This document shows positions 1-64,000 of a stretch of 64,000 nucleotides of DNA, piece by piece. The stretch is from Dorea sp. (GTDB lineage Bacteria; Bacillota; Clostridia; Lachnospirales; Lachnospiraceae): assembly GCA_022769185.1 (NCBI GenBank), contig JALEKG010000009.1:1-64000 (forward strand), given 5' to 3'. Within the stretch, counting starts at the first letter, position 1. The number at the start of each line of letters is the position of its first letter. A program made the translations under genes and the position numbers. The notes beneath the pieces are model-generated. The model ran no database searches. It saw nothing but the letters and a program-made list of their open reading frames with translations, and was not told the DNA's origin.

Positions 1-170
1 ATTGAAGAACCATAGGATTCCAAATTTTAAAAGTGCTGAAAGTTAAAGATGGGACAAAACTAATGTGTCGGTTGGTTAGGGCGACCATTGTAACTCGTTA
101 ACCGTAAGCATATCTATATCAAAAAGAAGAAGCGTTTACAAAAAGAAAAAGAAAAGCAATTATAGGGAAA
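1..170. other. Left-edge stretch without an assignable gene
   Basis: No complete gene is visible. The reading frame starting at base 1 is broken by several stops; its last open part (about 106-165) would encode a short Lys-rich tail ending in TAG at 163, but it follows a stop at 97 and has no start with a ribosome site. It may be the decayed end of something to the left, or simply intergenic sequence. Confidence 0.4.
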
Positions 171-212
171 AAAAGGGGATACCGTCCGTTCGTTAGGACG
201 AGTATCCCTTTT
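171..212 (-). terminator. Rho-independent terminator of the TSCPD gene
   Basis: A hairpin with arms AAAGGGGATAC/GTATCCCTTTT plus an inner CGTCC/GGACG stem. Read on the minus strand it ends in a run of seven T (bases 168-174 are A on the plus strand), placing it about 40 bases past the stop of the minus-strand TSCPD gene. Confidence 0.75.
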
Positions 213-249
213 CCCTGTAGTTTTTTCCTTAGGAGATGCTCCCTTGGAA

Positions 250-492
250 TTATTGTCCGAGTGCTTGTTTCAGTGCTCTGGCTAACTGGTCCGGGCAGGA
301 GGTTGCCTTGTTGCCGCAGGTGATTCCTTCCATGCGGTCAATGGCATCCTGTGCCTTCATTCCTTTTACCAGGCTTGCGATTCCTTTGGTGTTGCCGTTG
401 CAGCCTCCGATGAATTCTACGTTTTTAATGGTATCTCCGTCCAGATCAATGTGAATGAGCTGGGAGCATACTCCGGATGTTCTATAATCCAT
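250..492 (-). CDS. TSCPD domain protein (TIGR03905 family)
   Basis: An 80-residue protein of the small TSCPD family, named after the C-terminal motif, seen here as TSCPDQLARAL. Conserved cysteines occur at VCSQ, GGCNGN, TCGNK and SCPD, which suggests metal or cofactor binding as in the related C-terminal domain of vitamin B12-dependent ribonucleotide reductase; the function of the stand-alone family is unknown. The start is placed at the ATG at 492 rather than 537 because GGAGG lies 9 bases before it and the family begins at that point (MDYRTSGVCS). It is monocistronic: own promoter at 543-571 and a terminator at 171-212. The family call is firm, the role is not known. Confidence 0.85.
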   Translation of the reverse strand: MDYRTSGVCSQLIHIDLDGDTIKNVEFIGGCNGNTKGIASLVKGMKAQDAIDRMEGITCGNKATSCPDQLARALKQALGQ

Positions 493-542
493 AGTTTGAT
501 TCCTCCTTGTGGTATATGCGCTTTTCATTAGCATCAATCTGC

Positions 543-571
543 ATTATAACAGAGAATCGGATGGTTTTCCA
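543..571 (-). promoter_or_regulatory. Candidate promoter of the TSCPD gene
   Basis: On the minus strand TGGAAA and TATAAT are separated by 17 bases. The -10 is perfect, the -35 is a modest match. It sits about 50 bases before the chosen start and is back-to-back with the mtnN promoter. Confidence 0.5.
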
Positions 572-584
572 TAGATTTCATCAG

Positions 585-613
585 TTGCCATTCGTTCATT
601 TATCGTCTATAAT
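585..613 (+). promoter_or_regulatory. Sigma-A type promoter of mtnN
   Basis: TTGCCA, 17-base spacer, TATAAT, about 65 bases before the mtnN start. Good consensus on both elements. Confidence 0.7.
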
Positions 614-677
614 GAGACGGAATTGAAAGACAGAGAAGAACATTGACATAATAAAATCAGTATAAGGAGAGTTTGGA

Positions 678-1373
678 ATGATGATTGGAATTATTGGTGC
701 AATGGAAGAGGAAGTAGCATCTTTGAAGGAAGCGATGGAGATTCGCGAAACGGTAGAGAAGGCTGGAATGGTGTTCTGCCTGGGAACCTTATGTGGCAAA
801 GATGTGGTGATCGTAAGAAGTGGAATCGGGAAAGTGAATGCGGGTATCTGTGCGCAGATCCTGGTGGACTGCTTTTCTGCGGATACACTGATTAATACCG
901 GAGTTGCAGGGTCGCTGGATGCGAAGATTGATATCGGGGATATGGTCATCTCTACCGATGCGGTGCAGCATGATATGGATACATCGGCTTTTGGAGATCC
1001 GCTGGGACAGATTCCGAGAATGGATACATTTTCTTTCCCGGCAGAGGAAGAACTGGTGAAAAAAGCGGTAGCGGCAAATGAGAAGGCGAACCCGGATATT
1101 CATACATTTACCGGAAGAATAGCAAGTGGGGATCAGTTTATTTCTGCAAAAGAGGTAAAAGACAGAATCATTGAGAATTTTCATCCAATGTGTGTGGAGA
1201 TGGAAGGCGCAGGAATTGCCCAGGCAGCATACCTGAACAAAGTTTCGTGTGTCATAATCCGTGCCATTTCGGACAAAGCCGACAACAGTGCCAGTATGGA
1301 TTATCCGACCTTTGAAAAGAAGGCGATTGCCCACAGTGTAAGGCTTTTGAAGGAACTTCTTCCAATGATCTAA
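678..1373 (+). CDS. mtnN: 5'-methylthioadenosine/S-adenosylhomocysteine nucleosidase
   Basis: This 231-residue cytosolic enzyme cleaves the glycosidic bond of methylthioadenosine and S-adenosylhomocysteine, releasing adenine, in methionine salvage and removal of methylation by-products. The sequence shows the family start IGIIGAMEEEV with the catalytic Glu region, the GxGKVNA phosphate/ribose loop (SGIGKVNAGIC), the VEMEGAG ribose-binding motif and the ISDKADN segment holding the catalytic Asp near residue 200. Length is normal for the family. AAGGAGAG lies 7 bases before the first of two adjacent ATG codons. It has its own promoter (585-613) and is followed at 1564 by an unrelated membrane protein, so it may be monocistronic. 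No autoinducer-2 gene (luxS) is visible nearby. Confidence 0.95.
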   Translation: MMIGIIGAMEEEVASLKEAMEIRETVEKAGMVFCLGTLCGKDVVIVRSGIGKVNAGICAQILVDCFSADTLINTGVAGSLDAKIDIGDMVISTDAVQHDMDTSAFGDPLGQIPRMDTFSFPAEEELVKKAVAANEKANPDIHTFTGRIASGDQFISAKEVKDRIIENFHPMCVEMEGAGIAQAAYLNKVSCVIIRAISDKADNSASMDYPTFEKKAIAHSVRLLKELLPMI

Positions 1374-1458
1374 AAATACGACAAAAGAATGATCTGCCGT
1401 AATACTGCAGAATCTGGCAGAATTCCCTATGACAGGATGCGGAATCTGTAGAACGGTT

Positions 1459-1490
1459 TTTGAGCTCTCGTTTGGCTTTTCAAGTATAAT
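1459..1490 (+). promoter_or_regulatory. Weak candidate promoter before the 1564 membrane protein
   Basis: A perfect TATAAT at 1485-1490 with a poor, over-spaced (19 bases) TTGAGC upstream at 1460-1465. Only the -10 is convincing. Confidence 0.35.
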
Positions 1491-1563
1491 CAGATGTGGA
1501 ATGATTCCCACCTGTGGGTGGAGAGTAGCAGTCTTGAATCTAAGCAAAAGGAGGGCTTATGTT

Positions 1564-2475
1564 ATGTTAAAAATGATATTGGACAAGCATGTATTGTTCG
1601 TACTCATGGGAATCTTTACCGTTTTGGGAGTAGTAAGTAAATGTATTGTCACGGTCACTCTGAATCGGCTGGTGCGTGCGGCGGGGAATATGAATAAAAC
1701 CACACATCCTTTTATCCGGCTGGTACGTGCCAAATTCGAACACGCCTGTATGATCAGTGATAAGGTGGAAAATGTAGGCGTATTTGTGGACAAATATCTC
1801 TATGAGTACAAGGTGGCGGGATTTCGCCTGCACAGCTTAAGGAGAATGGAGAAGGCAGCATCCGGACTGTGCCTGCTCATTGGTGCATTAGGGGCATTTT
1901 TGGAATACTGGATCCACGGAATGGGGGATGCGGTACTCCGTACAGGAGCTGTCGGAGGAATCCTCGCAGTGCTCATTTATCTGTTTCATCTGACAACGGA
2001 TGAAGATTACCGGATAGAGGCGGCAAAAAATTATATGGTGGATTATCTGGAAAATGTGTGTCTTCACAAGTATGAAAAGGCTGCTCAGAAAGAATTGAAA
2101 GTGACGGCACAGGATACACCAGCTGCAGAATTCGGAGTGATGCCGGAGGAAGAAGAATTCCCTGAAGAATCACGATTGTGGGATGCGTCTAGATTTCAGA
2201 CGGAAACGAGATCTCAGGAGAAGCAGGGGACTCAGAAAGAGCAGAAGACTCCACAGGAGGTCCCGGTTCCGGACCGGACTCCTCAGATTCAGACACCAGA
2301 GCCTTCAAGACAGCAGGAGATGCCAGATGTAGTGCCGCCAATTCAGGCGGCCCGTACAGAAGAAATACAGAGAAAAGAACAGAAAAATACAAAAAGGCAG
2401 GAAGAAAGCAGTGCCCGTCCCGAACCAGCACGGGATGTGCTGATCCGGCAGATCCTGGAGGAGTTTATGGCTTGA
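1564..2475 (+). CDS. Uncharacterised membrane protein with disordered acidic tail
   Basis: A 303-residue protein I do not recognise by function. The chosen start is the ATG at 1564 (MLKMILDKHVLF), 8 bases after AGGAGGG; the longer in-frame ORF from 1429 has no ribosome site. Residues about 8-30 form one hydrophobic segment, residues about 95-140 contain two more (GLCLLIGALGAFLEYWI and AVGGILAVLIYLFHL). The C-terminal 120 residues are rich in Glu, Gln, Pro and Lys and look disordered, ending in a short predicted helix (VLIRQILEEFM). The gene lies directly before the decarboxylase gene, 55 bases apart and in the same direction, so it may be co-transcribed with the housekeeping cluster. Membrane location is clear; a signalling or envelope role would be a guess. 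Confidence 0.7.
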   Translation: MLKMILDKHVLFVLMGIFTVLGVVSKCIVTVTLNRLVRAAGNMNKTTHPFIRLVRAKFEHACMISDKVENVGVFVDKYLYEYKVAGFRLHSLRRMEKAASGLCLLIGALGAFLEYWIHGMGDAVLRTGAVGGILAVLIYLFHLTTDEDYRIEAAKNYMVDYLENVCLHKYEKAAQKELKVTAQDTPAAEFGVMPEEEEFPEESRLWDASRFQTETRSQEKQGTQKEQKTPQEVPVPDRTPQIQTPEPSRQQEMPDVVPPIQAARTEEIQRKEQKNTKRQEESSARPEPARDVLIRQILEEFMA

Positions 2476-2530
2476 TTAAACTACGCTTATTTGATAAAAT
2501 AAAAAGAAATTATAATCACCAGGAGAAATG

Positions 2531-3952
2531 ATGAGCACAATCTATGAGAAATTAAAAAAGTACAGTGATTCTGATTATTATGGGTTTCACATGCCAGGAC
2601 ATAAGCGGAATCTGGATCTGATGCCGGGAATGTCTCCTTATAAGATAGATATTACAGAGATTGATGGATTTGATGATCTGCATCATGCAGAAGGGATCCT
2701 TCTTGAGGCACAAAGACGTGCGGCGAAGGTGTGTCATGCGGATGAGACGCATTTTCTCGTCAATGGAAGTACGGTAGGAATTTTGAGTGCCATTGCCGGA
2801 GTAACCAAAAAAGGTGATACAATACTTGTGGCAAGAAATTGCCACAAGTCTGTGTATCACGCGATATATATGAATGAACTGAATCCGGTATATCTGTATC
2901 CACATTTTGATGAAGACGTTCAGCTTAATACAGAGATATCCGCGCAGGATGTGTCCCGGGCCCTGGATGACCATCCACAGATTCGTGCAGTTGTTATTGT
3001 ATCGCCGACCTATGACGGAGTTGTGTCAGATGTGGCTGCGATTTCGGAGGTGGTACATAGGAAAGGATTGCCGCTTATCGTGGATGAAGCGCATGGGGCT
3101 CATTTTGGTTTTCATCCGGAATTCCCGAAGCGTGCCAATGAACAGGGAGCTGATCTTGTGATCAACAGTCTGCATAAGACGCTTCCGGCTTTGACACAGA
3201 CGGCGCTTCTCCATATCAACGGAATGATTGTGGATCGGAAGAGAGTCAGGAAGTATCTGGATATGCTGCAGAGCAGCAGTCCGTCCTATATCCTGATGGC
3301 AGGAATGGATGCTTGTATGGGACTGATTGCGGAGCGGGGAGAAGAGCTTTTTGCTGCTTATGTAGAGCGGCTTTTGAGACTGCGGAACCGGCTCCTTGAG
3401 CTTCAGAATCTAAAACTGGTGGAGACTGAAAACTATGATATCTCGAAGGTATTTATATCGGTAAGTCATACAGATATTACAAGCCGTGAGCTGTACCAGA
3501 GACTGCTGGAAGAGTATCATCTGCAGATGGAGATGGTGGCGGGGACTTATGTACTTGCCATGACCAGTGTGGGGGATACGGAGGAAGGGATGCAGAGGCT
3601 TGCAGACGCGCTTTTTGAGATTGACCGGGAATGCAGTTACTGCGAAGAAGCAGAAGCATTTCCGTTGAGCGGAGGACAGCCGAGACTTGAGAAGGTCTAT
3701 AACAGTGCAGAGACAGAGCAGGTGGCAGAGAAGGCAGATCCAGAAGCAGTCAGGATGGTTCCATGGGAGAAAAGTGCCGGAAGCATTTCTCTGGAATATG
3801 CATATCTTTATCCTCCGGGAAGCCCTCTGATCGTGCCGGGAGAAAAGATTACACAAGAAGCAGCGGATCTGCTTTCCTGGTACAGAGACCATGGATTTTC
3901 CGTGGAAGGCCTGAAGAAGAATGACTGCATAGAGGTATGGACAGATGGGTAA
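2531..3952 (+). CDS. Orn/Lys/Arg decarboxylase family PLP enzyme
   Basis: A 473-residue fold-type I pyridoxal-phosphate enzyme of the small Orn/Lys/Arg decarboxylase group (Bacillus YaaO/SpeA type). It should decarboxylate a basic amino acid to a polyamine precursor; the substrate cannot be read from sequence. Visible motifs are the N-terminal HMPGHKR signature, GSTVGILSAI, VDEAHGAHFG (Asp binding the pyridine nitrogen, near residue 185) and SLHKTLPALTQ with the Schiff-base Lys near residue 216. Length matches YaaO. Two adjacent ATGs exist at 2528 and 2531; the second gives a better 5-base spacing from AGGAG. It overlaps the next gene by 8 bases. Its position before a nucleotide kinase and holB copies the Bacillus yaaO-tmk-holB order. 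Confidence 0.9.
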   Translation: MSTIYEKLKKYSDSDYYGFHMPGHKRNLDLMPGMSPYKIDITEIDGFDDLHHAEGILLEAQRRAAKVCHADETHFLVNGSTVGILSAIAGVTKKGDTILVARNCHKSVYHAIYMNELNPVYLYPHFDEDVQLNTEISAQDVSRALDDHPQIRAVVIVSPTYDGVVSDVAAISEVVHRKGLPLIVDEAHGAHFGFHPEFPKRANEQGADLVINSLHKTLPALTQTALLHINGMIVDRKRVRKYLDMLQSSSPSYILMAGMDACMGLIAERGEELFAAYVERLLRLRNRLLELQNLKLVETENYDISKVFISVSHTDITSRELYQRLLEEYHLQMEMVAGTYVLAMTSVGDTEEGMQRLADALFEIDRECSYCEEAEAFPLSGGQPRLEKVYNSAETEQVAEKADPEAVRMVPWEKSAGSISLEYAYLYPPGSPLIVPGEKITQEAADLLSWYRDHGFSVEGLKKNDCIEVWTDG

Positions 3953-4532
3953 GATATATTATATGATGGGGAAAAGCTCCTCAGGAAAAGATACATTATA
4001 TAAAGAAATATTAAACCGGATGCCGGAGCTTCAGACGCTGACCTTGTATACAACCCGGCCGAGAAGGGAAGGAGAAAGAGACGGAGTAGAATATTATTTT
4101 ATTTCCGATGAAGCCATGGAAGCGTATGGCAATAAAGGAAAAATAATTGAACTTCGTACATATCATACCGTGTACGGTGACTGGAAATATGCTACAATAG
4201 ACGATGGACAGATTCATCTGGATCATGAGGATTACCTGATGATTGGTACGCTGGAATCCTACCGTAAGATGAGAGATTATTACGGAGCAGAATGTCTGAT
4301 TCCGATTTACATTGAGGTAGAGGACGGAGAACGCCTGATGCGGGCAATTCAAAGAGAGAGGCAGCAGGAGACTCCGGGGTATGAAGAGCTTTGCAGAAGA
4401 TTTCTCGCTGATCAGCAGGATTTTTCGGAAAATCATCTGCGGGAAGCCGGAATTACAAAAAGATACAACAATGATGATAAGATGCGATGTATAGAAGAAA
4501 TCATAGGGGAGATACGACATGGGAAGCTTTAA
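3945..4532 (+). CDS. Guanylate-kinase-like protein
   Basis: A 195-residue P-loop nucleotide kinase of the guanylate kinase family. The Walker A reads GKSSSGKDT near residue 9, followed by TLYTTRPRREGERDGVEYYF, the GMP-binding signature of guanylate kinases (Arg, Tyr and the TTR-R-GE pattern). It is shorter and more divergent than housekeeping Gmk, whose loop is usually GPSGSGKGT, so it is likely a second, specialised copy; substrate unproven. It overlaps the decarboxylase by 8 bases and holB by 14 bases, showing tight translational coupling. It occupies the place of thymidylate kinase (tmk) in the Bacillus cluster. Confidence 0.82.
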   Translation: MGKIYYMMGKSSSGKDTLYKEILNRMPELQTLTLYTTRPRREGERDGVEYYFISDEAMEAYGNKGKIIELRTYHTVYGDWKYATIDDGQIHLDHEDYLMIGTLESYRKMRDYYGAECLIPIYIEVEDGERLMRAIQRERQQETPGYEELCRRFLADQQDFSENHLREAGITKRYNNDDKMRCIEEIIGEIRHGKL

Positions 4533-5508
4533 AGACGTAGTTGGTCACAAAGATATTATTAATTATATCAGAAATGCGGTTTCAAATGATAAGGTATCGC
4601 ATGCATATATATTAAATGGAGAAAGAGGATCAGGAAAAAAACTGCTGGCGAATCTGTTTGCAATGAGTCTTCTGTGTGAAGAAGGCGGACCTGATCCGTG
4701 TAATCAGTGCCATTCCTGTAAACAGGCAGAGAGTGGCAATCATCCGGATATCATCCGGGTAACGCATGAAAAGCCGAACAGTATCAGTGTAGATGATATT
4801 CGTACGCAGGTGAATCATACAGTGGATATTAAGCCATATCAGGGACCTTATAAGGTATACATTATTCCGCAGGCAGATCTGATGACAGTTCAGGCTCAGA
4901 ATGCGCTTTTGAAAACAATAGAAGAACCACCGGAATATGCAGTATTTCTGCTGCTGACGGAGAATGCAGAGATGCTTCTTCCGACCATTAATTCCCGGTG
5001 TGTAATGCTGAAACTTCGGAATATTAAGGATACATTGATTAAGAAATATCTGATGGAGAAACTTCAGATACCGGATTACAAAGCAGATATGTGTGCAGCG
5101 TTTGCCCAGGGAAATATGGGACGTGCCATTATGCTTGCGAATTCCGAACATTTTAACGAGATCCGGGAAGAGGCAGTCCAGTTATTGAAATATATTCACG
5201 AAATGGAATTAAGTGAGATCGTGACTGCTGTAAAAAATATTACCGTATATAAATTGGAAATTACAGATTATCTGGATATCATTATGATCTGGTATCGGGA
5301 TGTCTTATTGTATAAAGCGACAAAAGAGATTGACAAAGTTGTATTCAAAGATCAGATTCCATTTATTAAAGAACAGGCGAAGAAGAGCTCTTATGAAGGA
5401 ATTGAGCTGATTCTTAAAAGCATTGAAAATGCGAAGGCCAGATTGAAGGCAAATGTAAACTTTGATCTGGTGATGGAACTTTTATTCCTGACAATAAAGG
5501 AGAATTAA
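4519..5508 (+). CDS. holB: DNA polymerase III delta' subunit
   Basis: A 329-residue clamp-loader AAA+ subunit. It helps load the beta clamp on DNA with DnaX and HolA. Seen in sequence: GERGSGKK P-loop near residue 35, the zinc module with spacing C-x8-C-x2-C-x2-C (C..CNQCHSC, residues about 54-68), KTIEEPP sensor region, and NSRC, the SRC motif that provides the arginine finger. Length is normal. The ATG at 4519 follows GGGGAGA by a good spacing and overlaps the upstream kinase gene by 14 bases. The next gene ricT starts 4 bases after its stop, so the unit is clearly an operon. Confidence 0.95.
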   Translation: MGSFKDVVGHKDIINYIRNAVSNDKVSHAYILNGERGSGKKLLANLFAMSLLCEEGGPDPCNQCHSCKQAESGNHPDIIRVTHEKPNSISVDDIRTQVNHTVDIKPYQGPYKVYIIPQADLMTVQAQNALLKTIEEPPEYAVFLLLTENAEMLLPTINSRCVMLKLRNIKDTLIKKYLMEKLQIPDYKADMCAAFAQGNMGRAIMLANSEHFNEIREEAVQLLKYIHEMELSEIVTAVKNITVYKLEITDYLDIIMIWYRDVLLYKATKEIDKVVFKDQIPFIKEQAKKSSYEGIELILKSIENAKARLKANVNFDLVMELLFLTIKEN

Positions 5509-5512
5509 CTGT

Positions 5513-6424
5513 ATGACAAGAGTAATAGGCGTAAGATTCAGGCCCGCAGGCAAGATTTATTTCTTTGCTCCGGGCAAGCTGGATATTCAAACGGGAGATA
5601 AAGTAATCGTAGAGACAGCAAGAGGTGTGGAATACGGTTCCGTGGTAACAGGGCCGAAAGAAGTAGAAGATGACAAGATCACACCGCCGCTGAAATCCGT
5701 CATTCGTATTGCGACCCCGGAGGATGATAAGAAAGAAGAGAAAAACAGAGAAAAAGAAAAAGAGGCATTTAAGATCTGTCTGGAAAAGATCCATAAACAT
5801 GGACTTGAGATGAAGCTGATCGATGCAGAGTATACGTTTGACAATAATAAGGTATTGTTCTATTTTACCGCGGATGGACGAATCGATTTTCGTGAGCTGG
5901 TAAAGGATCTGGCAAGTGTATTTCGTACGAGAATCGAACTTCGTCAGATTGGTGTGCGTGATGAGACGAAGATCCGAGGAGGGATTGGTATCTGTGGGCG
6001 TCCTTTGTGCTGCCATACGTATCTGTCAGAATTTGCTCCGGTATCGATCAAAATGGCAAAGGAACAGAATCTGTCCCTGAATCCGACGAAGATCTCAGGT
6101 GTCTGTGGAAGGCTGATGTGCTGTCTGACCAATGAAGAAGAAACTTATGAAGAGCTGAACAGTCATCTCCCCTCCAATGGTGATCATGTGACGACACCGG
6201 AAGGGCTGAAGGGAGATGTACATTCTGTCAATGTACTGCGTCAGCTGGTCAAGGTTATCGTGACACTGGATAATGATGAAAAAGAGATTCGTGAGTATAA
6301 AGCATCTGAACTTAAATTTAAATCCAGACGTAAGAAGAAAGATGTCAAACTGACAAAAGAGGAACTCAAGGAATTGAAGGCGTTGGAAGAGAAGAATGGA
6401 GCATCAAAGTTAGATGATGAATAG
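5513..6424 (+). CDS. ricT: PSP1-domain protein RicT/YaaT
   Basis: A 303-residue protein of the YaaT family. In Bacillus RicT works with RicA and RicF to control RNase Y processing, competence and sporulation phosphorelay entry, and carries iron-sulfur clusters. The sequence has the PSP1 core with GVRFRPAGKIYFF at the start, then two cysteine groups GICGRPLCC (near residue 160) and GVCGRLMCC (near residue 197), the expected cluster ligands. The last 60 residues are very Lys/Glu-rich. AAAGGAG precedes the ATG by 10 bases. It lies 4 bases after holB and overlaps trmN6 by 11 bases. Confidence 0.93.
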   Translation: MTRVIGVRFRPAGKIYFFAPGKLDIQTGDKVIVETARGVEYGSVVTGPKEVEDDKITPPLKSVIRIATPEDDKKEEKNREKEKEAFKICLEKIHKHGLEMKLIDAEYTFDNNKVLFYFTADGRIDFRELVKDLASVFRTRIELRQIGVRDETKIRGGIGICGRPLCCHTYLSEFAPVSIKMAKEQNLSLNPTKISGVCGRLMCCLTNEEETYEELNSHLPSNGDHVTTPEGLKGDVHSVNVLRQLVKVIVTLDNDEKEIREYKASELKFKSRRKKKDVKLTKEELKELKALEEKNGASKLDDE

Positions 6425-7184
6425 AACATCTGGAAAAGATAAAAAAATATATCTGGCAGATGGAGAGCGCCTGGATGATCTGCAGATCAAAGGTTATGAA
6501 ATTATTCAAAGTCCGGGACGTTTCTGCTTTGGAATGGATGCTGTACTGTTATCTGCATTTGCCAAAGTAAAGAAGAAAGAGAAAGCACTGGATCTTGGGA
6601 CAGGGACAGGAATCCTTCCGATCCTTCTTGAGGCAAAAAACCCAGGGCTTCATTACACCGGACTGGAGATTCAGCCTGAAAGCGCCAGAATGGCAAGGAG
6701 AAGCGTAAGTTATAATGAACTGGATGATAAGATTGATATTATAACGGGAGATATCAAAGAGGCGGCTGATCTATTCGGAGCCGCCTCTTTTGAAGTTATT
6801 ACGACAAATCCTCCATATATGATCGATGAACATGGGTTAAAAAATCAGAACGAGGCACTGTATATTGCCAGGCATGAGGCGCTATGTACACTGGATGATA
6901 TCCTGAGAGAAAGTGCAAAGATCCTGAAAGTAAAAGGAAGATTTTATATGGTACACCGTCCGTTCCGCCTTCCAGAGATTATGGCGAAGATGTGTGCTTA
7001 TGGAATTGAGCCAAAACGCATGCGTCTGGTGTATCCGTATGTGGATAAAGAGCCCAATATGGTTTTGATCGAAGGGATGAAGGGGGGCAATCCAAGAATG
7101 AAGGTAGAGCCTCCGTTGATCGTGTATCATAAAGATGGAACATATACGGAGGAACTATTACAATTTTATTCAACAGACGAATAG
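6414..7184 (+). CDS. trmN6: tRNA1(Val) adenine-37 N6-methyltransferase type enzyme
   Basis: A 256-residue Rossmann methyltransferase of the YabB/TrmN6 (YfiC) family that methylates N6 of an adenine, in known members A37 of tRNA1(Val). The S-adenosylmethionine loop ALDLGTGTGILPILL is near residue 55 and the amino-methyltransferase motif NPPY near residue 127. Length is normal. It overlaps the end of ricT by 11 bases, with two adjacent ATG codons (6414, 6417) either of which may be used. The exact tRNA target in this organism is inferred from the family and from the conserved cluster position before rsmI. Confidence 0.88.
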   Translation: MMNRTSGKDKKIYLADGERLDDLQIKGYEIIQSPGRFCFGMDAVLLSAFAKVKKKEKALDLGTGTGILPILLEAKNPGLHYTGLEIQPESARMARRSVSYNELDDKIDIITGDIKEAADLFGAASFEVITTNPPYMIDEHGLKNQNEALYIARHEALCTLDDILRESAKILKVKGRFYMVHRPFRLPEIMAKMCAYGIEPKRMRLVYPYVDKEPNMVLIEGMKGGNPRMKVEPPLIVYHKDGTYTEELLQFYSTDE

Positions 7185-7228
7185 AGATTAGTAAAATAAA
7201 TAGAAAATTATTTATTAAGGAGTGGATT

Positions 7229-8071
7229 ATGCCAGGTATATTATACTTGTGTGCAACGCCGATCGGTAATCTGGAAGATATGACGTTTCGTGCAGTTCGA
7301 ATTTTAAAAGAGGTGGATTTGATTGCAGCAGAGGATACCCGCAACAGTATCAAGCTTTTGAATCATTTTGAGATCAAGACACCGATGACCAGTTATCATG
7401 AATATAATAAAATAGAAAAAGGACATAAGCTGGTGGAACGTCTCCTGAGTGGAGAGGATATTGCGCTGATCACAGATGCCGGGATGCCGGGAATTTCAGA
7501 TCCCGGGGAAGAGCTGGTGAAAATGTGCCAGGAGGCGGGTGTACAGGTGACGGCAGTCCCGGGAGCGTGTGCCTGTGTGACAGCGCTTACAATCTCCGGA
7601 CTTTCCACGAGAAGATTTGCTTTTGAAGCATTTCTTCCAACGGATAAAAAAGAAAGGCAGGCGGTTCTGGAAGAGTTAAAAAGCGAGACCAGGACTGTGG
7701 TGATCTATGAGGCACCGCACAGACTGGTAAGGACACTTTCAATTTTACAGGAAACACTTGGAAATCGAAGAATCAGTATCTGCAGAGAGCTTACGAAAAA
7801 GCATGAGACAGTATTTGCCACGACCATAGAAGAGGCACTGTTATACTATGAAAACCAGGAGCCGAAAGGAGAATGTGTCATGGTAATAGAGGGAAAGAGC
7901 AGGGAAGAAATTCGAAATGAAGAGCGGGCCGGATGGGAAGAAATGAGTATTCCAGATCATATGGATCATTATCTGAGCCAGGGGATGGACAGGAAAACTG
8001 CCATGAAGCAGGTGGCGAAAGACCGGGGAGTTGGAAAACGCGAAATCTACCAGGCTCTTTTGGAAGAGTAG
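7229..8071 (+). CDS. rsmI: 16S rRNA C1402 2'-O-methyltransferase
   Basis: A 280-residue class III (tetrapyrrole-methylase fold) methyltransferase that adds the 2'-O-methyl group of C1402 in 16S rRNA, at the P site. Motifs seen: LCATPIGNLEDMTFRA at the start, AAEDTRN, TDAGMPGISDPG (the central signature), VPGACA and YEAPHR. Length is normal. AAGGAG lies 9 bases before the ATG. It ends the housekeeping cluster; a strong terminator follows at 8137-8172. Confidence 0.95.
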   Translation: MPGILYLCATPIGNLEDMTFRAVRILKEVDLIAAEDTRNSIKLLNHFEIKTPMTSYHEYNKIEKGHKLVERLLSGEDIALITDAGMPGISDPGEELVKMCQEAGVQVTAVPGACACVTALTISGLSTRRFAFEAFLPTDKKERQAVLEELKSETRTVVIYEAPHRLVRTLSILQETLGNRRISICRELTKKHETVFATTIEEALLYYENQEPKGECVMVIEGKSREEIRNEERAGWEEMSIPDHMDHYLSQGMDRKTAMKQVAKDRGVGKREIYQALLEE

Positions 8072-8136
8072 AAGATGTGGCGTAGTGCACTGTAACGGTG
8101 TCTTGGTCAACTTGTATAGATTTTTGGAAAAAAATT

Positions 8137-8172
8137 GTTCAACTTGGGTATACCCCCTGTTGAACTTTTTTT
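8137..8172 (+). terminator. Terminator of the rsmI cluster
   Basis: Perfect stem GTTCAAC/GTTGAAC with an inner GGGTATACCC palindrome, followed by seven T. It separates the cluster from the ABC ATPase gene. Confidence 0.85.
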
Positions 8173-8245
8173 ATATACTTTATAACAGAACGAAAACAGA
8201 TGACATTGATACGTAATAATTTATATTTTAGGAGGAACAAAGAAA

Positions 8246-9358
8246 ATGGCAAGTTTATCACTGAAGCACATTAATAAGACATATCCTAACGGATTTGAAG
8301 CAGTTAAAGATTTCAACCTTGAGATTGAGGATAAAGAATTTATCATCTTCGTAGGACCTTCAGGATGTGGAAAATCTACAACACTTCGTATGGTTGCTGG
8401 TCTTGAAGAGATTACATCCGGTGAATTAAAGATTGGGGACAAGGTTGTAAATGATGTAGAACCTAAGGACAGAGATATTGCGATGGTATTCCAGAACTAC
8501 GCTCTGTATCCACATATGACAGTATATGATAACATGGCATTTGGTCTGAAATTAAGAAAAGTACCAAAGGATCAGATTGATGAGATGGTTCGTGAAGCTG
8601 CTAAGATCCTGGATCTGGAGCCATTGCTTGATCGTAAACCGAAGGCTCTTTCCGGTGGACAGAGACAGCGTGTTGCTATGGGACGTGCTATCGTACGTAA
8701 TCCTAAGGTATTCCTTATGGATGAGCCTCTTTCAAACCTGGATGCTAAACTTCGTGGACAGATGCGTGTTGAGATCTCCAGATTACATCAGAGATTAGGT
8801 ACAACAATCATTTACGTAACACATGACCAGACAGAAGCTATGACACTGGGAACCAGAATCGTAGTTATGAATGCCGGTGTTGTTCAGCAGGTAGATACAC
8901 CACAGACACTGTATGATCGTCCGTGCAACCTGTTCGTAGCAGGATTCATCGGATCTCCACAGATGAACTTTGTTGATGCAACATGTAAAGTTGTTGGCGA
9001 CAAGGTATATCTGGTAGCAGGACCTTCAGAGATTGAACTTCCACCAGCAAAAGCTAAGAAGCTGATCGAAGGCGGATATGCAGGAAAGACCGTTGTTCTC
9101 GGAATTCGTCCGGAAGATGTTCATGATGAGCAGATGTTCATCGAGTCTTCTCCGAATACTGTAATCGAAGCTAAGATCCGTGTATACGAAATGCTTGGTG
9201 CAGAAGTATTCTTATACTTCGACTATGAAGGATCCAGCATGACAGCAAGAGTAGATCCAAGAACAACAGCAAGAACAGGCGACACTGTTAAATTTGCACT
9301 GGACGCTGAAAAGATTCACGTATTTGATAAAGAGACAGAGCAGACAATTACAAACTAG
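8246..9358 (+). CDS. UgpC/MsmX-type ABC transporter ATPase (orphan copy)
   Basis: A 370-residue ATP-binding subunit for carbohydrate importers of the CUT1 class. Walker A GPSGCGKST near residue 37, Q-loop FQNYALYPH, signature LSGGQRQR near residue 135, Walker B VFLMDEP and the H-loop THDQTEAM are all intact, followed by the C-terminal TOBE/MalK regulatory domain. It stands alone between terminators, with no permease or binding protein, as expected for a shared ATPase such as MsmX that serves several importers. Its codons (CGT, AAC, GTT, GGA) are more biased than in neighbours, suggesting high expression. GGAGG lies 12 bases before the ATG. A second, operon-bound copy is at 52889-53974. Confidence 0.93.
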   Translation: MASLSLKHINKTYPNGFEAVKDFNLEIEDKEFIIFVGPSGCGKSTTLRMVAGLEEITSGELKIGDKVVNDVEPKDRDIAMVFQNYALYPHMTVYDNMAFGLKLRKVPKDQIDEMVREAAKILDLEPLLDRKPKALSGGQRQRVAMGRAIVRNPKVFLMDEPLSNLDAKLRGQMRVEISRLHQRLGTTIIYVTHDQTEAMTLGTRIVVMNAGVVQQVDTPQTLYDRPCNLFVAGFIGSPQMNFVDATCKVVGDKVYLVAGPSEIELPPAKAKKLIEGGYAGKTVVLGIRPEDVHDEQMFIESSPNTVIEAKIRVYEMLGAEVFLYFDYEGSSMTARVDPRTTARTGDTVKFALDAEKIHVFDKETEQTITN

Positions 9359-9372
9359 GAAAAAGCAACGAG

Positions 9373-9402
9373 GCCGGACGCGAAAAGCGTCTGGCCTTCT
9401 TT
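9373..9402 (+). terminator. Terminator of the orphan ABC ATPase gene
   Basis: Ten-base stem GGCCGGACGC/GCGTCTGGCC (one G-U pair), five-base loop, then a T-rich tail TTCTTTTC. Confidence 0.88.
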
Positions 9403-9435
9403 TCATTTCCGAAGAACGTATTCTATAATTTTTTC

Positions 9436-9463
9436 TTGTCGGATAAGGATAATCTGTTATAAT
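9436..9463 (+). promoter_or_regulatory. Promoter of the PucR-hydratase pair
   Basis: TTGTCG, 16-base spacer, perfect TATAAT, about 60 bases before the GTG start at 9525. Confidence 0.65.
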
Positions 9464-9524
9464 GGATGCATAGCGAGGGGGATTTCCCTGCTTTCGCGGA
9501 ATGAAAAGAACAGGAGGTTATCGG

Positions 9525-10610
9525 GTGTTATCGAATCAGATATTGCATAAAGCTGTGCAGGATATTAAAGATATCACGGGATACGAGTGTGCTGTCTGGG
9601 AGGTTCAGGGAGTCTGTCTTGTGCTGACCAGTGAGAAGATGGCTGAATGTGGAGCGGCAGTTGCAGCGTTTCGGGAACGTGCAGAAGTAATAAGAGAAGA
9701 GATCCAGAACGGTATCGGGATGTTTCTGGTCTATGATGATGATGAACCGGCATATGTGCTGGTATTAAAAGGAGAAGGACCTCAGCTTCAGATGGCAGGA
9801 AGGATGGGGGCCAGTCAGATCAGCAACCTTCTGTTTGCTTATAAAGAGAGAATGGATAAGAATCGTTTTATCCAGAATCTGTTGTTGGATAACCTGCTTT
9901 TGGTTGATATTTATAACCAGGCGAAAAAGATGAAGATACCGGTGGAATGCAGAAGAGCTGTGTTTGTAGTAGAGCCAAAAAATGAAGGAGACAGCCTGGT
10001 GCTTGAAACTCTGAAAGGTCTCTATGCTGTCGGAACAAAAGATTTTGTAACGGCGGTAGATGAAGGTCATTCGATTATTGTTAAATCATTACAGACAACA
10101 GATGGTTATCCGCAGATGTATCAGATGGCCAGAGAGCTGGTTGATACGCTGAATGCGGAAGCAATGGTAAGTGTGAGAGTTGCCTATGGAACAATTGTAG
10201 ATGAATTGAAGGATGTGTCAAAGTCTTATAAAGAGGCAGACATGGCGCTTGAAGTAGGAAGAGTTTTCTATACGGAGAAAAAGATCCTGGCTTATAATGA
10301 GCTGGGAATCGGACGGCTGATCCATCAGCTTCCGACTTCTCTTTGTGATATGTTTTTAAATGAAGTATTTGAGGGTGGGTCAGTTGGCCGTTTTGAAGAA
10401 GAAGAACTTACGACCGTTTATACGTTTTTTGATAATAACCTGAACATATCAGAGACAGCAAGAAAATTATATATACATCGTAATACATTGGTGTACCGGC
10501 TGGAGAAGATCCAGAAAAAGACGGGATTAGATGTCAGAGTATTTGATGATGCGTTGACATTTAAGATAGCTATGATGGTAGCAGATCATATGAGATATAT
10601 GAAAGATTAG
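9525..10610 (+). CDS. PucR/CdaR-type transcriptional regulator
   Basis: A 361-residue regulator with a C-terminal helix-turn-helix of the PucR/CdaR family: [22 protein letters not shown] near residue 310-330, preceded by a GGDEF-like central region. The N-terminal part starts like a sugar-diacid-recognition domain ([24 protein letters not shown]). The start is placed at GTG 9525, because AGGAGG ends 7 bases before it; the ATG at 9501 lacks a ribosome site. It ends 13 bases before the hydratase gene, so the two are co-transcribed and it may control that operon. The ligand is unknown; a hydroxy- or dicarboxylic acid would fit the partner but is a guess. Confidence 0.82.
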
Positions 10611-10623
10611 GAGGAGACAAGAC

Positions 10624-12903
10624 ATGGTGAAATTATACGACAAAGGAGTCTATCTGCTGAATGGAACAGAAATTGTGGAATGTCCACAAGAGGCTTCGGC
10701 AAAGGCTGGAAGAGAGGTGACACAGGAAGAAGCTGCAAAGAATACGATGGCATATCGGATTCTGGCGGATCATAATATATCTGGAAATATGGAGCGTCTG
10801 CAGATTAAGTTTGATAAATTGACATCTCATGACATTACGTTTGTAGGAATTATTCAGACGGCAAGAGCATCTGGACTTGAGAAATTTCCGATTCCTTATG
10901 TGCTGACCAACTGCCATAACTCTTTGTGTGCAGTCGGAGGGACGATCAATGAGGATGACCACATGTTTGGACTTACCTGCGCGAAAAAGTATGGTGGAGT
11001 TTATGTTCCGCCTCATCAGGCAGTCATTCATCAGTATGCGCGTGAGATGCTTTCTGGTGGCGGTAAGATGATCCTTGGATCTGACAGTCATACCCGTTAT
11101 GGCGCACTTGGCACTATGGCAATGGGTGAAGGCGGACCAGAGCTTGTAAAGCAGCTTTTAAATAAAACCTATGACATTAAGATGCCAGGTGTAGTCGGAA
11201 TTTATCTGGATGGAGAGCCGATGAAAGGAGTTGGACCTCAGGACGTTGCACTTGCAATCATTGGTGCTACATTTGCCAACGGATATGTGAACAATAAAGT
11301 GATGGAATTTGTCGGACCAGGCGTTGGAAAACTGAGCGCAGATTTCCGTATCGGAATCGATGTTATGACGACTGAGACAACCTGTCTGTCCTCCATCTGG
11401 AAAACAGATGAGAAGATTCAGGAGTTCTACGAGATCCACGGAAGAGCGGAAGAGTATAAAGAGCTGAATCCTGGAGATGTTACTTATTATGATGGCATGG
11501 TATATGTAAACTTAAGTGAGATCAAACCGATGATCGCAATGCCATTCCATCCATCCAATGTATATACGATCGATGAAGTGAATGCAAATCTTGCAGATGT
11601 CCTTCATGATGTGGAACAGAAGGCGCTGGTAAGTCTGGACGGCGCTGTAGATTATTCTCTCCAGAATAAGATTATAGATGGTAAATTATACGTAGATCAG
11701 GGGATCATCGCAGGATGTGCCGGTGGTGGATTTGAAAATATCTGTGCGGCAGCAGACATTATTAAGGGACGTTATATAGGATCTGATGAATTTACCTTCA
11801 GTGTATATCCGGCAAGTACTCCGATCTATATGGAACTGGTGAAGAACGGAGCGGTTGCAGATCTGATGGAAGCAGGAACCATTGTGAAGACGGCATTCTG
11901 CGGACCATGCTTTGGCGCTGGCGATACACCGGCAAATAATGCATTTTCAATCCGGCATTCTACACGTAACTTCCCGAACCGTGAAGGCTCTAAGCTTCAG
12001 AGTGGTCAGATCGCATCTGTAGCATTGATGGATGCACGTTCTATTGCAGCAACGGCGGCAAACAAAGGATTCCTTACTCCGGCAACAGCGATGGATGTAG
12101 AATATAAAGGACGGAAATATCATTTTGATAAAAATATTTACGCAAATCGTGTATTTGACAGTAAGGGCGTGGCAGATCCATCTGTTGAGATTAAATTTGG
12201 CCCGAATATCAAGGACTGGCCTGCTATGCCGGCATTAACTGAGAATCTGCTTCTGAAAGTGGTATCGGAGATTCATGATCCTGTAACAACAACCGATGAG
12301 CTGATTCCATCTGGTGAGACTTCTTCTTATCGTTCCAATCCGCTGGGACTGGCAGAGTTTGCTCTTTCCAGAAAAGATCCTGCTTATGTGGGACGTGCAA
12401 AAGAGGTTCAGAAGGCAGAAAAGGCTATCGAAGCCGGTCAGTGCCCACTGGAAGTCCTGGAGGAACTGAAACCAGTAATGGCGAAAATAAATGAAGTTTA
12501 TCCGGAAGCAGGAAGAGGAAATCTCGGAATCGGAAGTACGATCTTTGCAGTGAAACCGGGGGACGGTTCTGCAAGAGAACAGGCAGCATCCTGCCAGAAA
12601 GTACTTGGCGGATGGGCGAACATCGCAAATGAGTATGCAACCAAGAGATATCGTTCAAACCTGATTAACTGGGGAATGCTTCCGTTCATTACGGAAGAAG
12701 ATCACGAACATTTAAGCTTTAAGAACGGAGATTATATTTTTGTTCCAGAGATTAAGAAAGCAATTGAGGAGAAGGCATCTGAGGTGAAAGCTTATGTGGT
12801 CGGAGAAGAATTAAAAGAAATCACATTGAAACTGGGAGATATGACAGACGCAGAGCGTGAGATCATTCTCAAAGGATGTCTGATCAATTATTACAGAGGA
12901 TAA
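10624..12903 (+). CDS. Aconitase-family hydratase (YbhJ-like)
   Basis: A 759-residue member of the aconitase superfamily, closest in feel to the E. coli YbhJ 'hydratase' group rather than AcnA/AcnB. It should catalyse reversible hydration/dehydration of a hydroxy-tricarboxylate through a 4Fe-4S cluster. Cluster ligands can be seen as a Cys in the IIAGCAGGG stretch and the pair in FCGPCFGAG (residues about 365 and 426-429). The substrate-loop [20 protein letters not shown] and the C-terminal swivel domain with [13 protein letters not shown] are present. AGGAGGAG precedes the ATG. Paired with the PucR-type gene. It could be the cell's aconitase (a citrate synthase lies at 57529) or act on another acid. 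Confidence 0.85.
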
Positions 12904-12953
12904 AATAATCAATGGGTATCCTTTGTTATAATTGAACGCAGGAGGATACGAGT

Positions 12954-13751
12954 ATGAAAAGAAAAATATGGATTGCGGTAGTACTGGCAGTCATCCTGGC
13001 GGCAGGATGTGGAAAATCCGGTACAGATACAACTTCTTCAGATTCTTCTGAAAGTGTATCGGAAGAATCTGAGAAAAAGGGAACCTCAGAAGAGGAACCC
13101 CAGAACGATGATTCATCGGAGACAGAGGAAGAGGTGGAGGGAGATGCAGCGACTCATTATATCAGAGATATCTATGCAGATCAGATATCTCGATATGATA
13201 CGGCTCTTTCGGAACAATGGGAAGAGGAGCAGTATTATGAAGAAGATATGAGTGCGCTGGCTGCTTCATTTTATGAGGGGAATCCACTGGAGAATGTAGG
13301 ATTTGCATTGATGGATCTGGGAAATGACGGATATTATGAGTTACTGATCGGTGCGATAAATGGAGCAGATCAGGATCCGGTTTTGTTTGAGGTCTGGACA
13401 GTGGAAGACGGAAAACCGGTGAAGTTGTGTACGAGTGGTTCACGTAATAGATATTATTTGTGCTATATGGAAGAAGATGATCTGTATCTGATCGCAAATG
13501 AAGGTGCCAATGGTGCAGCTAACTCTGCGGATCATTACTATCGGATGGACGGTACAAAAATGGCAGTGGTTCAGGGAGTTGTATTTGATGCGGAAGCAGA
13601 TGAAGAGCATCCGTGGTTCCTTTCGGGAGATGATGACTGGGATATCTCGAATGATACTCCTGTCGATGAAAAAATGGCACAGGATATCATTGATTCTTAT
13701 AGAAATTCTTATATCATACCGGAATATATTCCTTATAGTTCTTACAAATAA
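12954..13751 (+). CDS. Uncharacterised lipoprotein
   Basis: A 265-residue lipoprotein. Residues 1-19 form a lipoprotein signal peptide with lipobox LAAGC, followed by a low-complexity Ser/Glu/Asp/Thr linker to about residue 65. The folded part contains FALMDLGNDGYYELLIG, an EF-hand/FG-GAP-like acidic turn common in Firmicute extracellular proteins, suggesting a small beta-rich domain that may bind calcium. AGGAGG lies 9 bases before the ATG; a TATAAT at 12927-12932 is a likely -10. It has its own terminator (13768-13801). Function unknown; the product should be anchored on the outer face of the membrane. Confidence 0.8.
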   Translation: MKRKIWIAVVLAVILAAGCGKSGTDTTSSDSSESVSEESEKKGTSEEEPQNDDSSETEEEVEGDAATHYIRDIYADQISRYDTALSEQWEEEQYYEEDMSALAASFYEGNPLENVGFALMDLGNDGYYELLIGAINGADQDPVLFEVWTVEDGKPVKLCTSGSRNRYYLCYMEEDDLYLIANEGANGAANSADHYYRMDGTKMAVVQGVVFDAEADEEHPWFLSGDDDWDISNDTPVDEKMAQDIIDSYRNSYIIPEYIPYSSYK

Positions 13752-13767
13752 TGCTAATTTGAATTTT

Positions 13768-13801
13768 GGGCTTCGATTATCATATCGCGGCCCTTTTTTT
13801 A
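13768..13801 (+). terminator. Terminator after the lipoprotein gene
   Basis: Stem GGGCTTCGAT/ATCGCGGCCC with one mismatch and one G-T pair, six-base loop, then eight T. Confidence 0.8.
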
Positions 13802-13806
13802 TAAAT

Positions 13807-13840
13807 GTTGCAACAGTTTTCAGGTTCAAAGACTCTAATA
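13807..13840 (+). promoter_or_regulatory. Possible ECF-type promoter of the sigma gene
   Basis: TGCAAC followed by a T-rich stretch and, about 16 bases later, GACTCTAA resembles the AAC / CGTC-like architecture of ECF promoters and lies about 55 bases before the sigma gene. Autoregulation would be typical, but the match is loose and no second copy was found to support it. Confidence 0.3.
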
Positions 13841-13896
13841 GATATCAGAATAGGATAGCAGAGGAATTGGACAGGAAGGAGAAGGGAGGAGAAGGT

Positions 13897-14376
13897 ATGC
13901 AATGTGATTCGAAGACGTTTGCAAAGATGTATGAAGAAATATATGTGGATCTGTATCGGTATGCTTTATGTATGTTAAAGAACCGGCATGAGGCGGAGGA
14001 TGCGGTCAGTGAGGCAGTCATAGCTGCTTATGAAAATATCCGGAAACTTCGGAAAGAAAATGCGTTTAAGAGCTGGATATTTACGATTCTGGCAAACGTG
14101 TGTAAAAAGAAAATGAAACAGGCGACAAAGGAAGTACATAATGGTGTCGAATCGATGGATGACTGGATTGCTGCAGAGTCTCCCGATTACGGGATAGGGA
14201 CAGATGTAAGGCGTGCATTTTTTATTTTGTCAGAGGAAGAGCAGATGATTGTGGGAATGTCCGTCTTTGGTGGATATAACAGTAAAGAAATCGGGAAGAT
14301 ACTCGGGATGAATTCCAATACGGTACGTTCGAGACGAAGCCGCGCGCTTCAAAAAATGGAATGTATATTAAAGTAA
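13897..14376 (+). CDS. ECF-type RNA polymerase sigma factor
   Basis: A 159-residue sigma-70 family factor with region 2 (YVDLYRYALCMLKNRHEAEDAVSEAVIAAYENI, residues about 12-45, including the -10 recognition helix) and region 4 (LSEEEQMIVGMSVFGGYNSKEIGKIL with helix-turn-helix NSNTVRSRRSRALQKM). Length and two-domain make-up fit an extracytoplasmic-function sigma factor. The ATG at 13897 follows GGAGGAGAAGG; the much longer in-frame ORF upstream crosses a terminator and is not real. It is followed 17 bases later by a single-pass membrane protein with a large outer beta-propeller, which is the likely anti-sigma. Confidence 0.9.
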   Translation: MQCDSKTFAKMYEEIYVDLYRYALCMLKNRHEAEDAVSEAVIAAYENIRKLRKENAFKSWIFTILANVCKKKMKQATKEVHNGVESMDDWIAAESPDYGIGTDVRRAFFILSEEEQMIVGMSVFGGYNSKEIGKILGMNSNTVRSRRSRALQKMECILK

Positions 14377-14393
14377 GGAAAGGAGACTGCGGT

Positions 14394-16307
14394 ATGGATA
14401 AGAATGAAAAAAATGTAATGGACCGGATCCGAAAGGCAACTGATGATGTAGAAGTACCGGATCGCCTGAAGCCGGAACGGATGCAAGAAGTGTTAGAAGG
14501 GAAAAAGCCAAAGAAGAGATTGCAGATCTATCGGATTGGCCTGCTTGCTGCGGCCTGTCTGGCTGTTGTGTCAGGAATTTTGTTATGGATGAGCTCAAAA
14601 GAGGATCTAGCTGTAGGAATCAATAGAAGTCAGAATGGTGGAAAAGAAAAGATTAGTGACAATAAGCAGATTGCTTCTGCTGAGAACTATGAACAGATCT
14701 ATGATTATATTAAGGAATATCAGGATCGTATGGAGATTCAGGAACGAAGTTCAACCACATACGATATTGGAAGTATGGAAATGGAATCATCGGAAGATAG
14801 TGCTGCCACGAGCGGCAGTTATTCTGGTGATTATTCTCAGACGAATGTCAGACAGGAAGGTGTAGATGAAGGCGATATTGTAAAGACGGATGGCAGGTAT
14901 CTGTATGTGGTAGAAGACAACGGGCAGACTGTAGATATTGTAAAAGCCGATGGAGGAAATCTTGAAAAGTCTGGAAGTATTGAGCTGGGAAAAGACTATG
15001 ATATCCGGGAGATTTATCTGAATACAGAAAAGCAAAAACTGGTGATAGTCTGTGAAAGGGTGGTATTGTACAATGACAGTTTTGAAGCACAGACGGATTC
15101 TGTAGAAGATGATTATGTATGGGAAGAGCAAAAGACAGTGGCGATTACGTATGATATCCAGGATGTGTCGCATCCTTCGGAAGAAGGAAGAGTATCTCAG
15201 AGTGGCAGCTATAGCTCTTCCAGAATGGCAGGAGGATATCTGTATCTTTTCAGTGAGTATTATGTCGGAGGAGAAATTGATAAAGTAGAACCGCGAACTT
15301 ATATTCCGTTGATTAATGAGAAAACGATAGAAGAAAGCAGCATCTGTCTTCCGCAGATAGCTCAGGGCTGTATGTATGAAGTAATTACCTCCATAAATAT
15401 TGAAAATCCCGATCAGGTGGAAGATAATAAAGCGATTTTCAGTAAAGGCGGCCAGGTCTATGTAAGTAATCATAATATTTATTTCTATGAGACGGAATGG
15501 AGTGATTTTGATTCTTCTGTAACAACCATCAGAAAGATTTCTTATCAAAATGGCCAATTGGAAGCAAAGAAACAGGGATCCTTCAAGGGGTATCTGAATG
15601 ATTCGTTTTCCATTGATGAGTACGATGGATACTTAAGAGTAGTAACGACATTTGGTGATACCAATGCGGTATATGTATTGGATGAAAATCTGAAGGTTAC
15701 CGGATCAATTGAAGATCTGGCAGAAGATGAGAGAATCTATTCAGCCAGGTTTTTCGGGGATACCGGATATTTTGTTACATTTAGGGAAACCGATCCGCTT
15801 TTTAGCGTAGATCTGTCGGACCCGGAAAATCCAAAGATTCTGGGTGAGCTTAAAATTCCAGGATTTTCTGAATATTTGCATTTCTACGGAGAAGATCGGC
15901 TGCTCGGAATTGGAATGTCGGCAGATGAAGAGACAGGAAGTGCAGAAAATGTGAAACTTTCCATGTTTGATATTTCTGACAATACAGACGTTAAAGAAGT
16001 GGCAATGTATGAGCTGGAGGATGTGTTTGGTACAGATGTTTCTTATGATTATAAGTCGGTTTTGGCAGATCCGGAAAAAAATCTAATTGGATTTGCAGGA
16101 TACACATGGAGCGGTGAGAACTATTATCTGTTCACTTATGATGAAAAAGACGGGTTTATCTGTAAGCTGGAAGAGGAGATTAATGGAAATACTTCCAGAG
16201 GAACACGGGGAATTTATATACAGGATACTTTATATGTGATCCAGGGAAATGTCATTGAGGCATATCGTCTGTCAGATTCAGAGAAAGTAGGAGACTTTAT
16301 ATTGTAA
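14394..16307 (+). CDS. Membrane-anchored beta-propeller protein, probable anti-sigma factor
   Basis: A 637-residue protein with three parts: a charged cytosolic N-terminus (about 1-47, with VMDRIRKATDDVEVPDRL resembling the short anti-sigma helices), one transmembrane helix (about 48-68, IGLLAAACLAVVSGILLWM), and a large outer domain with repeated beta blades (DGRYLYVVEDNGQTVDIV, GYLYLFSEYYVGG, GGQVYVSNHNIYFYE, FFGDTGYFVTFRETDPLFSVDLSDPENPKILGELKIPGF), matching the PF09826-type secreted beta-propeller family. AAAGGAGA precedes the ATG. Placement 17 bases after the ECF sigma gene argues that the N-terminus holds the sigma factor and the propeller senses an envelope signal. The anti-sigma role is inferred from context and topology; the propeller family call is firm. 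Confidence 0.82.
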   Translation: MDKNEKNVMDRIRKATDDVEVPDRLKPERMQEVLEGKKPKKRLQIYRIGLLAAACLAVVSGILLWMSSKEDLAVGINRSQNGGKEKISDNKQIASAENYEQIYDYIKEYQDRMEIQERSSTTYDIGSMEMESSEDSAATSGSYSGDYSQTNVRQEGVDEGDIVKTDGRYLYVVEDNGQTVDIVKADGGNLEKSGSIELGKDYDIREIYLNTEKQKLVIVCERVVLYNDSFEAQTDSVEDDYVWEEQKTVAITYDIQDVSHPSEEGRVSQSGSYSSSRMAGGYLYLFSEYYVGGEIDKVEPRTYIPLINEKTIEESSICLPQIAQGCMYEVITSINIENPDQVEDNKAIFSKGGQVYVSNHNIYFYETEWSDFDSSVTTIRKISYQNGQLEAKKQGSFKGYLNDSFSIDEYDGYLRVVTTFGDTNAVYVLDENLKVTGSIEDLAEDERIYSARFFGDTGYFVTFRETDPLFSVDLSDPENPKILGELKIPGFSEYLHFYGEDRLLGIGMSADEETGSAENVKLSMFDISDNTDVKEVAMYELEDVFGTDVSYDYKSVLADPEKNLIGFAGYTWSGENYYLFTYDEKDGFICKLEEEINGNTSRGTRGIYIQDTLYVIQGNVIEAYRLSDSEKVGDFIL

Positions 16308-16417
16308 ATAAGAGCTGTAGTGTATTGTTATAATTAAAAAAATAGTTTAAAAAAATCAGAAAATTAAACAATAAAATACAAATTATAAATTAATAAAAAG
16401 AAAATATCAAAATAGTG

Positions 16418-16446
16418 TTGACAAATAGAAGGGCAGGTGATATTAT
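16418..16446 (+). promoter_or_regulatory. Strong sigma-A promoter with no intact gene behind it
   Basis: Perfect TTGACA, 17-base spacer, TATTAT. One of the best promoters in the window. Confidence 0.75.
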
Positions 16447-16534
16447 ATAATCAATCCAAAGGAAATCCATTATAAATCGAAAACAAGGATTCCTGACGAG
16501 AAAGGGAAGCTTGAAAATATCATAATATTAATAG

Positions 16535-16645
16535 TTTATATTTAATTTAAAGGCTGATCTTACATTTGATAAGATAATATTTGAAGATATTTCATATGAG
16601 GTATTTGGTAAAGCATCAAATGTTTTGTATCGAAAATCTTACTAA
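16535..16645 (+). pseudogene. Coding-like fragment without start
   Basis: Thirty-six sense codons followed by TAA with a protein-like composition (mixed hydrophobic and acidic residues: KADLTFDKIIFEDISYEVFG). It has no start codon or ribosome site and is preceded by TAG, so it is best read as a remnant. I do not recognise the family. Confidence 0.35.
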
Positions 16646-16758
16646 ATATGAATATTAAGAAATGATAGAAAGAAGTATTTATAATTGGAGAAAAATGATT
16701 CTCATATGTTGGTGAGTATCATAATAATTGGAAATAAAAGCAAAGGAGGCTTAATCCA

Positions 16759-16848
16759 TTGGACAATGTTATAGAATTTCATAATCAATATGTTAGTGGT
16801 ATGGCAAATAGAAGTTCCCATAGAATAAGCCTTAACCATAGAAGATAG
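16759..16848 (+). CDS. Possible 29-residue small protein or gene remnant
   Basis: A TTG start lies 9 bases after AAAGGAGG, a near-perfect ribosome site, and the frame runs 29 codons to TAG (MDNVIEFHNQYVSGMANRSS...). The residues downstream in other frames look coding-like but broken (for example DKIRELESEK at about 16860-16889), so this may be the start of a frameshifted gene instead of a genuine micro-protein. Confidence 0.35.
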   Translation: MDNVIEFHNQYVSGMANRSSHRISLNHRR

Positions 16849-17100
16849 GAACCGGTAAGATAAGATTAGAGAATTGGAATCGGAGAAGTAGAGAACCGGA
16901 TAATAAATATAGAGATTTGCAGACATATTGAATAGATACCACAGTAGAATAATTAGAAGATGTGTAAAGAAACATCAGATTATCTACAAACGTCGTTAAT
17001 GATTTCATTTGAATTTGAATAACGAAAAAGGGAAATGGGAACATTTTGAAAAAGAATGATCCTCCGATTATAAATATGAATGTTATAAAATTGAATAGTT

Positions 17101-17139
17101 AATAGCCATCATGATAAAAGTTGTGATGGCTATTTTTTT
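17101..17139 (+). terminator. Terminator of the orphan transcription unit
   Basis: Eleven-base perfect stem AATAGCCATCA/TGATGGCTATT, 12-base loop, and a T run reaching 17139. Confidence 0.85.
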
Positions 17140-17207
17140 CGTGAAGTGGAAGGAATGTAACTTTTGTAACTTTTGTAATATATTTTTAACATTTTTAGGA
17201 GGATATT

Positions 17208-17236
17208 TTGACAATACTCAGGCCATATGATAAACT
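17208..17236 (+). promoter_or_regulatory. Promoter of the 1255-residue multidomain protein
   Basis: TTGACA, 17-base spacer, TAAACT. Just upstream at 17158-17180 the unit TAACTTTTG is repeated in tandem. Confidence 0.65.
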
Positions 17237-17295
17237 TATATAAGTAAAAATGTAGGTTCACAGATTCGTTTAAATATATTATTGAGGTGAGAAAT

Positions 17296-20200
17296 TTGGA
17301 TAAATATGAATATCGGGTAAAAACGGAACAAATGCTTGAGTATTTAGAGCAGAAAAATTATAAAAAAGCAATGGATATTGCTGATATGATTGACTGGAGA
17401 AGAGTCAAGAATGCATCCATGTTGAATACGGTAAGTGAGATATATGAATACAATGGAGAGTTTCAGAAAAGCAGGGATGTTTTGCTTATTGCATTTGACC
17501 GTGCTCCTGGAAGCCGTAAGATTGTATATCGGTTGGGAATTTTAGCATTAAAGATTCATGATATCAGCGAAGCAACAGACTGCTATGAGGAGTTTGTAAA
17601 GATTGCACCGAAGGATCCGAATCAGTATATTTTAAAGTATAAGATATTGAGAGCTCAGAGTGCACCGCTGACAGAGCAGATTGCGGCTCTGGAGGATTTT
17701 AAGAAAGCTGAATATATTGAAAAATGGGCCTATGAGTTGGCAAAATTATATCATGAAGCAGGAATGACAGCGGAATGCCTGGAAGAATGTGATGATTTGA
17801 TCTTGTGGTTCAGTGAAGGGAAATATGTATACCTGGCGATGGAACTCAAGATGAAGTATAAGCCACTGACTCCACTTCAGCAGGAGAAGTATGATAGTCG
17901 TCCGGGAGCTGCAAAGAAAAAGACGGTGGTGATGGAAGAGACTTCCGCTGATGAAGAAGAAGCTGATGAAGGCGAGAATGAAGTGCCAGAAACAACCGAA
18001 GAAGTAACTCGGGAAGAAGAGCCGGAAGAGGCTGAAGAAGAAGAGATATCGGAAGTGGCAGAAGCTGTGCCTGTTAATACAGAGGAAGTTCTCAGAGAGC
18101 AGGAAGCTTGGGACAGGGAAAACACGGAAGAAGAGCCAGAAGAAGATGATGCGCCAGAAGAAAAAGCACATTCTTCTATTACACAGATTGTAAAAGGAGC
18201 TACTTTGGAAGAGGCACTTGCCAATGGCGTTGCACTTGCAAGTGGAATTAATATAGAAGAAAAGGCCATGAAAGAAAGAGAAGATGAACTCTTAATGGGT
18301 GGTCAGATGCGGATTGATGATATCCTCCAGCAGTGGGAAGAAAAGCAGAAAGAAAATGCAGAGGCCATCGAGAAGCAAAAGCAAAAAGATGAGGAACGAA
18401 TCCGCAGAGAAAGAGAAGAAGCAAAAGCGAGACAAGAAGAGGAGCGTCGTGAAGTAGAACGTAAAGCAGCAGAGGCCGCAAGAAAGGCAGCAGAGGAAGA
18501 AGCTGCAAGAAAGGCAGCAGAAGAGGCTGCAAAAAAAGCGGCAGAGGAAGAGGCCGCAAGAAAGGCGGCGGAAGAAGAAGCTGCAAGAAAAGCAGCGGAA
18601 GAAGCCGCGAAAAAGGAAGCGGAAGAAGAAGCCGCGAGAAAAGCAGCAGAAGAGGCTGCAAGAAAAGCAGCAGAAGAAGCTGCAAGAAAGGCGGCGGAAG
18701 AAGAAGCCGCAAGAAAAGCAGCAGAAGAGGCTGCCAAAAAAGCGGCAGAGGAAGAGGCTGCAAAGAAGATGGCGGAAGAAGAGGCCGGAAATATGCAGGT
18801 TCCAGAGTGTACACTTTTGGATTATTTGAAAGATAATTGTCCGGGAGAAGACGAGACTGCAATTCACTATTATGGAACGAATGTAATCTGGAGCACTGTT
18901 TTTGAGCAGACGGAGGCGGTTGCACGTTCTTTGAAGACTTTAGGTTTCAGGGAAGGTGATCAGATCCCTGTATTCTTGTGTACCGTTCCAGAGTTTGTAT
19001 ATCTGCTTCTTGCTGCAGAGAGAATAGGGGCTTCTTTATTATGTCGTAATAATTCATTAGAAGAAAACGTAGAGGCTGTTGCAAAGTCAGGAGCAAAAGC
19101 AATTTTTGCACATGATTACCTTAGCCAGGATGAGTTGGAAGCATATCTGTCAGGAAGCAATGTGGAAAGAGTCATTCTTTTGGAAACATGTTATTCTGGA
19201 AACCGTGAAGCAATGCCGGATTATATTCAGAAGAATCTTGATGAGTGTTATCCTGTGAATGCTGCACAGGGAAAAGCAGTTATGAGTTGGGATGAATTTA
19301 TGGCTCTTGGTGATTGCTATATAGGAAATGTGGATACAGCAATTGATACTAATCGTCCATTGTTCCGTGCTTATACGAATGATTCCAATGGAAATCTGAA
19401 AGAGGTAATCCATTCTGCGCATACAATGCTGGGTGTAATTCAACGGTTGAGTTCTGATGATGTATCGGAGCAGTTCCGTTCGACAGAACTGGTAACTCAG
19501 ATGTGTCCGGCTGTATCATATGTTGCCGCATCTGTATTAATGCCTATGGCATCTGACAAATTGCTGATTCTGGATCCGTTCTGTGCACCAAAGGATGTTG
19601 AACTGGAAAAGAAACGCTATCACCTGGATGCAGAAGCAGAGAGAAAAGCGGCAGAGGAAGAAGCTGCAAGAAAAGCAGAAGAAGCAAGAAAAGCGGCAGA
19701 AGAAGCTGCAAAAAAACCGGCACAGGAGATAGGAAAGACACAGAGAATTCCAGATGATATCGTAAGGCTGATGGAAGAAATGGAAGGCGGAACGGAAGAT
19801 TCAGAGGATGAAGTCGAAGATTTTGATGACGTATTTGAAGAAGATGAATTTATCGACGGAATGGAAGAAGAATTGGAAGGCGTTAATTTTGAAGAAGATG
19901 ACTTCTTTGAAGAAGAGGATTCTTTTGAGACAGATGAATATGTCGAAGAAGAAGATTTTGAAGAGTTAGGAGAAGATTTCGAGGAAGAAGACTTCGAGGA
20001 AGAAGATTTTGAAGAAGAGGACTTCGAAGAGGAAGAAGACTTTGAGGAAGAAGACTTCGAGGAAGAAGACTTTGAGGAAGAAGACTTTGAAGAAGAAGAC
20101 TTTGAAGAAGAGGACTTCGAGGAAGAAATGCTTGAGGATGATTCTGAGGAAACTGATACGGAAGAACTGGTAATAGAAGAGCCGTCTGAGGAAGAGATTC

Positions 20201-21063
20201 AGGAAAGAATCAAGAAATCGAAAGGCGGAGTTCCATTTGATACCGGATTTGTTGTAACGGGCCGATATGACTTAAGTGCCACGAGTGAAATTGGTCTGAA
20301 AGCTGGTCTTACAGAGGAACAGAAGAAGCTGTTTTCTTACTTTGTTCCTGTCAGAGGAATGAGTGAGCAGATTGTTGAAGTACTGGATAATGACAGAAGA
20401 GCGCAGAGAGAAGGAACTTCCAAGACAGGAAACCTTCTGGTAATTGGCCGTAAAGGTTCTGGTAAGACAGTACTTGCAGTCGATATTGTGAAAGCAATTC
20501 AAAAACAGAGAAACTTAAAGCAGGGTAAGGTTGCAATTGTAACCGGTGAGTCGCTTAATAAGAAGGAACTTACCAATATTATTCAGAAGCTTCGAGGTGG
20601 AGCGATTATTATTGAAAAAGCCGGAAAGCTGAATTCCAGAACAATCAAAGAGCTGAATTATCTGATGGAAAAGAAGACAGGAGAGCTTCTGTTTGTATTA
20701 GAAGATCAGAGAAAACCGCTGGAGCGTCTGTTGACAGCGAACCCGGAATTCAAGAAGAAGTTTACTTCAAAACTGGAACTTCCGGTATTTATCAATGATG
20801 AACTGGTGACCTTTGGTCAGACATATGCAAAGGAAAATGGATATAAGCTGGATGAGATGGGAATTCTTGCATTATACAGCCGTATTGATATTATGCAGCG
20901 GGAAGATCATGCAGTATCTGTTTCGGAAGTGAAAGAGATTATGGATGAAGCAATTGCCCGTTCACAGAAAGCGAATGTCAAGCATCTTGCCAGAAGAGTA
21001 TTTGGAAAGAGTACAGATGAGTCTGACAGAATTATTCTGAAGGAAGAAGATTTTAAAATCTAA
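17296..21063 (+). CDS. Multidomain TPR / coiled-coil / acyl-CoA-synthetase-like / AAA-like protein
   Basis: About 1255 residues. In order: TPR-like helices (1-190; SEIYEYNGEFQKSRDVLLIAF, LGILALKIHDISEATDCYEEF); acidic linker (200-295); Ala-Lys-Glu coiled coil built from KAAEEEAAR units (about 360-500); a lobe resembling the N-terminal half of an AMP-forming acyl-CoA synthetase (about 502-775; LKTLGFREGDQIPVFLCTVPEF) whose ATP loop is degenerate (YTNDSNGNLKEVIHS, lacking the normal Gly-Thr and PKG residues); a second short KAAEE run; acidic repeats of EEDFE (about 885-945); and a C-terminal module like CbxX/SpoVK AAA ATPases with intact Walker A GRKGSGKT (about 1051) but Walker B altered to GGAIIIEKAG and the arginine-finger stretch to NPEFKKKF. 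The start is TTG 17296 after GAGGTG; GTG at 17287 has no ribosome site. Catalysis by either enzyme-like part seems unlikely, so a scaffold is inferred. No signal peptide or membrane segment. Confidence 0.85.
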   Translation: MDKYEYRVKTEQMLEYLEQKNYKKAMDIADMIDWRRVKNASMLNTVSEIYEYNGEFQKSRDVLLIAFDRAPGSRKIVYRLGILALKIHDISEATDCYEEFVKIAPKDPNQYILKYKILRAQSAPLTEQIAALEDFKKAEYIEKWAYELAKLYHEAGMTAECLEECDDLILWFSEGKYVYLAMELKMKYKPLTPLQQEKYDSRPGAAKKKTVVMEETSADEEEADEGENEVPETTEEVTREEEPEEAEEEEISEVAEAVPVNTEEVLREQEAWDRENTEEEPEEDDAPEEKAHSSITQIVKGATLEEALANGVALASGINIEEKAMKEREDELLMGGQMRIDDILQQWEEKQKENAEAIEKQKQKDEERIRREREEAKARQEEERREVERKAAEAARKAAEEEAARKAAEEAAKKAAEEEAARKAAEEEAARKAAEEAAKKEAEEEAARKAAEEAARKAAEEAARKAAEEEAARKAAEEAAKKAAEEEAAKKMAEEEAGNMQVPECTLLDYLKDNCPGEDETAIHYYGTNVIWSTVFEQTEAVARSLKTLGFREGDQIPVFLCTVPEFVYLLLAAERIGASLLCRNNSLEENVEAVAKSGAKAIFAHDYLSQDELEAYLSGSNVERVILLETCYSGNREAMPDYIQKNLDECYPVNAAQGKAVMSWDEFMALGDCYIGNVDTAIDTNRPLFRAYTNDSNGNLKEVIHSAHTMLGVIQRLSSDDVSEQFRSTELVTQMCPAVSYVAASVLMPMASDKLLILDPFCAPKDVELEKKRYHLDAEAERKAAEEEAARKAEEARKAAEEAAKKPAQEIGKTQRIPDDIVRLMEEMEGGTEDSEDEVEDFDDVFEEDEFIDGMEEELEGVNFEEDDFFEEEDSFETDEYVEEEDFEELGEDFEEEDFEEEDFEEEDFEEEEDFEEEDFEEEDFEEEDFEEEDFEEEDFEEEMLEDDSEETDTEELVIEEPSEEEIQERIKKSKGGVPFDTGFVVTGRYDLSATSEIGLKAGLTEEQKKLFSYFVPVRGMSEQIVEVLDNDRRAQREGTSKTGNLLVIGRKGSGKTVLAVDIVKAIQKQRNLKQGKVAIVTGESLNKKELTNIIQKLRGGAIIIEKAGKLNSRTIKELNYLMEKKTGELLFVLEDQRKPLERLLTANPEFKKKFTSKLELPVFINDELVTFGQTYAKENGYKLDEMGILALYSRIDIMQREDHAVSVSEVKEIMDEAIARSQKANVKHLARRVFGKSTDESDRIILKEEDFKI
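18460..18790 (+). repeat. Imperfect tandem repeats encoding KAAEEEAAR units
   Basis: About fourteen GCA/GAA/AAA-rich units of 21-27 bases encode Lys-Ala-Ala-Glu-Glu blocks of the coiled coil. Synonymous changes between units show they are not a recent slippage product. A shorter set recurs at about 19634-19720. Confidence 0.85.
19951..20130 (+). repeat. Tandem GAAGAAGACTTC-type repeats encoding EEDFE units
   Basis: Twelve-base units (GAGGAAGAAGACTTC-like, with GAC/GAT, TTC/TTT and GAG/GAA variation) encode repeated Glu-Glu-Asp-Phe. The near-identical units could change number by slippage, so length variation between strains is likely. Confidence 0.85.
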
Positions 21064-21075
21064 ATAAATTTAAAC

Positions 21076-21116
21076 AGGGTTTTGGCGTGTAAATTTGCCA
21101 AAACCCTTTCTTTTTG
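21076..21116 (+). terminator. Terminator of the multidomain gene
   Basis: Perfect 11-base stem AGGGTTTTGGC/GCCAAAACCCT, ten-base loop, then TTCTTTTT. Confidence 0.9.
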
Positions 21117-21172
21117 TCAGACACTAAAGTATAATGTTAGTATATAATCCAATAGAAATGCGAGGGTTAGCT

Positions 21173-23083
21173 ATGGCAGGAAAAAAGATAAAACCATATG
21201 AGATCGGCGAGTTAGATCATTATCTTTTCGGACAGGGGAATCACTACGAAATTTACAAGAAGATGGGTGCGCATCTGGTAAAAAATGGGAAGAAAGAAGG
21301 CGTATATTTTGCGGTCTGGGCACCGCATGCACGTTCCGTATCTGTAGTGGGTGAGTTTAATGACTGGGATATGGACGCAAATCCGATGGAACGGGAAGAA
21401 CCACTTGGAATCTATACTTGTTTTATTCCGGATGTGAAAGAATTCGATATGTATAAATATTGTATTGAAACATATTCCGGAGAGCATGTTTTTAAAGCAG
21501 ATCCTTTTGCAAATTATGCAGAAATGAGACCGGGTACCGCATCAAAAGTTGTGGATATTACGAAGATCAAATGGACGGATTCAGATTGGATGACGAAGAG
21601 GGCGTCATGGGTACATACGAAAGAACCCATGTCTGTGTATGAGTGCCATATTGGTTCCTGGAGACGTCATCCGGGAACGGAAGACGAAGGATTCTATACA
21701 TACAGAGAATTTGCGAAAGAGATTGTAAAGTATGTAAAAGATATGGGCTATACGCATGTTGAGCTGATGGGAATTGCGGAGCATCCATATGATGGGTCCT
21801 GGGGATATCAGGTAACCGGTTATTATGCACCGACATCCAGATATGGGACGCCAGAAGATTTTGCCTGGATGATTAATTATCTGCATCGTAATAAGATTGG
21901 TGTTATTCTGGACTGGGTTCCGGCACATTTTCCGAGAGATGCACATGGACTGGCAAATTTTGATGGTACACCGACTTATGAATATGCGGATCCGAGAAAA
22001 GGAGAACATCCGGACTGGGGAACCAAGATCTTTGATTTTGGGAAGAATGAAGTACGTAACTTCCTGATTTCTAATGCGTTGTACTGGATTGAACAGTTCC
22101 ATGTAGACGGACTTCGAGTAGATGCGGTGGCATCGATTCTTTATCTGGATTATGGTAAGAGAGATGGAGAATGGGTTGCGAATAAATATGGTGATAATAA
22201 GAATCTGGAAGCAATTGATTTCTTTAAACATCTGAATTCCGTAGTGCTTGGAAGAAATCCTGGAACGCTCATGATTGCAGAGGAATCTACTGCATGGCCG
22301 AAAGTGACAGGAGATGTAGAGGATGGAGGACTTGGCTTCAGCTTGAAATGGAACATGGGCTGGATGCATGATTTTACGGAATACATGAAACTGGATCCTT
22401 ATTTTAGAAAGGATAACCATCATATGATGACATTTGCCATGAGCTATGCATACAGCGAGAACTATATTCTGGTGCTGTCTCATGATGAAGTAGTTCATCT
22501 GAAATGTTCTATGCTAAATAAGATGCCGGGACTTGGCCTGGATAAATTCTCTAATCTGAAAGTCGGATATGCATTTATGATGGGACATTCTGGAAAGAAA
22601 CTTCTCTTTATGGGTCAGGAATTTGCACAGCTTCGTGAGTGGAGTGAAGAGAGAGAACTGGACTGGTTTCTTCTGGAGGAAGAGCCGCATGTTCAGATGC
22701 AGAGCTGGGTGCGAGATCTTCTTCATCTGTATAAGAGCCATAAGGCAATGTATGAGATGGATCAGAGCTGGGAAGGATTTGAATGGATCAATGCAGATGA
22801 TGCATATAGAAGTGTTTACAGTTTTATGAGACATTCTAAGGATAAGAAACGCAATCTGCTGTTTGTATGTAACTTTACACCGATGGAATGGAAGGATTAT
22901 CGTGTGGGAGTGCCGCGCAGGAAACAATACAAGCTGATTATGAACAGTGATGATGTGAAGTATGGCGGAACCGGAAAGAAGAGGCCTGTTGTATATAAAG
23001 CAGTAAAGAAGGAATGTGATGGAAGGCCATACTCATTTGCCTATAAGCTTCCGCCATATGGTGTAGCCATCTTTGAGTTTTAG
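21173..23083 (+). CDS. glgB: 1,4-alpha-glucan branching enzyme
   Basis: A 636-residue GH13 enzyme that makes alpha-1,6 branches in glycogen. An N-terminal CBM48-type domain (GVYFAVWAPHARSVSVVGEFNDW) is followed by the catalytic barrel with the four conserved regions: LDWVPAHFPRDAHG, GLRVDAVASILYLDY (nucleophile Asp), IAEESTAWP (acid Glu) and LSHDEVVH. The C-terminal beta domain ends at PYGVAIFEF. Length is typical for the short bacterial form. The start at 21173 (MAGKKIKPYE) follows GAGGG by 6 bases; the ORF extends to 21134 without a ribosome site. No other glycogen genes are adjacent, so the gene stands alone between two terminators. Confidence 0.95.
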   Translation: MAGKKIKPYEIGELDHYLFGQGNHYEIYKKMGAHLVKNGKKEGVYFAVWAPHARSVSVVGEFNDWDMDANPMEREEPLGIYTCFIPDVKEFDMYKYCIETYSGEHVFKADPFANYAEMRPGTASKVVDITKIKWTDSDWMTKRASWVHTKEPMSVYECHIGSWRRHPGTEDEGFYTYREFAKEIVKYVKDMGYTHVELMGIAEHPYDGSWGYQVTGYYAPTSRYGTPEDFAWMINYLHRNKIGVILDWVPAHFPRDAHGLANFDGTPTYEYADPRKGEHPDWGTKIFDFGKNEVRNFLISNALYWIEQFHVDGLRVDAVASILYLDYGKRDGEWVANKYGDNKNLEAIDFFKHLNSVVLGRNPGTLMIAEESTAWPKVTGDVEDGGLGFSLKWNMGWMHDFTEYMKLDPYFRKDNHHMMTFAMSYAYSENYILVLSHDEVVHLKCSMLNKMPGLGLDKFSNLKVGYAFMMGHSGKKLLFMGQEFAQLREWSEERELDWFLLEEEPHVQMQSWVRDLLHLYKSHKAMYEMDQSWEGFEWINADDAYRSVYSFMRHSKDKKRNLLFVCNFTPMEWKDYRVGVPRRKQYKLIMNSDDVKYGGTGKKRPVVYKAVKKECDGRPYSFAYKLPPYGVAIFEF

Positions 23084-23101
23084 ATAAGAATACGAGTATA
23101 A

Positions 23102-23134
23102 AAATAGGAACTGTATAACAGTTCCTATTTTTTA
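23102..23134. terminator. Bidirectional terminator between glgB and the DUF1002 gene
   Basis: Perfect 13-base stem AAATAGGAACTGT/ACAGTTCCTATTT with a three-base loop, a T run on the plus side and an A run on the other side, placed between convergent genes. Confidence 0.92.
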
Positions 23135-23141
23135 TACTTTG

Positions 23142-24410
23142 CTATTCGGCAGATGAATCTTCACTGGTGCTGTCATCTGCTCCCGTTCCGGCGTTATCCG
23201 GAAGCTGGCTTTCATCTGTATCGGCAGAACCGTCATTATCCTGACTTCCATCGGAAGTGGCGCTGTCAGATGAATCATCCAGGGAAGAATCAGGAGTGGA
23301 ATCATCGCTGGTGTCAGTGTCACCCATGTTATCCGTATCTGTATCGTCTGCCGCATCAGCGTCGTCAACGATTTCATCCTTATCGGTCTCATCATCAGCA
23401 TCATCTCCACCGAAGAGATCTTTAAAGAAGTTTACAATCTTACTCCAGAAACCGCCCTCGTCTTTTTCCGCAGCATCATGAACCGCATCGAGAGTACTGT
23501 CTATGATGGCACTATCGCCGAAAAGATCATCCTTTGTCTGATTGATAATACCGCCGTCACTAGTATCATCACCGGTAAAGATTCCTTTGATGGAACTCCA
23601 AAGATTGGAGAAGAATCCTTTATCTTTTCCGCTTAGATTATCAAGAGTGTTTTTTAATGCTTTTACATCATAATCATATTGAGAAATGGTCTGCATCAAA
23701 GATACGATTTTGGCCATCTGGTCTTCTGTTAATGTGATGTTGTAATTGGAAGCAGCGTCCTGAACTGCGTCCTGAATCTCTCCTTCGTCCTGAAGGTTCT
23801 CTTCAATGACTTCTTCTTTGACATCATTCATCAGACCGGTTGCCTGTTCCTGACCGATCGCATCGGCAAGTTCACCGGTTGTTACAAGTTCCTGAGTAGC
23901 TGCTTCCTTCTGGCCTTCATCCAGAGTTTCACCACTGGCTGCTTCATAGGCCATCATGATTCCTGTCAGTGCACCGGTTCCGGATACTTCGATTGGAGAA
24001 GCGGCAACGACATTACAGTTTTCAACACCGGAAGTAAGAAGTGTACTGGAAATCATTGCGCTTGTTACATAAGTAAGGTTTGCAACCTTTACCTGGATTC
24101 CGCCGCTTTCTGTGGGTTCTACATAAGAGCAGCTGTAAGTGCGGGTTCCGATTTGTGCTTCAGATGCAATCCCTTCCATGTACTTGCGTTCGTCTGCATT
24201 GGTAACTTCAATGGTTTCGACCTGGTCTGCAGATGTTCCAAAGTATTCATACATAGAATTCTTTTGATCTTCTGAAAGATTTGCGCCAAGAGTTACGACT
24301 TTGGAGCTGTCTGCACGAGCAATCATAGGAAGACCGCTTACGCTGAGAACTGCCGCCATCATAACTGGCAATATTTTTTTAAACTTTTTCATAATGCGTG
24401 GTGTAATCAC
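23142..24410 (-). CDS. DUF1002 family secreted protein
   Basis: About 422 residues. A signal peptide (KKFKKILPVMMAAVLSVSGLPMIARA) is followed by a DUF1002 domain (VTLGANLSEDQKNSMYEYFG... YSCSYVEPTESGGIQVKVANLTYVTSAMISSTLLTSGVENCNVVAASPIEVSGTGALTGIMMAYE shortened here to its landmarks), common in clostridia and of unknown function. After it come two similar amphipathic helices (GFFSNLWSSIKGIFTGDD and GFWSKIVNFFKDLFGGDD) and an Asp/Ser/Thr-rich, very acidic C-terminal tail of about 80 residues. The start is uncertain: GTG 24410 has a suitable GGGGG before it, ATG 24392 begins the signal peptide proper. The product is likely exported; the tail may bind cations or stay flexible. Confidence 0.8.
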   Translation of the reverse strand: MITPRIMKKFKKILPVMMAAVLSVSGLPMIARADSSKVVTLGANLSEDQKNSMYEYFGTSADQVETIEVTNADERKYMEGIASEAQIGTRTYSCSYVEPTESGGIQVKVANLTYVTSAMISSTLLTSGVENCNVVAASPIEVSGTGALTGIMMAYEAASGETLDEGQKEAATQELVTTGELADAIGQEQATGLMNDVKEEVIEENLQDEGEIQDAVQDAASNYNITLTEDQMAKIVSLMQTISQYDYDVKALKNTLDNLSGKDKGFFSNLWSSIKGIFTGDDTSDGGIINQTKDDLFGDSAIIDSTLDAVHDAAEKDEGGFWSKIVNFFKDLFGGDDADDETDKDEIVDDADAADDTDTDNMGDTDTSDDSTPDSSLDDSSDSATSDGSQDNDGSADTDESQLPDNAGTGADDSTSEDSSAE

Positions 24411-24495
24411 CAAGCCCCCTTTTCGTTAAATATACTGTATTTCAGATACTTCCTTAATATAACATATCGGAGAGTATTTGCAAAGAAAATATGCC

Positions 24496-24819
24496 TTAAC
24501 TATTTCTAAAGATTTTCTGTAGTCGTCTCTCGAATTCGGTTTCTTCGATGACCCCGCGCATGACGCTAAGAATCTTCTGGTTTTTGAAAAAGACAAATGT
24601 AGGAATGATATCTGCTTCATATTCGGCAGCAAGAACAGCAGATTCGTCAATTTCTACTTCGCAGAATTTGATCTGGCCAGAATATTTTTTCTCTATTTCT
24701 TCTACCACTGGTTTCATCATTGCACATTTTCCACACCATATTGCGTAGAACATGACAACGGTTGGAACAGGGCTCTTTCTGGCTTCCGTTTCAAAATTTT
24801 TGGCTGTCAGATGTAACAT
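24496..24819 (-). CDS. Thioredoxin family protein
   Basis: A 107-residue thioredoxin-fold protein with active site WCGKC near residue 28 (instead of the classical WCGPC), followed by MMKPVVEEI, and the cis-Pro loop IIPTFVFF near residue 73. It should act in the cytosol as a thiol-disulfide oxidoreductase. GAAAGG lies 10 bases before the ATG. The WCGKC variant suggests a redox potential or partner different from the housekeeping thioredoxin. It follows a tiny Cys-rich ORF and trmB on the same strand. Confidence 0.9.
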   Translation of the reverse strand: MLHLTAKNFETEARKSPVPTVVMFYAIWCGKCAMMKPVVEEIEKKYSGQIKFCEVEIDESAVLAAEYEADIIPTFVFFKNQKILSVMRGVIEETEFERRLQKIFRNS

Positions 24820-24859
24820 ATGAAATCAACCTTTCTTTTTAAGATTTGCTTGAATTGGT

Positions 24860-24997
24860 TCAGCATCCGGGATTTAAAAATCTGCAGACTTCATCCAGAG
24901 ATTTTTTCAGGCAGGATATTTTTCGGTTCAGAGTTTTCTTGCGATAAGTGAATTCACAGAGTTTTTGTTTGATACATTTCTTATTTTTACGTCCCAT
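24860..24997 (-). CDS. Possible 45-residue basic Cys-containing protein
   Basis: A short ORF, MGRKNKKCIKQKLCEF... ending SLDEVCRFLNPGC, with four widely spaced cysteines plus a C-terminal one, many Lys/Arg residues and a GGAAG 8 bases before the ATG. It sits between trmB (stop 42 bases upstream) and the thioredoxin gene (start 40 bases downstream) on the same strand, so it would be part of that operon. I do not recognise the family. The adjacency of a Cys-rich peptide and a thioredoxin may be meaningful or chance. Confidence 0.45.
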   Translation of the reverse strand: MGRKNKKCIKQKLCEFTYRKKTLNRKISCLKKSLDEVCRFLNPGC

Positions 24998-25038
24998 ATC
25001 AGTACTTCCAGACACAGAATCTTCTATATTAATATATG

Positions 25039-25704
25039 TTATCTGCGTCTTGCGGCAACCAGTTTACAGATGGGATTCCCCTGTGCGGAGAATTTTTCTT
25101 CGTATTCCGTCATAATATTTCCCTGGCTCATGCTGGCATCCTGATGCAGATCATAAGTAAGAGCCTGGATCTTAAAGGTATCAGATGTATTTAATTGCTC
25201 AACAGAAAAATCAAAAAGCAGCCGGTTGTCCGTTTTGAATTCTACGGTGCCATCGGAGGTCAGAACTTTATCATATTCCGTAAAAAATTTACTGGATGTC
25301 AGCCTTCTTCTGGCATGTCTGGCTTTCGGCCATGGATCTGAAAAATTCAGGTAGATGCGGGATACTTCCCCAGGTGCGAAATCATTTGCAATATCATGTG
25401 CATCCATGCAGATAAAACGGATATTGGAAAGAGACTCCTGCGCGGAAGTATCCATGTTCTGGAATCTCTCTACAGCTCTTAACAGGACGCTGGAATAACG
25501 TTCGATTCCTATGTAATTAATCTCGGGATTCTGTGCGGCAAGCGTCAGAAGAAACTGGCCTTTTCCCATGCCGATCTCAATGTGAAGTGGATGGGTATTC
25601 TGGAAGACTTCTTTCCATTTTCCCTTCAGATTTTCTTCATTTTTAATAACTTCATTACACTCTTTTAAAACGCTCTCGGCACGAGGAATATTTCTAAGGC
25701 GCAT
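25039..25704 (-). CDS. trmB: tRNA (guanine-46-N7)-methyltransferase
   Basis: A 221-residue class I methyltransferase that makes m7G46 in the variable loop of tRNA. The S-adenosylmethionine loop HIEIGMGKGQFL is near residue 47, followed by NYIGIE, the conserved LNFSDPWPKARHARRRL (catalytic Asp and basic tRNA-binding stretch) and the C-terminal TEYEEKF motif. The ATG at 25704 follows GGAGG by 8 bases; the ORF up to 25719 is not needed. Length is normal. Confidence 0.95.
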   Translation of the reverse strand: MRLRNIPRAESVLKECNEVIKNEENLKGKWKEVFQNTHPLHIEIGMGKGQFLLTLAAQNPEINYIGIERYSSVLLRAVERFQNMDTSAQESLSNIRFICMDAHDIANDFAPGEVSRIYLNFSDPWPKARHARRRLTSSKFFTEYDKVLTSDGTVEFKTDNRLLFDFSVEQLNTSDTFKIQALTYDLHQDASMSQGNIMTEYEEKFSAQGNPICKLVAARRR

Positions 25705-25806
25705 AAGCGGTACCTCCATGAGTTTTCAAGTATTTACGTACTTTTCTTAGTTTATAGATTTGAGAGAGAAATGTCAATGAAATCCGAAAAACCGCTGTAA
25801 AAAGCC

Positions 25807-25836
25807 TTGTTTGGGATAAAAAAAAGTATCTATAAT
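25807..25836 (+). promoter_or_regulatory. Candidate promoter of the V-type ATPase operon
   Basis: TTGTTT, 18-base spacer, perfect TATAAT, about 165 bases before the first operon gene. The leader between contains an AT-rich imperfect inverted repeat (TAAATTT...AAATTTA at about 25890-25922) of unknown role. Confidence 0.4.
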
Positions 25837-26000
25837 TAAAGCGATGGAATTCTATGGGAATAATATTGTTATAAAATAGACAAAGTCCAGTAAATTTGGT
25901 AAATTTTACTATGGAAATTTAAAGAAATAAGAGTATTATTATACCATGAGCAAAAAGCCAGACTTATAGATTGGCAAATATATAGAACAGGAGGCAGTTT

Positions 26001-26312
26001 ATGGATTCAGTGATTGAAAAATTGTCGGATATTGAAGCCACTGCAGAAGCAATCGTGGAACATGCCCAGGAGCAGAAGCATGAGATTGAAAAGCATATCC
26101 AGGCGAAGCGGGATCAATTTGACATGGAGCTTGAAGAAGAGACACAGGCAAAGCTGAAAAAGATCCGTGATGAGTCGGAAAAGCGGGTAGAGAAGATTCT
26201 GAAGGAGCAAAGAGAAAAGAATCAGTCTACGATTGACAATATTAAAAAAGAGTATGAAGAAAATCACAGTATATACGCCCGGGAAATTTTAGAGCATATC
26301 ATAGAGGTGTAG
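26001..26312 (+). CDS. V-type ATPase peripheral stalk subunit (G/H type)
   Basis: A 103-residue, almost entirely helical and charged protein (IVEHAQEQKHEIEKHIQAKRDQF...), as expected for the peripheral-stalk coiled-coil subunit of V/A-type ATPases that pairs with subunit E (NtpF of Enterococcus, subunit G of Thermus). Identification rests on composition, length and being first in the ATPase operon, since such coiled coils have few fixed motifs. GGAGG lies 9 bases before the ATG. The next gene starts 3 bases after its stop. Confidence 0.78.
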   Translation: MDSVIEKLSDIEATAEAIVEHAQEQKHEIEKHIQAKRDQFDMELEEETQAKLKKIRDESEKRVEKILKEQREKNQSTIDNIKKEYEENHSIYAREILEHIIEV

Positions 26313-26315
26313 ATT

Positions 26316-27365
26316 ATGGGTAATGTAATGACATACAGCGGGATCGTAACAAAGGTCCGGGCCATGTCGGCGAAACTTCTTACAAACAAGGATTATGATA
26401 ACATTTCGAACCTGGGAAGTGTACCGGAAGCGATCGAGTATCTGAAAGGCAAGCCGGCGTATGCGGAGTACATGAACAGGCTGGATGTATCTTTGTATCA
26501 CCGGGGAAATGTGGAAAAAGTATTGTATCAGTCTCTGTTTGACGATTATTCCAGAATCTACCGATTTGCAGGGCTAAAACAAAAAAAGATCTTGAAGCTC
26601 TACTGGAAACGGTATGAAGTGGATCTGATCAACTACTGTCTGCGTATCGTATTTAATCATTATGACAAACCGTTTGATCTGGAATATAAAAAGGAATTTT
26701 TCGACAAATATTCCCAGATATCGATTGATAAACTGATTACATCGAAGAATATTGATGAACTGGTAGATAATCTGAAAGATACGGAATATTATGAACCGCT
26801 TTATAAACTTCGGAAATCTGAATCAGCTACATTATTCGATTATGACCTGGCGCTGGATCTGTATTATTTCTCCATGCTATGGAAGAAAAAGAAAAGAGTA
26901 TTGAAGGGAAAAGAACAGGAACAGTTTACCAGAGAGTATGGTACGAAGATAGATCTTCTGAATATCCAGTGGATCTATCGGGCGAAAAAATACTATCATA
27001 TGCTTCCGCCGGATATCTATTTTCTTACGATTCCAATTCACTACCGGCTCCGTCTGGAAGAGTTTAAACTGTTAGTGGAAGCTCCGACACTGGAGCAGTT
27101 TGAACAACAGCTGAAACTGACTTATTATGAGAAGAAGTTTCACGGACTGGATGATCATAAAACACTGGAACAGATGTACAAGGATTGCCTGGATAGATTA
27201 TATACAATGGATCGAAGGAAAGACCCTTATTCCATTGCGACGATCAGTTCGTATCTGTTCCAGAAAGAAGAGGAAATATATAAACTAACAACTGCCCTTG
27301 AATGTATCCGTTATGGCTTGTCGAAGGGTGAAACGTTAGGATACTTAGGAGGTGTGGTTCAATGA
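26316..27365 (+). CDS. ntpC: V-type ATPase subunit C (AC39/d type)
   Basis: A 349-residue subunit that caps the rotor ring and links it to the central stalk. The family pattern is present: TYSGIVTKVRAMSAKLL at the start, and several helical repeats such as YCLRIVFNHYDKP and ISSYLFQKEEEIYKLTTALECIRYGLS near the end (the conserved inter-subunit motif). Length is typical. It lies between the stalk gene and ntpI and overlaps ntpI by 4 bases, which is a change from the Enterococcus order where C follows E. Confidence 0.9.
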   Translation: MGNVMTYSGIVTKVRAMSAKLLTNKDYDNISNLGSVPEAIEYLKGKPAYAEYMNRLDVSLYHRGNVEKVLYQSLFDDYSRIYRFAGLKQKKILKLYWKRYEVDLINYCLRIVFNHYDKPFDLEYKKEFFDKYSQISIDKLITSKNIDELVDNLKDTEYYEPLYKLRKSESATLFDYDLALDLYYFSMLWKKKKRVLKGKEQEQFTREYGTKIDLLNIQWIYRAKKYYHMLPPDIYFLTIPIHYRLRLEEFKLLVEAPTLEQFEQQLKLTYYEKKFHGLDDHKTLEQMYKDCLDRLYTMDRRKDPYSIATISSYLFQKEEEIYKLTTALECIRYGLSKGETLGYLGGVVQ

Positions 27366-29308
27366 TTGTAAAGATGAAGTTTTTAAGCATCAGCGGCCCC
27401 AAAAATGATATTGACCGTGTGTGTGATGTGTATCTCTCCAAGTACGAGATGCAGCTGGAAAATGCAATCGCCGAGCTGAAGACGACCGACAATCTGCAGC
27501 CATTTGTAGAGGTGAATCCTTATAAGGAACCGCTTGCAAAAGCAGAGCAGTTTACGGCGCTTCTGGGAGATGTGAACAAAAAAGCAGATGTATCCATGTC
27601 CAAAGAAGAGATGATGGATATGATCCGGGATATTAATCATGACTATTTAAGGATGCTGGAGCAAAAAGAGCTCCTCAAGAAAAAGGCAGATGATCTGAAG
27701 GAGAGATTGAATGTATTAGAACCGTTCCGGACCCTGGAGCTGGATATGCATAAAGCTCCGAGATATAAGTATATGAAGATCCGGTTCGGAAGAATTGGCG
27801 TGGATTATTATAAGAGGCTGGAGAAATATTTGTTTGATGATCTGAATGCCATTTTTATTGAAAGTACCAGAAATGAAAATTATGTTTATGGGTGCTATTT
27901 TGTCGCAAATGCTGATTCCAGTAAAGTAGATTCGGTATTTAATTCGCTGCATTTTGAAAGAATTACGATTCCGGCTGCATACGTGGGTACCCCGGCGCAG
28001 GCATGTGATGAGCTGCAAAAAGAGATTGATGATAATCAGAAAGAGATTGAGCAGCTGGATCGGAATGTCGAACAACTGATGAGGAGTCATGCATCCCAGC
28101 TTCTGGGAGCGCAGAAAAAGCTGGAGGGATGTTCCAATAATTTTGATGTCCGCAAATTGGCGGCAAGAATTGAAGAAGGCGAAGAAGAGGATAAGGAAGA
28201 TTATTATATCCTTTGTGGCTGGATGGGTGAAGATGATGTGAAGAAGTTCCTGGAAGAATCGAAGAATGACGACAGGGTATTTGTTGTTGTAGAAGAAGAC
28301 CGGGAAAAGTTCTTTGGAGATCCTCCGACAAAGCTGAAAAACCCGAAATTTTTCAAACCATTTGAGATGTTCATCCGTATGTACGGACTACCATCACCGA
28401 ATGAACTGGATCCGACGATGTTTGTAGCACTGACGTATACATTTATTTTTGGAGCTATGTTCGGAGATGTAGGGCAGGGGCTGTGTCTGTTTATTTTTGG
28501 CGGACTTTTGTATCTGACTAAAAAGATGAATCTTGCGGGAATCATATCGATTGCAGGCATTTTTTCAACTTTCTTCGGTTTTATGTTCGGAAGTGTGTTT
28601 GGATTTGAAAATATTATAGAACCAAGGTGGCTCAGACCGATGGAAGCCATGACGAAGCTTCCGGTTGTCGGGCAGCTGAATACCGTATTTGTTGTGGCAA
28701 TTGCATTTGGTATGGCACTGAACTTGCTGGTAATGCTCTTTAACGTATTGAATGCGGCAAAAGCGCATGATCTGAAAAATATGCTGTTTTCCAATAATGG
28801 ACTGGCAGGATTCGTATTTTATGGCTTTCTTGTATTTACAATTGTACTGTATATGACAGGGCACAAAGTACCGGGAAATATCCTGATGGTGATCTTTTTG
28901 GGAATTCCGATCCTGATGTTTGTTTTCAAGGAACCACTTGGCAATCTGGTAGAGAAACGGCATGAGAAAATGGAAGAAGGAAAAGTCATGTTTCTTGTGC
29001 AGGCATTTTTCGAATTATTCGAGACGATGCTGAGTTATTTTTCCAATACCATTTCTTACGTGCGAATCGGAGCATTCGCAGTCAGCCACGCAGCCATGAT
29101 GGAAGTGGTACTGATGCTGTCCGGGGCTTCATCTGGAAGTACGAACTGGATCGTATTCGTACTGGGCAATCTTCTCGTGTGTGGCCTGGAAGGGCTGGTT
29201 GTCGGAATCCAGGTGCTTCGTCTGGAATATTATGAGCTGTTCAGTCGTTTTTATAAAGGAACAGGAAGAGAGTTCAAACCATTTAACAGTGTAAAAGAAG
29301 AACAATAA
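27362..29308 (+). CDS. ntpI: V-type ATPase subunit I (a subunit)
   Basis: A 648-residue stator subunit. The N-terminal half (about 1-340) is soluble with coiled coils (ELQKEIDDNQKEIEQLDRNVEQL), the C-terminal half has about seven to eight membrane helices starting at FVALTYTFIFGAMFGDVGQGL. The ion-path arginine is in SYVRIGAFAVSHA near residue 565. It works against the K ring to carry protons or sodium across the membrane; the ion cannot be decided here. It overlaps ntpC by 4 bases and is followed by ntpK after 29 bases. Confidence 0.95.
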   Translation: MIVKMKFLSISGPKNDIDRVCDVYLSKYEMQLENAIAELKTTDNLQPFVEVNPYKEPLAKAEQFTALLGDVNKKADVSMSKEEMMDMIRDINHDYLRMLEQKELLKKKADDLKERLNVLEPFRTLELDMHKAPRYKYMKIRFGRIGVDYYKRLEKYLFDDLNAIFIESTRNENYVYGCYFVANADSSKVDSVFNSLHFERITIPAAYVGTPAQACDELQKEIDDNQKEIEQLDRNVEQLMRSHASQLLGAQKKLEGCSNNFDVRKLAARIEEGEEEDKEDYYILCGWMGEDDVKKFLEESKNDDRVFVVVEEDREKFFGDPPTKLKNPKFFKPFEMFIRMYGLPSPNELDPTMFVALTYTFIFGAMFGDVGQGLCLFIFGGLLYLTKKMNLAGIISIAGIFSTFFGFMFGSVFGFENIIEPRWLRPMEAMTKLPVVGQLNTVFVVAIAFGMALNLLVMLFNVLNAAKAHDLKNMLFSNNGLAGFVFYGFLVFTIVLYMTGHKVPGNILMVIFLGIPILMFVFKEPLGNLVEKRHEKMEEGKVMFLVQAFFELFETMLSYFSNTISYVRIGAFAVSHAAMMEVVLMLSGASSGSTNWIVFVLGNLLVCGLEGLVVGIQVLRLEYYELFSRFYKGTGREFKPFNSVKEEQ

Positions 29309-29337
29309 TAATCCAATTATTAAGGAGGATATCAATT

Positions 29338-29772
29338 ATGAATACTACAGTAAAATTATTACTTATTGCAACTTTAATGCTTAGCATCATCATTCCATTC
29401 GGTTATTTCCTGATTGGCCAGAAGACAAAGAAACGTTATAAGAGAGCGGTCGCAACGAACGTATTTTTCTTCTTCGGAGCGCTTGTTGTTGCCGGAATTA
29501 TGTTACTTGGCGGTAATCCGGTACAGGCGGCAGATGCAACAACAGCAGCTGCTTCTAATGCAACCGGGCTTGGATATATTGCAGCGGCATTATCAACAGG
29601 AATGTCCTGTATCGGTGGTGGTATTGCAGTTGCCAATGCTGCAAGTGCGGCTCTTGGTGCGATCAGTGAGGATTCCAGCGCACTTGGTAAGTCTCTGATT
29701 TTCGTAGGTCTTGCAGAAGGTGTATGTCTGTATGGACTGATCATCTCCTTCATGATCATCGGTAAATTGTAA
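29338..29772 (+). CDS. ntpK: V-type ATPase proteolipid subunit K
   Basis: A 144-residue membrane protein. The C-terminal 75 residues are a c-type hairpin (GLGYIAAALSTGMSCIGGGIAVANAASAALGAISED, then LIFVGLAEGVCLYGLI) with the ion-binding Glu in the last helix. The N-terminal 65 residues hold two more hydrophobic segments without c-type motifs, ending at NPVQAADA, which resembles a signal-peptidase site. So the mature ring subunit may be a two-helix hairpin after cleavage, or a four-helix protein with one carboxylate. GGAGG lies 9 bases before the ATG. The gene is followed after one base by the F subunit gene. Confidence 0.92.
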   Translation: MNTTVKLLLIATLMLSIIIPFGYFLIGQKTKKRYKRAVATNVFFFFGALVVAGIMLLGGNPVQAADATTAAASNATGLGYIAAALSTGMSCIGGGIAVANAASAALGAISEDSSALGKSLIFVGLAEGVCLYGLIISFMIIGKL

Positions 29773-29773
29773 G

Positions 29774-30082
29774 ATGAAGATGTATCTGATCAGTGATAAT
29801 GTCGATACGCTGACGGGAATGCGTCTGACGGGAGTGGATGGGATTGTGGTTCATGAAAGAGAGGAGCTGCGAAAGGCCATTGAAGATGCCATGAATGACA
29901 AGACTATTGGAATTATCCTGCTTACGGAAAAGTTCGGAAGAGAATTTCCAGATCTGATTGATGAGATTAAACTGGAGAGAACCATGCCGCTTTTGATTGA
30001 GATTCCTGACAGGCATGGAACCGGGCGTAAGAAAGATTTTATCACGTCGTATGTAAATGAGGCAATTGGGCTGAAACTGTAA
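29774..30082 (+). CDS. ntpG: V-type ATPase subunit F (NtpG type)
   Basis: A 102-residue central-stalk subunit. It begins MKMYLISDNVDTLTGMRLTGVDG and continues with IGIILLTEKFGREFPDLIDE and PLLIEIPDR, the conserved alpha-beta pattern of subunit F. It lies directly between K and E, one base after ntpK, without its own clear ribosome site, so it is translated by coupling. Confidence 0.9.
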   Translation: MKMYLISDNVDTLTGMRLTGVDGIVVHEREELRKAIEDAMNDKTIGIILLTEKFGREFPDLIDEIKLERTMPLLIEIPDRHGTGRKKDFITSYVNEAIGLKL

Positions 30083-30151
30083 GTGCGACAGGAAGATGGA
30101 CGAAAAAGTCTGGATTTTAAAGGCCTAATAATCGGGAAGAAGGTGACATAC

Positions 30152-30739
30152 TTGACATTAGAAGAGAAGATATCACATCTGCAGACCGCAGCCATGGAAG
30201 AGGCAAGGGCTGAGGGAAATGCAATTATGAAGCAGCATGAGGCAGCGTTAGAGAATATATTTGAACAGCACCGTATTGAAGCAATCCGTCAGTCGGAAAC
30301 TCGGGTGAAAGCAGAGGGAGTTACGGCAGTACAGCAGTTGAATATGGCAATGTCTGAGGCGCAGCTGCAGTTGAAGAGAGATTTAAGCAAGACGCAAAAG
30401 GAATTGAAGAAGAAGCTGTTTTCTGAGGTGGAAGAAATGCTTCAGGAGTTTATGCAGACGGAAGAATATAAACGGGTTCTGGTGCAATATATTGTTAAAT
30501 CTGCGAAGTATGCGAACGGAGAAGCAGTTACGATCTATATTAATCCTACGGATGCGGATAAAAAAGAGTATCTGGAGGAGCATACTGGAATGACGCTTAC
30601 CGTCAGCAAGGAGGATTTTATTGGAGGCGTTAGAGCCGTGATCCATGAAAGAAATATTTTGATCGATCATGCATTTAAGGGTGCATTGGAAAATGAATAC
30701 CATAATTTCGTGTTCAGAGGAGGTGCTGGGGTTGAATAA
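30152..30739 (+). CDS. ntpE: V-type ATPase subunit E
   Basis: A 195-residue peripheral-stalk subunit, with a long N-terminal helix (LEEKISHLQTAAMEEARAEG... SETRVKAEGVTAVQQLNMAMSEAQLQLKRDLSKTQKELKKKLFSE, abbreviated) and a globular C-terminal part (DFIGGVRAVIHERNILIDHAFKGALE). The start is set at TTG 30152, 5 bases after AGGTGA and 69 bases inside the ORF; the ORF could begin at GTG 30083 but has no ribosome site there. It overlaps subunit A by 8 bases. Confidence 0.85.
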   Translation: MTLEEKISHLQTAAMEEARAEGNAIMKQHEAALENIFEQHRIEAIRQSETRVKAEGVTAVQQLNMAMSEAQLQLKRDLSKTQKELKKKLFSEVEEMLQEFMQTEEYKRVLVQYIVKSAKYANGEAVTIYINPTDADKKEYLEEHTGMTLTVSKEDFIGGVRAVIHERNILIDHAFKGALENEYHNFVFRGGAGVE

Positions 30740-32504
30740 TGTAAGAACCGGAAAGATCTATGGCATTAATGGTCCCGTTATCTATCTGAAGGGAAAGCAT
30801 GGATTCAAAATGTCAGAAATGGTTTATGTAGGTAAAGACAGACTGGTAGGAGAGGTTATTTCTCTGGATAAAGATCTGACAACAATACAGGTATATGAAG
30901 AAACTTCCGGTTTAAGACCGGGAGAGATTGTAGAGGGTACTGGCTCTGCGGTATCTGTAACGCTTGCACCTGGAATTCTGGATAATATTTTTGACGGAAT
31001 TGAACGGCCACTGGAGAGAATCGCTGATAAAGGCGGGGCATTTATTACCCGTGGTGTCAGTGTGGATTCTCTGGATAAAGTGAAATTGTGGGATACACAT
31101 ATTACGGTGGCGCCTGGAGATATCATTCATGGCGGAACGATTATCGCAGAAGTGCCGGAGACTCGTGCAATCGTACACAAATGTATGGTTCCACCGGATA
31201 TAGAAGGAAGAGTCGTATCTGTGGTTCCGGATGGTAAGTATACAATAGAGGATGTATTGATCACAGTTGAGCTGATTGACGGAAGTGTCAAAGAGATTAC
31301 TATGACACAGAAATGGCCAATCCGTGTGCCAAGACCGGTACATAAGCGTTTTCCGGCGAGTGTACCGCTGGTTACGGGACAGCGTATCCTGGATACCATG
31401 TTCCCACTTGCAAAAGGCGGAACAGCAGCAATTCCGGGAGGATTTGGAACCGGAAAGACGATGACTCAGCATCAGATTGCAAAATGGTCTGACGCTGACA
31501 TTATCGTATATATCGGATGTGGAGAACGTGGAAATGAGATGACACAGGTTCTGGAGGAATTCTCTGAGCTGGTCGATCCGAAATCGGGCAATCCTTTGAT
31601 GGACAGGACCACGCTGATCGCCAACACCTCTAATATGCCAGTTGCGGCTCGTGAAGCGTCTATCTATACAGGACTTACATTGGCAGAATATTATCGCGAT
31701 ATGGGATATGATGTTGCAATTATGGCGGATTCTACGTCCCGTTGGGCGGAGGCCCTTCGTGAGTTGTCCGGACGTCTGGAAGAGATGCCTGCAGAGGAAG
31801 GTTTCCCTGCATATCTGGCTTCCAGGCTGTCTGCGTTTTATGAGCGTGCAGGTATGATGCAGACGCTGAATGGAAAGACAGGATCCGTATCTATCATCGG
31901 AGCGGTGTCTCCGCAGGGTGGTGACTTTTCTGAGCCGGTTACACAGAATACGAAACGTTTTGTACGATGCTTCTGGGGACTGGATAAATCACTGGCGTAT
32001 GCAAGACATTTCCCGGCAATCCACTGGATGACCAGTTACAGTGAATATCTGAATGATTTAAGCGGGTGGTATTCTGATCACGTGTCACCGAAATTCATGG
32101 ATTATAGAAACCGGATGATGACGTTATTGAACCAGGAGAGCAGCCTGATGGAGATCGTGAAACTGATCGGCGGGGATGTATTGCCGGATGACCAGAAGCT
32201 GATCCTGGAGATTGCAAGAGTGATCCGTCTGGGATTCCTGCAGCAGAATGCATTCCATAAGGATGATACCTGTGTATCCTTGGAGAAACAATTTAAAATG
32301 ATGGATGTGATCCTTTATCTTTACAAGACCTGCAGGAAGCTGGTTGCGATGGGAATGCCGATGTCAGTGCTGAAGGCAGAGGGAATCTTTGAAAAAGTGA
32401 TTGCAATCAAATATGATGTGCCGAATGATGACCTGCAGCTTCTGGATCTGTATAAGGTGGAAATCGATCAATTCTATCAGAGAGTCATTGAAAAGAATGC
32501 GTAG
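30732..32504 (+). CDS. ntpA: V-type ATPase catalytic subunit A
   Basis: A 590-residue catalytic subunit. Walker A GGFGTGKT near residue 238 of the nucleotide-binding domain, Walker B-like VAIMADSTSRWAEALRE, and the catalytic Glu stretch GCGERGNEM are present. The start is TTG 30732 (NNVRTGKIYGINGP), 8 bases after AGAGGAGG; the ORF upstream to 30669 lies inside ntpE. Length is normal for subunit A. It hydrolyses or makes ATP in the A3B3 head together with subunit B. Confidence 0.95.
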   Translation: MNNVRTGKIYGINGPVIYLKGKHGFKMSEMVYVGKDRLVGEVISLDKDLTTIQVYEETSGLRPGEIVEGTGSAVSVTLAPGILDNIFDGIERPLERIADKGGAFITRGVSVDSLDKVKLWDTHITVAPGDIIHGGTIIAEVPETRAIVHKCMVPPDIEGRVVSVVPDGKYTIEDVLITVELIDGSVKEITMTQKWPIRVPRPVHKRFPASVPLVTGQRILDTMFPLAKGGTAAIPGGFGTGKTMTQHQIAKWSDADIIVYIGCGERGNEMTQVLEEFSELVDPKSGNPLMDRTTLIANTSNMPVAAREASIYTGLTLAEYYRDMGYDVAIMADSTSRWAEALRELSGRLEEMPAEEGFPAYLASRLSAFYERAGMMQTLNGKTGSVSIIGAVSPQGGDFSEPVTQNTKRFVRCFWGLDKSLAYARHFPAIHWMTSYSEYLNDLSGWYSDHVSPKFMDYRNRMMTLLNQESSLMEIVKLIGGDVLPDDQKLILEIARVIRLGFLQQNAFHKDDTCVSLEKQFKMMDVILYLYKTCRKLVAMGMPMSVLKAEGIFEKVIAIKYDVPNDDLQLLDLYKVEIDQFYQRVIEKNA

Positions 32505-32518
32505 AGGGGGAATGAAAG

Positions 32519-33901
32519 ATGGCAATAGAATATCTTGGACTAAGTAATATTAACGGACCTCTTGTAGTACTGGAAGGAGTACAGGATGCGTTCTTTGATG
32601 AGATCGTAGAATTTAAGGTAGAAGGCAATACGAGGAAATTGGGACGTATTGTAGAACTGGATGAAGACAAAGCACTGATCCAGGTATTCGAGGGAACCGA
32701 AAATATGTCTCTTACCAATACTCATACGAAATTAACCGGACACCCCATGGAAGTAAAAGTATCGACAGAGATGCTTGGGCGTACCTTTAACGGAATCGGA
32801 CAGCCAATCGATGGACTGGGACCGATCCATTCGGATGATAAAAGGGATGTAAACGGCCTCCCGCTAAATCCAGTGCGCCGGGAATATCCGAGAAATTATA
32901 TTCATACAGGTATCTCCGCAATTGACGGACTGGCAACGCTGATCCGCGGGCAGAAGCTTCCGATCTTTTCTGGAAACGGCCTTCCACACGATCAGCTGGC
33001 AGCGCAGATCGTAAAACAGGCATCTTTAGGAGATAATTCCGATGAAGAATTTGCAATCGTATTTGGCGCAATGGGTGTCAAGCATGACGTTGCTGAATTT
33101 TTCCGTAAGACATTTGAAGTGAGTGGAGTGTCAGATCATGTGTGTATGTTCCTGAATCTTGCAAATGATCCGGTAGTGGAAAGGCTGATCACGCCGAAGG
33201 TGGCCCTGACAGTAGCCGAATACCTGGCATTTGAATGCAATATGCACATTCTTGTAATTCTGACGGATATGACCTCATTTGCAGAAGCAATGCGAGAGGT
33301 GTCCTCTTCTCGAGGAGAGATCCCATCAAGAAAGGGATATCCGGGCTACTTGTATAGTGAACTGGCAACGATCTATGAGCGCGCAGGAATCGTGGAAGGA
33401 TCGAATGGATCTGTGACACAGCTTCCAATCCTGACCATGCCGAATGATGATATCACACATCCGATTCCAGACCTGACAGGCTACATCACAGAAGGACAGA
33501 TCGTACTGGACAGAAATCTTCATGGGCAGAGCATCTATCCGCCAATCAGTATTCTGCCTTCGCTGTCTCGACTGATGAAGGATGGAATTGGCGAGGGATA
33601 CACACGTGAAGATCATCAGGCACTTGCAAATCAGTTGTTTTCATCCTATGCAAAAGTAGGTGAAGCAAGAAATCTGGCATCCGTAATTGGAGAAGATGAA
33701 CTCTCTCCAATCGATAAGAAATACCTGAAATTCGGAGAAGAATTCGAAAAACGCTACATCGGACAGGGAGCAACAGAAAACAGAAGCATGCAGGAAACTC
33801 TGGATCTCGGATGGGAACTGTTAAAACTCCTGCCACGAGAAGAATTAGACCGAATTGATACAAAATTAATTGAAAAGTACTACCCACGTGAAGCGGATTA
33901 G
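32519..33901 (+). CDS. ntpB: V-type ATPase subunit B
   Basis: A 460-residue regulatory subunit of the catalytic head. It keeps the ATPase fold ([18 protein letters not shown] where subunit A has a P-loop, [51 protein letters not shown] abbreviated here) but lacks a true Walker A Lys, as expected for B. GGGGG precedes the ATG. It ends 20 bases before ntpD. Confidence 0.95.
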
Positions 33902-33921
33902 GTAGAAAGGGGTGGTGTTTT

Positions 33922-34539
33922 ATGGATCCCAGAGAATTTCCGACCAAAGGAAATCTGATGCTTGCGAAGAATTCTCTTGCGCTGGCACATCAAGGGTATG
34001 ACTTGATGGATAAAAAACGTAATATTCTTCTGAAAGAGCTGATGGAACTGATCGATGAGGCGAAAGGGATACAGGAAGAAATAGATTCAACATTTACCCG
34101 GGCATACGCTTGTCTGCAGCGCGCCAATATTGAGCAAGGTATCAGTAAGGTACAGGAGCTGGCATATACAGTCCCACTGGAGGATTCCATCCGTATCCAG
34201 ACCAGAAGTATCATGGGCACAGAAATTCCGCATATCAAATACGATGCAAAGCAGAATGATCTGACCTATTCCTTCAGCACAACACATGAGTCTATCGATA
34301 TTGCCAGAGAAGCATTCCGGCAGGTAAAAGATCTGACGATTAAACTGGCAGAAGTAGAGAACAGTGCATACCGGCTGGCAACAAATATCAAGAAGACACA
34401 GAAGAGAGCAAATGCTCTTAAAAATATTACCATACCAATGTACAGCAATCTGGTGTATACCATCAATAATGCATTGGAAGAAAAAGAGAGAGAAGAATTC
34501 ACCCGGCTGAAAGTTATAAAAAGAATGCAGGGAAAATAA
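33922..34539 (+). CDS. ntpD: V-type ATPase subunit D
   Basis: A 205-residue central rotor shaft subunit. The long N-terminal and C-terminal helices (PTKGNLMLAKNSLALAHQGYDLMDKKRNIL and YRLATNIKKTQKRANALKNITIPMY, abbreviated) and the family motif VNALE-like INNALEEKEREEFTRLKVIKRMQ are visible. AAAGGGG precedes the ATG. It closes the operon; a 48-base palindrome begins directly after its stop. Confidence 0.93.
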   Translation: MDPREFPTKGNLMLAKNSLALAHQGYDLMDKKRNILLKELMELIDEAKGIQEEIDSTFTRAYACLQRANIEQGISKVQELAYTVPLEDSIRIQTRSIMGTEIPHIKYDAKQNDLTYSFSTTHESIDIAREAFRQVKDLTIKLAEVENSAYRLATNIKKTQKRANALKNITIPMYSNLVYTINNALEEKEREEFTRLKVIKRMQGK

Positions 34540-34587
34540 TTTAATTGGGGACGGAGGATTTTTAAAAATCCTCCGTCCCCAATTAAA
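34540..34587. repeat. 48-base perfect palindrome after the V-ATPase operon
   Basis: Arms of 24 bases, containing TTGGGGACGGAGG and its exact complement, meet at TTTTTAAAAA without a gap. It can end transcription of the ATPase operon from the left, but is far longer and more perfect than a normal terminator and has the GGGGAC/GTCCCC feel of REP-like elements moved by IS200-type TnpA-REP transposases. A GTCCTGTCCC stretch follows at 34590-34600. Confidence 0.75.
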
Positions 34588-34620
34588 AATGTCCTGTCCC
34601 TTTTTGAGCGGACTGACTGC

Positions 34621-34649
34621 TTTACTTTGCTGCAATCGTTTGCTATAAT
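34621..34649 (+). promoter_or_regulatory. Promoter of the LacI regulator with overlapping operator O1
   Basis: TTTACT, 17-base spacer, extended -10 TGCTATAAT. The operator-like stretch cTGCAATCGtTTGCtA (34630-34645) matches the perfect O3 palindrome at 13 of 16 positions and overlaps the -10, suggesting autorepression. A half-site TTGCAAT follows at 34652. Confidence 0.65.
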
Positions 34650-34675
34650 GGTTGCAATGAAAAGGAAGTGTGAAA

Positions 34676-35686
34676 ATGACGATTTATGATATTGCAAAGC
34701 AGGCTGGGGTATCGGCCAGTACGGTTTCTCGTGTGATAAATGGGAAACCGGGAATTAAGGAATCGACTCGGCGGAAAGTGCAGAAATTGCTGGAAGAAAA
34801 TTCATATACCCCGAATGCAGCGGCACGTGGACTTGTTATGCAGTCCTCGCGGTTTATTGGGATTTTGATTGAAGATATTCGTGTTTCCCATCATACAGAT
34901 TCGGTCTATGTGATCGGACAGGAAATGATGAAATCTGGATATACATGTATTACGTTCAGTACGGGGATAGAGCCTGAGCAAAAGGCGAAGTATATTGAAA
35001 TACTGGAACAGCGCCAGGTGGAGGGCGTTATTCTGATTGGTTCTATGTTTTCGTCGGATGTTGTAAGGGAAAGTATTGAAAGGCATCTTTCTAATATTCC
35101 GGTTGTGCTGGTGAATGGGACATTGGATCTGCCAAATGTGTATAGTATCCTGATCGATGAAGAGCATGGTACACAGGAATGTGTAGAGTATTTGTTGAAA
35201 CATGGGCGCAGGAATCTCAGTTATATTATGGATGTGTCAACTCCTTCTAATACGAAAAAGCTTCGAGGATTCCGAAGTGGCATGGCGGCTGGCGGAATAG
35301 AGGAAGAAGATTGTCAGATTGTCTGCGCACCGGGGGAGAATACAAGTCCTAATGATTCAATCTCACGGGGATATGAGGCGGCAGAATTTTTGCTGGAACA
35401 GTATCCGGACACGGATGCTATATTGTGTTGTACAGATCTTCTGGCAATAGGATGTCTTCAGCTGTTACAGGAAAAGAAGATTTCTGTTCCGGAAAAGGTT
35501 GCAGTAATGGGGGTGGATAATACGTTGTATGGACGCATCTGTACTCCTGCTCTGAGTACTCTGGATAATAAGCTTGTGGAGCTCAGCATGAATGCAGCGC
35601 ATGTGCTGCTGGATGTTTTTGAAGGCCGGGTAACCTCTCATAAAGTCATGTTGTTTACTGATATTATTTTAAGACAAAGTACATAA
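34676..35686 (+). CDS. LacI-family repressor of the yia-like operon
   Basis: A 336-residue LacI/GalR regulator. The DNA-binding head MTIYDIAKQAGVSASTVSRVINGKPGI is at residues 2-25, with the hinge helix YTPNAAARGLVMQ near residue 50, followed by a periplasmic-binding-like sensor domain (FIGILIEDIRVSHHTDSV, VMGVDNTLYGRICTPALSTLD). The ATG at 34676 is 9 bases after AAAGGAAG; GTG 34670 is too close. Matching operators at its own promoter and at two sites before the downstream operon argue that it controls both. It ends in its own terminator (35715-35746). Inducer unknown; a sugar acid derived from ascorbate-like or uronate metabolism would fit the operon. Confidence 0.9.
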   Translation: MTIYDIAKQAGVSASTVSRVINGKPGIKESTRRKVQKLLEENSYTPNAAARGLVMQSSRFIGILIEDIRVSHHTDSVYVIGQEMMKSGYTCITFSTGIEPEQKAKYIEILEQRQVEGVILIGSMFSSDVVRESIERHLSNIPVVLVNGTLDLPNVYSILIDEEHGTQECVEYLLKHGRRNLSYIMDVSTPSNTKKLRGFRSGMAAGGIEEEDCQIVCAPGENTSPNDSISRGYEAAEFLLEQYPDTDAILCCTDLLAIGCLQLLQEKKISVPEKVAVMGVDNTLYGRICTPALSTLDNKLVELSMNAAHVLLDVFEGRVTSHKVMLFTDIILRQST

Positions 35687-35714
35687 ACGGAATCATTTAC
35701 GTGGAGATTTATAG

Positions 35715-35746
35715 AGTGCTTCTCATTTTGCAGAAGCACTTTTTTT
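35715..35746 (+). terminator. Terminator of the LacI gene
   Basis: Perfect 9-base stem AGTGCTTCT/AGAAGCACT, eight-base loop, seven T. Confidence 0.85.
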
Positions 35747-35756
35747 AAAATAACTA

Positions 35757-35772
35757 ATACAATCGATTGCAA
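35757..35772 (+). promoter_or_regulatory. LacI operator O2 (upstream)
   Basis: ATACAATCGATTGCAA matches the O3 palindrome at 14 of 16 positions and keeps the CAATCGATTG core. Its centre is 134 bases from the O3 centre, a distance compatible with DNA looping. Confidence 0.6.
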
Positions 35773-35848
35773 TTATAGAAAGTAAAAACACAATATAAAT
35801 TGTGAAAAGTCAACAAAATTTAAAGGTAATTATTGGCTATTTATTATC

Positions 35849-35877
35849 TTGAAAATAGATAAAAAATGCTGTATTTT
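35849..35877 (+). promoter_or_regulatory. Promoter of the yia-like operon
   Basis: TTGAAA, 17-base spacer, TATTTT, placing transcription start close to the O3 operator so that bound repressor would block it. Confidence 0.55.
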
Positions 35878-35889
35878 ATTATTATCAAG

Positions 35890-35907
35890 TTTGCAATCGA
35901 TTGCAAA
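35890..35907 (+). promoter_or_regulatory. LacI operator O3 (perfect palindrome)
   Basis: TTTGCAATCGATTGCAAA is a perfect 18-base palindrome with the central CG step typical of LacI-family operators, 28 bases before the first gene start and just after the promoter. Confidence 0.8.
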
Positions 35908-35934
35908 ACAATGAGTTTCAGGAGGAGAATTTAA

Positions 35935-36408
35935 ATGATTTACGGAAACATTAATGCGAAGGAAACAGAGGCTGCTTATACACCGGTAATCCGAAAGGCA
36001 CTGGAGATTTTACGGACTACGGATGTAAGTGAGATGCATCATGGGAAATATCCGTTGGATGGAGATAAGCTGATTCTGCAGATTAACGAGATCACAACAG
36101 GACCTAAGAATACGAAGCGTCCGGAAGTGCACAGAGATTATATCGATGTACAGTATATGGTACGTGGACATGAATTGATTGGTTTTTATCCAGATTGTAA
36201 GGATGGAGTTGTGCAGGAAGACCTTCTGGAGGAAAAGGATGTATTGTTTTATGAGGAACGGTCTGACGTGAATGAATTGATGCTTCCTATGACGGATGGG
36301 TGTTATGCAGTATTTTTCCCGGAAGATGTTCATCGTCCATGCTGTATGATGGATGCCCCGGAAGATGTGAAAAAAATTGTACTTAAAGTTCGTGTAGATT
36401 CATTATAA
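35935..36408 (+). CDS. YhcH/YjgK/YiaL family protein
   Basis: A 157-residue cupin-like protein of the YiaL/EbgC group (DUF386). These proteins occur with sugar-acid and sialic-acid catabolism and may act as sugar isomerases/anomerases binding a metal. Conserved positions seen: HHGKYPLDGDKLILQINEI, the EVHRDYIDVQYMV stretch with His and Glu metal ligands near residue 68, and FFPEDVHRPC near residue 125. GGAGGAG precedes the ATG. It is the first gene under the O3 operator; in E. coli yiaL is second after yiaK, so the order is swapped. Confidence 0.88.
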   Translation: MIYGNINAKETEAAYTPVIRKALEILRTTDVSEMHHGKYPLDGDKLILQINEITTGPKNTKRPEVHRDYIDVQYMVRGHELIGFYPDCKDGVVQEDLLEEKDVLFYEERSDVNELMLPMTDGCYAVFFPEDVHRPCCMMDAPEDVKKIVLKVRVDSL

Positions 36409-36426
36409 GAAGAGGAGGAAAATAAA

Positions 36427-37428
36427 ATGAGAGTTTCTTATGATACGATGTTGGCAGAATTTGAACGTGTGTTGAAGAAGTATGGATTTCAGGCAGAGCG
36501 TGCGCATGATGCAGCAGAGATATTTGTACAAAACAGCCTGTCTGGTGTTTATTCTCATGGCCTGAACCGTTTCCCGGTAGTGGTGGACTATCTGAAAAAA
36601 GGAGAGATTGATCCAGATGCGGAGGCAACCTGTGTTGCATCTTTTGGAAATATGGAACGCTGGGACGGGCACAGAGGATTTGGTCCACTGAATGCGAAGC
36701 AGGCAATGAACCGTGCGGTTGAGCTGGCTCATGAAAATGGGATCGGAATGGTGGCGCTTGGAAATAACAATCACTGGATGAGAGGAGGCACTTATGGATG
36801 GCAGGCTGCAGAGGCCGGATGTATTGGAATCTGCTGGTCTAATACTTGCCCGAATATGCCGGCATGGGGAGCAAAAGATAATCATATCGGCAATAATCCG
36901 ATTATTTTTTCTGTTCCGCGTTCGAATGGGGAACATCTCATGGTTGATTGCGCACTTTCTCAGTTCAGTTATGGGAAACTGGAAACGACTCGTCTTGCCG
37001 GAAAGGAACTTCCTGTGGTCGGTGGTTATGATGAAGAAGGAAATCTTACAAAAGATCCAGGGGCGATCGAACGCACACGCCGCATGATTCCGATTGGATA
37101 CTGGAAGGGAAGCGGTTTATCCATTATGCTGGATCTGATTGCTACCGTACTGACGAATGCAAATTCTGTATCAAAAATCGGAACATTTGGAGATGAGATT
37201 GGTCTGACACAGATTATGATCGCAATCGATCCATCCAAGTTCCAGGATGCGTCTGTTACGGATGAGATCATCAATGCAATTGTTACAGATGTAAAGAGCA
37301 GTGAACCGGTAAGTGAAGATGAAGAAGTAAGATGTCCTGGAGAAGGTGTGTGCCGCGTCCGCAAGGATAACCTGGAAAATGGAATTCCGGCTGCAGAAGA
37401 AAAGTGGAATGAAGTTCTGGCAATGTAG
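36427..37428 (+). CDS. 2,3-diketo-L-gulonate reductase type oxidoreductase
   Basis: A 333-residue malate/lactate dehydrogenase-2 family NAD(P)H oxidoreductase, closest to YiaK (DlgD), which reduces 2,3-diketo-L-gulonate to 3-keto-L-gulonate. Seen: SHGLNRFPVVVDYLKKG with the catalytic His (near residue 44), GNNNHWMRGGTYGWQAAEAG, NTCPNMPAWGA and GNNPIIFSVPR. Length fits the family. AGAGGAGG lies 9 bases before the ATG. It is followed by a TRAP transporter as in the E. coli yia operon. Confidence 0.88.
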   Translation: MRVSYDTMLAEFERVLKKYGFQAERAHDAAEIFVQNSLSGVYSHGLNRFPVVVDYLKKGEIDPDAEATCVASFGNMERWDGHRGFGPLNAKQAMNRAVELAHENGIGMVALGNNNHWMRGGTYGWQAAEAGCIGICWSNTCPNMPAWGAKDNHIGNNPIIFSVPRSNGEHLMVDCALSQFSYGKLETTRLAGKELPVVGGYDEEGNLTKDPGAIERTRRMIPIGYWKGSGLSIMLDLIATVLTNANSVSKIGTFGDEIGLTQIMIAIDPSKFQDASVTDEIINAIVTDVKSSEPVSEDEEVRCPGEGVCRVRKDNLENGIPAAEEKWNEVLAM

Positions 37429-37450
37429 TGCTGATGGGAGGAAAGTGACT

Positions 37451-38356
37451 GTGAAAAAAGTACGTATAATATCATTTTTGCTCGTATTAGCAATGATGCT
37501 GGGATTATTAACCGGATGTAGGGCAGATGAAAAGAAAACGCAGATTATCCGGGTGGCTTTTAATCAGCCTGAAACACATCCGGAATATCTTGCATTGGCC
37601 GATTTCGGAGAAAAATTTAAAGAAGCGACTGATGGACGTTATGAAGTGGAAATATATCCGAACGCAGTTCTGGGAGATCAGGGGGCCGTAACGGAAATGG
37701 TCAGAACCGGTGCTATTCAGCTGGCAGTTGTGCCGATTTCCATTCCGGAAAGTTATAATTCGGATTTTGCAATTGTTTCTGCACCATATCTCTATGATAA
37801 CCTGGAGCAGATGGAGACTGCAGCCAGAGAAGGCGTGTTTGATCCATTATTTACGACTACCAGTAAATATAATTTTGAGATTGTAACTTTATATACCTCA
37901 GGGGCGAGACATATTTATACAGACAAACCGATCGTGGAGCCGGAAGATTTAAAAGGATATAAGATCCGGGTACAGGATTCGGATACTTATTTAAAAATGG
38001 TAGATCTGATGGGCGGCGTTGGAATTGCCATGGCTCAGAGCGAAGTATATGCGGCTGTCCAGCAGCATGTGATCGAAGGCGGTGAAAATTCTGAGATCGT
38101 GTACAATAACTTCAAACACTATGAAGTATCACCATATTTCTCCTATACGAATCATCTGGTTATGACAGACGTAGTGGTAGCGAGTGAAGAATTCCTGGAC
38201 GATATGGATGAGGAAACGAGAGAGATTTTTGATCAGCTGATCAAGGAATCTATGGAAACAGAGTTTGAAGAGTGGGACAAAGGAATCGAAGCAGCAAAAG
38301 AAGAACTGGAACAACAGGGAGTTACCTTTGTAGAAGCAGATGTAAAAGCATTTTAG
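37451..38356 (+). CDS. dctP: TRAP transporter substrate-binding protein DctP, cut short by TAG
   Basis: A lipoprotein solute receptor of the TRAP DctP family, 301 residues as it stands. Signal peptide with lipobox LLTGC, then RVAFNQPETHPEYLAL, the receptor core, and the DLKGYKIRVQDSDTYLKMVDLMG stretch holding the conserved substrate Arg. Start GTG 37451, 8 bases after GGAGG. The frame meets TAG at 38354 and then continues open for 35 codons (EKCAPLLESIANRSEMTRQ...) to a TGA at 38462 that overlaps the DctQ start, in the way such operons are normally packed. The C-terminal helix of the family is thus lost in this allele unless the stop is read through. Confidence 0.88.
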   Translation: MKKVRIISFLLVLAMMLGLLTGCRADEKKTQIIRVAFNQPETHPEYLALADFGEKFKEATDGRYEVEIYPNAVLGDQGAVTEMVRTGAIQLAVVPISIPESYNSDFAIVSAPYLYDNLEQMETAAREGVFDPLFTTTSKYNFEIVTLYTSGARHIYTDKPIVEPEDLKGYKIRVQDSDTYLKMVDLMGGVGIAMAQSEVYAAVQQHVIEGGENSEIVYNNFKHYEVSPYFSYTNHLVMTDVVVASEEFLDDMDEETREIFDQLIKESMETEFEEWDKGIEAAKEELEQQGVTFVEADVKAF

Positions 38357-38464
38357 GAAAAATGTGCGCCGCTTCTGGAATCCATTGCGAACCGCAGTGA
38401 GATGACCCGCCAGATCTATGATGATGTCATGGCTATTAAGGAAAGAGAGGAGGCTGCACAATGA
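38357..38464 (+). pseudogene. Displaced C-terminal end of dctP after the in-frame TAG
   Basis: Same frame as dctP. The translation EKCAPLLES...IYDDVMAIKEREEAAQ looks like the usual DctP C-terminal helices, and its TGA overlaps the ATG of dctQ by ATGA. A single C-to-T change of CAG would explain the stop. No ribosome site allows separate translation. Confidence 0.7.
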
Positions 38465-38940
38465 AAAAAATAAGAGATGCTGTCAATAAAATCGTAGAAG
38501 GTTTTTCGGTACTGCTTATCGTAGTTATGGTACTTTTGGTTTTGTGGCAGGTAATTGCAAGATACATTCTTAACAGTCCTAGCTCTTATAGTGAGGCATT
38601 GACACGTTATATGTTTGTGTGGCTGGTAATGGTTACTTCTACGTATGCATTCGGAAGCCGTGAACATATGAGAATAGAACTTCTTCCATCGAAGCTTCAT
38701 GGTAAGGCTAAGAAATATTTAAACATTGCCATTGAGGTGATTACAATCGTATTTGCAATCATTATTATGACTTTCGGTGGCAGTGTGATTACCCGGATGC
38801 AGATGGTTCAGATGGACTCCAGCATACATATCCCTATGGGTGTGATCTATTCGATCATCCCGGTTTGTGGTGTGATTGTTATATTTTATTGTATTTGTAA
38901 CATTATGGATGAATGTAGATCCGGAAAGGAGGACGCCTAA
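38461..38940 (+). CDS. dctQ: TRAP transporter small permease DctQ
   Basis: A 159-residue four-helix membrane protein of the DctQ/YiaM family, with family landmarks LLVLWQVIARYILNSPSSYSEALTRYMFVWLV and GSREHMRIELLPSKL in the cytosolic loop. It forms the membrane part with DctM. It overlaps the DctP frame's natural end by ATGA and is 2 bases from dctM. Preceded by GAGAGGAGG. Confidence 0.93.
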   Translation: MKKIRDAVNKIVEGFSVLLIVVMVLLVLWQVIARYILNSPSSYSEALTRYMFVWLVMVTSTYAFGSREHMRIELLPSKLHGKAKKYLNIAIEVITIVFAIIIMTFGGSVITRMQMVQMDSSIHIPMGVIYSIIPVCGVIVIFYCICNIMDECRSGKEDA

Positions 38941-38942
38941 TT

Positions 38943-40250
38943 ATGTCACTTGCTGTTAAAACCGCGATCGTTATGGTCGTACTGTTGGTTGTTATGCTGG
39001 CTATGGGTGTGTCCATCAGTGTTTCTGTAGGACTTGCTTCGGCCGTAGCCATGCTGTGCATGCTCCCGGCAGACATTTCATTTGCAACTTCCGCGCAGAG
39101 ATTATTTGCCGGAGCAAATTCATTTTCCCTGATTGCAATCCCGTTCTTCATCCTTGCCGGGAATATCATGAATAATGGTGGAATTGCAGAACGTCTGGTT
39201 AATGTAGCCAAGGTCCTGTCCGGACGTATGCCAGGAGCGTTGTCTCAGGCAAATGTTGTTGCGAACATGTTATTTGGTGCAATCTCCGGTTCCGGTGCGG
39301 CAGCCGCTGCGGCAATCGGTGGGACGATCGGGCCGATGCAGGAAAAAGAAGGATATGATCCAGCGTATAGTGCTGTGGTAAATATTGCATCTGCACCGAC
39401 TGGAATGCTGATACCACCATCCAATCTGATGATTGTATATTCTACGATTGCTGGAAGTGTATCGGTTGCCGCATTATTTACGGCCGGATATGTACCAGGA
39501 ATCTTGTGGGGCGTCCTGGTTATGATTCTTGCCGGAATCACTGCTAAGAAACGTGGATACGTAGCAGAAGAACGTGTATCCATGAGTGTTGCGGTGAAAG
39601 TGATCCTGGATGCGATCCCAAGCCTTCTTCTGATCGTGATCATTATCGGAGGAATTCTGCTTGGAGTATTTACAGCAACAGAAGCAAGTGCAGTCGCTGT
39701 TGCATACAGTGTGATCCTGGCACTGCTTTATAAAGGAATTACATTAAAAGATCTTCCGGGAATTATTTTGAAGTCGGCAAAAATGACAGGTATTATTACA
39801 CTGATGATCGGATTATCCTCCATCATGTCATGGGTAATGGCATTTACCAGTTTTCCGGATCTGATCGCCGGTGCGATTCTGTCCCTGACAAGTAACCAGT
39901 ATGTGATCCTGGTTCTGATGAATATTATTTTACTGATTGTTGGTACTTTCATGGATCCGACTCCGGCAGTGTTGATTTTTACGCCAATCTTTCTTCCAAT
40001 CTGTCAGACATTTGGAATGCATCCGGTACAGTTTGGAATTATGGTCAGCATGAACCTTTGTATTGGTACCATTACTCCACCGGTAGGTTCCATCTTATTT
40101 ACCGGATGTAAAGTGGCAAATGTGAAGATCGAACAAGTTATAAAACAGCTTCTTCCATATTTTGGAGTCATTCTTGCAGAACTTTTACTGGTTACTTATA
40201 TTCCGGCAATTTCAATGACACTGCCGACACTGGCAGGACTGATCAAGTAA
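38943..40250 (+). CDS. dctM: TRAP transporter large permease DctM
   Basis: A 435-residue membrane protein with about 12 hydrophobic segments. DctM landmarks: NSFSLIAIPFFILAGNIMNNGGIAERLVN, NMLFGAISGSGAAAAAAIGGTIGPMQEKEGYDPAY, APTGMLIPPSNLMIVYS and GTITPPVGSILFTGCKVAN (all abbreviated positions in order). It uses sodium gradients in known members to bring in organic acids; substrate here is inferred to be a keto- or sugar acid from its operon. AAAGGAGG precedes the ATG. Confidence 0.95.
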   Translation: MSLAVKTAIVMVVLLVVMLAMGVSISVSVGLASAVAMLCMLPADISFATSAQRLFAGANSFSLIAIPFFILAGNIMNNGGIAERLVNVAKVLSGRMPGALSQANVVANMLFGAISGSGAAAAAAIGGTIGPMQEKEGYDPAYSAVVNIASAPTGMLIPPSNLMIVYSTIAGSVSVAALFTAGYVPGILWGVLVMILAGITAKKRGYVAEERVSMSVAVKVILDAIPSLLLIVIIIGGILLGVFTATEASAVAVAYSVILALLYKGITLKDLPGIILKSAKMTGIITLMIGLSSIMSWVMAFTSFPDLIAGAILSLTSNQYVILVLMNIILLIVGTFMDPTPAVLIFTPIFLPICQTFGMHPVQFGIMVSMNLCIGTITPPVGSILFTGCKVANVKIEQVIKQLLPYFGVILAELLLVTYIPAISMTLPTLAGLIK

Positions 40251-40260
40251 GGAGCTTGTC

Positions 40261-40926
40261 ATGGAAAAATTATTGTGTCCTTCCCTTCTGAATCTGTCTG
40301 ATGATTATCTTAAAGATGAGATCATCCGCCTGGATCAAAGCGGAGTTGATATCCTGCATATTGATGTAATGGATGGAGAATATGTGCCGAATTTTGGCAT
40401 GAGCTTTCAGGAAATCAAAACGGTTCGGGCAAATACTTCATTGCCGCTGGATCTTCATATGATGATGAAGAATCCGGGGCGTTACATCAGACGCTATGCG
40501 GAGTGCGGAATCAACATTATGTACATTCATCCCGATTCCGAACCGATTCCTACAGAAACTTTGGCGGAGATCCGAGAACTTGGCATTCATCCGGGGATCG
40601 TCATCAATCCGGGAATCTCTCTGGAAAGTGTAGCTGAGCTGTTCCCGCTGGTCGACTATGTATTAGTAATGACTGTAAATCCAGGATTCGCAGGAAGAGA
40701 TTATCTTCCGTGGGTAGAACCCAAAATAGAAAGACTGGTAGAGATCCGTAAAAAATATCAGTTCCATATCGTTATCGACGGAGGCGTGACCTGGGAGATT
40801 ATGGAGCGACTCTGGAACAAGGGAATCGAAGGATTTGTACTGGGAAAACAAATATTATTTGGTCAGGAAGAAGATTATAAAACGATCATTAAAAAAGTAA
40901 GAAAACATTCAAACTTTTCTTGTTGA
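40261..40926 (+). CDS. Ribulose-phosphate 3-epimerase family protein
   Basis: A 221-residue TIM-barrel epimerase of the Rpe/AlsE type. Metal ligands are visible in HIDVMDGEYVPNFG (His and Asp), LDLHMMM (His) and VIDGGV (Asp), and MTVNPGFAGRDYL gives the phosphate-binding and flexible loop. It should epimerise a ketose 5- or 6-phosphate at C3. It starts 10 bases after dctM, clearly in the operon. A kinase making its phosphorylated substrate is not in this operon. Which sugar it acts on is unknown; Rpe, AlsE and L-ribulose-type activities are all possible. Confidence 0.85.
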   Translation: MEKLLCPSLLNLSDDYLKDEIIRLDQSGVDILHIDVMDGEYVPNFGMSFQEIKTVRANTSLPLDLHMMMKNPGRYIRRYAECGINIMYIHPDSEPIPTETLAEIRELGIHPGIVINPGISLESVAELFPLVDYVLVMTVNPGFAGRDYLPWVEPKIERLVEIRKKYQFHIVIDGGVTWEIMERLWNKGIEGFVLGKQILFGQEEDYKTIIKKVRKHSNFSC

Positions 40927-40942
40927 GGGATTTATCCACGAG

Positions 40943-40985
40943 AAAAAAGGAGTTATCCACGAATTTGTGGGGATAACTCCTTTTT
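40943..40985. terminator. Bidirectional terminator between the yia-like operon and proC
   Basis: AAAAAGGAGTTATCC and GGATAACTCCTTTTT form a 15-base stem with an inner CAC/GTG pairing, A-run and T-run on each side, between convergent genes. Confidence 0.9.
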
Positions 40986-40991
40986 GTCAGA

Positions 40992-41789
40992 CTATAATTG
41001 GCGGGATTTTTCTGTTGCGACATTAATACATTCGATTACGGTACCTCTCATGCCGCCTTTCTCCAGTGCCTCACATCCCTCGATGGTTGTTCCGCCAGGG
41101 GAAGTTACCATATCTTTTAGTTCTCCCGGATGCATTCCTTTTTCAAGAATCATCTTTGCGGTTCCGAGACAGGTCTGGGCAGCCAGACGATATGCAGTCG
41201 CTCTCGGAAGTCCCTGTTTTACGCCACCGTCTGCCATGGCTTCGATAAACATTGCCACATAAGCTGGTCCACCGCCGCTTAGTCCACATACCGCATCAAT
41301 CAAATGCTCTGGAACCATCTCGATGATACCGATTGCTCCGCAGATAGCTTTTGCTGTTTCCAGTTCTTCTTCTTTTAAATCATTGTCAGAACAAAGAGCA
41401 AATGCGCCTTCGAATACCATTGCAGGGGTGTTTGGAAGAATACGTAAGATGCGTGGTGTTCCGCAGATCATATTCTGAAGACGCTCTACCGTAACACCAG
41501 CAACGATTGACATCATAGCTTTATCTTCCAATGCTTCCTTGCACTGCGCAAGTGCTTCTGCAGCATTCTGCGGTTTTACCGCAAGAAGAATCATATCGCT
41601 CTTTTTACAAACATCCTCATCATCAGCAGCAAGATGAACACCCCAGCTTTTCGCCTTTTCCATCATTGCCGGATTAATATCGTATACATAAGCATTTTCT
41701 TTTGGCAAAATGCCACTTTCCAGTGCGCCATACAGAATCGCACCACCCATATTGCCGCATCCGATAATACCAATTTTACATGTAATCAT
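40992..41789 (-). CDS. proC: Pyrroline-5-carboxylate reductase
   Basis: A 265-residue Rossmann-fold enzyme for the last step of proline synthesis, using NAD(P)H. Landmarks: GIIGCGNMGGAI near residue 7 for the dinucleotide, LAVKPQN, RILPNTPA, and the C-terminal signature GLSGGGPAYV...LPRATAYRLAAQT and MVTSPGGTTIEG. It ends the minus-strand operon and begins 2 bases after the stop of the amidohydrolase gene, so proline synthesis is coupled to that peptide/amide-hydrolysing unit. Confidence 0.95.
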   Translation of the reverse strand: MITCKIGIIGCGNMGGAILYGALESGILPKENAYVYDINPAMMEKAKSWGVHLAADDEDVCKKSDMILLAVKPQNAAEALAQCKEALEDKAMMSIVAGVTVERLQNMICGTPRILRILPNTPAMVFEGAFALCSDNDLKEEELETAKAICGAIGIIEMVPEHLIDAVCGLSGGGPAYVAMFIEAMADGGVKQGLPRATAYRLAAQTCLGTAKMILEKGMHPGELKDMVTSPGGTTIEGCEALEKGGMRGTVIECINVATEKSRQL

Positions 41790-41791
41790 AG

Positions 41792-43057
41792 TTATGAACC
41801 TCCTTTATGGAATTCCCAGGATTTTTCTATGCTTCCTGGTGTTTCTATTAACAATTTTGTTCCTTCTGCCATGCATCTTGCCGCGTACATCATGCCTTTC
41901 TGTCCGATGCTCATGCCGGCCTGTTTTGCAGCTGCCCAGTGGTGCAGTGGGGTGCCTTTACACATGGTGGCGGCACTTATGGTGATGAGAGGGACGGTGT
42001 GGCTGACTTCCGATGCGTCAGTTCCGATGGAGATTGGAACGGGGGCATCTTCCAGTGGCTCGAGTCCTTCGAAATAGATTCCGTTGTTTTGAAGTCCGGC
42101 TTCTTCGGTGATCTTTGCTGCGAAGTCCAGTTCTTCCCGGGTATATTCTGGTGTTGGGATCCGGGTCATGGCGTCGTAATAGAGTTCGGTCAGTACACGG
42201 TTGACTTTCATTTCTTTGCAGCTTTTGACTAATTCGATATCCACGGTAGTCTCGGTCATTAATGCTGCACCTCTGGCGCAGTTATCTACCCGGCGGCTGG
42301 CATCTTCTGTGCGGGCACGAAGACTGGAACGGATGAAGTAATTGGTCATAGCGAAATCCGGGACGACGTTGGCGGGCTGCCCGTTGTCGATGTATGCATA
42401 GTGCATCCGTACATCGGAAGGAACGTGCTCTCTTAAATAGTTTACACCGATATTCATCAGTTCTGCTGCATCCAGTGCGCTTCTTCCATTTTCGGGTGCT
42501 TTGGAAGCGTGGGCGCTGACTCCGTGGAATCGGTAGTTCTTGATATCCTGCGCCTGCCAGATATCGTTGCTGATGCGGTTTCGGTCAAAGGGATGCCAGG
42601 TGACGGCAACATCCAGATCATCAAAGACTCCCTGTGTATTCATGACGATTTTCCCGGACATGATTTCTTCCGCCGGGCATCCGTAAACGCGGATTGTTCC
42701 GCAAGTTCCATTTTTTATCATATCTTCTTTCAGCGCGCAGGCAGCAGCGGCAACGGCTGTCCCGAGCAGATTGTGCCCGCAGGCATGTCCGAGGCCGGCC
42801 AGTGCGTCATATTCTGCGAGGAATCCGAGAATGGGCCTTCCTTCTCCCCATTCTGCCGTAAATGCTGTGTCAATCCCAGCCGTTTTCCAGGCTACCTGGA
42901 ATCCATGACTGGAAAGATAGTCCGCCAGACATTTGGAAGAGAGTGTTTCCTGGTAAGCAAGTTCAGGATGGCGGAAAATATAGTCTGCTGTGTCTGCCAG
43001 TTCTGCCTGATGCTCATCCAGCCATTCGGAAATCATTGTTTTCTGATTCGTATTCAA
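41792..43057 (-). CDS. M20-family amidohydrolase (AbgB-like)
   Basis: A 421-residue metallopeptidase-fold amidohydrolase. It resembles AbgB, a subunit of p-aminobenzoyl-glutamate hydrolase, and other M20D aminoacyl hydrolases. Metal-binding motifs: EYDALAGLGHACGHN (near residue 83-97), CPAEE (near residue 128), HPF, and HHWAAAKQAG near the C-terminus. Length is typical. The gene sits between an ATC-hydrolase-like gene and proC on the same strand, which suggests release of an amino acid such as a glutamate or cysteine derivative, but the substrate cannot be read directly. Confidence 0.88.
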   Translation of the reverse strand: MNTNQKTMISEWLDEHQAELADTADYIFRHPELAYQETLSSKCLADYLSSHGFQVAWKTAGIDTAFTAEWGEGRPILGFLAEYDALAGLGHACGHNLLGTAVAAAACALKEDMIKNGTCGTIRVYGCPAEEIMSGKIVMNTQGVFDDLDVAVTWHPFDRNRISNDIWQAQDIKNYRFHGVSAHASKAPENGRSALDAAELMNIGVNYLREHVPSDVRMHYAYIDNGQPANVVPDFAMTNYFIRSSLRARTEDASRRVDNCARGAALMTETTVDIELVKSCKEMKVNRVLTELYYDAMTRIPTPEYTREELDFAAKITEEAGLQNNGIYFEGLEPLEDAPVPISIGTDASEVSHTVPLITISAATMCKGTPLHHWAAAKQAGMSIGQKGMMYAARCMAEGTKLLIETPGSIEKSWEFHKGGS

Positions 43058-43089
43058 AATATAAAATACCTCCTGCTTTTGAACTTGAA

Positions 43090-43791
43090 CTAGTCATCCG
43101 GGTAAATACCATCCAGAACATCCAGATATTCCTGGCCGAATGTTTTCACATAATCAGAAAGCGCAAGATCTACAGCTTTCTGGCCCTGCTCGCCCAATAA
43201 TTCGATTAAGGTTTTACAGATGGTATGCTTCAGGTGAGCTGTGTGAAAATTGAAATCTTTCATGCAGGAAGTTCCAAGTTCTTTTTTCTTCTTTGCAAGA
43301 GATTCCACTTCTTCCGGTGACAGTGGATATCCCCAGTCAAATTCACATCGACAGCCTCCCCAGCTCATGGATGTGGCAGTTGGAGTACAGACAAGATCCG
43401 AACGAAAGCCCTGGTAAACTGCATTGTCAACGTTGACGCAATAATATTTACCATATTCCGTGATGCCATGCTTTTTCCAGGCTTCGCACCATGCACATCT
43501 GGATATGTAGGTCTGCAGAGTCGGCTCTGTTCTTAATACACCGAATTCCATTTGTCCATCGTAGTCCGGTTTCCATTCACCGTAAGCCTGATTGGTCATC
43601 GTGTTCAATTCATCTCCATGTGCTAAAGCATTTGCGGCCATTCTGGAGCCACGCTCATTGCCGTAAGCGGTCATTCCTTCGAGAATGGCAGCTTTTCCTT
43701 TTTCGCCACATAATTCAATTGCGTGTTTGGCAAGAAATGCAAATAACATTGCATGGTGTTCTATTTTACAAGTGACAGGTTCATTAGCCAT
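43090..43791 (-). CDS. L-2-amino-thiazoline-4-carboxylic acid hydrolase family protein
   Basis: A 233-residue member of the ATC hydrolase family (PF14196). In Pseudomonas the enzyme opens 2-amino-thiazoline-4-carboxylate to S-carbamoyl-cysteine on the way to cysteine; clostridial relatives are mostly untested. The sequence has the family's RCAWCEAWKKHG, YYCVNVDNAVYQGF and FDWGYPLSPEEV stretches with several cysteines. AAGGAG precedes the ATG 10 bases upstream. It is first in an operon with an AbgB-like amidohydrolase and proC, and its promoter is covered by a perfect dyad (43816-43842). Confidence 0.83.
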   Translation of the reverse strand: MANEPVTCKIEHHAMLFAFLAKHAIELCGEKGKAAILEGMTAYGNERGSRMAANALAHGDELNTMTNQAYGEWKPDYDGQMEFGVLRTEPTLQTYISRCAWCEAWKKHGITEYGKYYCVNVDNAVYQGFRSDLVCTPTATSMSWGGCRCEFDWGYPLSPEEVESLAKKKKELGTSCMKDFNFHTAHLKHTICKTLIELLGEQGQKAVDLALSDYVKTFGQEYLDVLDGIYPDD

Positions 43792-43815
43792 AATCAGACA
43801 CTCCTTTTTGTTAAC

Positions 43816-43842
43816 GTAGTATAATCATGTAAATTATACTAC
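43816..43842 (-). promoter_or_regulatory. Perfect dyad operator overlapping the ATC-hydrolase operon promoter
   Basis: Arms GTAGTATAAT and ATTATACTAC are exact complements around a seven-base spacer. The minus-strand TATAAT -10 lies within one arm, so a bound dimer would control the operon. The regulator is not in the neighbourhood. Confidence 0.7.
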
Positions 43843-43898
43843 ATTTGGAAGGAAAAGTCATAAATGCATAAAAATATATGCATATTTCAGGGGAAATA

Positions 43899-44510
43899 TC
43901 AGATAGAAGAAAAAAATAGAGGAATGTCTGGTGGATAACAGGTAAAGGCAAAAAAGCAAAGGCTACTGAAGATCCACAATATGCATACCTGTATTTTCGT
44001 TGGATGATAGAAGTAATAGTGAATCCGGCTTCCAAGTGCATAAAGAGAAGGGAGATGCTCCTGAATCCTCTTGTGGGAAGAACCAGACCGTATTTTCCGA
44101 AAAGACTGGAAAATAATATAAAAGTAGGACGCACAGAGAAAACTGAAAAAAACACTTCCAAGAAATATTAGAATATCGATTGGAAGAAAATCTTCTCCGA
44201 ATGTTCCAGTATAAGTGTAGAAGGCAGATATAGTAAAGCCCATTCCGCAGAGAACCGCCAGATAACGGGAATAGAAAAATAAAGTGAACGCGGGACGTCG
44301 GTGGATATATTCATATATGGATACAAACAGATAGGGAAAAAATAAAAGTTTCAGATGCTCCCATATCGATTCATTTACCGGACAGAATAAGGCTACAAAA
44401 GCAGATTGCCCGGACAGCTTGTACAGAAAATGATTCAAAGTTCCAAGAACAATAACCGTAAGCATGTAAGGCAATTCATGTTTGTGAAAATATCTATGTA
44501 AATGCTTCAT
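43899..44510 (-). CDS. DUF6512 family membrane protein
   Basis: A 203-residue integral membrane protein with about six hydrophobic segments. The HELPYMLTVIVLGTLNHFLYKLSGQSAFVALFCPVNESIWEHLKLLFFPYL stretch (abbreviated landmark PVNESIWEHLKLLFFP) is the hallmark of DUF6512. AGAGGGGG lies before the ATG. Function is unknown for the whole family. It is transcribed separately from the ATC-hydrolase operon, with about 107 bases between. Confidence 0.75.
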   Translation of the reverse strand: MKHLHRYFHKHELPYMLTVIVLGTLNHFLYKLSGQSAFVALFCPVNESIWEHLKLLFFPYLFVSIYEYIHRRPAFTLFFYSRYLAVLCGMGFTISAFYTYTGTFGEDFLPIDILIFLGSVFFSFLCASYFYIIFQSFRKIRSGSSHKRIQEHLPSLYALGSRIHYYFYHPTKIQVCILWIFSSLCFFAFTCYPPDIPLFFSSI

Positions 44511-44577
44511 AAATCATACCCCCTCTACTAATATATGAAGGGAAATAAAAAAATATGAAAAGATGATGAAAAAACAC

Positions 44578-44606
44578 TTGCATTTTTGAAAATCATATTA
44601 TATAAT
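44578..44606 (+). promoter_or_regulatory. Promoter of the tRNA-Lys gene
   Basis: TTGCAT, 17-base spacer, TATAAT, starting transcription about 35 bases before the tRNA. Confidence 0.75.
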
Positions 44607-44648
44607 AACACTTGTCGTTACGGAGAACGTAATGAAAAATTGAAGAAT

Positions 44649-44721
44649 GCGCGATTAGCTCAGTTGGTAGAGCACCTGACTCTTAATCAGGGTGTCCAGG
44701 GTTCGAACCCCTGATCGCGCA
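44649..44721 (+). tRNA. tRNA-Lys (anticodon CTT)
   Basis: A full cloverleaf can be drawn: acceptor GCGCGAT/ATCGCGC with discriminator A, D-arm GCTCAGTTGGTAGAGC, anticodon stem CCTGA/TCAGG with loop CTCTTAA (anticodon CTT at 44682-44684), variable loop, and T-arm CAGGG-TTCGAAC-CCCTG. No CCA is encoded, so it is added after transcription. It reads AAG codons. Confidence 0.97.
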
Positions 44722-44724
44722 GTT

Positions 44725-44778
44725 AGGAATCACTGTTTTTGAAGCTTTGAGCTTTGGGGGCGGTGATTCCTTTTTTTT
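44725..44778 (+). terminator. Terminator of the tRNA-Lys gene
   Basis: Stem AGGAATCACTG/CGGTGATTCCT (one G-T pair) enclosing a smaller hairpin, followed by eight T. Confidence 0.85.
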
Positions 44779-44800
44779 GAATAGAAATCTGGAGGGATTT

Positions 44801-45128
44801 ATGAATATAGGAGAAGAATTAGTTCAGGGTGCAGGACATGATTCTTGCGACGGGACATAGTTCTCCTACTCTTGCATGTGGAGCCATGCTGGAACACTGT
44901 TTTTATACACCGTATTATGGGATGTGTTCCTGGGAGGAGATTCTGAAAAGTATCTGCCAGGCAGGCGCAGAGAGGATCCTTCTTTCCTCAGATTTAGGGC
45001 AGAAGAAAAGTCCAGATCCTGCAGATGGAATGGAAATGTTTGCTGGGAAGCTGTATGAATCCGGTATATCTGAGAAGGAAATACGGCAGATGATGGTGAG
45101 AAATCCAAGAGATCTGCTTGAAGTATGA
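44801..45128 (+). pseudogene. DUF6282-like protein remnant
   Basis: The frame from 44829 gives 99 residues (ILATGHSSPTLACGAMLEH... CSWEEILKSICQAGAERILLSSDLGQKKSPDPADGM... EIRQMMVRNPRDLLEV, abbreviated) that match the C-terminal third of DUF6282 metal-dependent-hydrolase-like proteins, which normally have about 290 residues. A good GGAGG and ATG at 44801 open another frame that runs into TAG after 19 codons, so the original start region has been joined out of frame by a deletion. The N-terminal metal-binding part is missing, so the gene is almost certainly dead. Confidence 0.65.
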
Positions 45129-45161
45129 TAAAGAAGCAAGGTTAAATCTTTGTAAAGTACT

Positions 45162-45190
45162 TTGTTTTGTAAAATTTATTTTGGTACAAT
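45162..45190 (+). promoter_or_regulatory. Promoter of the RpiR regulator
   Basis: TTGTTT, 17-base spacer, TACAAT, about 50 bases before the ATG at 45240. Confidence 0.55.
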
Positions 45191-45204
45191 AAAATCAAGA
45201 AAAA

Positions 45205-45221
45205 TCGGAGCATTGCTCCGA
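45205..45221. repeat. Hairpin in the rpiR leader, reverse complement of the one after the gene
   Basis: TCGGAGCATTGCTCCGA, preceded by AAAAA. The sequence at 46135-46151 is its exact reverse complement and forms the stem of the terminator after the gene. Without a T run this one is not a terminator as written. Confidence 0.65.
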
Positions 45222-45239
45222 AGTAAAACAGAGGAAGTC

Positions 45240-46115
45240 ATGTGGAAGATTGAATTGAAAGTGCAGTATCCAAATCTGAGTAAGAGGCAGCAACAGGCAG
45301 TGGATTATTTATTACAACAGGGTGAGCATGCAGGAACGATGACGATTCGGGAATGTGCGAAAGGTGCAGAAGTAGGGCAGCCAACGATATTGCGGATGCT
45401 TAAGAAGTGTGGATATGAGAACTGGTCTTCGTTTCAGCAGGAAGTCTGGAAGAGTATGGGACAGAAGGCAGAGAAGCCGGGGACGGAAGTTTTAGAAGGT
45501 TTCAGAGGAAGACGGGAAGGTTTGAAGGAAAGTGGTGTCCTCCAGATAATCCGGGATGATATTCAGATGATTGCGGATATGGCGGGACAGTTGGATCTGG
45601 ATCAGCTAAATCAGGTAGTGAAAATTATGAAAAAAGCAAAAATCATAGATGTTTATGGAACGGATAATTCTGCCAATGCGGCAGCAGAACTTTCCGGAAG
45701 ACTTTTGCATCTGGGGCTTACCAGCAGGAATTATTCGGATCTGTTTTTTCAGAAGATCAGTGCAGGGCACCTGGGAAAAAAGGACGTTGCGGTAAGCTTT
45801 TCTATTTCAGGAGAAACGATAGCGGTTATTGAGGCATTAAAAGCAGCAAAACAGTGTGGAGCAGTTACGGTTGCTGTAACCGGAGATGCAGGTTCCACAC
45901 TTGCGGAATGTGCAGAATATGTATTTGTTACCCCTACCATTTATGCCCATGAGGTCAGTCGTTGGATCTCATCCCGTATCTCGCAGATTGCTTTTGTTGA
46001 CACTCTTTGTGCGGCGATTATGGAAAGTGATATGGAAAGATTTGGGGAACAGCTTAGTAAATCGACCAGGGAATTTGCGGAGGATATTTCGGAACGCGCA
46101 AAGGGAAAAGAATAA
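45240..46115 (+). CDS. MurR/RpiR-family regulator with SIS domain
   Basis: A 291-residue regulator. N-terminal helix-turn-helix (LSKRQQQAVDYLLQQGEHAGTMTIRECAKGAEVGQPTILRMLKKCG abbreviated: TIRECAKGAEVGQPTILRML near residues 42-61), then a SIS sugar-phosphate-binding domain (IIDVYGTDNSANAAAELSGRL, VSFSISGETIAVIEAL, VTGDAGSTLAECAEYVF) from about residue 130. Start ATG 45240 follows AGAGGAAG by 4 bases; the ORF extends to 45162 without ribosome site. RpiR regulators sense phosphosugars. It has its own terminator and lies just before the MATE/ABC/PHP/HAD operon it probably controls. Confidence 0.9.
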   Translation: MWKIELKVQYPNLSKRQQQAVDYLLQQGEHAGTMTIRECAKGAEVGQPTILRMLKKCGYENWSSFQQEVWKSMGQKAEKPGTEVLEGFRGRREGLKESGVLQIIRDDIQMIADMAGQLDLDQLNQVVKIMKKAKIIDVYGTDNSANAAAELSGRLLHLGLTSRNYSDLFFQKISAGHLGKKDVAVSFSISGETIAVIEALKAAKQCGAVTVAVTGDAGSTLAECAEYVFVTPTIYAHEVSRWISSRISQIAFVDTLCAAIMESDMERFGEQLSKSTREFAEDISERAKGKE

Positions 46116-46130
46116 AAAAGAATCAGGATA

Positions 46131-46156
46131 AAAATCGGAGCAATGCTCCGATTTTT
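46131..46156 (+). terminator. Terminator of the rpiR gene
   Basis: Perfect stem AAAATCGGAGC/GCTCCGATTTT with a three-base loop and a six-T run. Confidence 0.88.
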
Positions 46157-46270
46157 TGCGTTTTTGAGAAGGTTGTGTTTATTTAGATTTAACCTAAATT
46201 TGATGGTTTGCGAGAAAAAAAGTGTTATGATGCAAACTGTGAAAAACAAGAGCAACAGAAAGGAACATTC

Positions 46271-47545
46271 ATGCTGAAGAAAATCTTAAAAGATTCCCTG
46301 CCTACGATTATTTCTATGACATTATCGGGGATGTATAGTGTGGTGGATGGCCTGTTTATTGGGAAGTCTGCCGGGGATACCGGGCTGGCGGCAATTAATA
46401 TTGCATGGCCAGTCACAGCGGTGATCACTGCAATTGGCATTGGAATTGGCGCGGGTGGAAGTGTTCTGATCTCTCATTTTAGAGGACAGGGAAAGAAAGA
46501 GGAAAGTCGGAAAGCGGGAGATAATACAGTTACCCTGCTGGTTGTGGCCGGTGCGTTGAATACAGTCCTGCTTCTTGTATGTTATCGAGAAGTACTATGG
46601 ATACTGGGAGCGCAGAATGCGGTATATGAAGAAGCGGAAAAATACAGTGAGATTATAGTAAAGGGAAGCATTCTTCAGATATTAGGAACCGGTATGCTTC
46701 CAATCCTGAGAAATATCAATATGTCAGGGGCTGCTATGCTAAGTATGATTACGGGACTGTTTATCAATATCAGTGTGAATTATTATCTGATGTTTGAATG
46801 TGGTCTTGGCATTCGAGGAGCAGCTTATGGAACTGTAATTGCTCAGGGAATTGTAGCCTGCATCAGTATTATTCTTTTGTGGAAGAGGCAGAAGATCAGG
46901 CCTTGTATGGAGAAAACATTATCTGGCTCTACAATCCAAACAGGGATTACTGCTTTTGGAATGTCTATTGCGCCATCGGTAACGTTGATTTTTACTAACT
47001 GGCAATGTCTTGCCTATGGAGGCGATGAAGCTGTTGCGTGTTATGCGGTCATCTCATATATCGCTTTTCCTGTGCAGTATATGCTGTCCGGAATCGGAGA
47101 TGGAACACAGCCGCTGATGAGCTATTATCATGGTGCTGGAAAATGGAAGGAAGTAAAAGAGATCCGGAAAATTGCGTATTTGCTTGCCGGAGCAATCGGC
47201 TCAGCGGCAGCAGTGACGGCAGGAGTGTTATCTCCATATATAGGAGGCTGGTTCGGATTATCCGGCGAAGCTTTGAAGTATTTTGGAACTGGTATGAGGA
47301 TTAGTGCACTGGCATTTTTGGTCCTGGGATTTGTGAAGTTCAATGCTGCATATCTGAATGCAACTATGCAGACGAAAAAGGCGGTCTTTCTTACTTATAT
47401 AGAAAGCTTTCTGGTCGCGCCGGTGCTTTTATATCTGATTCCGGTATTTGCAGAAATCAATGGAGTATGGCTTGCTTTTCCGGCAGCGGAAGTAAGTATG
47501 CTTCTGATTTATAAAATGATAAAAACAAAGGAAGGGAAAAAATGA
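46271..47545 (+). CDS. MATE family efflux transporter
   Basis: A 424-residue membrane protein with 12 hydrophobic segments of the MATE/NorM superfamily (LPTIISMTLSGMYSVVDGLFIGKSAG at the start, and SIAPSVTLIFTNWQ, ISYIAFPVQYMLSGIGDGTQPLMSYYHGAG later, abbreviated). The start ATG 46271 follows AAAGGAA; the ORF to 46208 is not needed. It overlaps the first ABC permease gene by 4 bases (ATGA), so it is part of the uptake operon, an unusual neighbour for an importer. It may export a product or a toxic by-product of the imported compound. Upstream, TTTAG-N7-CTAAA at 46182-46198 is a possible operator. Confidence 0.9.
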   Translation: MLKKILKDSLPTIISMTLSGMYSVVDGLFIGKSAGDTGLAAINIAWPVTAVITAIGIGIGAGGSVLISHFRGQGKKEESRKAGDNTVTLLVVAGALNTVLLLVCYREVLWILGAQNAVYEEAEKYSEIIVKGSILQILGTGMLPILRNINMSGAAMLSMITGLFINISVNYYLMFECGLGIRGAAYGTVIAQGIVACISIILLWKRQKIRPCMEKTLSGSTIQTGITAFGMSIAPSVTLIFTNWQCLAYGGDEAVACYAVISYIAFPVQYMLSGIGDGTQPLMSYYHGAGKWKEVKEIRKIAYLLAGAIGSAAAVTAGVLSPYIGGWFGLSGEALKYFGTGMRISALAFLVLGFVKFNAAYLNATMQTKKAVFLTYIESFLVAPVLLYLIPVFAEINGVWLAFPAAEVSMLLIYKMIKTKEGKK

Positions 47546-48423
47546 GAAAGAAACTGACATTTAAGAAAATGAGTAGTGCGTGGCTTTTTGTAATTCCGGC
47601 ACTTATACCTCTGATTGTGTTTTGGATCTATCCGATTTTAAGATCCATATGCATCAGTTTTACAGACTGGGATTACATGTCGCCTACATATAATTTTGTG
47701 TTTTTCGACAACTTTATAGCATTGTTTAGGGATCAAAGATTTTATGATGCTCTTTGGAATACAGTGGTATTTACGCTTGGGACTCTGCTCCCGACGATTG
47801 TATTGGGACTGATGTTGGCACTGCTTCTGCAGAAGTCTTTTAAAGGAAGCGGAATTATCAAGTTCATTCTGTTTTCTCCATGGATTACACCGACGGTCGC
47901 AGTTTCAATCGTATGGACATGGATCTATGATCCGGGAACAGGCATTGCCAATACTATTCTGAACTTATTCGGACTTCCGGGACTTCAGTGGATCAAAAGC
48001 TCTCAGACAGCCATGCTTGCAGTGATTATTGTAACAGTCTGGAAGAGCCTGGGATATGCTATGATATTTTATTTGTCTGCACTGGAAAAGGTTCCAAAAG
48101 AACTTTACGAAGCGAGTGGAATGGATGGTGCAAAAAGCTGGCAGAGATTCCGAGATGTCACAATTCCTTGTATATCGCCGACCACGTTCTTTCTGATGAT
48201 CATTACGATGGTAAATTCTCTTCAGGCATATGATCAGATTCAGATCTTAACACAAGGCGGTCCTTCTGGAAGCACCCGAACATTGCTATATATGTATTAT
48301 CAACTGGGGTTTGAAGAGTTCAATATGGGACAGGCAACTGCAGTGGCAATCGTGCTGATCGTAATTACCGTGCTGCTATCAGTGATTCAGTTTACTGGTT
48401 CTAAGAAATGGGTGCATTACTAA
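47542..48423 (+). CDS. CUT1 ABC transporter permease (MalF/UgpA type)
   Basis: A 293-residue inner-membrane permease with six membrane helices. The coupling (EAA) motif is EASGMDGAKSWQRFRDVTIPCISP near residue 190-215, where UgpC docks. N-terminal AWLFVIPALIPLIVFWIYPILRSI is the first helix. It begins inside the stop of the MATE gene (ATGA). With 48442-49278 and the binding protein at 49327 it forms a sugar- or glycerol-phosphate-type importer. Confidence 0.93.
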   Translation: MRKKLTFKKMSSAWLFVIPALIPLIVFWIYPILRSICISFTDWDYMSPTYNFVFFDNFIALFRDQRFYDALWNTVVFTLGTLLPTIVLGLMLALLLQKSFKGSGIIKFILFSPWITPTVAVSIVWTWIYDPGTGIANTILNLFGLPGLQWIKSSQTAMLAVIIVTVWKSLGYAMIFYLSALEKVPKELYEASGMDGAKSWQRFRDVTIPCISPTTFFLMIITMVNSLQAYDQIQILTQGGPSGSTRTLLYMYYQLGFEEFNMGQATAVAIVLIVITVLLSVIQFTGSKKWVHY

Positions 48424-48441
48424 AGAGGAGGCAGAAGCAAG

Positions 48442-49278
48442 ATGAAGATAAGAATAGGATTGGAAAAGACAGGAAGGGCATTGCTCCTCTTTGTATTCAG
48501 TGTATTTACCGCATTTCCTTTTTTCTGGATGGTGTTGAGCGCCTTGAAGACAAAAGCAGAGATCATGGATGTTTCAAAATTCTTTCCGGCAGAGTTTCAG
48601 TGGAATAATTTTTATGAAGTTATTTTTCAATCACCTTTACTGAGATATGTAGGAAACAGTTTGTTTGTGTCGGTTATTACACTGGTTATTCAGATCGTGA
48701 CAGCGGCAATGATAGCGTATGCACTTGTATTTATGGAGTTTAAGGGAAGAAAAGTATTGTTTGCCATTATTATGGGAACGTACATGCTTCCAACGGCAGC
48801 AACTTATATTCCAAGTTATATTATTTTGTCCAAACTTCATTTGTTAAATACTTTTACAGGTCTGATCGTATCGAACTGTGTCAGCATTTTTGGTATTTTT
48901 TTGCTTAGGCAGGCATTTATGCAGGTCCCGTTGGGAATAGTAGAAGCGGCAAGAATTGACGGTGCCTCAAACTGGAAGATTCTGTGGCAGGTAGTATGCC
49001 CGATGACAAAGTCCTCTTTTATTACATTTGGACTTATGAACTTTATTACCTGTTACAACAGTTATATGTGGCCTTCTCTGATTACGGATTCGAATGAAAA
49101 AATGATGGTTTCCCAGGGCCTTCGAAAGTTCTTCATCGAAGGAGGCGCTTATGGAACTGAATGGCCGCTTGTTATGGCAGGAAGTGCGTTGATCGTATTA
49201 CCATTGTTGATTCTGTTTGCATTTACCCAGAAATGGTTTATCAATGGAATTGGCGGAGATACCGGTATGAAGGGGTAG
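48442..49278 (+). CDS. CUT1 ABC transporter permease (MalG/UgpE type)
   Basis: A 278-residue permease with six membrane helices. The EAA motif is EAARIDGASNWKILWQVVCPM near residues 172-192. AGAGGAGG lies 10 bases before the ATG. It pairs with the upstream MalF-type permease; the two EAA loops contact the two ATPases made by 52889. Confidence 0.93.
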   Translation: MKIRIGLEKTGRALLLFVFSVFTAFPFFWMVLSALKTKAEIMDVSKFFPAEFQWNNFYEVIFQSPLLRYVGNSLFVSVITLVIQIVTAAMIAYALVFMEFKGRKVLFAIIMGTYMLPTAATYIPSYIILSKLHLLNTFTGLIVSNCVSIFGIFLLRQAFMQVPLGIVEAARIDGASNWKILWQVVCPMTKSSFITFGLMNFITCYNSYMWPSLITDSNEKMMVSQGLRKFFIEGGAYGTEWPLVMAGSALIVLPLLILFAFTQKWFINGIGGDTGMKG

Positions 49279-49326
49279 TTCCCTTTTATATATAGAAGAT
49301 TATAATGAATAATAAGGAGAAAAAAC

Positions 49327-50631
49327 ATGAGAAAAAGATTATTAGCAGCATTGTTAGGAATGACAATGGCAGCAGGATTGCTTGCAGGATGTGGAAGTAG
49401 TGATTCAAAGGAAGCTACAAAGACAGCAGATGGAAAAGTTCAGATTGATTTTTGGTATTCTGGTGGAAAGACAGCAGTCAATGTTTTTCAGGAAATCGTA
49501 GATGAGTTTAACGAATCTCAGGATCAATATGAGATTAAAACAACTACTCAGGCAGATTATTCAGAAACATATGAAAAGCTTCAGGCAGGAATTGCCGGAA
49601 ATAATGCACCGGATATGGTTCTTCTGGATGTAGATAAGTCTAAAAATCTTAATGAAAAAGGATTGCTTGCCGATATCAATCCTTTTATCGAGGCAGATTC
49701 TGATTTCCAGGCAGATGATTATATCAGTGTATTCTATGGACAGGGAGAAGGGGAGAATGGGGAAAGATATTCTCTGCCGGCTTATGGAACAACGCAGGTA
49801 CTCTATTATAATATAGCTGCTTTTGAAGAGGCAGGAATTGATCCGGAATCTATGAAGACATGGCTGGATCTGGCAGATGCAGCAAAGACTATGACGAGTG
49901 AAGATGGATCTTTTGTTGGCTGGGAACCGATGTGGGGATATGAAAATTTAGTAGACGCCTCTTTAAGCAATGGCGCGTCTCTCTTAAGTGAGGATGGAAA
50001 AACAGTCATGATTAATTCGGAAGAGTGGGTAGAAGTATGGGAGTCCTTCCGCCAGTGGATTCACGATGACAAGATTATGAAGGTTAATTCCGGCGGACAG
50101 GGATGGGAGTACTGGTATACAACGATTGATGATGTACTTCAGAATAAAGCAGGTGGATATACAGGCTCTTCCGGAGACCAGGCAGACCTTGATTTCAGTA
50201 TTGTAGCAGCAATGGAACAGCCAGGTTTCGGTGACAATCCTTCTGCACCGACTGCAGGAGCTCTTCAGTTGGCAATGCTGGAAGGTTCCAGTGATGAGGA
50301 AAAACAAGGCGCATATGAATTTATGAAATATTTTACTTCACCGGAAAATCAGGCAAAATGGTCTATGGAAACAGGATATATTGCGGTTCGTCAGTCCACT
50401 CTGGAGGTAGATGAGTTTAAGGCGTATGCAGAAGAAAACCCACAGGCATTAGTACCAATTTCTCAAGCCTCTCATGCAACCCCTTCTCTGGATGATCCCA
50501 CCGGAGGAAAAATCTTTGATGCTTTAAGCATTGCGGCAGATAAGGTGGAGTTGGAAAATGTTCCTGCTAAGGAAGCTTTAGATGAGGCACAAAAAACCGC
50601 GCAGGAAGCCTTGGACAGCGTGAACCAGTAG
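49327..50631 (+). CDS. Extracellular solute-binding lipoprotein (UgpB/MalE class)
   Basis: A 434-residue cluster-B binding protein. A lipoprotein signal peptide with lipobox LLAGC ends at residue 22; the mature part begins with a Ser/Asp linker and contains IDFWYSGGKTAVNVFQEIVDEFNESQ, DMVLLDVDKSKNLNEKGLLADI, YSLPAYGTTQVLYYN and KYFTSPENQAKWSMETGYIAVRQ (abbreviated), typical of CUT1 receptors for sugars or glycerol-3-phosphate. AAGGAG lies before the ATG. Its ligand is inferred only from the neighbouring phosphatase-type enzymes. Confidence 0.92.
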   Translation: MRKRLLAALLGMTMAAGLLAGCGSSDSKEATKTADGKVQIDFWYSGGKTAVNVFQEIVDEFNESQDQYEIKTTTQADYSETYEKLQAGIAGNNAPDMVLLDVDKSKNLNEKGLLADINPFIEADSDFQADDYISVFYGQGEGENGERYSLPAYGTTQVLYYNIAAFEEAGIDPESMKTWLDLADAAKTMTSEDGSFVGWEPMWGYENLVDASLSNGASLLSEDGKTVMINSEEWVEVWESFRQWIHDDKIMKVNSGGQGWEYWYTTIDDVLQNKAGGYTGSSGDQADLDFSIVAAMEQPGFGDNPSAPTAGALQLAMLEGSSDEEKQGAYEFMKYFTSPENQAKWSMETGYIAVRQSTLEVDEFKAYAEENPQALVPISQASHATPSLDDPTGGKIFDALSIAADKVELENVPAKEALDEAQKTAQEALDSVNQ

Positions 50632-50638
50632 GAAATAT

Positions 50639-52165
50639 ATGATGAAAGAAATTATTGAGTTTACAATTAGCCGAGAGGCAGACAATCTTCATGAGGAATT
50701 CTTTGTGGTTCCTCATGAATTAAGTGCGTTATATATAGATGTTCCGGTGCCGGAAGAATGCCGTTATATGGGTTTCGTTATTTTAAGGGATGAGACTGGA
50801 ACCATACGTTTTCAGAAGTTGTTGGGCTATGGGGAACAGAAGCTTGCGGTCGGAACAGACGGAGCACATACGGCAATCGGAGGAGTCCCGGGAAGAATTG
50901 CTCCCGGGAAATGGACGCTCGGCCTTGGTATTTTTACAGAATATGTGAGTCAACGTCTGGGAGATAGCAGCGTTTCACTGGAAGTAATTGTGACAGATGA
51001 GGTCTCTGAAATCACAGAGCCGATCGGAGAACGAATCTGGGTGGAAGATGGCAGTTTTCACATTGCGCCTGAAAAATATGGCTGGAGCCGTATCTATCGG
51101 CAGGAGTCCGGGTGGTATAAAGGAGATTTTCACACACATACCAGATTATCTGATGGGAAAGAAACCATAAGAAATGCTACGAAAAAGGCGGAAACGATGG
51201 AAATGGACTTTTATGTGCCTACCGAGCATAATCTGATGCACACCGGCTGGTGTGATACGGACATTTGCATTTTACCAGGAATTGAAATCACTACAGACAA
51301 AGGACATTTTAATTTGTTCGGAATTACGGATATGCCGGAGAAATTGCTGGAAATTGTAATGTACAATGGGACTTCGCAGATGGAAAGATATGTGGAAGAG
51401 ACTATAAAAGAGGCTAATGCGAAAGGCTGGATCGTCAGTCTGAATCATCCGTTTCTTACAATTTGGAAATGGAAATATGGGAAAACAAGCCTTAATGATT
51501 TTCAGTGCGTGGAAATTATTAATGATCCTACATATCAGGATGCAACTCCTTCCAATGAGCAGGCAATCTGTTTTCTGGATGAACTCTGGAAGGACGGACA
51601 CAAAGTCTGGGGAGTGGGAGGAAGTGACTCTCACAATCTGATCGAAGAGCGTTATGAAGGCGCCACACTTCCGTCTGTGGCCGGTGATCCAGGAACTTAC
51701 GTATTCTGCGAAGGGCTGTCTCCGGAGAATCTTATGAAGCAGGTGCGTAGTGGACGAGTGTGTGTTACCAGATTCTGCAGGGTGATTCCAAAGATTGCGG
51801 CAGAAGGACAGCAATATCTTCCGGGAGATGAGATCAAAGCTGCAGAAGAGAAGATTATGCTTACTTATGAAGCCGATGTGTTTGGCCTGGAAGAAAAGCC
51901 GGACGTATTTCTTGTAAAAAATGGAGAAAGGCTGCCGGTTAAAGTATCGGAGAAAGCGTTTGGCGTATATACTGTCAGAGAAGAGACAGAGTTGGACAGC
52001 CGGACATGGACTTGGGTCAGATTAGAGCTAAGAAAGAAAAATGGGGCATTTTTAGGATATGTAAATCCGGTTTATTGCGGTGCGGCGGTTTCTCTTTGCA
52101 GTACGGTAGAAGAAATCTGGGCAAAAATGGGAGAAAGAGAATATGATAAAAGGAATCTTATTTGA
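50639..52165 (+). CDS. PHP-domain metallo-phosphoesterase (CehA/McbA type)
   Basis: A 508-residue protein. An N-terminal beta-rich part of about 155 residues precedes a PHP domain with all metal-site motifs: GDFHTHTRLSDG (near residue 162), VPTEHN, PGIEIT, NHPF and GVGGSDSHN, then a C-terminal beta part. Such proteins hydrolyse phosphodiester or phosphoester bonds; the CehA/McbA group often acts on organophosphates. Adjacent ATG codons at 50639 and 50642 follow AGGAA. It overlaps the HAD gene by 23 bases. Together with UgpC and a HAD phosphatase this points to a phosphodiester (for example glycerophosphodiester) that is imported, cut and dephosphorylated; that is inference. Confidence 0.88.
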   Translation: MMKEIIEFTISREADNLHEEFFVVPHELSALYIDVPVPEECRYMGFVILRDETGTIRFQKLLGYGEQKLAVGTDGAHTAIGGVPGRIAPGKWTLGLGIFTEYVSQRLGDSSVSLEVIVTDEVSEITEPIGERIWVEDGSFHIAPEKYGWSRIYRQESGWYKGDFHTHTRLSDGKETIRNATKKAETMEMDFYVPTEHNLMHTGWCDTDICILPGIEITTDKGHFNLFGITDMPEKLLEIVMYNGTSQMERYVEETIKEANAKGWIVSLNHPFLTIWKWKYGKTSLNDFQCVEIINDPTYQDATPSNEQAICFLDELWKDGHKVWGVGGSDSHNLIEERYEGATLPSVAGDPGTYVFCEGLSPENLMKQVRSGRVCVTRFCRVIPKIAAEGQQYLPGDEIKAAEEKIMLTYEADVFGLEEKPDVFLVKNGERLPVKVSEKAFGVYTVREETELDSRTWTWVRLELRKKNGAFLGYVNPVYCGAAVSLCSTVEEIWAKMGEREYDKRNLI

Positions 52166-52871
52166 TAAAGATGGAACGCTGGTAGACTTCTTTTCTCTCT
52201 GGCTTCAGGCAACAACGCAAGTAATCCCGAACTTTTTGCAGCAAAATAAAATAGAAGTCTCCCGGGAACTGGTACAGCATCTTCTTCAGGCTATCGGAGT
52301 GGATTGTGGAAAAGTGGATCCGAAAGGAGCGCTTGCCTATAAATCTTATGGAGAGATTGCAGAGGATGTCTGTGCGGCACTTGAAGAAAGAGGAATCATA
52401 CTTTCAGTATCAGAAACCGGGAAACAGTTAGAAAAGCTTTTTAATGAAAATGTAACCAGCCAGGATGCAGAATTTCAACTGTTTACGGATATGAAGGTGC
52501 TAATGGAAGATTTGAAATCGCGTAATATAATCATCGGACTGGCTACCGCCGATACGGAGACTTCGGCAGAAAGTTGTCTGGGAGCTATCGGTGTATTGGA
52601 ATATTTTGATTATATTGGTGCAGATGATGGAAGACGAAAACCGAAACCAGATGAAGAAATGTTCCTGGAGTTTGCAGAGCTGTTTTCGTTAAAAGCAGAA
52701 GAAATTGCAGTTGTAGGAGATACTTATAATGATATGATCTTCGCGAGAAAAAATGGCGGGGTCGCAATCGGAGTGTTAAGTGGCGTCAGTGAAGCAGAGG
52801 ATTTCGGTGATGAAGCAGATTATGTGATTGCATCAATTCATGAATTACCCGGACTATTAGACAGGATTTAA
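52143..52871 (+). CDS. HAD-superfamily phosphatase
   Basis: A 242-residue HAD hydrolase of the phosphoglycolate-phosphatase-like group. Motif I FDKDGTLVD at residue 7, motif II-like LATADT near residue 137, Lys motif RRKPKPDEEMF and motif IV VVGDTYNDMIFA near residue 190 are intact, with a four-helix cap domain between I and II. It should remove phosphate from a small metabolite in the cytosol. It starts inside the last codons of the PHP gene and ends 17 bases before the ATPase gene. Confidence 0.93.
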   Translation: MIKGILFDKDGTLVDFFSLWLQATTQVIPNFLQQNKIEVSRELVQHLLQAIGVDCGKVDPKGALAYKSYGEIAEDVCAALEERGIILSVSETGKQLEKLFNENVTSQDAEFQLFTDMKVLMEDLKSRNIIIGLATADTETSAESCLGAIGVLEYFDYIGADDGRRKPKPDEEMFLEFAELFSLKAEEIAVVGDTYNDMIFARKNGGVAIGVLSGVSEAEDFGDEADYVIASIHELPGLLDRI

Positions 52872-52888
52872 AATAAGGAGGAAATACT

Positions 52889-53974
52889 GTGGCAGAGATT
52901 CAGTTAAAACATACGTATAAAAAATTTGAAGATGGAGTGGCAGCGGTCAAGGATTTAAATCTGGAGATCAGGGATAAAGAATTTGTAATCTTTGTAGGAC
53001 CTTCGGGATGCGGGAAGTCTACGACACTTCGAATGATCGCAGGACTGGAAACTATTTCAGATGGAGAGTTTCTGATGGATGGAAAACGGATGAATGAAGT
53101 GCCATCCTGTGACCGTGATATGGCAATGGTATTTCAAAATTATGCGCTATATCCCCATATGTCTGTTTATGATAATATTGCCTACAGTATGAAGTTAAAA
53201 AAGGTTCCAAAGGCTGAGATTAAGCAAAAAGTAGAAAGTGTAGCCAGAAAGCTGGGACTTTCCGAAGTGCTGGACCGTAGACCAAAGGAGCTTTCCGGAG
53301 GGCAAAAACAGCGTGTGGCAATGGGGCGTGCCATTGTTAGAAATCCAAAGGTATTTTTGATGGATGAGCCACTGTCGAATCTGGATGCCAAGCTTAGAAA
53401 TCAGATGCGGGCCGAGATTTCTGCTCTTTATCAGGAATCAGACAGCACTTTTATCTATGTGACACATGATCAGGTAGAGGCAATGACGCTTGGCACAAAA
53501 ATAGTAGTCTTAAAAGATGGAGAGATTCAGCAGGTTGCGTCACCGCAGGAGCTTTATGAACATCCGAACAACCTGTTTGTCGCTGGATTCATCGGAATGC
53601 CGCCAATGAACATATTTGAAGGAGTCTGTGTTCCGGTAAATGGAGTATTGCACATCAAAGTCGGAGATGCTTTATTGTCACTTCCGGATCAGGCGGCAGA
53701 AAAGCTTAGAAAAAAGGATTATATCAATCAGAATCTATTCATAGGAGTACGAGCAGAAGATGTGAAGCTGGCGTCAGACGGTGAATTGGAAGGACAGGTA
53801 GAAGTATATGAAATGCTGGGCGACTGCGCCTATCTTTATCTTACCTATACAGGAAAAAAATTGTGTGTAAAAGTGTCAGCTGACACTGCAGTCAGAAGAG
53901 GAGAGACCATAAGACTGACTTTTGATATGGATAAGATTCATCTTTTTGATCAGATTCGTCAGACAAGAATTTAG
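52889..53974 (+). CDS. UgpC/MalK-type ABC transporter ATPase (operon copy)
   Basis: A 361-residue ATPase, paralogous to the orphan at 8246. Intact Walker A GPSGCGKST, signature LSGGQKQR, Walker B FLMDEP and TOBE domain. It begins at GTG 52889, 7 bases after AAGGAGG. In this copy the regulatory C-terminal domain ends at residue 361. It is the last gene of the MATE/permease/binding-protein/PHP/HAD operon and closes with a terminator at 54041-54070. Confidence 0.93.
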   Translation: MAEIQLKHTYKKFEDGVAAVKDLNLEIRDKEFVIFVGPSGCGKSTTLRMIAGLETISDGEFLMDGKRMNEVPSCDRDMAMVFQNYALYPHMSVYDNIAYSMKLKKVPKAEIKQKVESVARKLGLSEVLDRRPKELSGGQKQRVAMGRAIVRNPKVFLMDEPLSNLDAKLRNQMRAEISALYQESDSTFIYVTHDQVEAMTLGTKIVVLKDGEIQQVASPQELYEHPNNLFVAGFIGMPPMNIFEGVCVPVNGVLHIKVGDALLSLPDQAAEKLRKKDYINQNLFIGVRAEDVKLASDGELEGQVEVYEMLGDCAYLYLTYTGKKLCVKVSADTAVRRGETIRLTFDMDKIHLFDQIRQTRI

Positions 53975-54040
53975 TCCAATTTCTGAAGTTAGGATTGAAA
54001 ATTGGGGTAACGAAAGAGATTATGCTCGAATGAACAGGTA

Positions 54041-54070
54041 AAAGAGTTCCGTAAGTGGAACTCTTTTTTT
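54041..54070 (+). terminator. Terminator of the PHP/ABC operon
   Basis: Perfect 10-base stem AAAGAGTTCC/GGAACTCTTT, six-base loop, T run to 54070. Confidence 0.9.
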
Positions 54071-54236
54071 GGCGTTTGATGAAAATGAGGGTGTTCCGGC
54101 ATAATGTATGATTGTTCCGTTTCTTAATGGAGAATGGAAGATTGAAAAAATTTGTGTCAGGGCAGATATTGCATTTGAACAGATATTCCAATATGATTGA
54201 GATGGAAATATTTCAGATGAGAAAGCAGGTGGAAAT

Positions 54237-54668
54237 ATGGATAAACAAATGGAATCCATTTTACAGGGCGGGCAATTTAAGAAACTACTGGATGTGCAGA
54301 GTGCTGAATTAAGACAGAAATATGATATGAAGAAAGCGGAACTGGAGATTTTATATTTTTTATCCCGGTGCGGTGGGCATAATACGTCTAAGGATATCCA
54401 TGCGCAGCTGATGATGAACAGAGGGCATATTTCACAGGCGGTTGACAGTCTGTGCAGACGGAGATATATTGTTGCGATTCCGGATCAGAATGACAGGAGA
54501 TATATTCATTATGAGATTCTGGATTCTGCGAAAGAGATTGTGGCAGAAATGGCAAAGAGAAGAGAGGAAATGAACCGGCAGATACTGAAAGGAATCTCGA
54601 AAGAGGAACTGGAGATCTTCCGGGAAGTATCATTAAAAATTAAAAACAACATAGAACAGATCATCTAA
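54237..54668 (+). CDS. MarR-family regulator
   Basis: A 143-residue winged-helix regulator of the MarR group. Recognition helix region HNTSKDIHAQLMMNRGHISQAVDSLCRRRYI and the wing DQNDRRYIHYEIL (abbreviated) are at residues about 45-90. AGGTGG lies before the ATG at 54237. It stands alone between terminators at 54070 and 54720, so its target is not obvious; the groESL operon is the next unit but has its own CIRCE site. Confidence 0.85.
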   Translation: MDKQMESILQGGQFKKLLDVQSAELRQKYDMKKAELEILYFLSRCGGHNTSKDIHAQLMMNRGHISQAVDSLCRRRYIVAIPDQNDRRYIHYEILDSAKEIVAEMAKRREEMNRQILKGISKEELEIFREVSLKIKNNIEQII

Positions 54669-54675
54669 GGAAATG

Positions 54676-54723
54676 GAGTTGTTGCAAAGAGGAATTATCC
54701 CGGCAGTTGCAACAACTCTTTTT
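54676..54723 (+). terminator. Terminator of the MarR gene
   Basis: Perfect 12-base stem GAGTTGTTGCAA/TTGCAACAACTC with a 19-base loop, then a T run. Confidence 0.88.
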
Positions 54724-54749
54724 CCTTTCTAAAAAAAGTATAAACTCTG

Positions 54750-54777
54750 TTGACAAGCAGAGAATGCGTGATATAAT
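54750..54777 (+). promoter_or_regulatory. Promoter of groES-groEL
   Basis: Perfect TTGACA, 16-base spacer, perfect TATAAT, about 120 bases before groES. Confidence 0.85.
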
Positions 54778-54847
54778 ACTTTAAAAACAAATAGTTTAAA
54801 ATTAAAATAATTACTTCGAAAGGAGTAATATATTTTTTAAACCAGGC

Positions 54848-54874
54848 GAAGCACTCGACAAAGACGAGTGCTAA
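54848..54874 (+). promoter_or_regulatory. CIRCE element (HrcA operator)
   Basis: GAAGCACTC, nine-base spacer, GAGTGCTAA: the CIRCE inverted repeat with two changes in the left arm, in the groES leader. HrcA, encoded elsewhere, should repress the operon except under heat stress. Confidence 0.9.
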
Positions 54875-54900
54875 CAAAAGCAGAAAGGCAGGTCATTTAT

Positions 54901-55182
54901 ATGAGATTAAAACCATTAGGAAACAGAGTTGTTTTACAGTACCAGGAAGAGGAAGAAGCAAAGACACAATCTGGAATTATCCTGCCAGACAGTGCCAAGG
55001 AAAAACCGCAGACCGCAGTTGTAATCGCAGTTGGACCTGGAAAAGACGGAGATGGAAAAGAGATGATGGTTAAGGAAGGTGACAGAGTCATTTATTCTCA
55101 ATACTCCGGAACCGAGATCAAGCTGGATGAAGAAGAGTACATTATCGTAGACCAGAGTGATATCATTGCAATTGTTGAATAG
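54901..55182 (+). CDS. groES: GroES co-chaperonin
   Basis: A 93-residue co-chaperonin that caps GroEL. MRLKPLGNRVVLQY at the start and the mobile loop around QSGIILPDSAKEKPQ are typical. The ATG 54901 (not the upstream 54868) follows AAAGGCAGG and matches the family start. It is followed by groEL 42 bases later and shares its promoter and CIRCE element. Confidence 0.97.
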   Translation: MRLKPLGNRVVLQYQEEEEAKTQSGIILPDSAKEKPQTAVVIAVGPGKDGDGKEMMVKEGDRVIYSQYSGTEIKLDEEEYIIVDQSDIIAIVE

Positions 55183-55221
55183 TAAGGAAAGAATTTTTTA
55201 GAATTGAGAAAGAAGGAATGA

Positions 55222-56838
<1,617 letters not shown>

Positions 56839-56910
56839 AATAGAACTCGTCACCCCCCCATATCAGACGATAACATAAAAATATCGTTTAAACAGGCTCC
56901 GTTATCAAGA

Positions 56911-56950
56911 GGACTGTTGCAAAACTGTATGATCTTGCAACAGTCCTTTC
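56911..56950 (+). terminator. Terminator of groES-groEL
   Basis: Perfect 12-base stem GGACTGTTGCAA/TTGCAACAGTCC, followed by TTTCTTTC. The tail is a weak T run. Confidence 0.75.
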
Positions 56951-57029
56951 TTTCTAAGAAAGTATATAAATTGCGAAAGAAATATTTTGATTCAGGCAAG
57001 GCAGGATATCATGGAAAGGAGTAATGAGA

Positions 57030-57557
57030 ATGCCAGAACAACAGGAAAAATTAAAAAATAATGAAGTAGAAGAGCTTTCAAATGAATTGATATATCGTCA
57101 CTACCTGATGAATAAAGGGAAGATCCGGGAACTTTTCTGTGAGATGACTCTTCCGGAATACATTGCACTGCATCTGATTGCTGCAGAAAGCAAGAAATCA
57201 TCTATTTACTCTGGAAGAACCTATCTGAAAGATTTATCAGAGAAAATGCAGATGACAATTCGCCAGACGTCCAAGATGGTTGGAGAATTAAAGGATCGGG
57301 GGCTGGTTTTGTGGTCCCATGACGGAAATGGGAAAGAAGGAACCTTTGTTACGATCACAGATACCGGAAAAGAAATGCTTACCAGGCAGGAGGAGATTCT
57401 GAAAGAATATTACAGGAAGGTCATAGAGACCTATGGGAAAGAGAATCTGATTGAGCTCCTTCAGATGATGAAGCAGCTGGATACGGTTATGAGCAGTAAG
57501 ATTGAAGAAATGGAGGCGTTGAAGGCAGATGGCAGAATTGATAGAAATGATGAATGA
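57030..57557 (+). CDS. MarR-like winged-helix regulator
   Basis: A 175-residue protein with a MarR-type DNA-binding region: YLKDLSEKMQMTIRQTSKMVGELKDRGLVLWS (abbreviated) near residues 70-95, followed by a long helical C-terminus. ATG 57030 is 8 bases after GGAG, 57024 is closer. Its end overlaps the citrate synthase start by 29 bases, which makes it likely that both are translated together and that it regulates that gene. The ligand is unknown. Confidence 0.78.
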   Translation: MPEQQEKLKNNEVEELSNELIYRHYLMNKGKIRELFCEMTLPEYIALHLIAAESKKSSIYSGRTYLKDLSEKMQMTIRQTSKMVGELKDRGLVLWSHDGNGKEGTFVTITDTGKEMLTRQEEILKEYYRKVIETYGKENLIELLQMMKQLDTVMSSKIEEMEALKADGRIDRNDE

Positions 57558-58866
57558 TTATGTAAAGCAAGAAGAAGTTGTCTGTCGCAAGAATGACAGT
57601 ATTGACCAGCGCCTGTACGATGAATATGGGGTTAACAGAGGATTACGAGATGAGAAGGGAAATGGAGTCCTGACCGGACTGACCCGGGTATCAAAAATCG
57701 TTTCGACGCGGATCGAAGGGAACAAAAAGGTTCCCTGTGACGGTGAATTATGGTACAGAGGCTACCGAGTGGAAAAGCTAATTAATGATCTGGGACCGGA
57801 AAAGCTGGGATTTGAGAAGATTGCTTATCTTCTTTTGATGGGAGAGCTTCCGACAGAAAAAGAAGAGGCACGGTTTAAAGAAGTGATTGCAAAATGCAGG
57901 ACTCTTCCGACGAATTTTACCAGAGATGTCATTATGAAGGCACCCTCTGAAGACATTATGAATTCTATGACAAGGAGTATTCTTACGCTGGCGTCCTATG
58001 ACAGGAATGCGAAAGATGTCAGTGTCAGCAATTCTCTGCGCCAGTGCATTCAGCTGATCAGTGAATTCCCACTGATGGCGGTATATGGGTATAATGCCTA
58101 TAATCATTACGAAAATAATGAGAGTATGTACATTCATAACCCAGATCCGTCACTTTCCACAGCAGAGAACCTTCTAAGGCTGATGCGTCCGAATAAAAAA
58201 TATACGCCGGTAGAGGCAAAAGTATTGGATACCGCGCTGATCCTGCATATGGAACATGGCGGCGGAAATAATTCAACCTTTACGACCAGAGTTGTAACTT
58301 CTTCCGGATCCGATACTTATTCCACGATGGCAGCAGCAATGTCTTCTCTGAAAGGACCGAAGCATGGTGGTGCCAATATTAAAGTCATGGAAATGATGGA
58401 GAATATCAGGGAAAATGTGAAGGATTACTCAGATAAGGATGAAATCGCGGCATATTTAAGCAGGATCATTGATAAACAGGCATTTGACAGAAAAGGCCTG
58501 ATCTATGGAATCGGACATGCGGTATACTCTTTGTCTGATCCGAGAGAAAGAGTGTTCAAGCATTATGTCCAACAGCTTGCAAAAGAAAAGGGCCGGGAAG
58601 AAGATCTGAGGCTCTATGAGAATATCGAAGAACTTGCGCCGAAACTGATTGCTGAAAAACGCCATATATTTAAGGGTGTCAGCCCAAATGTAGATTTTTA
58701 CAGTGGATTTGTGTACGATATGCTGGGAATCCCGCAGGAATTGTATACAGCTATATTTGCGGTTGCAAGAATCGTGGGATGGAGCGCACATCGGATTGAA
58801 GAATTAATCTGTGCGGACAAGATTATCCGTCCGGCGTATATGAGTGTAATGGAAAAAAGAGAATAG
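57529..58866 (+). CDS. Citrate synthase
   Basis: A 445-residue citrate/2-methylcitrate synthase type enzyme condensing acetyl-CoA and oxaloacetate. Active-site motifs: HMEHGGGNNSTF (His), IYGIGHAVYSLSDPR (His) and SPNVDFYSGFVY (Asp). Length is close to the Gram-positive and archaeal-type enzymes. Preceded by GGAGG 12 bases before the ATG. It overlaps the MarR-like gene by 29 bases. In a strict anaerobe it would feed 2-oxoglutarate and glutamate synthesis with the aconitase-like enzyme at 10624 as possible partner; the isocitrate dehydrogenase is not in the window. Confidence 0.93.
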   Translation: MAELIEMMNDYVKQEEVVCRKNDSIDQRLYDEYGVNRGLRDEKGNGVLTGLTRVSKIVSTRIEGNKKVPCDGELWYRGYRVEKLINDLGPEKLGFEKIAYLLLMGELPTEKEEARFKEVIAKCRTLPTNFTRDVIMKAPSEDIMNSMTRSILTLASYDRNAKDVSVSNSLRQCIQLISEFPLMAVYGYNAYNHYENNESMYIHNPDPSLSTAENLLRLMRPNKKYTPVEAKVLDTALILHMEHGGGNNSTFTTRVVTSSGSDTYSTMAAAMSSLKGPKHGGANIKVMEMMENIRENVKDYSDKDEIAAYLSRIIDKQAFDRKGLIYGIGHAVYSLSDPRERVFKHYVQQLAKEKGREEDLRLYENIEELAPKLIAEKRHIFKGVSPNVDFYSGFVYDMLGIPQELYTAIFAVARIVGWSAHRIEELICADKIIRPAYMSVMEKRE

Positions 58867-58952
58867 AGATTTTTAGAAATCGACAGACGTTTTCGAGAAT
58901 AAAATAGAATATTCTATATTGCATTTTGAATTATTAGAATTGGATAAAAAAC

Positions 58953-59011
58953 AAGAGGAAAATTTGTGTTATATTACGAATATTTAATTTCACAAAATTT
59001 CCTCTTTTATT
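58953..59011 (+). terminator. Terminator after citrate synthase
   Basis: Sixteen-base stem AAGAGGAAAATTTGTG/CACAAAATTTCCTCTT with one central mismatch, long AT-rich loop, then TTTATTTTT. Confidence 0.75.
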
Positions 59012-59040
59012 TTTGGCGATTATAGAGTATCATAGTATAT

Positions 59041-59089
59041 GCACTAGATATTGTGCGAAATAAAAAATATGAAACAACATTTGGTAGTG
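59041..59089 (+). promoter_or_regulatory. NrdR-box-like element before nrdD
   Basis: GCACTAGATATTGTGC at 59041-59056 is a 16-base dyad close to the NrdR box consensus (ACACWATATATWGTGT). A much poorer copy lies at 59074-59089. The spacing (33 bases centre to centre) is near the usual three turns. Expected for a ribonucleotide reductase gene, though only the first half is convincing. Confidence 0.5.
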
Positions 59090-59139
59090 ATTAAAAAAAG
59101 CCACCAAGTATTGCCAATGATAATAAGTGGGGGATTGCG

Positions 59140-61329
59140 ATGAATACTGAGGTAAAAACGAATGTAATTAAGAGAAATGGCGAAGAAGTCAAATTTGATC
59201 TGAATAAGATTATTAATGCGATCCGGGCAGCGAATGGGGAAGTAAATAAGCTTTACCAGATGAATGAATATCAGATTATGGCGGTTGCTGAGAATGTTGC
59301 AAATAAAATACAGGAATCTATGCATGCGGTCAATGTAGAAGACATTCAGGATATGGTTGAAACGGGAATCATGGAGATGAGAGGATACGAAGTGGCCCAG
59401 AAGTATGTACGTTACCGTTATAAACGTGAGCTGACCCGTAAGTCGAATACGACAGATAACGGGATTTTATCTCTTCTGGAGCACATGAATGAAGAAGTAA
59501 ACCAGGAGAACTCCAATAAGAATCCGGTCATTAACTCCACACAGCGTGATTATATGGCAGGAGAAGTCAGTAAGGATCTGTCCAGACGTGTTCTGCTGCC
59601 GGAGGAAATTGTGCGTGCACATGAAGCAGGAATTATTCATTTTCATGATTCTGACTATTTTGCTCAAAAAGAGCATAACTGTGATCTGATCAATCTGGAG
59701 GATATGCTGCAGAATGGTACGGTCATCAGCGAGACTATGATTGAAAAACCGCACAGCTTTTTCACTGCATGTAATGTAACAACACAGATTGTTGCGCAGG
59801 TGGCAAGTAACCAGTATGGTGGACAGTCATTTACGCTGGCCCATCTGGCTCCTTTTGTTGATATCAGCCGTCAGAAGATCCGTAATAATGTGATCGCTGA
59901 GCGCGAGGAATGTGGCGAGAGTCTGGATGAAAATATCATTAGCAAGGTAACAGAACGCAGACTGAAAGAGGAAGTGAAGAGTGGAATCCAGACAATCCAG
60001 TATCAGCTGATCACGCTGATGACCTGTAACGGACAGGCACCTTTCGTTACAATGTTTATGTATCTGGATGAAGTGCCGGAAGGAAGAACCCGTGATGATC
60101 TTGCAATGATCATTGAAGAAGTTATGCTTCAGAGAATGCAGGGTGTTAAGAATGAAAAAGGTGTATGGATTACTCCGGCATTTCCGAAACTGATCTATGT
60201 TCTGGATGAAGATAATATTACAGAGGATTCCAAGTACTGGTATCTGACCGAGCTCGCAGCGAAATGTACTGCAAAGCGTATGGTTCCGGATTACATTTCC
60301 GCAAAGATCATGAAGGAACTGAAGCAGGGAGAGGTATATCCATGTATGGGATGCCGTTCTTTCCTGACAGTGGAAGATAACCAGAGAAATCCAGATGGAA
60401 GCCATAAGTTCTATGGAAGATTTAATCAGGGTGTGGTAACCATCAATTTGGTAGATGTAGCATGTTCTTCTGAGGGAGATATGGATAAGTTCTGGGAGAT
60501 TCTGGATGATCGTCTGGAGTTATGCCACCGTGCACTGCGCTGCAGACATGAGCGTCTGCTTGGAACGGTATCGGATGTTGCTCCGATCCTGTGGCAGAAT
60601 GGTGCGCTTGCAAGACTGAAAAAGGGCGAGAAGATCGATGCGCTTTTATATAACGGATATTCTACGATCTCACTGGGATATGCAGGACTCTATGAGATGT
60701 GTGTGCGTATGCTTGGCAAGTCCCACACAGATCCGGAAGCAAAGCCATTTGCAATGAAGGTAATGCAGAGACTGAATGATAAGTGTAAAGAGTGGAAAGA
60801 AGCAGAGCATATCAGCTATTCTGTATATGGAACTCCAATGGAGTCTACGACTTATAAATTTGCAAAATGCCTGCAGAAGAGATTTGGGATCATTGAAGGT
60901 GTTACAGATAAGAACTATATCACGAACAGTTATCATGTGCATGTATCTGAACAGATCGATGCGTTTAAGAAACTGAAATTTGAAGCAGATTTCCAGAAGC
61001 TGTCACCGGGTGGAGCAATCAGCTACATTGAAGTACCGAACATGCAGAACAATATTCCGGCAGTTCTGTCTGTTATGCAGTTCATTTACAACAACATCAT
61101 GTATGCAGAGCTGAATACAAAGAGCGATTACTGTGAGTGCTGCGGTTATGACGGAGAGATCCTGATCAAAGAGGATGAATCCGGAAAGCTGATCTGGGAA
61201 TGCCCGAACTGTGGTAATCAGAATCAGGATAAGTTGTTTGTAGCCCGCAGAACCTGCGGATACATCGGAACACAGTTCTGGAACCAGGGACGTACCCAGG
61301 AGATCAAAGACCGGGTACTGCATCTGTAG
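59140..61329 (+). CDS. nrdD: Anaerobic ribonucleoside-triphosphate reductase
   Basis: A 729-residue class III ribonucleotide reductase making deoxynucleotides without oxygen. An N-terminal ATP-cone (VIKRNGEEVKFDLNKIINAI, residues 6-95) is the allosteric site; the barrel follows; the C-terminus has the zinc site CECCGYDG...CPNCGNQ and the glycyl-radical site RRTCGYIGTQFWNQGRTQEI with Gly near residue 705. GGGGG lies 8 bases before the ATG. The radical-generating activase nrdG, usually next door, is not in the next genes; it must lie elsewhere. Confidence 0.96.
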   Translation: MNTEVKTNVIKRNGEEVKFDLNKIINAIRAANGEVNKLYQMNEYQIMAVAENVANKIQESMHAVNVEDIQDMVETGIMEMRGYEVAQKYVRYRYKRELTRKSNTTDNGILSLLEHMNEEVNQENSNKNPVINSTQRDYMAGEVSKDLSRRVLLPEEIVRAHEAGIIHFHDSDYFAQKEHNCDLINLEDMLQNGTVISETMIEKPHSFFTACNVTTQIVAQVASNQYGGQSFTLAHLAPFVDISRQKIRNNVIAEREECGESLDENIISKVTERRLKEEVKSGIQTIQYQLITLMTCNGQAPFVTMFMYLDEVPEGRTRDDLAMIIEEVMLQRMQGVKNEKGVWITPAFPKLIYVLDEDNITEDSKYWYLTELAAKCTAKRMVPDYISAKIMKELKQGEVYPCMGCRSFLTVEDNQRNPDGSHKFYGRFNQGVVTINLVDVACSSEGDMDKFWEILDDRLELCHRALRCRHERLLGTVSDVAPILWQNGALARLKKGEKIDALLYNGYSTISLGYAGLYEMCVRMLGKSHTDPEAKPFAMKVMQRLNDKCKEWKEAEHISYSVYGTPMESTTYKFAKCLQKRFGIIEGVTDKNYITNSYHVHVSEQIDAFKKLKFEADFQKLSPGGAISYIEVPNMQNNIPAVLSVMQFIYNNIMYAELNTKSDYCECCGYDGEILIKEDESGKLIWECPNCGNQNQDKLFVARRTCGYIGTQFWNQGRTQEIKDRVLHL

Positions 61330-61354
61330 GATCATTTTTATCACGAATTAAGAG

Positions 61355-61406
61355 GAGCGTTGCAAGGTAGGTGAGTAATCATCTATAGGGCAGCGCTCTA
61401 TTTTTA
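61355..61406 (+). terminator. Terminator of nrdD
   Basis: Stem GAGCGTTGC/GCAGCGCTC (one G-T pair), 26-base loop, then ATTTTTATTTC. Confidence 0.75.
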
Positions 61407-61440
61407 TTTCTTACACATTAAGATAGGATAAGATATCCAC

Positions 61441-61469
61441 TTGAAAACAGAACAAATGTTCGATATAAT
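61441..61469 (+). promoter_or_regulatory. LexA-controlled promoter of the Y-family polymerase operon
   Basis: TTGAAA, 17-base spacer, TATAAT. The spacer holds AGAACAAATGTTCG (61449-61462), a perfect GAAC-N4-GTTC Gram-positive LexA box, so the operon should be induced by DNA damage. Confidence 0.85.
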
Positions 61470-61498
61470 ATTATCGGAACGTAAAGGAGGGAAGAAGA

Positions 61499-62962
61499 AT
61501 GGAAAGGACTTATATTGCAATTGATCTGAAATCATTCTATGCGTCTGTGGAATGCGTAGAGCGTGGTCTGGATCCGCTGACAACGAATCTGGTAGTAGCA
61601 GATAAGAGCAGGACAGATAAAACGATCTGTCTCGCAGTGTCTCCTTCCCTCAAGGCTTATGGAATTCCGGGCCGACCAAGATTATTTGAGGTGGTTCGCA
61701 AAGTGAAAGAGCTGAATGCAAGAAGGGGAAATTCCGGAACCTCTTTTTGTGCAAATGAATTAAAAGAGAATCCGTCTCTGGCGCTGGATTATCTGGTTGC
61801 AGTTCCGAGAATGGCTTTATATATCGAGTACAGCGCGAAAATCTATCAAATTTATCTGAAATATATTGCGCCGGAAGATATTCATATCTATTCGATCGAT
61901 GAGGTATTTATGGATGTGACTTCTTATCTGAATACTTATCAGATGTCAGCTCATGAATTGGCAAGAAAGATGATTCATGATGTTCTGGATGGTACGGGAA
62001 TCACCGCTACAGCCGGGATTGGAACCAACCTGTATCTTTCTAAGATTGCAATGGATATTTACGCAAAACATCAGAAACCGGATAAAGACGGAGTGCGGAT
62101 CGCGGCACTTGATGAAAGAACTTATCGGGAAACGATGTGGGAACATACGCCGTTAACGGATTTCTGGAGGATTGGCCGGGGGTATGAGAAACGACTGGCC
62201 CAGGTAGGGCTGTATACGATGGGAGACATTGCCAGATGCTCCGTCGGGAAGGAGACAGATTACTATAATGAGGAACTTTTGTATCGCCTTTTTGGAGTAA
62301 ATGCAGAGCTGTTGATTGATCATGCCTGGGGCTGGGAGCCTTGTACGATTGCAGATATTAAAGAATATAAACCGGAAACGAACAGTATCAGTTCCGGGCA
62401 GGTGCTTCATGAACCCTATCCGTATGATAAAACTCGCTTAGTTGTCCGGGAAATGACGGAGCTTCTCGTCCTGGATCTTGTAGATAAGGGACTTGTAACC
62501 GATCAGATGGTTCTTACGATTGGATATGACCGAAGTAATACGAATTATAAGCGACCAGTTTCTGTTAATCATTACGGATGGAAAGTACCGGTTCATGCAC
62601 ACGGGACAGAGAATCTTTCCTCGTATACATCGTCTGCTCGATTGATTACAAATGCAGTTATGCAGCTGTTTGACCGGATTGCGGATCCGGATCTGTTAAG
62701 CCGAAGGATCAATATCACGGCAAATCATGTGATTCCGGAATCAGAAGCCTCTGTGGAAGGTTATGAGCAGTTAGATCTCTTTACAGATTATGAGGCGATC
62801 CGAAAACAAGAGCAGGAGTTAGAAAAAGAGAAGAAGATGCAGAAAGCAGTTCTGGAGATTAAAAAGAAATTCGGAAAGAATGCTGTCCTGAAGGGAATGA
62901 ATCTGGAAGAGGGAGCAACAGCAAAGGGCCGGAACGAACAGATTGGAGGGCACAAAGCATGA
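61499..62962 (+). CDS. Y-family DNA polymerase (UmuC/UvrX type)
   Basis: A 487-residue translesion polymerase. Catalytic motifs: AIDLKSFYASVE (first Asp, residue 8), YSIDEVFMDVT (Asp-Glu near residue 131-132), and TATAGIGTNLYLSKIAMDI of the fingers/helix-hairpin region. A beta-clamp-binding motif QLDLF is near residue 424 of the C-terminal half. AAAGGAGG precedes the ATG. It overlaps the YolD-like gene by ATGA. The LexA box at 61449 places it in the SOS response. Confidence 0.93.
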   Translation: MERTYIAIDLKSFYASVECVERGLDPLTTNLVVADKSRTDKTICLAVSPSLKAYGIPGRPRLFEVVRKVKELNARRGNSGTSFCANELKENPSLALDYLVAVPRMALYIEYSAKIYQIYLKYIAPEDIHIYSIDEVFMDVTSYLNTYQMSAHELARKMIHDVLDGTGITATAGIGTNLYLSKIAMDIYAKHQKPDKDGVRIAALDERTYRETMWEHTPLTDFWRIGRGYEKRLAQVGLYTMGDIARCSVGKETDYYNEELLYRLFGVNAELLIDHAWGWEPCTIADIKEYKPETNSISSGQVLHEPYPYDKTRLVVREMTELLVLDLVDKGLVTDQMVLTIGYDRSNTNYKRPVSVNHYGWKVPVHAHGTENLSSYTSSARLITNAVMQLFDRIADPDLLSRRINITANHVIPESEASVEGYEQLDLFTDYEAIRKQEQELEKEKKMQKAVLEIKKKFGKNAVLKGMNLEEGATAKGRNEQIGGHKA

Positions 62963-63357
62963 AATATGATGATATCATTGATCTTCCACACCACGTATCC
63001 AAAGTACATCCACAGATGTCACGAGAGAATAGAGCCGCACAGTTTTCCCCGTTTGCGGCACTGACTGGATATGAGGAAGCGGTGAAAGAAATGGGACGAT
63101 TGACAGACCGCAGAATGATTCTGGATGAATATGAGAAAGAAGAGATTGACCGGAAACTCAGGATTTTAAAGGAGCATATGGAGATTGAGGTTTCCGTAAC
63201 ATGGTTTGTATCTGATCCATTCAAAGAAGGTGGGTCATATCATCAGGCAGAAGGTGTGGTTGAAAAGTGGAAGGATGACAGTCTCTATATTCAGGGAAAG
63301 AAAATTCCGGTTAATGACATCGTTGAGATTGGAGATGTAATGGAAGATGACGAATGA
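62959..63357 (+). CDS. YolD-like protein
   Basis: A 132-residue protein of the YolD-like family (PF08863), which in Bacillus occurs with UmuC-type polymerases (UvrX, YqjW). Landmarks: SRENRAAQFSPFAALTGYEEAVKE near residues 20-44, and SYHQAEGVVEKWKDDSLYIQGKKIPVNDIVEI. It begins at ATG 62959, overlapping the polymerase stop, so both are made together. A supporting role in translesion synthesis is likely but not shown. Confidence 0.88.
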   Translation: MKYDDIIDLPHHVSKVHPQMSRENRAAQFSPFAALTGYEEAVKEMGRLTDRRMILDEYEKEEIDRKLRILKEHMEIEVSVTWFVSDPFKEGGSYHQAEGVVEKWKDDSLYIQGKKIPVNDIVEIGDVMEDDE

Positions 63358-63637
63358 AAGAGATGCGGATGTGATCTGCCAGCATAATAAGGATGGTACG
63401 ATCATTCCTTTAAAAATCAGAATCAAAGATGATGATGGAGAATCCCAGACATATTCTATCAAGAGTTACAAGGATTTATCCACGAAGGGTGACTTTGTGC
63501 TGCCGAATGGCGTCGGCATATCCGGCAGGCACTTGTGGTCATTTGAGTGCAAAATTCAGGTATTTAATCTGTTGAAGCGGATTAGGCTGTTTTATAATAC
63601 AGTGGACGGGCGCTGGAAGGTACAGCTTCTGGAATAG
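63347..63637 (+). CDS. Small protein of unknown function, third gene of the SOS operon
   Basis: A 96-residue protein with predicted beta strands (ADVICQHNKDGTIIPLKIRIKDDDGESQTYSIKSYKDL) and a helical end (FNLLKRIRLFYNTVDGRWKVQLLE). It overlaps the YolD-like gene by 11 bases, without a strong ribosome site of its own, so translational coupling is expected. I do not recognise a named family. It should be induced with the polymerase after DNA damage. Confidence 0.65.
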   Translation: MTNERDADVICQHNKDGTIIPLKIRIKDDDGESQTYSIKSYKDLSTKGDFVLPNGVGISGRHLWSFECKIQVFNLLKRIRLFYNTVDGRWKVQLLE

Positions 63638-63643
63638 TAAATA

Positions 63644-63740
63644 TTAAAAGTCATTGTTTTTCTTCAGGTATTCTCCAGGTGTCATCCCGTAATTCTTCTA
63701 ATGGAGTGGATGATGCCGATTTTATTGACAAGTTAAGTAT
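63644..63740 (-). pseudogene. Decayed end of an AraC-family regulator
   Basis: On the minus strand the codons NYGMTPGEYLKKNN followed by TAA match the very end of many AraC-type helix-turn-helix domains (usually ITGMTPGEYRK). The residues before, read in another frame, give HSIRRITG, and the first frame has a TAG, so the piece has a frameshift and nothing upstream. Only this remnant remains. Confidence 0.5.
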
Positions 63741-63753
63741 ATTATTGTATATT
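63725..63753 (+). promoter_or_regulatory. Promoter-like element before the right-edge inverted repeats
   Basis: Perfect TTGACA, 17-base spacer, TATATT, directed to the right. A transcript from here would begin at about 63760 and reach the gene at 63993. Confidence 0.6.
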
Positions 63754-63761
63754 TACATAAA

Positions 63762-63928
63762 CAGACAATGGTTCTATACTGAGAAACTATTGCAGAAATA
63801 ATATCTTTTCGGCTTTTGTTATGAAAGTTGTAATTTCTATTTTGTTGATGTATTCTATCCCTGACTCGGGAAATATTCAATGGTAACCGTTAAAATATAA
63901 AAACTTTATTTCACCATTCCATTGTCTG
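63762..63928. repeat. Inner/outer inverted repeat pair A: CAGACAATGG / CCATTGTCTG
   Basis: Ten-base perfect arms at 63762-63771 and 63919-63928. Because pair B uses 63774-63790 and 63957-63973, the two pairs are interleaved and cannot both be drawn as one nested stem. Confidence 0.5.
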
Positions 63929-63973
63929 AAATTTTACTTTTTGGTATAGTTAATATATAGTTTCTCTGTATAG
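63774..63973. repeat. Inverted repeat pair B flanking about 166 bases before the last gene
   Basis: CTATACTGAGAAACTAT (63774-63790) and ATAGTTTCTCTGTATAG (63957-63973) are complementary at 16 of 17 positions. The right arm contains the TATAGT -10 of the promoter at 63933-63961. Arms of this kind around a promoter are the plan of invertible DNA switches in gut bacteria. Confidence 0.55.
63933..63961 (+). promoter_or_regulatory. Candidate promoter inside/at the edge of repeat B
   Basis: TTTACT, 17-base spacer, TATAGT, about 30 bases before the start at 63993, its -10 overlapping the right arm of repeat B. Confidence 0.4.
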
Positions 63974-63992
63974 TTGACGGAAAGGAGACTAT

Positions 63993-64000
63993 ATGGGAAA
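63993..64000 (+). CDS. Start of a gene cut by the window edge
   Basis: ATGGGAAA follows AAAGGAG by 8 bases, so a gene very likely starts here, but only two to three codons are inside the window. Nothing can be said of its product. Confidence 0.55.

What the first reader, a model, noticed from the sequence alone, without database searches (positions are those of the whole stretch)
17296..21063. A 1255-residue scaffold built from a TPR, a dead acyl-CoA-synthetase lobe and a dead AAA module
Seen: TPR-like helices, long Ala-Lys-Glu repeats, then about 275 residues that align by eye with the N-terminal half of AMP-forming synthetases (GFREGDQIPVFLCTVPEFVY), whose ATP loop (YTNDSNGNLKEVIHS) has lost the Gly-Thr/PKG pattern and whose second half is absent. 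After acidic EEDFE repeats comes a CbxX/SpoVK-like AAA module with a good Walker A but GGAIIIEKAG in place of Walker B and NPEFKKKF in place of the Arg finger. Known: both families need those residues for catalysis. Inferred: the gene is a fusion that reuses two enzyme folds as binding platforms, perhaps sensing acyl-CoA/adenylate or ATP. I know of TPR proteins of this type in Lachnospiraceae but not this combination.
Basis: partly seen in the sequence, partly recalled or inferred. Interest (0 to 1): 0.8.

Follow-up and report, generated by a model that had tools for sequence, protein, structure and literature searches.

The report
Dead half-enzyme pasted into AAA scaffold
In one Dorea-related gut bacterium, a gene whose close relatives mostly sit beside the glycogen-branching-enzyme gene carries in frame a 277-residue stretch of acyl-CoA-synthetase-type enzyme with changed ATP-loop residues, likely a folded but inactive half-enzyme, joined to an ATPase-like end that in relatives too lacks the usual catalytic pair and is predicted to bind but not burn ATP.

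Summary
In detail: 17296-21063 encodes 1255 residues with a helical N-terminus, Ala/Glu/Lys repeats, an AMP-binding half-lobe (Pfam E 3.6e-10), EEDFE repeats and a CbbX/SpoVK-like AAA module. But the three parts are not all new together. Helical domain, charged linker and AAA module form an older Lachnospiraceae family: among the best 80 named loci found with the AAA module, 71 carry both ends in one frame and 76 have glgB directly downstream. The altered Walker B is the family state: Asp-Glu in 0 of 100 genomes tallied. Only the synthetase lobe is special to this genome. It matches residues ~25-305 of a tandem acyl-CoA-synthetase-type protein encoded elsewhere in the same genome (67% identical; clade support 99/98). 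Its ATP loop reads YTNDSNGNLK where 81 of 81 other domain rows read YTSGSTGxxK. Its first 190 residues keep 43 of 47 highly conserved positions, the last 87 keep 25 of 42. I infer an enzyme fragment copied in frame into a length-tolerant linker, whose first subdomain probably stays folded as an inactive, possibly docking, module. Acyl-CoA or ATP sensing is untested. One assembly only shows the fusion, so a second strain or long reads are needed.

The parts
17296..17910 (+). N-terminal helical (TPR-like) domain, residues 1-205
   Evidence: found in the same frame as the AAA module in 71 of 80 loci, 68-94% identical; Pfam TPR matches only sub-threshold
17911..18789 (+). acidic linker followed by Ala/Glu/Lys/Arg repeats
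   Evidence: linker length varies from 290 to 1061 residues in the 71 loci
18790..19629 (+). AMP-forming synthetase half-lobe; homology to the own-genome synthetase runs from about Asn499 to Tyr775 (the 277-residue query is 502-778)
   Evidence: Pfam PF00501; 67% identity to own-genome synthetase; junctions; predicted fold, mean pLDDT 88.7
19372..19401 (+). altered ATP loop YTNDSNGNLK (YTSGSTGxxK in 81 of 81 other rows)
19630..20238 (+). short Ala/Glu/Lys repeat, then acidic EEDFE repeats of period five
20239..21060 (+). CbbX/SpoVK-like AAA module
   Evidence: profile match to solved CbbX, E 5.9e-12; predicted fold, CbbX chains rank 1-4
20446..20469 (+). Walker A GRKGSGKT (Lys kept in 92 of 100)
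20596..20625 (+). altered Walker B GGAIIIEKAG; Asp-Glu in 0 of 100
20740..20763 (+). NPEFKKKF where CbbX has NPGFRSRI
21134..23083 (+). glgB, 1,4-alpha-glucan branching enzyme, conserved downstream neighbour
   Evidence: NCBIfam GlgB above cut-off, E 2.1e-270; adjacent in 76 of 80 named loci

Best explanation
This gene belongs to a conserved Lachnospiraceae family (helical domain, charged linker, AAA module) whose close relatives mostly lie beside glgB, and in this genome its linker holds, in frame, the first half of an acyl-CoA-synthetase-type domain that was probably copied from the genome's own synthetase lineage and is likely folded but catalytically dead, next to an AAA module predicted to bind but not hydrolyse ATP. 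Shown: the architecture; the family-wide absence of the Walker B Asp-Glu pair; the lobe's closeness to the same genome's tandem synthetase; its altered ATP loop; its missing second half; and the difference in conservation between its first 190 and last 87 residues. Inferred: that the copy arose within the lineage and settled in the linker because that linker tolerates length change; that the first subdomain is still held to a folded state while the truncated ATP-side part is free to drift; that the AAA module binds nucleotide as a static or conformational switch; and that, like CbbX, SpoVK and EccA, which act on dedicated targets, the host protein serves a dedicated partner, for which the neighbour GlgB is the best guess. 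The lobe then adds a docking or spacer surface, not an enzyme.
Against: One assembly only: 66 lobe hits and the listed 120 of 7986 AAA hits and 120 of 7987 N-terminal hits hold no second fusion; the unlisted rest was not seen. 397 family genomes gave other lobe matches only in frames of 580-779 residues. A same-species fragment (P0188, 98%) ends at residue 462, before the lobe, so it cannot decide. The low overall dN/dS would also arise if most divergence came before the insertion. Three distant synthetases with intact loops (34-38% identical) lose 17, 16 and 11 of about 43 conserved columns in the last region and 11, 9 and 13 of about 48 in the first, so the last region can drift in live enzymes. 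The lobe's GC3 (0.329) lies below that of five host stretches (0.371-0.464), nearer the synthetase's 0.349-0.363. The fold prediction used an alignment of intact synthetases, so it leans to that fold, and confidence falls to 50-77 in six of the ten blocks after residue 200. glgB was not found in 12 of 19 more distant relatives, four of which have under 2.6 kb of downstream sequence held.
Confidence: 0.6

Rival explanations
1. The lobe is junk: a non-functional fragment tolerated in a flexible linker and decaying, kept in frame only because the AAA module downstream is needed.
For: Truncated in mid-fold, found in one genome, private changes over four times those of either paralogue domain (64 against 15 and 13), one codon lost at an invariant column.
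Against: Losses are uneven: 4 of 47 against 17 of 42; free decay should hit the first 190 residues as hard. The lobe's end branch is 0.24 for the first 190 residues against 0.46 for the whole lobe.
Confidence: 0.25
2. The fusion is an assembly error that joined a synthetase-like fragment to the repeat gene.
For: No second copy seen; a MutL-synthetase chimera that looks like an assembly error is in the same hit list (P0066); another record of the species is a partial protein that ends inside these repeats.
Against: Both junctions are in frame with no stop; no 31-mer is repeated within the gene; no other place in the genome or among the database hits holds this lobe with its altered loop, at 67% identity the nearest; GC 0.415 lies within the 0.392-0.462 of five host stretches.
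Confidence: 0.1
3. The lobe is a working nucleotide or acyl-adenylate sensor.
For: The lobe keeps 25 of 35 invariant columns, among them loop residues Ser697, Gly699 and Lys702.
Against: Loop residues Ser695, Gly696 and Thr698 are replaced and the second half of the synthetase is missing.
Confidence: 0.05

Closest known systems
CbbX / SpoVK / EccA clade of AAA+ chaperones (PMC10659427, passages read)
   Same: C-terminal module matches CbbX by profile and by predicted fold; EccA also has N-terminal TPRs (that paper); the Asn before the Arg finger is kept in 74 of 100
   Different: No Asp-Glu Walker B in any of 100; sensor-1 GY aligned with Asp-Gln in the window; CbbX stretch ARSIR mostly VAEVK; seven-residue gap after Walker A; long charged linker
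AMP-forming acyl-CoA synthetases (PF00501)
   Same: 277-residue lobe, 67% identical to an intact synthetase domain of the same genome, same predicted fold
   Different: ATP loop altered, second half absent, embedded in a scaffold
Tandem synthetase P0002 and DivIVA-synthetase proteins
   Same: same synthetase subfamily; the DivIVA-type members show it joined to other coiled-coil-type domains elsewhere
   Different: compared rows keep YTSGSTGxxK, and none of the 66 has a host-family domain

Membership tests
CbbX/SpoVK/EccA AAA+ ATPases | Walker A GxxxxGKT | tested here: met
   GRKGSGKT; Lys in 92 of 100
CbbX/SpoVK/EccA AAA+ ATPases | Walker B hhhhDE | tested here: not met
   IIIEK; Asp-Glu in 0 of 100
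CbbX/SpoVK/EccA AAA+ ATPases | Asn four residues before the first Arg finger, then Arg (PMC10659427) | tested here: inconclusive
   Asn 74 of 100; Arg position Lys 52, Arg 32; window has Lys
CbbX/SpoVK/EccA AAA+ ATPases | GY in sensor 1 (PMC10659427) | tested here: not met
   In the alignment to CbbX the window has Asp-Gln there; Gly position Asp 70, Glu 27, Gly 2, Thr 1 of 100; Tyr position not tallied
CbbX/SpoVK/EccA AAA+ ATPases | AAA+ fold closest to CbbX | tested here: met
   Foldseek ranks 1-4 are CbbX chains, E 1.3e-12 to 6.6e-12; profile E 5.9e-12
AMP-forming acyl-CoA synthetase | ATP loop of the YTSGSTGxxK type | tested here: not met
   YTNDSNGNLK; 81 of 81 other rows YTSGSTGxxK
AMP-forming acyl-CoA synthetase | complete large domain plus C-terminal lid | tested here: not met
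   homology stops at about synthetase residue 305 of about 590
AMP-forming acyl-CoA synthetase | adenylation activity | not testable with these tools
   needs the purified protein
TPR proteins | several 34-residue repeats above threshold | tested here: inconclusive
   sub-threshold matches in the query and in six of seven relatives
glgB-linked Lachnospiraceae helical-AAA family (defined here) | N-terminal domain, charged linker and AAA module in one frame, glgB downstream | tested here: met

The most novel reading that the evidence does not exclude
A bacterium has turned half of a metabolic enzyme into a structural part: the fold of an acyl-CoA synthetase, stripped of its active site, was installed inside a non-hydrolysing AAA scaffold, where it docks the intact tandem synthetase and so ties fatty-acid activation to the glycogen machinery.
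Probability: 0.1. Interest if true: 0.75.

Novelty: new variant of a known kind. Interest (0 to 1): 0.45.

Why it matters
It offers a case of a protein gaining a domain by taking part of an enzyme gene into a repeat linker, with a close intact relative of the donor in the same genome and lobe-free relatives as a before-picture. Separately, it exposes a Lachnospiraceae family with a CbbX-like module that keeps Walker A in most members but has no Walker B Asp-Glu pair and often sits beside glgB: a handle for testing what non-hydrolysing AAA modules do.

Tried and rejected
Three-part novel fusion: rejected, since the helical-AAA part is an older family. Damaged AAA copy: rejected, the Walker B state is family-wide. 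Recent gene conversion as the reason for the conserved first part: rejected, dS over the first 100 codons is 1.99. Phage origin: a scan of viral contigs with the lobe found no relative (close relatives only, one query). RNA or tRNA features at 15500-25500: none. Naming the tandem synthetase's substrate: of the 25 NCBIfam matches shown for P0002 none reaches its cut-off. A first pairwise dN/dS script stopped with an error after its main results; one search repeated the whole-lobe figures. Literature: searches for Lachnospiraceae+tetratricopeptide+CbbX, pseudoenzyme+acyl-CoA synthetase+adenylation domain, Lachnospiraceae+glgB+AAA ATPase, DivIVA+acyl-CoA synthetase+fusion, an inactive AMP-binding search and tandem+acyl-CoA synthetase+Dorea+AMP-binding gave no paper. 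One search listed 12 of 110 papers and two; of these I opened only PMC10659427 and read passages. I cannot say that the family is undescribed outside this open-access library.
Full report
What is there. The frame 17296-21063 (+) is open for 1255 residues. It holds an N-terminal helical domain with weak TPR matches, an acidic linker, Ala/Glu/Lys repeats, a 277-residue AMP-binding lobe, acidic EEDFE repeats and a C-terminal AAA module.

The host protein is an older family. A search of 41 genomes matched 24, all in the same family, none of 16 from other families of the order; one of the 24, G004, matched best with an AAA relative lacking the N-terminal domain (L024). A scan of named genomes with the AAA alignment found 406 relatives, of which the best 80 were kept: Dorea, Faecalicatena, Mediterraneibacter, Coprococcus comes, Sellimonas and others. 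Of these 80, 71 carry the N-terminal domain in the same frame; of the other nine, six frames run off the start of the stretch held and three are shorter. In the 71 the linker runs from 290 to 1061 residues, in the window 760. No linker of the 80 has a globular stretch like the window's: the longest run of weakly charged composition is 26 steps of ten in the window, at most 11 elsewhere, and none matches the lobe. glgB (NCBIfam GlgB, above cut-off) follows on the same strand within 600 bases in 76 of 80 and within 3 kb in two; of the remaining two one ends at the contig edge and one has 2.9 kb without it. In 19 more distant relatives glgB is adjacent in 6, 4.4 kb away in 1 and not found in 12, four of which have under 2.6 kb of downstream sequence held; in one, transketolase follows instead.

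The AAA module. Its profile matches solved CbbX at E 5.9e-12 and its predicted structure (mean pLDDT 85.7) ranks four CbbX chains first. In 100 genomes (window, 80 loci, 19 distant relatives) the Walker A Lys is kept in 92. The Walker B Asp is Glu in 95, Gln in 4 and Asp in 1; the catalytic Glu is Lys in 83 and Glu in one; the pair Asp-Glu occurs in none. Many of the 100 are close relatives, so these are not 100 independent events, but in the alignment rows down to 30% identity also lack Asp-Glu. The Arg finger is less clear: Lys 52 and Arg 32 at the position four after the Asn, Lys 87 and Arg 1 two further on. The sensor-1 GY that PMC10659427 (passages) gives as a mark of the SpoVK-CbbX-EccA clade is Asp-Gln in the window. 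I infer nucleotide binding without ordinary hydrolysis.

The lobe. Its nearest relative found lies in the same genome: contig C14 encodes a tandem acyl-CoA-synthetase-type protein, cut by the contig end, whose full form is P0002, 1172 residues, with 3 differences in 795 residues. P0002 matches many acyl-CoA ligase models but none of the 25 shown at its cut-off, so its substrate is open. The lobe is 67% identical to its first domain and forms one clade with both domains (99/98 for the whole lobe, 100/98 for the first 190 residues). Within that clade the two domains pair with each other at 89/84 for the whole lobe and are unresolved for the first 190 residues, so the lobe may stem from an ancestor of both. 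The two sister genomes of the genus have neither lobe nor this synthetase at E 0.001. Of 397 family genomes 8 have such a match at E 1e-20; outside the window's genome these lie in frames of 580-779 residues. Of 66 lobe-hit proteins none has a host domain, and of 210 host-family proteins held none has the lobe. Homology begins at about Asn499 and ends at about Tyr775, both joins in frame.

Is it dead, and is it kept? Of 35 columns invariant in 48 non-redundant other domains the lobe loses 10; leave-one-out losses for the others are 0 in 40 and 1 to 4 in 8. Its ATP loop differs from that of all 81 other rows, some of them near-identical to each other. Yet loss is uneven: at columns conserved in at least 90% of rows, 4 of 47 lost in the first 190 residues and 17 of 42 in the last 87 (p 0.0004); private changes 30 and 34, in the two paralogue domains together 24 and 4 (p 0.0005). 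The regions were chosen by me after seeing the sequence, so the p values are guides. The lobe's end branch is 0.46 overall but 0.24 for the first 190 residues, against 0.10-0.13 for the paralogue domains. Synonymous distance is high: dS 1.93 to domain a and 1.61 to the part of domain b held, 1.40 between the two domains. Yardsticks in the host gene: 1.12 and 1.33 to one sister species, 1.58 and 2.02 to the other. All are near saturation. Recent gene conversion thus does not explain the conserved part (first 100 codons dS 1.99). Against my reading, three distant synthetases with intact loops lose 17, 16 and 11 conserved columns in the same last region, and how much of the divergence came before insertion is unknown.

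Reality of the fusion. No second instance was seen; the lists show 120 of about 7986 each. A same-species fragment stops before the lobe. In favour of a real insert: in-frame joins, no repeated 31-mer inside the gene, host-like GC (though GC3 is lower than in five host stretches) and no alternative home for the lobe in its genome.

Mechanism. I read the gene as a partner-binding scaffold derived from a CbbX-type chaperone, probably serving a dedicated partner, GlgB being the best guess from gene order. The lobe was probably copied from the genome's own synthetase lineage into a linker that tolerates length change; its truncated ATP side then drifted while its first subdomain stayed folded. Whether it docks a partner or is merely kept from misfolding is open.

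Verdict. Observation confirmed, interpretation partly supported; interest 0.45, held back by the single assembly.

Noticed in passing
L031 1-6307 (contig C14 of the window's genome): A tandem gene with two acyl-CoA-synthetase-type domains in one chain; upstream of it on the same strand lie a gene without an NCBIfam match (492 residues, HTH-like by eye) and a glycogen synthase gene glgA with a long Lys/Pro/Glu-repeat front. The lobe's host gene in turn lies beside glgB.
   Followed up: partly
database proteins P0004-P0065: 58 of 66 synthetase hits carry a DivIVA-like match (PF05103) in the precomputed domains: a septal or polar scaffold-type domain fused to an adenylating enzyme.
   Followed up: no
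P0066: A MutL-synthetase chimera on a short metagenome contig that seems to change frame at its end, probably an assembly error; a caution for fusions of this enzyme family.
   Followed up: partly
window 19950-20133 and relatives: The EEDFE repeat has period five; in two of seven relatives scanned (P0189, P0192) a pentapeptide-repeat model matches below its cut-off.
   Followed up: no
L024 (genome G004): A relative without the N-terminal domain match whose Walker A is altered too (GKHGFGST).
   Followed up: no
window 14361-16307: A 648-residue protein without an NCBIfam match at E 1e-10, beta-propeller-like by eye, after an ECF-sigma-like gene; not part of the finding.
   Followed up: no
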